From contig JAADGU010000011.1 of NCBI GenBank assembly GCA_013152195.1, positions 1 to 35,991 on the forward strand: a DNA stretch of 35,991 bases. Reading direction: 5' to 3'. Below are positions 1 through 35,991 of the stretch, in pieces (position 1 is the stretch's first letter; each line of letters starts with the position of its first letter). Below the pieces are notes generated by a model, which did no database searches, was not told the DNA's origin, and worked only from the letters and a program-made list of their open reading frames with translations. Both the position numbers and the translations under genes were made by a program. This DNA comes from Nitrospirota bacterium. Lineage in GTDB: Bacteria > Nitrospirota > Thermodesulfovibrionia > Thermodesulfovibrionales > JdFR-85.

Positions 1-1557
1 TCAAGTCGCAGGAAGATCATGATTCTTGGCAGCGGGCCTAACCGTATTGGTCAGGGTATAGAGTTTGACTACTGCTGTGTCCATGCGGTTTTTGCCCTTA
101 AAGAGATGGGTTATGAGACCATAATGGTGAACTGCAATCCAGAGACCGTCAGCACTGATTATGACACATCAGACAGGCTGTATTTTGAGCCCCTCACGCT
201 GGAGGATGTGTTGAGTATAATCGAGGTGGAGAAGCCGGAAGGTGTTATCGTCCAGTTCGGGGGGCAGACCCCTCTGAAATTAGCCGTTCCGCTTGAGAGG
301 GAAGGGGTAAGGATTCTTGGTACCCCTCCGGATGCCATTGACAGGGCAGAAGACAGAAGGAGGTTTAAGGAGCTTCTGCATAAACTTGGTCTGAGGCAGC
401 CCAATAGTGGGACGGCCATGAGTCCTGATGAGGCCGTCAGGGTGGGAAGAGAGATTGGCTACCCGGTAATGGTAAGACCCTCATATGTGCTTGGTGGCAG
501 GGCAATGGAGATTGTCTATGATGAGGCCTCACTGCAGGATTACATGCAGAGGGCGGTGAAGGCTTCGCCTGAACACCCTGTGCTTATTGACAAATATATA
601 ATGGATGCCATAGAGGTGGATGTGGATGCGGTCTCGGATGGGGAAGTTGTTGTTATCGGCGGACTGATGGAGCACATTGAGGAGGCTGGAATTCACTCAG
701 GGGATTCAGCCTGCTCCCTCCCTCCCTTTTCGCTCTCCGAGGAGATAGTCGGGGAGATAAAGAGGCAGGCGAGGGCACTTGCCAGGGAGATCGGGGTTGT
801 GGGACTCATGAATATCCAGTTTGCTGTGAAGGATAGCGACATCTATATCCTTGAGGTAAACCCAAGGGCATCAAGGACTATTCCCTTTGTGAGCAAGGCA
901 ACAGGTGTTCCCCTTGCAAAGATAGCAGCAAAGGTGATGGCCGGCACGAGACTGGAAGAACTCGGTCTGGTCTCTGAGCCGGCGTTGGGACATGTAGCAG
1001 TAAAGGAGGCAGTCTTTCCCTTTGACAGGTTTTCCGGAGTGGATACCATCCTGGGCCCTGAGATGAAGTCTACAGGTGAGGTCATGGGTATTGACAGGGA
1101 TTTCGGCCTTGCCTATGCCAAGGCCGAGGCATCGGCAAACAATCAGATACCGCTTGAGGGTAAGGTCTTTATAAGCGTGAGGGATGAGGATAAACCTGCT
1201 GTCCTGCCAATTGCCACGACATTTATTGAACAGGGTCTTAAGGTTGTAACCACGAGGGGAACCGCTTCTTTTCTGAAAGAGCATGGTCTCAATGCAGGGG
1301 TTGTGAACAAGCTCAAGGAGGGAAGGCCGAATGTTGTTGACCTTATCAAGAACAAGGAGATAAGTTTCATAATAAATACTGTTGAGAGTGCTGCAGCCCG
1401 GAAGGATTCCTTCTACATAAGACAGAGCGCCCTGGAGTACAAGGTTCCCTATACTACGACAATCTCTGGTGCCAGGGCCGTTGCAAGGGCACTTAAGGGG
1501 CTGAAGGAAAAACGCCTGACCATACTATCCATACAGGAGTACCATAGCAAAGGTTAA
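1..1557 (+). CDS. carB: carbamoyl-phosphate synthase large subunit, C-terminal part (5' truncated by window edge)
   Basis: Open frame from base 1 (SSRRKIMILGSGPNRIGQGIEFDYCCVHA); second ATP-grasp and MGS-like C-terminal domain motifs (GGQTPLKLA, VRPSYVLGGRAMEIV, EVNPRASRTIPFVSKATG). Confidence 0.97.
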   Translation, partial: SSRRKIMILGSGPNRIGQGIEFDYCCVHAVFALKEMGYETIMVNCNPETVSTDYDTSDRLYFEPLTLEDVLSIIEVEKPEGVIVQFGGQTPLKLAVPLEREGVRILGTPPDAIDRAEDRRRFKELLHKLGLRQPNSGTAMSPDEAVRVGREIGYPVMVRPSYVLGGRAMEIVYDEASLQDYMQRAVKASPEHPVLIDKYIMDAIEVDVDAVSDGEVVVIGGLMEHIEEAGIHSGDSACSLPPFSLSEEIVGEIKRQARALAREIGVVGLMNIQFAVKDSDIYILEVNPRASRTIPFVSKATGVPLAKIAAKVMAGTRLEELGLVSEPALGHVAVKEAVFPFDRFSGVDTILGPEMKSTGEVMGIDRDFGLAYAKAEASANNQIPLEGKVFISVRDEDKPAVLPIATTFIEQGLKVVTTRGTASFLKEHGLNAGVVNKLKEGRPNVVDLIKNKEISFIINTVESAAARKDSFYIRQSALEYKVPYTTTISGARAVARALKGLKEKRLTILSIQEYHSKG

Positions 1558-1560
1558 TGC

Positions 1561-2886
1561 ATGGGCAGAGAAGATGTTGATTTTATTATAAAGGGTGAGT
1601 ACGTTCTGACCATGACAGATGGGGGGCCTCTGCTTGGTGGTGCCGTGGCTGTAAGAGATGGTTACATTGTCGATGTTGGATTATCGGATGATTTAGAGGG
1701 CAGATATTTGCCGGATGAAGTCCTTGGTGGCAGTGCAAAGGCAGTAATGCCTGGCCTTGTCAACACCCATACTCATGCTGCCATGGTATTTTTCAGGGGA
1801 ATGGCTGATGACCTTCCTCTCAGGGTCTGGCTTGAGGATAATATATGGCCTGCAGAGGCAAGATGGCTGAGCCCTGATTTTGTCAGGGACGCAACTGAAC
1901 TGGCCTGCCTCGAGATGCTGAAGGCTGGAGTGACACTTTACAATGATATGTATTTTTTTGAGGATGCCTCTGCTGAGGGGATAAAGAGGCTCGGGATAAG
2001 GGCTGTTCTTGGAGCCGGCATCCTGGACTTTCCGACTGCCACTGCTCAGAATACTGCAGAGTATTTTGAGAGGGCCGAGGATTTTATAAAGAGATGGCTT
2101 GGAGATGAACTTATCACCCCCTCTATTGCGCCGCATGCCCCTTATACCTGCAGTCCCGGGACTTACCGGAGGGCCCTTGCTATAGGGGAGGAATATAACA
2201 TTCCTGTCCATACCCACCTCTGTGAAACCCGCTGGGAGGTGGAAGAGATAAAGAGAGTTTATGGCAAGTCCCCAATTGAGCACCTTGACTCCCATGGACT
2301 GCTCAATTCCCGCGTTGTTGCCGCCCATTGTGTCTGGCCCACAGAACGTGAAATAGAGATACTCGCTGAACGTGGTGTAAGTGTAGCACACTGCCTTGAG
2401 AGCAATCTCAAGCTTGCCTCAGGTATTGCCCCTGTGGTAAAGATGCTTGACGCTGGAATAAGGGTTGCCTTTGGCACTGATGGTGCAGCCAGCAATAATG
2501 ACCTTGATGTGATGAGCGAGATGTCAACAGCGGCAAAACTGCACAAGGCAGTCTCTGAAGACCCCACCGCACTCTCTGCACGTACTGCCCTGTTAATGGC
2601 CACCCTCCGGGGTGCTGAAGCCCTTGGCCTTGGAGAGAGGTTAGGGAGTCTTGAAAAGGGTAAACTTGCCGATATAGTGATAGTTGATCTTGATAAACCC
2701 CACCTTGCCCCGATTTATAATATCTATTCCCACCTTGTATATTCAGCAAAGGCCTCTGATGTGGAGAGCGTGATGGTTAATGGCAGATTGGTTATAAATG
2801 GTTATAAATCAATCATTACGCAGGAAGAGGAGATAATTTTTAAGGCCAGGGAGTGGAAAGACAGGATCGTGTCAGGGACGAGCTGA
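1561..2886 (+). CDS. mtaD: amidohydrolase, 5-methylthioadenosine/S-adenosylhomocysteine deaminase-like
   Basis: PGLVNTHTHAAMVFFRGMADDLPLRVWLEDNIWPAE, HTHLCET, HCVW, FGTDGAASNNDLD: metal-dependent deaminase motifs of the MTA/SAH deaminase family. Confidence 0.85.
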   Translation: MGREDVDFIIKGEYVLTMTDGGPLLGGAVAVRDGYIVDVGLSDDLEGRYLPDEVLGGSAKAVMPGLVNTHTHAAMVFFRGMADDLPLRVWLEDNIWPAEARWLSPDFVRDATELACLEMLKAGVTLYNDMYFFEDASAEGIKRLGIRAVLGAGILDFPTATAQNTAEYFERAEDFIKRWLGDELITPSIAPHAPYTCSPGTYRRALAIGEEYNIPVHTHLCETRWEVEEIKRVYGKSPIEHLDSHGLLNSRVVAAHCVWPTEREIEILAERGVSVAHCLESNLKLASGIAPVVKMLDAGIRVAFGTDGAASNNDLDVMSEMSTAAKLHKAVSEDPTALSARTALLMATLRGAEALGLGERLGSLEKGKLADIVIVDLDKPHLAPIYNIYSHLVYSAKASDVESVMVNGRLVINGYKSIITQEEEIIFKAREWKDRIVSGTS

Positions 2887-2951
2887 CAAGCGAGCAAGCT
2901 AACAAGCGAGCAAGAACAGGCTAACAAGCGAGCAAGCGAGCAAGCTAACAA
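2887..2951. repeat. imperfect repeat of (CTAACAAGCGAGCAAG)-like units
   Basis: ACAAGCGAGCAAG recurs several times between the mtaD stop and the heptamer array. Confidence 0.85.
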
Positions 2952-3028
2952 GCCTAAAGCCTAAAGCCTAAAGCCTAAAGCCTAAAGCCTAAAGCCTAAA
3001 GCCTAAAGCCTAAAGCCTAAAGCCTAAA
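2952..3028. repeat. tandem heptamer array (GCCTAAA)x11
   Basis: Direct count of 11 perfect consecutive 7-bp units. Confidence 0.98.
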
Positions 3029-3112
3029 GCCTACAAGCCTACAAGCCTACAAGCCTACAAGCCTACAAGCCTACAAGCCTACAAGCCTACAAGCCTACAA
3101 GCCTACAAGCCT
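3029..3112. repeat. tandem octamer array (GCCTACAA)x10 plus partial GCCT
   Basis: Direct count of 10 perfect consecutive 8-bp units directly abutting the heptamer array. Confidence 0.98.
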
Positions 3113-3126
3113 TTTAATTTTAAAAA

Positions 3127-4374
3127 CTATCTCTTCAGATTTACAACCTCCTGAAGAAGGTCGTCAGTAGTGGTGATTATCCTCGAGTTTGCCTGAAAAC
3201 CCCTCTGTGCAGCTATCATTTTGATGAATTCCTCTGCAAGGTCAACATTGCTCAGCTCAAGAGAGGCACTCAGAACCCTGCCGATTCCGGCTGTGCCCGG
3301 CTCTCCTATTATCGGCTGCCCTGATGAAAAGGATTCGGCGTAGAGGTTTCTGCCTATCTTGGTCAATTCCGTAGGGGCCGTAAACTTTGCAAGAGAAAGA
3401 CGGGCTACCGGTTTTGTCTGTCCATTTGTAAATATACCTGTAATAGTGCCGTCCTCTGATACGCTTAGTGTCTTGAGTGAACCGGCAGTGAACCCGTCCT
3501 GACTGAGAAAGACCGTGGCAGAGGCAGAACCGTACTGGCTCATGTCAGATATGTTAAACCTGACACTCTGTGCGCCGGTTGCGCCCCAGGGAGAAAAATC
3601 AAAAGTGGCTGTGAATTCCGGAGGGTCAGGGGTTGTGAGGCTCCCGGTATCGTCAAACTGGAGGGCCTGCGTCTCGATTATGGAATATGTTGGGGGATCA
3701 GTAGCCGGGTCTGTGACTGTGACGACATTTGTCTCCCACTGGTTTGCGGCTGTCTTTGTAAAATATGTAGTCAGGAGATGGTCGTTGCCCAGGCTGTCAT
3801 AGATCGTCAGGGATGTGGAAAAGTTGGACGTGCCCGACGTGTTTGTGATATCAAAGGGGCCTGTCACTGCATCCCTTGAGTCAAGGTTTACTGAAAACTC
3901 GGCATTGGCTGTTGGCTGTGGAGCACTGTTGAGGGATGCAACCGAGATGTCCCCTACCACACCTGTAGCACTGCCTCCCGAGTCATAGAGATAACCCTGA
4001 ACTCTCAGATTATCGGGTGTTACGAGATAACCATCCTTGTCGAGGGTAAACTGTCCGGCCCTTGTGTAAAAGTTTGAATTATCTTCCTTGACCATGAAGA
4101 ACCCATCGCCGTCAATTGCCATGTCAAGGGCGCTTGCCGTTGTCTCAAAAGAACCCTGGGTGAAGAGGGGGGAAATATCACTCACTATAACTCCTCTTCC
4201 AATTTGTGAGTTGCCCGAAGTTCCTGTGATGGTCTGGCTTAAGACATCACCAAATGCTACCCTGCTTGCCTTGTATCCAACTGTGTTCATGTTTGCAACG
4301 TTGTCACCTATTACCGAGAGAGAAGTCCCGTTTGCATTGAGTCCGCTTATTGCTGAAAAAAGGGCGGTTAACAT
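3127..4374 (-). CDS. flgE: flagellar hook protein FlgE
   Basis: MLTALFSAISGLNANGTSLSVIGDNVANMNTVGYKASRVAFGDVLSQ N-terminus and LSNVDLAEEFIKMIAAQRGFQANSRIITTTDDLLQEVVNLKR C-terminus. Start placed at internal ATG 4374, preceded by AGGAGGTG; the track starts at 4395. Confidence 0.95.
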   Translation of the reverse strand: MLTALFSAISGLNANGTSLSVIGDNVANMNTVGYKASRVAFGDVLSQTITGTSGNSQIGRGVIVSDISPLFTQGSFETTASALDMAIDGDGFFMVKEDNSNFYTRAGQFTLDKDGYLVTPDNLRVQGYLYDSGGSATGVVGDISVASLNSAPQPTANAEFSVNLDSRDAVTGPFDITNTSGTSNFSTSLTIYDSLGNDHLLTTYFTKTAANQWETNVVTVTDPATDPPTYSIIETQALQFDDTGSLTTPDPPEFTATFDFSPWGATGAQSVRFNISDMSQYGSASATVFLSQDGFTAGSLKTLSVSEDGTITGIFTNGQTKPVARLSLAKFTAPTELTKIGRNLYAESFSSGQPIIGEPGTAGIGRVLSASLELSNVDLAEEFIKMIAAQRGFQANSRIITTTDDLLQEVVNLKR

Positions 4375-4376
4375 TT

Positions 4377-4994
4377 TCAGACACCTCCTGCCCATATTTC
4401 TTTAATCTCACCGAGGGAAACCCTCGAGTTGTTGTCAAGCACAAGATATGTAATGCCGTCCTCAAAGCTGATGCCTGTAACCATTGACAGGGTCTCTGTG
4501 GAGACTGGTACCGAATTCCCGTTATTATCGGCGGCAGAGAAATTTACTGTATACAGGCCGTCGGGGAGGGGATTGCCGTTATTGTCTGTCCCATCCCAGA
4601 CGTATTTGCCGCCGCCGGCAGGCTGTTTCCCCAATTCAATGGCTCTGACGACCTCACCAGAGGAGTTATTGATGTTCAGTGTCATCTTTTCCACATTCTG
4701 TGAGACCTCGTAGGAGATCGCTGCAGAACCTTCAAGGTTTACACGATTGCCTTCAACCTTTACCATCTTACTCATAAGGTTTGTGGCAAGTGCGTTATTA
4801 AGGGAGTCCTGGTAGGAGAGGATTCCATCAAGGGTGTCTCCCATACTTATAAGTTGTTCGAGTGAACTGAACTGTGCAAGTTGTGCAGTAAACTCGGTAC
4901 TGTCCATAGGGTTTAGCGGGCTCTGATATCTCAGTTGGGTAGTAAACAGCCTTAAGAAATCGTCTTTTCCCACTGTTCCTGTCACTGGATTCAT
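4377..4994 (-). CDS. flgD: flagellar hook capping/assembly protein FlgD
   Basis: KDDFLRLFTTQLRYQSPLNPMDSTEFTAQLAQFSSLEQL; FlgD N-terminal motif and FLN-like C-terminal region. Confidence 0.93.
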   Translation of the reverse strand: MNPVTGTVGKDDFLRLFTTQLRYQSPLNPMDSTEFTAQLAQFSSLEQLISMGDTLDGILSYQDSLNNALATNLMSKMVKVEGNRVNLEGSAAISYEVSQNVEKMTLNINNSSGEVVRAIELGKQPAGGGKYVWDGTDNNGNPLPDGLYTVNFSAADNNGNSVPVSTETLSMVTGISFEDGITYLVLDNNSRVSLGEIKEIWAGGV

Positions 4995-5017
4995 TTCTTT
5001 CCTCCTTCTGTCATGGA

Positions 5018-6307
5018 CTATACGCGGATACTGACCGTGTATAGTCCCTGGTTAGCATGGTTTGACCTCTGTGGATTTACTTCTATGTCCTTTATATCTT
5101 TCTGGTTATCCCCGGCCTTCATCGATTTTTTATAACCCCTGTTTTTCAGGAAGAGTGAAAAACCTCCGGGAGTTAATCCCGCTTTTGCAAGGCTGTCGAA
5201 AAGCTGGGGCATGTTGTTCTGTAAATCCATCAGGCTCTTTAGCTTCTCAACTCCCAGCTCAGCCCTCACCTCGCCGTCATGTACAGATACCTCGATATCT
5301 ATCTTCCCGAGGCCTTCGGGTTCTATTGTGAGTTCTATGGAGGGGTTTTTGTGGGAAGAAGTTGCCTTGTTTATCTGTGTGCCGGACGTTTCCGGGAGTT
5401 TTTCAGAAAGGATGGTCTCTCCTGTCTTGTGGGTGCTGGAGTTACGGTTTATGTGCTGGGATTCTGTTTCAGGAATATCAATTTTTTGAAAGACGAAAGA
5501 GTTTTCGTTGCTGGGTCTGCTCTCCGGCCGGGAGGATATATCAGCGTCTTTCCTGTTCTGATGAAGTCCGGTTTCAAGCCCGGAGGCATCCTCAGGTGTT
5601 TTGCCGTTTAATATTGGATTGACCGAGGCCGTTTTTCCCGGCGTTGCATTGTTTTTGCCAGGTCCTTCTGTTTTTGGAGGTGTTCTTTGCTGGCCTGTGG
5701 TATTGTTGATAACAGCTGATTCCTCGGGGTTTGCAGGTTTAAGCTTATAGATTGCATTAGAGCCGTTCGTGTTTGGGATCTCCTTCTGTGTCTGAAGCGA
5801 TGCAGTTGTGGTTGCCTTGCCGTTCCCGGTAGTTGTTCCAGCGGAGGTTTCCTGTGCCTTATTCCCGGCCTTGCCTATAATGTTTGCCTGGTTCGGGGTA
5901 TCCGTAACTCCTGTTTTGTCCTGAGAGTTTTCCTGGCTTTGGTTTGTGCCAAGGGCCGCTTTAATAATATCTGACAGTACCGGAGATTGCTTCTCTCCGA
6001 TACCGGTTTGCTGCTGCGCAGCGGTGTCCGGGGTTAGAGCTGTTCCCCCTGATTCAGCACTCTTCCGGCCTCCCAGAGCGTTTTCTGGGTTCGGTGTGGA
6101 GACAGTGGACATAAAAAAGGGCAGAAATACAGAAAATGTTGCTGCTGTATCCACTCCTTTTTCTCCGGAGGAGGGACCTTTTTTTTCAGTGTCCGGCGTG
6201 CCCGGGACTATATTTATCGATGGAAGCAGCATTACAACGTTATGTATAGCAAGTGATATGCCAGGCCCGGGCAGACCTTCCAGCCGGATAAAACCCTGTC
6301 TTTTCAA
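5018..6307 (-). CDS. fliK: flagellar hook-length control protein FliK
   Basis: Low-complexity N-terminal region, conserved C-terminal Flg_hook-like segment (IELTIEPEGLGKIDIEVSVHDGEVRAELGVEKLKSLMDLQNNMPQLFDSLAKAGL), operon position. Confidence 0.85.
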   Translation of the reverse strand: MKRQGFIRLEGLPGPGISLAIHNVVMLLPSINIVPGTPDTEKKGPSSGEKGVDTAATFSVFLPFFMSTVSTPNPENALGGRKSAESGGTALTPDTAAQQQTGIGEKQSPVLSDIIKAALGTNQSQENSQDKTGVTDTPNQANIIGKAGNKAQETSAGTTTGNGKATTTASLQTQKEIPNTNGSNAIYKLKPANPEESAVINNTTGQQRTPPKTEGPGKNNATPGKTASVNPILNGKTPEDASGLETGLHQNRKDADISSRPESRPSNENSFVFQKIDIPETESQHINRNSSTHKTGETILSEKLPETSGTQINKATSSHKNPSIELTIEPEGLGKIDIEVSVHDGEVRAELGVEKLKSLMDLQNNMPQLFDSLAKAGLTPGGFSLFLKNRGYKKSMKAGDNQKDIKDIEVNPQRSNHANQGLYTVSIRV

Positions 6308-6386
6308 TGTCTTCTGGTTTGCGGGTCTGGTGGTATAAGAAGATTTTTCCTTTGGAAGGGAATTTTTTTCTCAGTGAGGTTGTTCT

Positions 6387-6923
6387 TTATCGTTTCTTTT
6401 TCATCTTTACGATCAACTTTTCAAGTCCTGGTATCTCCGTAATCTTTTTAGTCAGCCTTGCAGCCTTTCTCGGGGCCATCATGGAGAGGATATTTGCGGC
6501 CTTTCGCGGTTTCATAAATGCAAGGACCTTTACGGCCGTCTTCTCATCAAGCTCTTCAAGTCTTATTGCCGCCTCTTCAGGCTGCATCTTCTCGTATGTC
6601 TTTACCACATGCTGAATTTTTTCCTCTTTTGTGTTGTCTATCTCTGCAAGTATTTTCTCAACTCTTTCAAGGATATATTCATATTCCTTTATCCTTGCCA
6701 TGATATCTTTTCCCAGCTCCTGAAGTGCCTTCTCCCTTTCCTGCAGCAGCTGCTCCTTCTGGTCAAGTTCAGCCCCCTTGGTTTGAAGATATTGAAGGAG
6801 ATCGTCCTGTGAATAAACAGGAGAGGGCGTTGCAATAATTATAATCAGCAATGATGTCAGGATGAATCCTGGAATAAGCAGTGCCGGGTAAAGCGACTTT
6901 AATATGCCCGGGAGTTTTTTCAT
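6387..6923 (-). CDS. MotE/MgtE_N-like flagellar cluster protein
   Basis: N-terminal TM segment, coiled coil, then MQPEEAAIRLEELDEKTAVKVLAFMKPRKAANILSMMAPRKAARLTKKI (MgtE_N/FliG-like repeats). Lies between fliJ and fliK. Confidence 0.75.
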   Translation of the reverse strand: MKKLPGILKSLYPALLIPGFILTSLLIIIIATPSPVYSQDDLLQYLQTKGAELDQKEQLLQEREKALQELGKDIMARIKEYEYILERVEKILAEIDNTKEEKIQHVVKTYEKMQPEEAAIRLEELDEKTAVKVLAFMKPRKAANILSMMAPRKAARLTKKITEIPGLEKLIVKMKKKR

Positions 6924-7354
6924 CTCTTTATCCTTGTGGTGAATATGAAGTCGAATTCTTTCTGTTCCTTACGGTTGTTTGCCCTTGTCTCATTCAAACA
7001 TAGCTTTCCCCTGAGTTTCTCAACGAGCATCTTCTCCTTATATGCCTCTATCAGCAGTTTCTGCGTTTCATCAAGCTCTGCTATCTTTTTTATGATTGCC
7101 TCCCTCTGCTGGCACATCCTTATGTTCATCTGTGAGAAGTAGGAATGGAAGGTCTTGAGGGAGCCTGGATCTATGACATCATGTATCTGGTGGTCTTTAA
7201 AGGTTTCGAGGTTACCGGAAAGCTCTGTTTCCATGGTTTTCAGGCGTGCCTCTTCCTGATTAATAATGCCCTGCAGACGGTTTATCTCCATCTCGATCTC
7301 TTCCTTGCGCCACTCCTTTAATTTCAGGAGGCTGTTTAATGAATCTGATTTCAT
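6920..7354 (-). CDS. fliJ: flagellar export protein FliJ
   Basis: Small coiled-coil protein directly after fliI; 4-bp overlap with the downstream gene. Confidence 0.78.
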   Translation of the reverse strand: MKSDSLNSLLKLKEWRKEEIEMEINRLQGIINQEEARLKTMETELSGNLETFKDHQIHDVIDPGSLKTFHSYFSQMNIRMCQQREAIIKKIAELDETQKLLIEAYKEKMLVEKLRGKLCLNETRANNRKEQKEFDFIFTTRIKR

Positions 7355-8694
7355 AGTTCTTCTGCCTCAAAGAGGAGATAGAGTCCCTGAAGGCTGTCTC
7401 CCATGTCCCGTCTGTCATTTATGCCCTGCTTCAGGTAGCCACGCAGTCTGTCTATCATCTTTATGGCCCTGTCAACCTTCGGGTTTGTGCCTTCCTTGTA
7501 TGCACCGATGCTTATGAGGTCTTCATATTTCTTGTATGTGGACAGGTTTTCAATAAACATCATTGCAAGCTCTCTGTGTCGTTCGTTAACTATATCCAGC
7601 ATTACCCTGCTGACACTCCTTAATATATCAATTGCAGGGTAGACCCCCTCCATTGCAAGGTCCCTTGACAGGACTATATGACCGTCAAGAACAGACATGG
7701 AAGCGTCTGCCACAGGGTCGGTAAGGTCATCGCCTTCAACGAGTACGGTATAAAGCCCTGTGATGCTTCCGTTGTCTGAAGAGGTTCCGGCCCTTTCAAG
7801 CAGCCTTGGCATCAGGGTAAAGACTGAAGGAGTGTATCCCTTGGTGGTGGGTGGTTCTCCAATGGCAAGACCAACTTCCCTCTGTGCCATTGAGACCCTT
7901 GTCAGCGAGTCCATCATCAAAAGCACATCCATTCCCTGGTCCCTGAAATACTCTGCAATGGCCGTTGTGGTGAAGGCAGCCCTTACCTTTGCCAGGGGAG
8001 GCTCCTGGGCTGTACAGACTATCACCACTGACTTCTTCAGCCCTTCCTCTCCGAGGTCTCTTTCAATAAACTCCCTTACCTCCCTGCTCCTTTCACCGAT
8101 AAGACCTATTACATTCACCGTTGCCTCGGTATATCTTGCAATCATTCCAAGCAACACACTCTTGCCAACGCCGGTTCCAGCCATGATTCCCACCCTCTGC
8201 CCCTTTCCGCAGGTGAGTAATCCATTTATGGCCCTGATACCGAGGTCCATAGGTTCGGATATCCGCTGCCTTTCAAGCGGGTTGATCTGTTCTCCAAAGA
8301 GCGGATACGCATGACCTTCAATCCTTCCTTTTCCATCTATGGGGTTTCCGAGTGCATCTATCACCCTGCCAACGAGGTGCGGCGATACATTTACAGAGAG
8401 CTTCCTGCCCACCGGCAGTACCCTGCTGCCCGACTTTATACCCTGAATATCACCGACGGCCATAAGTAGTGCCTTATCGTCTTTGAAACCAACCACTTCG
8501 GCATCAACTATTGCCCCCCCTTCAGAGTAGACCTTGCAGGCCTCTCCAATGCTTGCCTTCATGCCTGTGGCCTTGAGGATAACACCTGTGATTTCAACCA
8601 CCCTGCCATAGACCCTCATCGGGTCAATACCCTCAAGGCTGTCTATATATCTCTCAATCGTTACTGTTTCCAATATCTTCTCCGAGGTCCTCAA
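7351..8694 (-). CDS. fliI: flagellum-specific ATP synthase FliI
   Basis: Walker A GIMAGTGVGKSVLLG, LIGERSREVREFIE, LLMMDSLTRVSMAQREVGLAIGEPPTTKGYTPSVF. Confidence 0.96.
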   Translation of the reverse strand: MRTSEKILETVTIERYIDSLEGIDPMRVYGRVVEITGVILKATGMKASIGEACKVYSEGGAIVDAEVVGFKDDKALLMAVGDIQGIKSGSRVLPVGRKLSVNVSPHLVGRVIDALGNPIDGKGRIEGHAYPLFGEQINPLERQRISEPMDLGIRAINGLLTCGKGQRVGIMAGTGVGKSVLLGMIARYTEATVNVIGLIGERSREVREFIERDLGEEGLKKSVVIVCTAQEPPLAKVRAAFTTTAIAEYFRDQGMDVLLMMDSLTRVSMAQREVGLAIGEPPTTKGYTPSVFTLMPRLLERAGTSSDNGSITGLYTVLVEGDDLTDPVADASMSVLDGHIVLSRDLAMEGVYPAIDILRSVSRVMLDIVNERHRELAMMFIENLSTYKKYEDLISIGAYKEGTNPKVDRAIKMIDRLRGYLKQGINDRRDMGDSLQGLYLLFEAEEL

Positions 8695-9271
8695 CCAGGT
8701 TTGTTAGTTGTGATTCAAAGTCAGTGATTACCTCTTCTTCAGGTCCAATCACCAGGGGACTGGCTGCCGGTATGGAGGGGTCTGTGTCAAATCTTATTTC
8801 AGGGTGTATGGCAAGCAGTTCAGGTTTGTGTTTTGAGATAAGTTCCTTAAGGGCAGGGTTTATCTTTATTGTTATTGTCCCTGTTCTTTCTATTTTTTCC
8901 ATTGCAGCTTTTATGAGGTTGATTATTACTTCAGGGTTTTGCCTGATTTCATCCCTGAGTATCTTCTTTGCCATGGCTACTGACAGGGTAAAAACCTGTG
9001 GTTGGACTTCTGTCAGGACCTTTTTTTTCAGATCTTTTATCTCTGCAAGTATCATTTCAAGCCTTTCCAGAAGCATCAATGCCTTTTCCTCTCCAACCAC
9101 GTATCCGGCTTCTTCACCCGCGCTGAACCCTTTTTCATATGCGGCTCTTTCAATGGCGGCTGTATTCTGGTTGAAGCTCCTCTCTGTAGTGTCCCCGGTC
9201 TGTTTATGTTCAAGAGAGGGCATACCGAACTCCGTGATTCTCTGATCCCGAAGGACTTTCGCTTTAGACAA
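8654..9271 (-). CDS. fliH: flagellar assembly protein FliH
   Basis: Charged coiled-coil GFSAGEEAGYVVGEEKA, C-terminal FliH/HrpE-like domain, position between fliG and fliI. Confidence 0.85.
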   Translation of the reverse strand: MSKAKVLRDQRITEFGMPSLEHKQTGDTTERSFNQNTAAIERAAYEKGFSAGEEAGYVVGEEKALMLLERLEMILAEIKDLKKKVLTEVQPQVFTLSVAMAKKILRDEIRQNPEVIINLIKAAMEKIERTGTITIKINPALKELISKHKPELLAIHPEIRFDTDPSIPAASPLVIGPEEEVITDFESQLTNLVEDLGEDIGNSND

Positions 9272-10250
9272 TTAGTTCCTCCTCTCCCTTGCCGGCAATA
9301 ATAATTTTGCCTTCCTCTTCCAGTTTCCGTGCCACCTTGACGATGTTCTGCTGAGCTGTTTCAACATCCGAGACCCTTACAGGTCCCATGGATTCGCTTT
9401 CCTCCTTAAGTATCTGCACTGCCCGTTTGGACATGTTTCTGAATATCTTGTCTTTAAGTTCATCTGATGCAGTCTTCAGTGCGAGGGCAAGGTCGTTTGT
9501 GCTGATCTCCTTAAGTATCGCCTGCATGCCCCTGTCATCAATCGAGGCAAGGTCATCAAACACGAACATCAGGGACCTTATGGATTCAGCCCTTGAAGGT
9601 TCCTGTTCTTCTATGAGTTCCAGAATCGTCTGTTCAGTTTCCTTGGTGGTATTATTGAGGATATCGGCTACTGTTTTTACCCCGTCAACCTTTCTCCCCC
9701 TTGATTCACCAATGCTGAGCTGTGTCTTCAAAACCTCTTCGATCTCCTTTAAGGCCTCTTCAGGGATTTTTTCAAGGTTTGCGATCCTCATTGCAACATC
9801 ACCCTTAAGGTGCTCCGGCAATTCTGAAAGCACCTCAGCCGACTTTTTTGGTTCAAGCAGTGACAGTACAAAGGCCGTAGTCTGGGGATGTTCACCGGAG
9901 AGAAACTTCACAATAAGGCGCGTATCTACAGTATTGAGTTTCTCTATGGGATTTGAACGTCGGGCTGATTCAATGAGCTCTTTTGCATTTTCATCACCCA
10001 ACCCCCTGTAAAGGATTCTTTTTACGTAATCCTCTCCTCCCATGGCGACAGTCCCTTTATCAATGCTCTTCTTTATCTCATCAAGCACTGCCTGCATCTC
10101 TTCTTCTTTCAGGGTTTTTAACTCTGAAAGTGCAGAGGTTATTTTCTCAATAGTCTCCTTGTCGAGCGCCTTGAGTATCTCGGACGCTGTTTCCTCTCCA
10201 ACGTAGCTGAGCATGATCGCTGCCTTTTCATGTCCTTTCAGTGCAGGCAA
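9264..10250 (-). CDS. fliG: flagellar motor switch protein FliG
   Basis: LKGHEKAAIMLSYVGEETASEILKALD; HPQTTAFVLSLLEPKKSAEVLSELPE; IDDRGMQAILKEISTNDLALALKTASDELKDKIFRNMSKRA. Confidence 0.96.
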   Translation of the reverse strand: MPALKGHEKAAIMLSYVGEETASEILKALDKETIEKITSALSELKTLKEEEMQAVLDEIKKSIDKGTVAMGGEDYVKRILYRGLGDENAKELIESARRSNPIEKLNTVDTRLIVKFLSGEHPQTTAFVLSLLEPKKSAEVLSELPEHLKGDVAMRIANLEKIPEEALKEIEEVLKTQLSIGESRGRKVDGVKTVADILNNTTKETEQTILELIEEQEPSRAESIRSLMFVFDDLASIDDRGMQAILKEISTNDLALALKTASDELKDKIFRNMSKRAVQILKEESESMGPVRVSDVETAQQNIVKVARKLEEEGKIIIAGKGEEELIV

Positions 10251-11768
10251 TTATTTGTCTCCGGTCCATTTTTTTATTAGCGTTGCAGCCTGTTTGGGGT
10301 TGTTTCTGGCCCATTCAACTATCTCGTCCCGGGGTATCTCCCTGGGTGCAGGTTTCCCCTCAAGTTCCGTCGTGAGTGTCTGTGGGGCGGGTGATGCAGG
10401 CGGAGTGGTTTGCTGTTTGAGATAGGCAAGCAGGGGTCTTATGAGGAAGAGTAAGACAAGAACCGACAATATCAGTATTGTGCCATAACGTGCTGCCGGT
10501 ATAATGTATTTTGTATAATCCACCTGTTCCGGGGTTTCGATGACCTCCGGTTGTGCATGAAAGGGCATATTTATAACCTTTACCTCGTCACCCCTCTCCT
10601 CTGAATATCCCACGGCCTTCTTGATAATCTCTTCGTAACTCTTCAGATCTTCTTCTGTCCGGGCCACATACTTCATCTCCCCTGATTTCTCGTCCTTCAG
10701 GTATGTCCCGTCAATCAGGACTGCAACTGTCAGGCGTTTTATTGTGCCCGTGGGCTTTATAACATGACTTACTGTCTTGCTGATTTCGTAGTTTACTGTT
10801 TCCGTCTGTTTTCTCAATCCTGTTTTGTTGGCAGCGGACCTGCCAACACTTTTGTTGGGCATGTTTGACTGAACCCCCGGCACCCCGGCAACCATCCCTC
10901 CGGTCTTCTGTTCCGTTAATTTTTGCTGACTTCTGACAACCTGTCCATCAGGGTCATAAGTCTCCTGAGTCTCTTCCGTCCTTGTAAAGTCTATGCTCAT
11001 GCTCGCCTTTGCCTTTACCTTGTCCTTGCCCACAACAGGTTCGATGATGCTGATAATCCTCTTCTCTATGTCCAGCTCAAGCCCCTTTTGGTAATCACGC
11101 TGGGTGTTGTTGAGCTGCAGGCTTTCGTCCTCCTCAATAGTGAGGACGTTGCCCCTGTTGTCCACAATAGTTACGTTGTTCGGGGTGAGTGATTCCACGC
11201 TGCCTGAAACAAGGTGGACAATTCCCCGAATCTGGGACCTGCTCAGCGTTACACCGGGACGGAGTTTGAGGAGGACAGATGCCTTTGGTTTCTCGTCGGT
11301 GCTGGTAAATATCGACCTTTCCGGCATGGAGAGGTGCACCCTGCAGTCAGAGACCTCCTGCAGAGACCTTATGGTCCTTGAAAGCTCTCCCTGCAAGGCC
11401 CTTTTCAGATTCACCTTCTGGACAAATTCGGTTGTGCCGAGACCTGTTTTATCGAATATCTCGTATCCCATGCTTCCACCCTGAGGTAACCCCATGGCAG
11501 CGAGCTGGATTCTCAGTTCATAAACCTTGTCGGAGGGTACAAGGATGCCTGAGGGAGTTGTTTTGTAAGGGATCTTCATTTCCTTTAGTTTCTGCACCAT
11601 GAGTCCTGCATCCTCTGCCCGGAGGTTTGAATAAAGCACCTGGTAATCCGGTTTTTGTGCCCATGTGATCAGGAGTACTATTGAGGCAATAGTAAGGACA
11701 AGGAGGATGGATAATGTAATCTTCCTCTTTGTATCCCACTTGTTGACGATATCCAGTATGTTTGCCAT
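10251..11768 (-). CDS. fliF: flagellar MS-ring protein FliF
   Basis: YQVLYSNLRAEDAGLMVQKLKEMKIPYKTTPSGILVPSDKVYELRIQLAAMGLPQGG; YscJ/FliF domain. Confidence 0.96.
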   Translation of the reverse strand: MANILDIVNKWDTKRKITLSILLVLTIASIVLLITWAQKPDYQVLYSNLRAEDAGLMVQKLKEMKIPYKTTPSGILVPSDKVYELRIQLAAMGLPQGGSMGYEIFDKTGLGTTEFVQKVNLKRALQGELSRTIRSLQEVSDCRVHLSMPERSIFTSTDEKPKASVLLKLRPGVTLSRSQIRGIVHLVSGSVESLTPNNVTIVDNRGNVLTIEEDESLQLNNTQRDYQKGLELDIEKRIISIIEPVVGKDKVKAKASMSIDFTRTEETQETYDPDGQVVRSQQKLTEQKTGGMVAGVPGVQSNMPNKSVGRSAANKTGLRKQTETVNYEISKTVSHVIKPTGTIKRLTVAVLIDGTYLKDEKSGEMKYVARTEEDLKSYEEIIKKAVGYSEERGDEVKVINMPFHAQPEVIETPEQVDYTKYIIPAARYGTILILSVLVLLFLIRPLLAYLKQQTTPPASPAPQTLTTELEGKPAPREIPRDEIVEWARNNPKQAATLIKKWTGDK

Positions 11769-11773
11769 GGATT

Positions 11774-12085
11774 TCAGACCTGCATTCTCATTATCTCTTC
11801 ATAGGCTGTCACAAGTTTGTTCCTCACCTCGATCATTACCTGAAAAGAGAGATCAGCCTTTTGCATGGCAACCATGGTTTCGACTATGTCTCCTCCGCCA
11901 TTGCCGATCTCTGCAATTGCCTTCTCTGTCTCTTTCTGCAGGGACGCCACCTTACCTATGGTCTCATCAAGAAGGACTTCAAAGCTTCCGCCGGTCTTGT
12001 CCTCGCCGGAAGGTTTAAGGTTTCCTGCTATATTACCTATTCCTTCTGCCCCCGGGGGGCTTCCGTTGACTGGATTAATCGACAT
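11774..12085 (-). CDS. fliE: flagellar hook-basal body complex protein FliE
   Basis: VETMVAMQKADLSFQVMIEVRNKLVTAYEEIMRMQV C-terminus. Confidence 0.93.
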   Translation of the reverse strand: MSINPVNGSPPGAEGIGNIAGNLKPSGEDKTGGSFEVLLDETIGKVASLQKETEKAIAEIGNGGGDIVETMVAMQKADLSFQVMIEVRNKLVTAYEEIMRMQV

Positions 12086-12122
12086 TCTTTATACCTCCTG
12101 ATTCATCATTCATTTTAGCTGT

Positions 12123-12530
12123 TTACCTCCCCAGTTCAAGTGCCTTAAGATACATTGATTTTGTTATGTTGAAGGCATTTACATTAGCTTCATACACCCT
12201 CGTTGCCATCATCATATTAACCATCTCCTCAATCAGGTTTATATCAGGCACAAGTACATAGCCCTTATCATCTGCATCAGGGTGGCTGGGGTCGTAAACT
12301 GCCTTGGGCGGCTTGTTGGAGGTCACAATATCGGCTATCCCGACACCTTCGAGCCGTTCATTTTCATCAAGCATATAGGAGCTGAAAACAACATCCCTTC
12401 GTTTGTAAGGACCACCTTCGGGTGTCCTCGTGGTGTTTATGTTTGCCATGTTGGAGGCAATGGTGTTCATCCTCTTCTTCTGTGCAACGAGTGCAGATGC
12501 ACTCACATCAAATGCCATCAGGATATTCAT
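12123..12530 (-). CDS. flgC: flagellar basal-body rod protein FlgC
   Basis: FDVSASALVAQKKRMNTIASNMANINTTRTPEGGPYKRRDVVF; C-terminal ATRVYEANVNAFNITKSMYLKALELGR. Confidence 0.95.
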   Translation of the reverse strand: MNILMAFDVSASALVAQKKRMNTIASNMANINTTRTPEGGPYKRRDVVFSSYMLDENERLEGVGIADIVTSNKPPKAVYDPSHPDADDKGYVLVPDINLIEEMVNMMMATRVYEANVNAFNITKSMYLKALELGR

Positions 12531-12533
12531 GTG

Positions 12534-12902
12534 CTACCTCCCGCTAATCAGATTTCTATACGCTTTAAACCTGTTATTGATAAGTCTCAGGGTCGTCTGG
12601 TAAAGGAGTGCGTTTTCAGTAATCTTGGCCATCTCAACATCCTCCTCAACATTATTTCCATCAAGCCATGGAGATTCGGTGTCCATTTCAACCTCAATAT
12701 TCCCACTGATTTCAAGTGCCCTGATATGGGTGGGAGATGTGTTTTTAAGCCTGAGCCTCTCCTCTTCAAAAACGGACTCGAATTTTATGTCCTTTGCCCT
12801 GTACTGTGGCGTGTCGCTGTTTGCGAGATTGCTCAGAAGGAGACTGTGTCTCTGCATGGTGAACTTTATCATCTCCTCAAGCCGCTTAAGTGTAAAGTCC
12901 AT
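12534..12902 (-). CDS. flgB: flagellar basal-body rod protein FlgB
   Basis: MQRHSLLLSNLANSDTPQYRAKDIKFESVFEEE; GNNVEEDVEMAKITENALLYQTTLRLINNRF. Confidence 0.95.
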   Translation of the reverse strand: MDFTLKRLEEMIKFTMQRHSLLLSNLANSDTPQYRAKDIKFESVFEEERLRLKNTSPTHIRALEISGNIEVEMDTESPWLDGNNVEEDVEMAKITENALLYQTTLRLINNRFKAYRNLISGR

Positions 12903-12950
12903 AATAACCTCCTGTTGTCTTTAACCTGAACTGATTTGACATACAACAAT

Positions 12951-12966
12951 TGCAAGTTTCATGCTA
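12951..12966 (-). promoter_or_regulatory. candidate sigma-54 (-24/-12) promoter for flgB operon
   Basis: Minus-strand TAGCATGAAACTTGCA versus consensus TGGCACGN4TTGCA; same spacing, two mismatches in the -24 half. Two GAFTGA-type activators are encoded just upstream. Confidence 0.55.
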
Positions 12967-13020
12967 GGGCAACTGTCCATGATTCTACTTTAACCACTGT
13001 GTCAGGGTATAGCTGATTTT

Positions 13021-13062
13021 TGCCTGGGGAGGAAATTTTTTCCTCTCTCCGGGGCTCAGGCA
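13021..13062 (-). terminator. hairpin at the end of the sigma-54 response regulator gene
   Basis: Outer arms TGCCTG/CAGGCA and inner arms GAGGAAA/TTTCCTC; no obvious U-tract, so a Rho-independent terminator is uncertain. Confidence 0.4.
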
Positions 13063-14336
13063 TTAAACCTGTATTCATTCAGTTTGTTTCTTAATGTCCT
13101 GACAGTTATTCCCAGGCACTTTGCTGTCCTGGTCCTGTTTCCGTTGGTTGCCCGGAGTGTCCTGAGAATGAGATCTTTTTCCATTTCCTTGATTGTCTTG
13201 CTGTTCTGTCTGACATTTCTGCTCTTCTCGATCATAAAGTCCCCGCTCTCTATAAGCTCTGAGCGGCTGAGCAGCACTGCCCTCTGGATAATATTCTCCA
13301 GCTCCCTGATATTGCCTCTCCATGCCTGGGTATAGAGAAAATCAAAGGCATCTTCCGAGAAGCCCGAGATATACTTTCCGTATTGAGAGGCATGTTTTTT
13401 CAGAAAGAATTCAGAAAGAATACGCACATCTCCGGGCCGTTCTCTGAGTGGCGGCAGCTCAAGGGGGAAAACACTTATCCTGTAGAAGAGATCTTCCCGG
13501 AAGTTTCCTTTTTCGACCTCTTCGGCAAGGTCCCTGTTTGTAGTTGTTATCACCCTGATATTTATGGGCAGGGGTTTTTTACTGCCAATCCTGTCTATTT
13601 CCCTTTCCTGCAGGACCCTCAGGAGCTTGGCCTGAAGCGGAAGCGACATTTCGCCGATTTCATCAAGCAGGAAGGTGCCCCCGTCAGCTATTTCGAATTT
13701 TCCGGTCTTTTTCTCCAGAGCACCGGTGAAGGCGCCTCTTTCATGACCAAATAGCTCGGATTCAAGCAGGTTCTCGGGTATAGCTGCGCAGTTAACGGCA
13801 ACAAAGTTTTTTCCCCGTCTCAGGCTCTGTCTGTGTATATACCTTGCGAGCAGCTCCTTGCCTGTGCCACTTTCTCCGGTTATGAGGACTGTGGTGTCGG
13901 TCCTCGCCACCTCGTATGCAATCCTGAGTAGTCGTTTCATTGACTCATCACCGGTAAGTATCTCGCCGTTTGCTGGTGCCGGCTCAATGAGTCCGGTTAT
14001 TGCCTGCCTGAGATTATCAAAAGAAAAGGGCTTCATGAGATAGTCCGAGGCTCCGAGTTTCATGCACTCGACTGCGTTTTCAACCGTACCAAATCCCGTG
14101 ATTACAAGGACTGGCAAGGTGCTGGAGAGCTTTCGTACATGTCTGATGAACTCCAGGCCATTCATGCCCGGCATCTTCATGTCCGTTATAAGCAGAGAGC
14201 AATCATTGTTTTTCAGCACCTCTATGCCCTCCGATGCCCTTTCTGCGACCATTACATTGAAGCCAAACCTTTTTACGGCCTCTTCAAGCGCGTTTCTCAT
14301 CTCCGGGTCGTCATCAACAACGACAATGGATTGCAT
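13056..14336 (-). CDS. sigma-54-dependent response regulator (NtrC/FlrC-like; REC-AAA+-Fis HTH)
   Basis: REC: VVDDDPEMRNALEEAV, DMKMPGMNGLEF. AAA+: [31 protein letters not shown]-terminal Fis-type HTH. Confidence 0.93.
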   Translation of the reverse strand: MQSIVVVDDDPEMRNALEEAVKRFGFNVMVAERASEGIEVLKNNDCSLLITDMKMPGMNGLEFIRHVRKLSSTLPVLVITGFGTVENAVECMKLGASDYLMKPFSFDNLRQAITGLIEPAPANGEILTGDESMKRLLRIAYEVARTDTTVLITGESGTGKELLARYIHRQSLRRGKNFVAVNCAAIPENLLESELFGHERGAFTGALEKKTGKFEIADGGTFLLDEIGEMSLPLQAKLLRVLQEREIDRIGSKKPLPINIRVITTTNRDLAEEVEKGNFREDLFYRISVFPLELPPLRERPGDVRILSEFFLKKHASQYGKYISGFSEDAFDFLYTQAWRGNIRELENIIQRAVLLSRSELIESGDFMIEKSRNVRQNSKTIKEMEKDLILRTLRATNGNRTRTAKCLGITVRTLRNKLNEYRFNA

Positions 14337-14348
14337 TATCGGCCTCCG

Positions 14349-15233
14349 TTAATAGTTTCGGGGTTTTTGGTGGTTAAATATTTTGAGACATGTGATGCTG
14401 TTTTTTCCGTCTGGCTCCCCTGTACCCTTTCCGCAGGAATCCTTTTGTAAAAAATGCTCCGGAGACAGGACAGATAGTGCGGTCTGCCTGTCTCCGGAGA
14501 TATCGGGGAGGAGGTGCTTATGAGGAAAGTATAATATGAATACACTGCCTGAGCCCGGCAGGCTCTTTGCCCGTATTGTTCCACCGTGGGCCTGCATTAT
14601 CTTCAGGGATATGGAAAGTCCAAGCCCAGTGCCTTCGTCCCTGGTAGTGAAAAAGGGGTCAAAGATTCTCTCTATATCTTCTGAGGTTATTCCACTTCCG
14701 GTGTCGGAGATGTTGAGGTGGAATCCTTTACTGTCTGTTTCTGAATGGATTGTGAGTATTCCGCCAGTTCCCATTGCCTGGACTGCATTGAGCAGGATAT
14801 TGAGAATTACCTGTTTTACGAGTCCTGAATCTCCGTTTATCGAGGTTCTGGATATTTGTTTTTCAACGACAATTCCCCGTGATTCAATGACGGGTTTAAG
14901 CAATGAAAGGGCATCATCTGTTAGTGTCCTTATGTCACAGGGTGTTGTCTTTGGATTTCGGGGCCTGGCAAAGTAGAGCATGTTGGAAAGGGAATTGTTC
15001 AGGTTTCTTACTCCCGTTGAAACACCCATTGCAAGGGATGCCTGGGGGGTATCCTCTATTTCCTTGTATAACATTGATGCATAAAGCTCAATGCTGCACA
15101 GCGGATTCCTTAATTCATGAACGATGCTGGCCATCATCTCTCCCATGGCAATGAGTCTCTTGTTCCTCTCTTTCTCTGCTTCAACCTCTTTTTGGGCGGT
15201 TATGTCCCTCAGCAGGATTACAAATCCTATCAA
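14349..15233 (-). CDS. sensor histidine kinase, HisKA + HATPase_c part (FlrB/AtoS-like), apparently frame-split from upstream PAS ORF
   Basis: MIGFVILLRDITAQKEVEAEKERNKRLIAMGEMMASIVHELRNPLCSIELYASML (PAS end + H-box); DTGSGITSEDIERIFDPFFTTRDEGTGLGLSI (G boxes). TTG start overlaps the stop of the upstream ORF. Confidence 0.85.
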   Translation of the reverse strand: MIGFVILLRDITAQKEVEAEKERNKRLIAMGEMMASIVHELRNPLCSIELYASMLYKEIEDTPQASLAMGVSTGVRNLNNSLSNMLYFARPRNPKTTPCDIRTLTDDALSLLKPVIESRGIVVEKQISRTSINGDSGLVKQVILNILLNAVQAMGTGGILTIHSETDSKGFHLNISDTGSGITSEDIERIFDPFFTTRDEGTGLGLSISLKIMQAHGGTIRAKSLPGSGSVFILYFPHKHLLPDISGDRQTALSVLSPEHFLQKDSCGKGTGEPDGKNSITCLKIFNHQKPRNY

Positions 15234-15646
15234 CCCGTCTCTCCGCCGTTGACCACATCGGAGAGACTGACAAGCAGGTTTTTCCTCTTCCCTCCTGTCT
15301 CTATCTCGATCTCCTGGTTATTCTGATTGATCTGGCTGAAATTATAACCGTATTCATCCGGTCTGTGACCTGTTGATGCTGAGAGGTCTATCATGAGGAG
15401 GTCTTCCGCGGCCCTGTTCATCATCAGTATCTTTCCGTCACTGTCCAGCACAATTATCGCCTCCTTAATTCCCTGAAGGACGGAGTTTAGAAAGCTGAGA
15501 GTCCGCTGAAGTTCTGAGTTTTTTCTCTGTACCTCCTCCGAGAGGTATGTCACCTGCTGCTGGAGATTCTGATAATATTCCCTCAGTGTTTCCGAGGCCA
15601 GGTTAAATGTCATGAATGCTTCGTTCAGTTTTCTAAGTTCTTCCAT
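15230..15646 (-). CDS. coiled-coil + PAS domain N-terminal part of the split histidine kinase
   Basis: SFLNSVLQGIKEAIIVLDSDGKILMMNRAAEDLLMID...KRKNLLVSLSDVVNGGETG*: PAS fold ends abruptly where the next frame resumes GLIGFVILLRDIT. Confidence 0.8.
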   Translation of the reverse strand: MEELRKLNEAFMTFNLASETLREYYQNLQQQVTYLSEEVQRKNSELQRTLSFLNSVLQGIKEAIIVLDSDGKILMMNRAAEDLLMIDLSASTGHRPDEYGYNFSQINQNNQEIEIETGGKRKNLLVSLSDVVNGGETG

Positions 15647-15647
15647 T

Positions 15648-17447
15648 TCACATCTCCAGGATATGTTTTTTTATTTCCTGTTCTTTTATCATCACCTTTG
15701 CCATAGAGCCATAAATTCCCTTTTTTTCTGAGAGGCGCTTTATGAGTGGAGCATTGGCATTGAGCCTGGCAAGCATAAACATTGCCTGTGCATTGTTCGG
15801 GTTAACCTTCAGTGCAAGGTTGAAGTATTTTATGGCCTTTTGTCTCATCCCTTTATCAGTAAGTAATCTCCCTGTTTCTGTGTATTTGAGCGGTACCCCG
15901 GCTGCCCTGGACATGGTTTTGTAGTTTTTAATGAAGGTCATTACAGAAGGTGCTCCTTCCTTTACCCTCCAGAGGAGATCAATGTCGTCATTAACCGGAT
16001 GTGAGATCCTTGTTATCTCGGAAAAGGCGCGGCTTTTCTTTTCTTTGAGATAATAGAGCCATGCCCTTGCCCTGAGGATTTCATCGCTCCCACGATTCAG
16101 TTTTTCAAGATTCGTGACCAGTTCCTCCACCCTTTCAACATCCGAAAGGCGGCTGAAGAAGATTGCGAGCTGGCTCAGGGACTTTGCCCTTATTGTTTTG
16201 GAGCCATTTTCTGTCAGATATGTGTATACCCTGATAAAGTCTCCCCCTGAATTCCTGAGCGCCTCTGCAACGTTAAGGAGGGTATCTTCTCTCGATGGTT
16301 CATAAAGCCATTGTCCGCTGTTGTTCCAGATATCCCTGAAGGCACTTGTATCGTTCTTTATACTCTCGTTTACCAGGGTATCAAGCTCATTCAGTGCCGC
16401 CTTCAGGGGTTTTCTTCCAAACAGTATCTCTCTCAGATATTTCTCTGCCTGCAGGTAATCCTTTCTTTTCCGCATCAATCCGGCGAGTAGTAACAGTGCC
16501 TTTTCCGATTCCGGGGTGTAGGCGTAATCTCTCTGAAGGGTCTTGAGGTATTCAATGGCACGGTCCTTCTGATCAATTGATATCAGTGTCCTGCCAAGAT
16601 TCAGCAGGGCTTGTCTCCTTATTACCCTGTCAGGGGATTCAGATGCCTTCTTGAGGTACATTTCGGCAGATTCCATGTTGTTCCTTGCGTACTCGATTAG
16701 TCCAAGCCCAAGGTAAGCCCTCTCCCTGAGGTAGGTATTCATCAACAGATAAAAGAGAGACTTTGCCTGTTTTGTCTTGCCAATAACCCTCAGGTTTTCT
16801 GCATAGTGGTAAAGGACGTCCGGATGCTTTTCGATATAGTTGTTATAACTTATCAGGCCGGTATTGTAGAGTTCATGAGCAGCGCTGAAGAGTCCAAGCC
16901 GTTGAAATACCTCTGCCTTGCCAAAGATTGCCTCCGGTGTATTACTTACCTTCCTGAAATAGGCAAGTGCCTCCACATAATTACCGGTCTTCAGTGAGGC
17001 CTGCGCATAATTGAGATATGCCTTCTGAATTAGTGTGGATTCAGGATAGAGGTTTATAAAGAGCCTGAAATTTGAAGCAGCTTCATAATGGAATCCGCTC
17101 ATCAGGTATGCCACCCCCCGCTCAAAGAGTGCATCTTCCCTGAGGGTCGTATCCTTTGCTGTTATATAGGCCCTGTTCAGATATCCTATGGCCTTACGGT
17201 GCCTCTTAGCCCCCTCAAGTGCCCTTCCCTTAAGGTAGTAGTAGCGGGGAAGTTCCTTTTCAGAAGGCCTGTATTGAGAGAGCAGTTTCATGGCCTCATA
17301 GTTCCTCCCCTCATCAATTGCCTCAAGAACCTTTTGCAGGGGTTCTGAAGCGTAACTCTCTGTGCAGATAAGGGAGACAGTCAGGACAATGCCTGCAGCA
17401 ACAAACCACTGAAAAATATTTGCCGGGAATATGACGGTTAGTTTCAT
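15648..17447 (-). CDS. secreted/periplasmic TPR-repeat protein (~600 aa)
   Basis: Internal start MKLTVIFPANIFQWFVAAGIVLTVSLICTESYASEP gives a signal-like segment; many TPR-like helices (track start 17501). Confidence 0.75.
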   Translation of the reverse strand: MKLTVIFPANIFQWFVAAGIVLTVSLICTESYASEPLQKVLEAIDEGRNYEAMKLLSQYRPSEKELPRYYYLKGRALEGAKRHRKAIGYLNRAYITAKDTTLREDALFERGVAYLMSGFHYEAASNFRLFINLYPESTLIQKAYLNYAQASLKTGNYVEALAYFRKVSNTPEAIFGKAEVFQRLGLFSAAHELYNTGLISYNNYIEKHPDVLYHYAENLRVIGKTKQAKSLFYLLMNTYLRERAYLGLGLIEYARNNMESAEMYLKKASESPDRVIRRQALLNLGRTLISIDQKDRAIEYLKTLQRDYAYTPESEKALLLLAGLMRKRKDYLQAEKYLREILFGRKPLKAALNELDTLVNESIKNDTSAFRDIWNNSGQWLYEPSREDTLLNVAEALRNSGGDFIRVYTYLTENGSKTIRAKSLSQLAIFFSRLSDVERVEELVTNLEKLNRGSDEILRARAWLYYLKEKKSRAFSEITRISHPVNDDIDLLWRVKEGAPSVMTFIKNYKTMSRAAGVPLKYTETGRLLTDKGMRQKAIKYFNLALKVNPNNAQAMFMLARLNANAPLIKRLSEKKGIYGSMAKVMIKEQEIKKHILEM

Positions 17448-17531
17448 TGTGGAGAGAGAAACAGCAACTAATGTGCCAGAATGTAACTGTTTGAATATCA
17501 AGGAAAAATCAAAGGCGGGGTCTTCTGGACG

Positions 17532-18941
17532 TTAGTCTTTTGACGTTATTGCTATTCCCTTTTTCTTCATCTTTTCAACAAGTGTTGTCCTGTTGAGTCC
17601 AAGGAGTGTGGCGGCCTTGCTCTTTACCCCGTTAGACTTTTCCAGGGCCTCAGTTATAAGTTTTCTTTCGATGGTATCAATGATGTTGTTGAGGTTTATG
17701 CCTTCAGGTGGAAGGGATAAATCCTCTGTGCCGGAAACAGCGGTTTGTGAATTCCGGCTGGCAGGAGCAAGGTTTTGAAACCTTTCAGGCAGGTCTTTAA
17801 TGGTAATGCTTTGTCCGGGGTTCAGTATCGTAAGACGTTCAATCAGGTTCTCAAGTTCACGGACATTTCCAGGCCATTTGTATTTGAGGAGGACCTCCAG
17901 TATGTGTTTTGGTATCTTGGGGGTTTGCCTCTTCTTTGCCTTTGCATGTTTTTTAAGGAAGTGTTCAATTAACACGGGTATATCTTCTTTCCTCTCCCTC
18001 AACGGGGGAATGTGAACGGGTATTACGTTTAATCTGTAATAGAGGTCTTCCCTGAACCTGCCCTCACTTGTGCGTTCTTCAAGGTTTCTGTTCGTGGCGG
18101 CTAATATCCTTACGTCCACCTTTATTGTTTTAGTGCTTCCGATCCTTTCAAATTCCCGCTCCTGAAGCACACGTAACAATTTGACCTGCAACGAGGGATC
18201 AAGTTCACCAATCTCGTCAAGAAAGAGTGTGCCGGCGCTTGCAAGTTCAAACCTTCCAATGCGAGTATTTATAGCCCCTGTGAATGCCCCTTTTTCATGT
18301 CCGAAGAGTTCCGATTCCAGAAGGTCTTTTGGTATGGCTGCACAATTCAGAGGCACAAAATTCTTGCCTGAGCGGTAACTGTTATAATGGATTACCTTAG
18401 CAATAAGCTCTTTTCCCGTGCCGCTCTCACCTGTAATGAGGACAGTACTGTCCGTATCAGCTATCTTCTCTATCAGGTCATAAACCCTCTGCATCTCAGG
18501 GGATGAGCCTATGAGGCCGTGAAATTCGTAACGCTTCCTGAGTTCTCTTTTGAGCCGGATATTTTCTTTTTTGAGTTTTGCTACCTCAAGAGCTTTTTTG
18601 ATGATTATTCCCAGCTCATCGAGTCTGAAGGGTTTTGTGACGTAATCGAATGCCCCGGCCCTCATGGCTTCAACGGCATTTTTAACAGTTCCATAGGCAG
18701 TAATGATGATGCAGGGAGTATCGGAGTTCTGGGTCTCTTTCATTGCCTTAAGTACATCCATTCCCCCCATTACAGGCATGGCGAGGTCAAGGAATATAAT
18801 ATCAAAGCTCTCTTTCCTCAACCTCTCAAGTCCGGTCTGGCCGTTTTCTTCGAGGGTGACCCGGTACTTTTCCGAAATTAAAAATTCGTTAAGGACATCT
18901 CTTACTGTAATATCGTCGTCTATGACAAGAACACTCTGCAT
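17532..18941 (-). CDS. sigma-54-dependent response regulator (NtrC family; REC-AAA+-Fis HTH)
   Basis: [88 protein letters not shown]. Confidence 0.93.
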
Positions 18942-19014
18942 GGTACAGTTAATTTACAGTATATGGGTGTCAGGTGTCAACAGATTGACTCCTTTTGGAT
19001 GGGAATTCGAACTC

Positions 19015-19043
19015 TTGTCATAAGGGCTGTAATCTGGTATGCT
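19015..19043 (+). promoter_or_regulatory. candidate sigma-70 promoter upstream of RAM-domain gene
   Basis: TTGTCA-N17-TATGCT about 140 bp before the ATG at 19183. Confidence 0.45.
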
Positions 19044-19182
19044 TTATTTATAGTCTGTGAAGAAAGTCGATAACCTGGTCCGGAGTTCAGAGTGACAGAA
19101 TACATTACTCCTGACGCCTGCTTCTTATGAGTTTGATCTGGAAATAAATCAAGGGGGCGTAAGCCTCAAAGGAGGAGACCAT

Positions 19183-19413
19183 ATGGCGAGGGTATACATG
19201 CTTGCAAATGTCCTTCCCGGCAAGGACAGGGACATACGGGATACCCTAAGGGGTATCAACGGAGTGGTGAATGCAGATGTAATTACAGGACAGTTTGATA
19301 TTGTTGCAGTGCTTGAGGCCAATGATATTAATGAGATATTTACAAGGATACTGAAGAAGGTCAGAAAGGTCAGGGGCATAACAAGGACAGAAACATTTAT
19401 AGCGGTCGAGTAA
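19183..19413 (+). CDS. stand-alone Lrp/AsnC ligand-binding (RAM) domain protein, no HTH
   Basis: ARVYMLANVLPGKDRDIRDTLRGINGVVNADVITGQFDIVAVLEANDINEIFTRILKKVRKVRGITRTETFIAVE; strong SD AAAGGAGGAG. Confidence 0.85.
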   Translation: MARVYMLANVLPGKDRDIRDTLRGINGVVNADVITGQFDIVAVLEANDINEIFTRILKKVRKVRGITRTETFIAVE

Positions 19414-19427
19414 AAGGGCCCCGGTTT

Positions 19428-19880
19428 TTGCCGGAGGGGACTCAGGGTTTGGATATCGAAGACAGGAGGGCAGGACAGATACTTGAGGTCTTAAAGGACC
19501 TCTATGAGGTGAACAGGTTTGTTCCTGTCATTGTCGAGGGCAAAAGGGACCGCAGAGCCCTGAGGAGCCTCGGCATAACCGGTGAGATCATCCTTTTTCA
19601 TTGTGGCAGGACGGTTTATGAATTTTGCGAAGATATCCTGAAGCTCCACGAGAGGTTTATCCTGCTCCTTGACTGGGATGAAAGAGGAGAGGCTCTCCAG
19701 AATAGCCTTTCTTCTCATCTGAAAGGACATTATGAGGAGTTTTCTCTCTTTGGGAACAGACTTAAATCGCTGTGTCAGTCGGATATCAAGGAGATAGAGG
19801 ACCTGCCTGCCCTGTTGAGGAGGCTGATAGGGAAGACGGGATATAGGGGGATTTTTGAAACTATACAAACCGGTAAATAA
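19428..19880 (+). CDS. small Toprim-domain protein (RNase M5/DnaG-type fold)
   Basis: VPVIVEGKRDRRALRSLGI (Toprim Glu motif) and LLLDWDERGEAL (DxD motif). TTG start at 19428 or 19449 (SD GGAGGGG). Confidence 0.75.
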   Translation: MPEGTQGLDIEDRRAGQILEVLKDLYEVNRFVPVIVEGKRDRRALRSLGITGEIILFHCGRTVYEFCEDILKLHERFILLLDWDERGEALQNSLSSHLKGHYEEFSLFGNRLKSLCQSDIKEIEDLPALLRRLIGKTGYRGIFETIQTGK

Positions 19881-19974
19881 GAAACAGGGTTTCTTGCAGT
19901 TAAGTGGTTGATATAGCAGACGAACAAGTTTCTCTGAATAGTAACCGGGATAATAGAAGGAAAAAAGAAAAGGA

Positions 19975-20132
19975 ACACACCCCTTAATCCCCTCTTGATT
20001 GAGGGGAAAATCCTTGACAGTTCCGGCCTTACCAGGAGGAACGGAACGAGGGTAGGGGCGGAGAGCAAGATAGAAAGAACAGTCTTGAGAAAGCAAGAAG
20101 TGTGTAACTCCCCTCTGAAAAGAGGGGTGTGT
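19975..20132. mobile_element. MITE-like element with 10-bp terminal inverted repeats and two internal hairpins
   Basis: ACACACCCCT at 19975-19984 and AGGGGTGTGT at 20123-20132; hairpins CCCCTC-N6-GAGGGG (19989-20006) and CCCCTCT-GAAA-AGAGGGG (~20110-20127). No ORF needed. Confidence 0.4.
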
Positions 20133-20191
20133 GTGTAAAGGGCAGGAATATGGATTGTTGCTTCAAACCTTATTAAAAAATTAATCCGGGT

Positions 20192-20893
20192 TCAAAGATG
20201 CTTCAGCTCGTCTTCCTTTTCGGCCTCTCCCTTAAACTTCTTCTCCAGATACTCCTTGGCCACATCCTTTCCTCCAAGGCCGAAAGCAAGCGAGAGTGCA
20301 AATACAATCCCTCCAAAAATTACCGTGAAGGCAACTATTACTGTGTCACGGCCAATGCCGAGCTGTTCCAGGGACATTGTGAAGGCAAGCAGGAAGACGA
20401 TGGTTTTGACAGTCTTGCTTAATAATCCCGAGAATTTTATTCCTGAATTTACAGAAGCTATCAGTGTTGCCCTTCCTGCAAAGTTGCTGAGTATATAACC
20501 GACTATAATAAGCAGCGCTGAAACAAAGACATTGGGGAGGTAGAGGAAGAACTTTTCGAGAATATCTTCAATTGCCGGGATTTTCAGGGTGTAAAGTGAC
20601 ATTATAAAGAAAAGGATTACCACAAACCAGTAGGATATCTGGCTCAGGAGTTTTGTCGGTGGTATCTTTATGCCACCCCGTTCAAGTCCCTGGGTTATCC
20701 CCATTCTTTTGCAGAATCGGTCTGTATTTAATATCTCGAGTGTTTTCTGGATTATATTCTTGATAATCCATCCGGAGAGAAATCCCAGAATGAATATAAC
20801 CAGAGAACTGAGAAGGTTTGGCAAGAATTCGATAAGTTTCTGGAAACAGTCCGTCATAGGTGCTGTTACGATTTTATCGAATAAGTTTTCCAT
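20192..20893 (-). CDS. MscS-related conserved TM-helix membrane protein
   Basis: Repeated amphipathic TM motif LPNLLSSLVIFILGFLSGWIIKNIIQKTL / LPNVFVSALLIIVGYILSNFAGRA; VIFGGIVFALSLAFGLGGKDVAKEYLEK. Confidence 0.8.
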   Translation of the reverse strand: MENLFDKIVTAPMTDCFQKLIEFLPNLLSSLVIFILGFLSGWIIKNIIQKTLEILNTDRFCKRMGITQGLERGGIKIPPTKLLSQISYWFVVILFFIMSLYTLKIPAIEDILEKFFLYLPNVFVSALLIIVGYILSNFAGRATLIASVNSGIKFSGLLSKTVKTIVFLLAFTMSLEQLGIGRDTVIVAFTVIFGGIVFALSLAFGLGGKDVAKEYLEKKFKGEAEKEDELKHL

Positions 20894-20960
20894 AAAAACC
20901 CCTCCTTGAATTAGTCATTCGTTAATGGTCATTTTCTGTTGACCGTTGCCTGAATAAAAC

Positions 20961-22235
20961 TCACTCTTCTTCCTCAAACCATCTCTCAATCAGGTAGGGC
21001 TTTCCCTTTTCAAAGGCGATACAGAGTTCTTCAAGCCTCTGCTCTACCTCTGCAGCTGAGCTTTCCCACGTCTCTATCACAAAAGAGGCAACCTTGCCAA
21101 GATATAAAGGTGTAAGTGACTTTATTATATGCTCCCGGCTCATTAATTTTCTGTGGCACGCTAAGGCAAAATTATATACGATTTCAACCCATACGTTGTC
21201 GGGAATAGAGAACTTTTCTTTTGGCTTGTCTCCCACAGTTGCGAGAAACCACATCAGTTCTCCGGGCAAAAACGATTCGTACATGACGGAGAGTTCTTTT
21301 ACCCCGAGTTTGAACTTCTCTATCATACCATCAAGATTGACTTTTATGGGTTCCAGCCCTACAGAGTATACAAACCCAAAAGTAGGAACAGGTTCCGACC
21401 CCTTTATATCCTTCCATATTGTGGCATATTCTTCCATAAGATTAAAGACAGAGATTACCACCTGGTGGAGCATTGCGCTGAGGTCGGATCCCGGCTCCTT
21501 GGGGTCGTGTATCTTTGCTCCCAGGAATGCCTGACATACCTTGAAGGCATTTGCAACAGCCGTTGTTGTCATCCAGATATCAATGCCAAAACGGGCTACG
21601 TCTGTCTCCCATACATCTTTTTTCAGATAAAAAGCTGCAAGCTTGCCTGAGAGCCCGAAGTCTCCTCCTATAGGCTGACGGATTCTATGTCCGTACAATG
21701 CCCTGGTCATAGGATAAACTATTGTATTAGTGATAGTCCCGTCATATTTGTGCCTGTGATAATAGGGGGCTACGTAATCATATCCCGCATTGAGAACCGG
21801 TCGGATCAGGAGCTCGATCCATTCAGGTGTTATACTTCTGAGGTCAGAATCCACCACTGCGCAGGCCTTTACATTAAGTATCTTTGCAATCTCAAAGATG
21901 GTCCTGAATGCACTTCCTTTTCCTGGAATTCCATGATAGGGCGTGATAATCTTGTGGAGGTTTCCTACCCTGTGATGAAGCAGTATGGAGTCGAAATCAA
22001 CAGTGGTCTCCCTGACAACGTCCATGGTTCCATCAGTTGAGCCCCCATCAGAGTTTACAAGTACGGACTTTGAGTCAGGAAAGTATTTTGAAAGTCCCGC
22101 CTGAACAGCCTTCACAACATGTCCGATGGTTTTGGCATTGTTGTAACTTGGTATGCCAATAACTATGTCAGCCTCGCCAAGTTCATTAATCTTTTCCCGA
22201 ACATCCTTTCTCAGGGCTATTGTGTTTTCAGGCAT
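20961..22235 (-). CDS. family-2/GT81-like glycosyltransferase (possible glucosylglycerate or glucosyl-3-phosphoglycerate synthase type)
   Basis: IVIGIPSYNNAKTIGHVVKAV, NSDGGSTDGTMDVV, GIPGKGSAFRTIFEIAK, CAVVDSDLRSITPEWI; GT-A nucleotide-sugar motifs. Confidence 0.75.
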   Translation of the reverse strand: MPENTIALRKDVREKINELGEADIVIGIPSYNNAKTIGHVVKAVQAGLSKYFPDSKSVLVNSDGGSTDGTMDVVRETTVDFDSILLHHRVGNLHKIITPYHGIPGKGSAFRTIFEIAKILNVKACAVVDSDLRSITPEWIELLIRPVLNAGYDYVAPYYHRHKYDGTITNTIVYPMTRALYGHRIRQPIGGDFGLSGKLAAFYLKKDVWETDVARFGIDIWMTTTAVANAFKVCQAFLGAKIHDPKEPGSDLSAMLHQVVISVFNLMEEYATIWKDIKGSEPVPTFGFVYSVGLEPIKVNLDGMIEKFKLGVKELSVMYESFLPGELMWFLATVGDKPKEKFSIPDNVWVEIVYNFALACHRKLMSREHIIKSLTPLYLGKVASFVIETWESSAAEVEQRLEELCIAFEKGKPYLIERWFEEEE

Positions 22236-22510
22236 ATTTGTAATATTTGGTCAGGATACAGGTTTGTGAAAAACGCATCAAGTCCGTTACTTGCCAAAAT
22301 TCGCTCCATGTTGAGACCTGTTCAGATTTTTGCTGATAATATCATTGCCTGATGTTTGTTGCCTGCTTCGAATTGCGAGTAACAGCTATGCCCTGTGACT
22401 TGAAAATATTGACTAAGCAATCGAAATAATGGTTAAATTATTACTGTATTATCAACATTATATCATTCAGACGTACGATGATACAACCTTTATGATTTTG
22501 GGAGGGTACG

Positions 22511-22990
22511 ATGAAGAGAATCCCCATGACAGAACAGGGTCAGGGTTTCCGCAAAATGAAAGAAGAGCTGGAGCATCTTCTCAGGGTTGAGAGGCCAAAA
22601 AATATAAAGGATATTGAAGAGGCAAGGTCTCATGGTGATTTAAGCGAGAATGCAGAATATCATGCTGCCAAAGAGAGGCAGTCCTTTATAGAAGGCCGCA
22701 TACAGGAACTGCAGTCCAAGACAGCCCTGGCACAGGTTATTGACACTTCAAGAATTAAGAGCGACAGAGTTACCTTTGGTGCAAAGGTTAAGGTTTATGA
22801 CCTTGCAACAGATGAGGAGAGGTTGTTTCAACTTGTTGGGCCTGATGAGGCAGATGTTGGCAGTGGCAGGATATCAATCACCTCGCCCGTTGGCAGGGGG
22901 CTGATGAGTAAAGAGGTTGGAGATACAGTCGTTGTCAATGCTCCGGCAAAAACCATTGAGTATGAGATTATAGAGATTAGTTTTGAGTAG
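22511..22990 (+). CDS. greA: transcription elongation factor GreA
   Basis: MTEQGQGFRKMKEELEHLLRVERPKNIKDIEEARSHGDLSENAEYHAAKERQSFIEGRI. Confidence 0.96.
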   Translation: MKRIPMTEQGQGFRKMKEELEHLLRVERPKNIKDIEEARSHGDLSENAEYHAAKERQSFIEGRIQELQSKTALAQVIDTSRIKSDRVTFGAKVKVYDLATDEERLFQLVGPDEADVGSGRISITSPVGRGLMSKEVGDTVVVNAPAKTIEYEIIEISFE

Positions 22991-23738
22991 ATTTTTCCAG
23001 GCAGAGGTTGCAGGAAATATCCACCTGTCTCAAACCCACAGTATTCTCAGGATTACCCCTATGCAACCTCATGTCAGGCCTGTTCCAGGGCAGTTTTATC
23101 TGCTGAGGGCATCTGAAACCCTTGATCCGCTTCTCAGGAGACCCTTCAGTATCTTAATGTGGGATGATACGCATCTGGAGTTTCTTATAAGGTTGAAGGG
23201 CAGGGGGACTCATCTGTTGAGAAACATGAGGGTTGGAGACAGAATCGACGTGTTGGGCCCCCTTGGTAACGGCTATCCTGATCCCCTCAAGGATGAGACC
23301 CCGATACTTGTTGCCGGAGGGGTTGGGATAGCATCTGTCTTCCCCCTCTTGCATGCTGGAACCCGTCTCTTCTATGGCGCCATGAATTCTGCGGAGCTTT
23401 ATCTCCTCGATGATATAAAGAAACTCACAGGGAATATCTTTATATGCACTGATGATGGCAGCAAGGGGTTTAAAGGCAATGCGGTTGAGAGATTAATTGA
23501 ATCCCTGGATGACCTTGCTGTTGCAAAGCCCACTATATATGCGTGCGGCCCTGAAGGGATGATAGCGGCTCTACTGAAGTTCCTGAGTGAGAGGGGTATT
23601 CCGGGCTATATCTCCTTTGAGGAAAGGATGGCCTGTGGTATTGGTGCCTGCCTCGGGTGTGTCATAAAGACGGTTCAGGGTTATAAGAGGGTATGCAAGG
23701 AAGGGCCGGTTTTTAATGTAAGGGAGATAGTGTGCTGA
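22983..23738 (+). CDS. pyrK: dihydroorotate dehydrogenase electron transfer subunit PyrK
   Basis: [51 protein letters not shown] (2Fe-2S). TTG start overlapping the greA 3' end. Confidence 0.92.
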
Positions 23739-24664
23739 ACATGAACCTGTCAGTCAACATAGGAAAACTTGGACTTAAAAATCCCGTTATGACCGCATCC
23801 GGGACATTTGGTTACGGGGAGGAATATGCCGAGTTTGTTGACCTTGCCAGCCTCGGTGCAATTGTGGTAAAGGGGCTTTCCCTTTTACCCAGGGAAGGCA
23901 ATCCTCCTCCACGCATTGTGGAGACACCTGCAGGAATGCTTAATGCCATAGGGCTTCAGAACATAGGTGTGGAGAGTTTTATAGAGGAAAAACTCCCGTT
24001 CCTGAGGCAGTTTAATGTGCCTGTAATAGCCAACTTCTTTGGTGACTCCGTAGATGAGTATGTTGCAGCTGCAGAGAGGTTAAGCGATGTGCAGGGTATA
24101 GACGGCCTTGAGATGAATATATCATGCCCCAACAAGCAGGCGGGCTGGCTCGTTTTCGGTACAGACCCTGAGGTCACCTCTGAGGTTGTCAGTGCAGTGA
24201 GAAAGGTAACTGGCCTTCCCCTTATCGTTAAACTCTCACCGAATGTGACGGATATTGCTCTCATGGCAAGGGTTGCAGAGGATGCAGGGGCTGATGCAGT
24301 GTCTCTGATAAATACGCTTTCAGGGATGGCTATTGATATAAAGACGAGAAGACCGAAGCTGGCAAACATTACCGGGGGGTTGTCAGGTCCTGCTATCAAG
24401 CCCATAGGGATAAGGATGGTTTGGGATGTGTTCAGGGCGGTCAATATTCCGATCATAGGTTCGGGCGGTATTATGGACGGAGATGATGCAATCGAATATA
24501 TGCTTGCCGGTGCTGCTGCCGTGGCAGTGGGAACTGCAAACTTTGTAAGTCCGACAGCGACCGTGGATGTATTGTCAGGAATAAAGGATTATATGACCAC
24601 CAATGGAATTAAAGACATTTCCAGTATTAAAGGAGGCCTGATATGGGAACGAGAAGACCTTTAA
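23732..24664 (+). CDS. pyrD: dihydroorotate dehydrogenase, catalytic subunit (class 1B)
   Basis: [73 protein letters not shown]. Start could be ATG 23741. Confidence 0.95.
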
Positions 24665-25446
24665 TTACGCTAACCTCTGATTTCGGAATGAAAGACCCCT
24701 TTGTGGGACAAATGAAGGGTGTTATTCTTAATACCAATCCTGACGTTGAAATGGTGGATATCACGCATAATATATCTCCCCATAACATAAGGGAAGGGGC
24801 TGTCCTTACGGGCCTCAGCTATCAGTACTTTCCTGTCAGGACAATACATCTGGTGGTGGTGGATCCGGGAGTGGGTTCAAGGAGGAGACCGATTATTGTG
24901 GCAACACAGAACCATTATTTTGTCGGGCCTGACAATGGTCTTTTCTCGATGGTATACAAAAAGGAAAAGGGTTCCTTTAGTGTTACCCATATAACTTCTG
25001 AGCATTACTTCCTCAGGAAAGACTCTGCAACATTTCAGGGCAGAGACATTTTTGCCCCAGTTGCGGCATGGCTTTCAAAGGGTATTCCCGTCAGTCACTT
25101 TGGTGCGGATATAGACGATTTTATGAATATCCACCTACCCGAGCCCGGAATGCCTTCCAGGAATACAATTGAAGGTGAGGTTATATATATCGATCATTTT
25201 GGTAATGCAATAACAAATATATCTTCGGATCTTCTCAGGGATTCCCTCAATGGAGGTGAAAGACTGAGGATTGTATTGAAAGGCAATGTGGTTTCATTCA
25301 AGAGGTGCTACTCGGAAGTGGAAGATAAAGATCTGTACTGTCTTATTAACAGTAGTGGTCTTCTGGAGTTTTTTATTTGCAGGGGAAATGCAGCAGAGAG
25401 TTTCGGGATCAGGATAGGTGATATTGTAGGCATTATAAAGAGCTAA
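24643..25446 (+). CDS. SAM hydrolase / SAM hydroxide adenosyltransferase family (DUF62)
   Basis: [57 protein letters not shown]. Confidence 0.9.
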
Positions 25447-26675
25447 ATTGAGGCATTTTTCACAGGTCCGAGAACCGTCAATGCGAATTTCCTGTCACTG
25501 AAGAGTCTGTCAGAGAGCTCCCTTACCTCAGAGAAGCGGACTCCGTCAATGGCCTTCATAATCTCTGAAGGAGATATATACTTTCCATAATAGATTTCCT
25601 GGCGTGCAAGGTTATTCATCCTTCCTGATGTGGATTCAAGGGCAAGAACAAGGTTTCCCTTGAGTTGTTTTTTTGCCCTCATCAGTTCATCTTCAGATAC
25701 TGTATCCTTGAAGGTGACGAGTTCATTCCTTATTATGTCTATTACCTGCTGGTATTTTTTCCTGCCTGTACCCACGTATACACCGAAAAGCCCCGAATCA
25801 TGGTAAGAGGAAGTGAAGGAATATACAGAATAAGCAAGTCCCCTCTGCTCCCGGATCTCCTGAAAGAGCCTTGAACTGACTCCGGCGCCGATAACGGTAT
25901 TCAGCAATAACATTGCATATCGCTCCGGACTTCCCTGGGCAATACCCTCTGCTCCGATACAGAGATGCACTTCTGCGCACTCTTTTGTTACCACATTTGT
26001 TCCGTGATGAAATTTCGGTTTTGAGTAAGTGTGGGGTTGGGAGCTGTTGCTGATTGTTCCGATGGAGCGGTTAAGCCCCTTTAAAACCTCTTCATGCTCA
26101 ATATTGCCAGCACATGATATGACAATGTTGTTGATGGTGTAATACTTTTTTATATGTTCAGCCAGGTCTTTTTTCGTGAAGGACCTTACTGTTTTTTTAG
26201 TGCCAAGTATACCCAGACCAATGCCTTCCCTGTTCCAGACATATTCACTGAACAGGTCGTGGATGTAATCGTCTGGGGTGTCTTCCACCATCTTTATCTC
26301 TTCAATAACAATTCCTTTTTCCTTCTCTATCTCGTCTTCAGGCAGCCGGGAGTGAAGAAAGATATCCATGAGCAGGTCAGTGCCCTTTTCAAGGTAATCG
26401 TCGAGCAGCTTTATGTAGAAAGTTGTTGTTTCCTTGGATGTGTAGGCATTGAGGTCTCCGCCAAGGGAGTCTATTTCAACGGCTATCTCTTTCTGTGAAC
26501 GTCTTTTTGTGCCTTTAAAGAGCATGTGTTCAAGGAAGTGGGATATCCCGTTTTTCTGCTTTGTCTCATACCTTGAGCCCACCTTTACCCATATGCCGAG
26601 GCATACTGAGCGAACACCCTTTATCCGTTCCAGCAGGACGGGTATTTTGTTATCGAGATATTCTTTTTTGAACAT
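25443..26675 (-). CDS. M16 family zinc peptidase (insulinase-like)
   Basis: HFLEHMLFKGTKRRSQKEIAVEIDSLGGDLNAYTSKETTTFY (HxxEH motif); REQRGLAYSVYSF. Confidence 0.93.
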   Translation of the reverse strand: MFKKEYLDNKIPVLLERIKGVRSVCLGIWVKVGSRYETKQKNGISHFLEHMLFKGTKRRSQKEIAVEIDSLGGDLNAYTSKETTTFYIKLLDDYLEKGTDLLMDIFLHSRLPEDEIEKEKGIVIEEIKMVEDTPDDYIHDLFSEYVWNREGIGLGILGTKKTVRSFTKKDLAEHIKKYYTINNIVISCAGNIEHEEVLKGLNRSIGTISNSSQPHTYSKPKFHHGTNVVTKECAEVHLCIGAEGIAQGSPERYAMLLLNTVIGAGVSSRLFQEIREQRGLAYSVYSFTSSYHDSGLFGVYVGTGRKKYQQVIDIIRNELVTFKDTVSEDELMRAKKQLKGNLVLALESTSGRMNNLARQEIYYGKYISPSEIMKAIDGVRFSEVRELSDRLFSDRKFALTVLGPVKNASI

Positions 26676-26815
26676 GGTCTTTGCTCCGGATGTTGTCTGT
26701 AAATAATCCTGTTTACCTTTCCCCGGCGTCTGCCTGTGTGTTGCCTGCAGACAGGGAAATAGAGCAGGGGAGCTGGAATTGAAGAAACAGGTTTATAGGT
26801 TGGAGGGTAAACTTC

Positions 26816-26842
26816 AGGGACCTGTTTTTTTAACAGGCCCCT
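26816..26842 (-). terminator. hairpin downstream of pnp
   Basis: AGGGACCTGTT/AACAGGCCCCT near-perfect arms around a T-rich loop, just past the pnp stop. Confidence 0.5.
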
Positions 26843-26864
26843 AAAACTTCAGAGCTTGCTCTGT

Positions 26865-28982
26865 CTATCCCTTTGTCTTTCCTTTGGCCTCTTCCCGAAG
26901 GGCTTCTTTTCTGCTTAACTTGAGTCTTCCCATATCATCAATCTCTATGACCTTGACAGGGAATTCATCACCGTAATTAATCACGTCTGTAACCTTCCCA
27001 ACCCGTTCATCTGATATCTGGGAAATATGCAAGAGCCCTTCCACTCCGGGCAGTACTTCAACAAAGGCACCGAAGTCTACAACTTTTTTGACCTTTCCCA
27101 TATATATCCTGCCAACCTCTACATCCTGAACAATTCCTTCTATAATTTCTTTTGCCTTCATGGCGGATGCCTCGTCAGCAGATGCAATGTTGATAAGCCC
27201 TGTATCATCTATGTCGATTTTTACGCCAGTCTGTTCAGTTATTCCCCTGATTACCTTCCCCCCTACGCCAATTACATCCCTTATCTTTTCCGGCTTGATC
27301 TGCAGGGTATATATTCTTGGTGCATTGGGAGCGAGATTCTTTCGGGGCTCAGGCAGTGTCTCGTTCATCTTCTCCAGTATGTGGAATCTTCCAGCTCTTG
27401 CCTGTTCAAGTGCCGACTCCATTATCTCCCTGGTTATACCGCTTATCTTCACGTCCATCTGAAATGCGGTTACGCCTTTTTTTGTTCCTGTAACCTTGAA
27501 ATCCATATCTCCAAGGTGGTCTTCAAGCCCCAGTATATCCGAGAGTATTACGGTCTTGTCACTTTCGTGTATGAGTCCCATTGCAATGCCGGCCACAGGT
27601 GTTTCAATGGGTACACCTGCGTCCATGAGAGCAAGGGTTGCACCACAGACTGTTGCCATGGATGATGAACCATTCGATTCCAGGATATCAGAGACTATCC
27701 GTATGGTATACGGGAACTTTTCCTTGGAGGGTATCACCGGCTTCAGTGACTTCTCCGCAAGTGCGCCGTGACCGATCTCTCTCCTGCCGGTGAATCCCAG
27801 TCGCTTTACCTCACCGACACTGAAGGGCGGGAAATTGTAGTGGAGCATGAAGGATTTAAATGTTTCACCTTCAAGTGCGTCTATCCTTTGCTCATCCGCT
27901 GATGTGCCAAGGGTAACTGCCACAAGCGCCTGGGTCTCGCCCCTGACAAAGAGGGCTGAACCATGCACTTTTGGCAGGAAACCAACCTTGCCGTATATGT
28001 GTCTTATGTCCTCAGGCTTTCTTCCGTCGGTTCTCACACCTTCGTCTATGATCATCCTCCTGACGAGGTCTTTTTCAATGTCATGGAATATCCCTGATAT
28101 CTCTTTTGCCCTGTCCCCTTCTTCAGAAGTGAACTTTTCAATTGCTTCCTCAAGCAGGAGGTCCAGGATTTCCTGTCTCTTCATCTTCGATGGTATCCTG
28201 ACAGCCTCTTTCATCCTGTCAATTACAAAAGACCTGACGTTTTCTTTGAGTGTCCCGTCAATTTCTACTGGATTAATTTTCCTCTTGGGTTTGCCGCATA
28301 CCTCTGCAAGCTTTCTCTGAATTGTGTTTATCTTTTTTATCTCTTCATGCGCAACATCTATTGCCTCAAGAACAATCTCCTCTGATACCTCAATTGCGCT
28401 GCCTTCAACCATCATGACTGCGTCATCTGTTCCGGCTACAACAAAGTTCAGATCCATATTCTCAAGTTCTTCCAGGGATGGTAATACCACAAACTCTCCG
28501 TCGATCCTTCCGACCCTTACTGCTGATACAGGACCGTCAAAGGGTATATCCGATATCATAAGGGCAGTGGAGACCCCTATGATTCCAAGGATATCCGATA
28601 CGTTTTCATCACCAAACGAAATGACCGATGCTATACCCTGTGTCTCTGAACGGAAACCATCGGGGAAGAGTGGTCTGATGGGTCTGTCGATCAGACGGGA
28701 TGCAAGCACTTCTTTCTCGGAAGGCTTTCCTTCCCTCTTGAAAAATCCCCCTGGAATCTTTCCTGCTGCGTATGCCTTTTCCTGGTAATCAATTGTTAAC
28801 GGAAAGAAATCAAGGTCTTTTCTTTCCCTTTTCGAAGCTACTGCTGTAGCAAGAACCACAGTGTCACCGTAGCTTATTAAAGCCGAACCATCAGATTGTT
28901 TTGCAAGCTCCCCTGTTTCAATTATAAGCTGATGTTCTCTGATCTCATGTTTTTCTCTGTGTGGAGCGTCCATTCCTGACAT
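26865..28982 (-). CDS. pnp: polyribonucleotide nucleotidyltransferase
   Basis: VRTDGRKPEDIRHIYGKVGFLPKVHGSALFVRGETQALV, KH domain DVIGVGGKVIRGITEQTG, S1 domain VEVGRIYMGKVKKVVDFGAFVEVLPGVEGLLHISQ. Track start 28994. Confidence 0.97.
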   Translation of the reverse strand: MSGMDAPHREKHEIREHQLIIETGELAKQSDGSALISYGDTVVLATAVASKRERKDLDFFPLTIDYQEKAYAAGKIPGGFFKREGKPSEKEVLASRLIDRPIRPLFPDGFRSETQGIASVISFGDENVSDILGIIGVSTALMISDIPFDGPVSAVRVGRIDGEFVVLPSLEELENMDLNFVVAGTDDAVMMVEGSAIEVSEEIVLEAIDVAHEEIKKINTIQRKLAEVCGKPKRKINPVEIDGTLKENVRSFVIDRMKEAVRIPSKMKRQEILDLLLEEAIEKFTSEEGDRAKEISGIFHDIEKDLVRRMIIDEGVRTDGRKPEDIRHIYGKVGFLPKVHGSALFVRGETQALVAVTLGTSADEQRIDALEGETFKSFMLHYNFPPFSVGEVKRLGFTGRREIGHGALAEKSLKPVIPSKEKFPYTIRIVSDILESNGSSSMATVCGATLALMDAGVPIETPVAGIAMGLIHESDKTVILSDILGLEDHLGDMDFKVTGTKKGVTAFQMDVKISGITREIMESALEQARAGRFHILEKMNETLPEPRKNLAPNAPRIYTLQIKPEKIRDVIGVGGKVIRGITEQTGVKIDIDDTGLINIASADEASAMKAKEIIEGIVQDVEVGRIYMGKVKKVVDFGAFVEVLPGVEGLLHISQISDERVGKVTDVINYGDEFPVKVIEIDDMGRLKLSRKEALREEAKGKTKG

Positions 28983-28996
28983 GTAAGTTGTCACCT

Positions 28997-29269
28997 CTAC
29001 TTTCTTAATCCTAAGCGCTCAATGAGCTTCTCATACCGCTGTTTGTCGCTGGTTTTCAGGTAGTTAAGGAGTTTTCTCCTCTGGGATACCAGCTTCAGTA
29101 ATCCCCGCCTTGAATGATGGTCCTTTTTATGGACCTTGAAATGCTCTGTGAGATAAGTTATTCTCTCTGTAAGCAAGGCTACCTGAACCTCCGGTGAACC
29201 AGTATCCTTTGCGTGTACCTTGAATGCTTCGATAATGCCGTCTTTTTTCTCTTTTGTGAGAGGCACCAT
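28997..29269 (-). CDS. rpsO: 30S ribosomal protein S15
   Basis: [51 protein letters not shown]. Confidence 0.97.
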
Positions 29270-29427
29270 ATCACCCCTTTCTTTAAATTATTAGAGAGCC
29301 GTGCACAAATTGTGAACAGAATAATTGTGTGACGGTCTCTTTATTGATTTTATTAACCTGAGTTAAAATAGTCTGCCTTAAAGGATAGCATAGTAGCTAT
29401 TGAGATGTAAAGGATATCAGGGGCGTC

Positions 29428-31401
29428 CTAAACCCTGTTCCTCACAAGCTCCTCTACAACAGAAGGATCAGCAAGTGTTGAGATATCACCAAGGTCCCCG
29501 GTCTCTCCGCCTGCAATCTTTCTGAGTATCCTCCTCATTATCTTGCCGCTGCGGGTCTTTGGCAATCCCGGGGTGAACTGTATCCTGTCCGGTTTTGCTA
29601 TTGGACCGATCAGCTTTCTTACATGATTCTTGAGTGATTCCTCAAGTGCCTTATCGGACTGGACCCCTTCCTGCAGCACAACAAAGGCATATATTCCCTC
29701 CCCCTTTATTTCATGGGGATAACCAACCACTGCAGCTTCTGCCACTTTTTCATGGCTTACAAGGGCTGACTCGACCTCTGCAGTCCCTATCCTGTGGCCT
29801 GAGACGTTCAGGACGTCATCTATCCTGCCCATCAGCCAGAAATCTCCGTCTTCGTCAATCCTTGCCCCATCTCCTGTAAAGTATCTGCCGGGGAACCTGC
29901 TGAAATAAACCTCTTTGAATCTTTTTCCATCAATATCTCCGAACATACCCCTTAATATGCCGGGCCAGGGTTTTTCAATGACAAGATATCCGCCTTCGTT
30001 TGTCTCGGCAGGTGTACCATCTTCTTTAAGTATATTCGGCACCACTCCGGGGAAGGGCCTGTTTGCAGAGCCGGGTTTCAGTGTCATGGCTCCCGGCAGG
30101 GGTGTTATGAGAATTCCGCCTGTTTCTGTCTGCCACCAAGTGTCCACAATGGGAAGCTTCTCCTTCCCCACATGGGTGTGATACCACATCCATGCCTCGG
30201 GATTTATCGGCTCTCCAACTGTACCAAGGAGCCTGAGGCTTGAGAGGTCATGCTGGTGTACCCACTGCTCTCCCTCCCTCATCAACGCCCTTATTACAGT
30301 GGGCGCAGTGTAGATTATGTTAACCTGGTGTTTATCAACTATATCCCAGAATCTGCCCGGGTCAGGATAGTTTGGCACTCCTTCGAACATAAGAGATGTA
30401 GCCCCGGCAGAGAGGGGGCCATAGACAATGTAGCTGTGGCCTGTTATCCATCCAATGTCTGCTGTGCAGAAATGAATGTCTTCATCGTGATAATCAAAGA
30501 TCCATTTGAAGGTGAGGTTTGTATATAAAAGGTAGCCGCCTGTTGTATGCAGGACCCCTTTTGGTTTTCCTGTTGACCCGGATGTGTAGAGTATAAAGAG
30601 GGGGTCCTCGGCATCCATCTGCTCGGGTTCACAGTAGTTGGAGATATCCTTTGCTGCCATTTCTTCATGCCACCAGTAGTCCCTTCCGGCCTCCATGCTC
30701 ACATCCCCGGATGACCTCCTGACAACTATTGTCTTTTCTACAGTTGGACAGTCAATCAATGCCTCATCAGCATTTGCCTTCAGTGGCACCTTTTTCCCGG
30801 CCCTTATTCCCTCGTCTGCAGTGATGACGAGCTTTGCCTCACAGTCGTTTATCCTGTCCCTGAGAGATTTGGATGAGAAGCCGCCAAAGACGATACTGTG
30901 AATAGCCCCGATTCTTGCGCAGGCAAGCATGGCTATTGCCAGCTCGGGAACCATGGAGAGGTAGATCGTCACCCTGTCGCCCCTGCCGATTCCGTGTTTT
31001 TTCAGGACATTGGCGAACCTGTTGACTTCATGGTAAAGCTGCTGGTACGTGTAGGTCCTGTAATGGCCTTCATCCGACTCCCAGATTATGGCTGCCTTAT
31101 TCCTCAAAGGGGTGCTGATGTACCTGTCAAGACAGTTGTATGAGGCATTCAGTTTTCCGCCGGCAAACCATTTTACAAAGGGTTTCTCAAAGTCATACTC
31201 AAGCACCCTGTCCCATTTTTTGAACCAGGAGAGATTTTTCTCTGCCATCTCTGCCCAGAATCCCTCGGGGTCTTCCACAGAGCGGCGATAGATAGCCTCA
31301 TATTCAGCCATGTTCTTGATATGGGCCTTACGTGAAAACTCCTCAGATGGTGGAAAAGTCCTCTGTTCATCAAGTAAGACAGAAATCCCCTTTTCTGACA
31401 T
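29428..31401 (-). CDS. acs: acetyl-CoA synthetase
   Basis: [84 protein letters not shown]. Confidence 0.97.
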
Positions 31402-31728
31402 CGTGACCTCCTTGTTTAGTAAATCAGAGATATACTTTTTAATACTTTAGCAGAAATTACCGTTTGGTTCCTCTATTTTATAGGATGGATTTGTTTTTTT
31501 TCTCATTTTTTTGTTTTTTGTGATAAAATTTTTCTGTAGTACCGGTTCCAATAACCCTGCATATCTTGATTCGGGTTATAGAAAGGTATAACAGTCTGTG
31601 ATATAATCGAATTATGCGGTATGAGAGTCTTCTCCTGAGGGGGCACAGGGGGAAGGAGATTTCACTCGTGGTCATCTGTGAATGCGGTTAAAAAACAAGG
31701 AGCTTGCACGAGATCCTGGGGGGGTAGA

Positions 31729-32853
31729 GTGAACAGTGGTTTGAATCACAGGAAAAAAGGCTTCAGAATTCTCATTGTCGATAGTGATGAAGAAGATATA
31801 AAACTCTTGAGGTCATTTTGTGAAGATCATGGGTATGAAACAATTGTAGCCAGAAATAGCCATGAGGCCGTGGAGCAGACTCTTCAGCACTTACCAGACC
31901 TTATACTTATGGATGAGATGATGCCTGAAATGAAAGGGATTGAGATTGCGGAGAGACTCAAATCCCATGAGCTTACCGGGCATATCCCTATTGTTATACT
32001 CTCAACCCCTGATTCATCACTGGAACGCAGTGCAGGTATTGCCAGAGGTGTTGATGACTTTCTTTTAAAACCCGTCGATTCAGTTGAATTTACCCTGAGA
32101 GTGAAGAATCTGTTGAAGCTCAAGGAGTGCCGTGATTTCTTAAGACAGCATAAGCGGATACTTGAGGACCAGGTGGCAGAGAAGATAAAGGCTTTTGAGG
32201 GGGCGTTTGAGAGACTTGAAAAGGTATACAGGAGGATCAGGACAGGGTATGCTGAGACAGTTTTCAGGCTCACCCTTGCCTCTGAGTACAAGGATGAAGA
32301 CTCAGGAGCGCATATAAAAAGGATCAGTTTGTATACAAAGGTGCTTGCATCTGCTCTGGGTATGAGCAAGGAGTATATAGAGACTATTTATTATGCTTCA
32401 CCAATGCATGACATAGGGAAAGTGGGGATTCCCGAGAGAGTTCTTCTCAAAAAGGGAGGCCTCACTCCTGAAGAATGGGAGATCGTAAAGACCCACACCA
32501 CTATTGGAGCGCAGATTCTCAGGAATTCAAACTCCCCTTACCTGAGGATGGCTGAGGAGATTGCCCTTACCCATCACGAAAGATGGGACGGGAGCGGTTA
32601 TCCAAAAGGGCTTAAAGGTGAGAAGATTCCGGTATCAGGAAGGATAATGAACATCGTGGACCAGTATGATGCATTGAGGAGCAGAAGACCCTACAAGCCG
32701 GTAATGGACCATGAGAGCGTTGTCAATATCCTTACTGCCGGGGATGTCAAAAGCATGCCGAAACATTTTGATCCACAGGTTTTTGAGGCCTTCATGAGGT
32801 CATCCGAGATGTTCAGGGAGATTTATGAGGCACGCAGGGATGATCTTGGCTGA
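31729..32853 (+). CDS. response regulator with HD-GYP domain (candidate c-di-GMP phosphodiesterase)
   Basis: REC: ILIVDSDEEDIKLL, LILMDEMMPEMKGIE. HD-GYP: SPMHDIGKVGIP, HHERWDGSGYPKGLKGEKIP. Start GTG 31729 after a G-rich SD; track start 31678. Confidence 0.92.
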   Translation: MNSGLNHRKKGFRILIVDSDEEDIKLLRSFCEDHGYETIVARNSHEAVEQTLQHLPDLILMDEMMPEMKGIEIAERLKSHELTGHIPIVILSTPDSSLERSAGIARGVDDFLLKPVDSVEFTLRVKNLLKLKECRDFLRQHKRILEDQVAEKIKAFEGAFERLEKVYRRIRTGYAETVFRLTLASEYKDEDSGAHIKRISLYTKVLASALGMSKEYIETIYYASPMHDIGKVGIPERVLLKKGGLTPEEWEIVKTHTTIGAQILRNSNSPYLRMAEEIALTHHERWDGSGYPKGLKGEKIPVSGRIMNIVDQYDALRSRRPYKPVMDHESVVNILTAGDVKSMPKHFDPQVFEAFMRSSEMFREIYEARRDDLG

Positions 32854-32855
32854 AA

Positions 32856-32889
32856 AACAGGAGACATGAACCGGCTGTCTCCATGTTTA
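32856..32889. other. hairpin after the HD-GYP gene
   Basis: AACAGGAGACA...TGTCTCCATGTT arms (7-bp GGAGACA/TGTCTCC core); weak T-tract. Confidence 0.4.
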
Positions 32890-32936
32890 TGATATAAATC
32901 ATGGGTCTTTCCCGGATATCATGGTATAATCAGACT

Positions 32937-33191
32937 ATGAGTAACTTTAATGAAGGATGTCCCGGCAGCGTAGAGATAAAGAGCCCGTTTCCCGAGGAGA
33001 TAATCTGCCTCTTTTGCGGCAGTACGGTCGAAATATGGTCGGACGAGACCGAGGCTGTATGTGGTAAGTGCGGGAAAGTTGTTACAAGGGATATGAGGCA
33101 AACATGTCTTGACTGGTGTCCTGCTGCGAAGGAGTGTGTAGGGGCTGAAAAGTACGAACGGCTCATGAAAAAGAAGAAGAAAGGCGAGTAA
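32937..33191 (+). CDS. small Cys-rich (zinc-ribbon-like) protein
   Basis: MSNFNEGCPGSVEIKSPFPEEIICLFCGSTVEIWSDETEAVCGKCGKVVTRDMRQTCLDWCPAAKECVGAEKYERL: CX2C, CX2C, CX3C, CX5C. Internal ATG 32937 (track start 32901). Confidence 0.7.
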   Translation: MSNFNEGCPGSVEIKSPFPEEIICLFCGSTVEIWSDETEAVCGKCGKVVTRDMRQTCLDWCPAAKECVGAEKYERLMKKKKKGE

Positions 33192-33222
33192 CTCCTCCAT
33201 TGTATAGACATATGTTCCTGTT

Positions 33223-33822
33223 TCAGGACCTTTCTTTTAACTCTTTTATCGCCTGTTTTACCTCCTGGGTGTCAGGGACATCAGGAGCGAGTTTGAGGTA
33301 TGTCTCAAACTCGGTGATTGCCTCCTCTGTCATGCCCAGATCATAAGCCAGCACAATACCGAGATTTCTGTGTGCATAAACGTTTTTGGGGTCATAACTC
33401 AATGCCTTTCTGTATTCCCCGGCAGCCCTCTCAGGGTCTCCCGAGTTTCTGTAGCATGTGCCCAGGTCTACCCTTACGTCTACATTCTCAGGGTTTATCT
33501 CGAGTATTTTTTCATAAACATCTATTGCTTCCCTGAACCTGCCTGTATCCATAAGGATGTTTCCAAGTTCGATCCGGACATTAAGGTCAGCAGGTTCTTT
33601 CCTTACGATCTCCCTCAGCCTTTTTATATCAGAGTCAACACTGACGGGTGAATGACTGAGCCCTTCCAGTGGAGGAATCTCTTTAGGTGTGTCAGACTTT
33701 TCCTTACAGGAAGATATAAACAGTATGATGACAAGGATGACTAAGAGAGGGAAACCCTTATGGCGCAAACATCCTTGTGCAGAAAATGGAACAGCAGGAT
33801 TTATCAGACCACTTTTACACAT
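33223..33822 (-). CDS. TPR-repeat lipoprotein
   Basis: Signal segment LLVILVIILFISSC (lipobox-like) followed by TPR motifs (GRFREAIDVYEKILEINPENVDVRVDLGTCYRNSGDPERAAGEYRKAL). Confidence 0.8.
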   Translation of the reverse strand: MCKSGLINPAVPFSAQGCLRHKGFPLLVILVIILFISSCKEKSDTPKEIPPLEGLSHSPVSVDSDIKRLREIVRKEPADLNVRIELGNILMDTGRFREAIDVYEKILEINPENVDVRVDLGTCYRNSGDPERAAGEYRKALSYDPKNVYAHRNLGIVLAYDLGMTEEAITEFETYLKLAPDVPDTQEVKQAIKELKERS

Positions 33823-33981
33823 TGGCAGAATATTATAACACAGTAAATTGTATTACGGCTATTTAACCGGATTCCTCAAACCTCCGGCCGGGAGTTTTCT
33901 TTATTTTTATTTTGTTTCGGGGTATAATTGTTATATACAGCAGTTTCTTCGGGGGTAAGTCTTGATTCAGGGGGGAGAAAG

Positions 33982-34737
33982 ATGAATCCGTGTTTTACAC
34001 GCTGCTTATCCAGGGAAGATGCCGTTTATCTTCTTGAGCTGATCCACGAGAGTCTTTCCTGTAATACAAAAGAGGAACTGGCGGAACTAATGAAGAAACT
34101 GGGAGACCTGGTTCCATACGACTTTGCCATTTGCCTGCTTGGTAAAAAGGAGGTTGGCGGTATGGTAAAGATATATAATCCTGTAAACATAAACTATCCT
34201 GCTGAATGGATTGAGCTTTACTTTGAGAGAAATTTTCAGGAGATTGATCCTGTTGCCAAAGAGAACTTTACCCATTTCAGGTTGCAGAGATGGTCTGATA
34301 CGTATAGACTAACTGGCCCTCCTCCGGAATTCCTCTCACTTGCTGAGGATTTTGGACTTGATGAGGGCTATACACACGGGGCGAGGAATTTCAATGCAAC
34401 CAAGGGAAGTCTGTTTTCTCTATCCGGCAGATCAATAGAACATAACAATCGCACTGATGCTATATTAGAACTTATTGTGCCACACTTTCATCAGGTTCTC
34501 GTACGTATTGTAGCCCAGGATGAGAGAAAGAACAGGATTGCTCTTTCTCCAAGAGAAAGAGAAGTGCTCAGCTGGATAAAAGAGGGGAAAAGCACGTGGG
34601 AGATATCAATAATTCTTGGTGTGAGTGAACGAACAGTAAAGTTTCATGTCTGTAATGTCATGCGAAAGCTCGATGCTGTGACCAGGACGCATGCTGTTGC
34701 CATTGCAATTGAGCAACGGTTGATTGATATTGAGTGA
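33982..34737 (+). CDS. LuxR-family quorum-sensing regulator (autoinducer-binding + LuxR HTH)
   Basis: EWIELYFERNFQEIDPVAKENFTHFRLQRWSD and FGLDEGYTHG supply the W/Y/D/P/W/G pocket residues; HTH LSPREREVLSWIKEGKSTWEISIILGVSERTVKFHVCNVMRKL. SD GGGGGGAG before ATG 33982. Confidence 0.92.
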   Translation: MNPCFTRCLSREDAVYLLELIHESLSCNTKEELAELMKKLGDLVPYDFAICLLGKKEVGGMVKIYNPVNINYPAEWIELYFERNFQEIDPVAKENFTHFRLQRWSDTYRLTGPPPEFLSLAEDFGLDEGYTHGARNFNATKGSLFSLSGRSIEHNNRTDAILELIVPHFHQVLVRIVAQDERKNRIALSPREREVLSWIKEGKSTWEISIILGVSERTVKFHVCNVMRKLDAVTRTHAVAIAIEQRLIDIE

Positions 34738-35326
34738 ACCATCTCATCATTTCCGGCCGTTTTGCTGAACTCAGGATTTCAAATTCTCTCCAGTCCAATA
34801 CTACTGCCATGGCAGTAACACCGTCAGGCATTGCCTTTGGGCTGCCTATCAATTTGTATGGAAACCCCTTTGCACAAAATAGTCTGAAGACCTTCTCTTC
34901 TGTAACTGCATAAAGATATCGTATGCCATTCTTAATGCACCAGTGATAGATACCTTTAAAGAGAAATGTGCTGATGTCGTGGATTCCGTAATTGCCTTTA
35001 ACCTTGGCATTTCTGGCCTCAGGTGCTACGCAGAGTCTCGAGATTTCCGCCCTGTTGCTCTTCCTCTTGATCTTGTGATCAGGCCCAACGAGTGATAGAA
35101 ATTCCTTCTCCAGCATGAAAGGCTTTTCAGACGTTATTAGTCTGAGATATGCTAATAGCCTGTTCTCTCTGTCAAGTACACCAAAGAAGACTGCATGGTT
35201 ATCATATTCATCGATTTCCAGGAGCACTTCACTTTCACTTACCCACCTTAACTCCTGACAAAATATCCTGTATCGTAAGTGATGTGCCTGGATTTTCTCT
35301 CTCTCATATTCCAGGTTTTTGACAAT
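34658..35326 (-). CDS. LuxI-family autoinducer synthase; N-terminal extent unresolved (track start 35227, frame open to 35419)
   Basis: Read through upstream: LRYRIFCQELRWVSESEVLLEIDEYDNHAVFFGVLDRENRLLAYLRLITSEKPFMLEKEFLSLV...RAEISRLCV. All R/F/W/E/D/D/R/F/E/R family signature residues present. ATT at 35326 follows GAGGGGG. Confidence 0.8.
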   Translation of the reverse strand: MVKNLEYEREKIQAHHLRYRIFCQELRWVSESEVLLEIDEYDNHAVFFGVLDRENRLLAYLRLITSEKPFMLEKEFLSLVGPDHKIKRKSNRAEISRLCVAPEARNAKVKGNYGIHDISTFLFKGIYHWCIKNGIRYLYAVTEEKVFRLFCAKGFPYKLIGSPKAMPDGVTAMAVVLDWREFEILSSAKRPEMMRWFTQYQSTVAQLQWQQHASWSQHRAFA

Positions 35327-35445
35327 AATATCCCCCTCGCAGATTAGGATAAAAGAGTCAGCCGGGTTTCTGGTGTTGTTCCAGCTGTTGCTTTTAAACG
35401 GTAATATTTCTCCGCCCCCTCACCTTTATTGAGTATGAACGGGGG

Positions 35446-35485
35446 CATAAAAGTCACCTGTTCTTCTGGACAGGTGACTTTTATG
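35446..35485. promoter_or_regulatory. lux-box-like operator inside a perfect 16-bp inverted repeat
   Basis: CATAAAAGTCACCTGT-TCTTCTGG-ACAGGTGACTTTTATG. The core at 35456-35475, ACCTGT-N8-ACAGGT, matches the outer six bases of both halves of the V. fischeri lux box ACCTGTAGGATCGTACAGGT. Confidence 0.75.
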
Positions 35486-35534
35486 GTAAAACGTGGTACA
35501 TCTATAGGTAGAGCTGCAAAAGGGGGGCAAGAGT

Positions 35535-35991
35535 ATGGGGGAAGAGTTTTCTATATCGAAATCTGCAGTTATTGATGCGAGCACAGGTTCGGTTTGGAGG
35601 GTTGTGGCAGATCCATTAAATGCGGCTATTTATCTTGATTCTGTAATCAATGTTAGAAGAGTAGAGGGTAATCTATACCTGCTGAGAGAAGTTGTTGCCC
35701 CTGAAAGAGAGGGTAACTTGACAATGAGTGAATGTCTGATGGAGGTGATCGAGTATGAAGAGAAGAAGAGCCTGATGTTCCGTGTTTATCTTGACTCTGT
35801 CAGACGAAAGGAGTTTGGTTTCCGGCTGGAGCCAAGGGGGAGAGAAAAGACAAAGATTACCTGCCTGGTTAAAAGGAACTTTGTGAGCGCAAGGAACGGA
35901 GAGATCGGTAGGGAAATTAATTCAATAATAAATAAAATTGCACGGATGGCGATGAAAAGGCCATCCACCCGCAGGATTTCAAAATTTGAAG
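35535..35991 (+). CDS. SRPBCC/START-like fold protein, 3' truncated by window end
   Basis: Absent from the ORF track. Open from ATG 35535 to window end: MGEEFSISKSAVIDASTGSVWRVVADPLNAAIYLDSVINVRRVEGNLYLLREVVAPEREGNLTMSECLMEVIEYEEKKSLMFRVYLD. SD AGGGGGG seven bases upstream. Confidence 0.65.
   Translation, partial: MGEEFSISKSAVIDASTGSVWRVVADPLNAAIYLDSVINVRRVEGNLYLLREVVAPEREGNLTMSECLMEVIEYEEKKSLMFRVYLDSVRRKEFGFRLEPRGREKTKITCLVKRNFVSARNGEIGREINSIINKIARMAMKRPSTRRISKFE

Follow-up and report, generated by a model that had tools for sequence, protein, structure and literature searches.

An octamer-heptamer-octamer array between convergent mtaD and flgE genes of a Nitrospirota bacterium and its likeness to the repeats flanking PF05635 genes

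Background

Dispersed arrays of 7-mers have been reported from bacteria for decades without agreement on their origin. The short tandemly repeated repetitive (STRR) sequences of heterocystous cyanobacteria are dispersed intergenic tandem heptamers, of which a genome contains many unit types. TAACTGA direct repeats of Beggiatoaceae, Cyanobacteria and Bacteroidetes form dispersed intergenic arrays of up to 43 copies, for which the origin is given as unknown; they lie mostly just upstream of start codons and were read as sites of a translational regulator, and IVP, the protein considered below, is not mentioned (MacGregor 2015, PMC4679880). In Geobacter, multi-copy 7- and 8-mers occur as three to five tandem units, often as opposite-strand pairs at variable distance, and have been annotated as regulator-binding sites (PMC2700814). 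The BrickBuilt minisatellite-MITE of Porphyromonas gingivalis has its tandem array in a mobile intergenic element devoid of transposase, for which filled and empty sites and changes in copy number are known (PMC4596501).

PF05635 (23S rRNA IVP; TIGR02436, 'four helix bundle protein') is a widespread protein family with no known function. The intervening sequences (IVSs) of 23S rRNA that contain an S23p/IVP reading frame resemble the IVP elements described in this work in having a PF05635-type ORF of about 120 codons and inverted ends. BrickBuilt differs from these elements by its 23-nt units, its IS5-like terminal inverted repeats and the absence of a PF05635 gene. In the IVS of Coxiella burnetii, two to three tandem GACAGAT heptamers stand just before the S23p start, a feature that varies between strains (PMC4990558). 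A solved IVP homologue (2GSC) is, according to the title of the cited reference, a pentamer of four-helix bundles. Avd of the diversity-generating retroelements is a four-helix bundle family homologous to IVP, which weakly matches the bAvd and DivGenRetAVD profiles. IVP genes have also been found in cas operons, and for that position were counted among CRISPR-linked genes (PMC3936711, PMC10910872).

Here we describe a short-period array in the window, which is the whole stretch of DNA analysed, the 35,991 nucleotides of contig JAADGU010000011.1 from the Nitrospirota assembly GCA_013152195.1 (genome G000 below). It differs from the STRRs in consisting of octamers and heptamers of other sequence, with two periods mixed, in an unrelated bacterium. 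IVSs are found within 23S rRNA helices, from which RNase III excises them; the window array, in contrast, has no ORF, no inverted arm and no rRNA location.

Results

Layout of the array

The array lies between convergent mtaD and flgE genes and changes from degenerate octamers to heptamers and back to octamers (Table 1). The original prediction that the repeat fills almost the whole space between the two genes is confirmed by the coordinates, with slightly shifted edges: all but about 14 bp of the 240-bp gap is repeat. Both perfect runs were found as described, whereas the beginning, previously taken for imperfect 16-mers, is better described as degenerate octamers of the GCKRRCAR type. Read from position 2881, the order of the units is GCTGACAA, GCGAGCAA, GCTAACAA, GCGAGCAAGAACAG, GCTAACAA, GCGAGCAA, GCGAGCAA, GCTAACAA, and the TGA stop codon of mtaD (2884-2886) is contained in the first unit.

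Table 1. Positions of the repeat segments and of the two neighbouring genes in the window
Feature	Position	Strand	Remark
mtaD-like amidohydrolase	1561..2886	+	left convergent neighbour; PF01979, E 9e-82
degenerate octamer array (GCTGACAA, GCGAGCAA, GCTAACAA)	2881..2951	+	older-looking part; overlaps mtaD stop codon
array interruption GCAAGAACAGGCTAACAAGC	2910..2929	+	in six congeneric genomes, otherwise only in arms of C46 IVP element
perfect heptamer run (GCCTAAA)11	2952..3028	+	
perfect octamer run (GCCTACAA)10	3029..3108	+	followed by partial GCCT to 3112
flgE, flagellar hook protein	3127..4395	-	right convergent neighbour; PF07559, PF06429

The TRF scores of the array were 236 and 250, and the highest score obtained with 20 Markov-1 surrogates of the whole window was 55, which excludes a chance origin of the array. 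The GCCTAAA run occurs once in G000; because this genome is a single, incomplete metagenome assembly (78% complete, 152 contigs), copy numbers of the window array are provisional. The interpretation of the perfect units as a sign of recent expansion was supported by the analysis.

Several conventional identities were considered and rejected. The array is not CRISPR, as had been stated before, because its units are contiguous, with no unique spacers between them. Scans of the array revealed no terminator-like site (GC-rich hairpin plus T run) and no inverted repeat, which rules out an intrinsic terminator and leaves a MITE without its inverted repeats. An IVS of 23S rRNA was dismissed because the array lies between protein genes and there was no Rfam match in positions 1-8000 of the window. 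Nor is it a full IVP element: the PF05635 gene is absent, and it can be at most a solo or descendant array. The mtaD-strand transcript of the array is unstructured (z +4.8), and the flgE-sense strand pairs with itself through G.U-rich AGGCUU pairing (z -4.05). With structure on this one strand only, and with neither a terminator-like site nor an inverted repeat, the suggestion that the array is an RNA element has become weak.

Octamer arrays in the genome, its order and its phylum

Intergenic octamers of the GCKRRCAR family recur in G000 on contigs C43, C46 (two arrays), C81, C129 and C139 (two loci), giving about eight loci in the incomplete assembly. Several of these arrays are close to contig ends, as would be expected if long arrays break the assembly. 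The expectation that relatives contain further copies proved right for the octamer family, dispersed in G000 and its relatives; the GCCTAAA run itself is unique in its genome. A supposed preference for convergent 3' ends was too weak to be maintained (6 convergent, 6 tandem and 3 divergent positions among 15 classifiable loci). In the order, octamer arrays were present in 11 of 61 genomes, with the highest load in three congeneric genomes and in one genome from another family. PF05635 was found in 9 of the 11 genomes with octamer arrays and in 27 of the other 50, a co-occurrence that by eye is not significant. The exact heptamer was detected in 4 of the 396 genomes of the phylum and adjoins an IVP gene in one of them (G055), which is too rare for statistics; apart from G055, the window heptamer stands beside a PF05635 gene at L199 (GCCTAAA, 4.3 copies).

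The core TTTTGTCGTTTTG is found between two inverted octamer arrays in only two places of G000. Two gene-less octamer elements with inverted arms on contig C139 (L027, 90-226, and L028, 1077-1261) have in common the loop core GGACTGAG(C/T)ATTTTGTCGTTTTG, which is absent elsewhere in G000, as if one had been copied from the other. On contig C16 of G028 (L097, 5909-6802 and 6802-7467), in-frame arrays add LASLPA-like repeats to the N termini of two predicted proteins, which by eye are an FKBP-type isomerase and an SCO1-like protein; either the starts were mis-called or the arrays were recruited into coding sequence. In another genome of the phylum (G116, contig C281, about 280-310; L323) a GCCTTAA heptamer array separates flgD-like and flgE-like genes. 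This junction is not that of the window, and the proximity to an flgE-like gene is probably a coincidence.

Array turnover between sibling species

The convergent mtaD-flgE neighbourhood was also found in the siblings G004, G005 and G001, where the gap is 47, 48 and 46 bp, respectively, and in each case contains a hairpin. G005 and G001 have no array at this site; the near-equal lengths of the sibling gaps do not prove insertion there. The gap of G004 already consists of octamer-like pieces, folding into a hairpin of -18.8 kcal/mol (z -3.0), and could be the direct seed of the window array. At a second convergent site, octamers with inverted arms are present in G000 and G003, a short hairpin in G002 and nothing in G005, and in G004 a CTATCTGAC 9-mer array runs up to the contig ends (end of C55 and start of C31; L306, L303). 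Arrays of the latter type are a probable cause of breaks in many metagenome assemblies, where further copies would then go unseen. The proposed interconversion of units through small indels agrees with the exchange of octamers and 9-mers among siblings at the second site and with the different gap contents at the window site. Gene-less arrays of the octamer family thus occupy many intergenic sites of the genus and turn over rapidly between sibling species.

IVP loci of the genus

The two octamer arrays of contig C46 flank one PF05635 gene, and PF05635 genes between octamer arrays were also found on C55 of G004 and C16 of G028. Both arms of these octamer elements have the same direction, unlike those of most IVP loci (see below). 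The window array and the C46 arms have in common the GCKRRCAR unit family and a 20-base interruption, GCAAGAASAGGCTAACARGC, which was found once in the window, three times in the C46 arms and nowhere else in six congeneric genomes with up to two mismatches allowed; the search pattern was derived from the window and C46 sequences and is therefore specific but not blind. Six-frame profile searches detected no PF05635 match or remnant (E<1) in the window or beside the solo arrays of the genus, and the C46 IVP protein had no match in phage records.

The two other PF05635 loci of G000 are on C17, with GCCTTCA heptamers, and on C52, with GTTGCGGGTTAAG-type repeats around a broken gene. The flanks of the heptamer-armed C17 locus were found in a sibling, with no clean empty site. 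The C52 locus (about 200-600; L168) and L169 on C2 of G004 appear to be orthologous IVP elements with GTTGCGGGTTAAG-type inverted arms, with a split gene in G000 and an open one in G004.

Arrays flanking PF05635 genes in bacteria

Eighty PF05635 loci from many phyla were collected with a profile of six closely related IVPs, and the set is for this reason biased towards one subfamily. Short arrays lay within 200 bp of the PF05635 gene upstream in 48 of 77 and downstream in 46 of 75 cases, compared with about 6% in bins further out. The best arrays had periods of 7 (51), 8 (27) or 9 (3) and no others; the periods of the window array (8, 7 and 8) fall within this range. Arrays on both sides were found at 30 of 72 PF05635 loci (42%) vs 12 of 378 other ORFs of the same contigs (3.2%; odds ratio 22, Fisher p=1e-17). 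In an independent set of thirty loci from the window's own order, 17/28 and 20/28 had arrays on the respective sides. About 40% of IVP genes have no detectable array on a given side.

The arms are usually inverted relative to each other: on average 12.3 seven-mers were common to the two arms in inverted orientation, vs 3.5 when arms of different loci were combined (highest mean in 200 reshufflings, 4.6). Different loci of one genome have different array units, so that the rule concerns structure rather than one repeat sequence. By simple ORF calling, the IVP gene was co-directional with both neighbours at 50 of 64 and at 21 of 23 loci that could be classified, and antisense to both at a single locus in each count. 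This bias points to a unit that is either produced or tolerated in the transcriptional sense only, like the intervening sequences of 23S rRNA. In a literature search, mostly outside subscription journals, no paper was found that states a general link between such arrays and IVP genes.

Filled and empty sites in cyanobacterial plasmids

In cyanobacterial plasmids, PF05635 genes are located in compact operons with heptamers on either side, for example (AGGGAAC)n before and (CTGTTCC)n after the gene. The inverted heptamers at these loci are AGGGAAC, TCAGAAG, AGGGTGT and AAAAGCT, which we take to be classical STRRs. At one site Trichormus variabilis and Scytonema were filled and Tolypothrix and Nostoc linckia empty, with flanks about 98% identical; at another operon Calothrix was filled and Tolypothrix, Aulosira and N. 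carneum were empty. Further filled and empty pairs were Picosynechococcus 7003 and 7002, plasmids a and b of Nostoc ATCC 53789, and Aulosira plasmid 2 and Tolypothrix (the filled member is given first). The gaps at the empty sites are 2-13 bp, showing that the arrays arrived together with the gene. Together, the IVP gene and its arrays are a mobile insertion that lies in sense inside operons; the unit encodes no transposase. At the cleanest site the empty version contains GTAAT once and the filled one has it at either end of the insert. We read this as a 5-bp target duplication at this one cyanobacterial IVP site; the other sites are too diverged to be read. The pE plasmid of C052 has retained the arms together with what reads like a decayed IVP fragment, and on pNsp_c of ATCC 53789 inverted arrays are present with no annotated IVP gene between them.

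Heptamer-armed IVP genes were also observed inside CRISPR operons, between cas6 and cas4 of type I-D (L268, L273) and between cas10 and cmr3 (L272). PCC 7002 has an empty counterpart of the cas10-cmr3 site, of 12 bp, which makes the IVP gene look inserted there rather than part of the CRISPR machinery. Neither a reverse transcriptase nor template or variable repeats were seen beside the IVP loci whose gene tables were examined. The relation to Avd, indicated by weak profile matches, and the sense bias may justify a test for an RNA stage or a borrowed enzyme, but no more than a test.

Discussion

Our preferred reading, to which we assign a probability of about 0.5, sees in the window array a solo copy, lacking a gene, of the 7-9-bp repeats that make up the arms of elements encoding the four-helix bundle protein IVP (PF05635). 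It is based on the flanking statistics of PF05635 genes, the inverted arms, the mobility seen on plasmids and the sense orientation, and, in G000 itself, on the presence of octamer arrays on several contigs, two of them around the C46 PF05635 gene, and on the shared interruption; the occurrence of the window heptamer next to PF05635 genes of other genomes also speaks for it. According to this proposal, octamer-arm sequence would have been seeded in the mtaD-flgE gap in one of two ways. Either an element inserted and later lost its gene, recombination between arms of the same direction leaving a solo array as in the formation of solo LTRs, or an arm from elsewhere was copied into the existing hairpin. 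The array would then have switched its unit from 8 to 7 and again to 8 and grown by replication slippage in the G000 lineage. IVP, which forms pentamers and is related to Avd of retroelements, would be the likeliest candidate for an arm-binding protein. The array is probably without a selected host function.

What counts against a solo IVP array is that no inserted element is present between mtaD and flgE in G004, G005 or G001. Further points against it are the same-direction arms of the octamer elements, the non-blind pattern behind the shared interruption, the IVP genes that have no detectable array on one side, and the lack of significance, by eye, in the co-occurrence of octamer arrays with PF05635. 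Given also that no IVP remnant was found near the window array or the other solo arrays and that the sibling gaps are of equal size, slippage alone stays the main rival. A terminator-like hairpin of GCTGACAAGC-like pieces, as in G004, would have expanded in place into an ordinary satellite with no participation of a mobile element, and the likeness to IVP arms would be a sequence habit common to the genome. The hairpins in the 46-48-bp gaps of all three siblings, the well-folding and already octamer-like gap of G004, the position of the perfect runs and the degenerate units at opposite ends, suggestive of stepwise expansion, and the similar change from hairpin to array at the second convergent site are all compatible with this explanation. 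Slippage leaves unexplained, however, why the octamer family is dispersed in G000 and found around PF05635 genes, and why one specific interruption is common to the window and the C46 arms; we consider it possible, with the odds against it.

The exact coincidence of the array with the position of the sibling hairpins, and the better self-pairing of the flgE-sense transcript compared with shuffled sequences, could point to a selected regulatory array, either a protein-binding array or an RNA element at the 3' ends of mtaD and flgE. A function of this kind is improbable in view of the lack of a terminator-like site, an inverted repeat or an Rfam match, the unstructured mtaD strand, the siblings lacking the array and the rapid change of the unit. 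An assembly artefact or a chimera at the repeat might be suspected in a fragmented metagenome assembly in which several arrays of the family are near contig ends. Yet the contig runs through the array, with intact genes on either side that converge in the order seen in the siblings, and the homogeneous runs, up to 80 bp each, are within an ordinary short read, making such an error very improbable.

Whichever way it was seeded, the window array is a clear case of fast array turnover between sister species. Beyond the genus, the results suggest that many 7-mer arrays and PF05635 genes form one mobile unit, which has no transposase and enters operons in sense orientation, and they advise caution before an IVP gene in a cas operon is taken for part of a CRISPR system. 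More tentatively, and with a little less than an even chance in our estimate, tiny mobile elements composed of PF05635 and 7-9-bp-repeat arms, inserting in sense into operons and having no transposase of their own, would be spread throughout bacteria and leave or seed solo arrays. STRRs, other heptamer families and the 23S rRNA IVSs would then be parts or descendants of such elements and the window array a solo copy; their movement could perhaps proceed through an RNA stage. Two puzzles, the 7-mer arrays and the PF05635 genes, thereby become one testable question, and if the window array is truly a solo copy, several long-known and unexplained repeat families of bacteria would be tied together.
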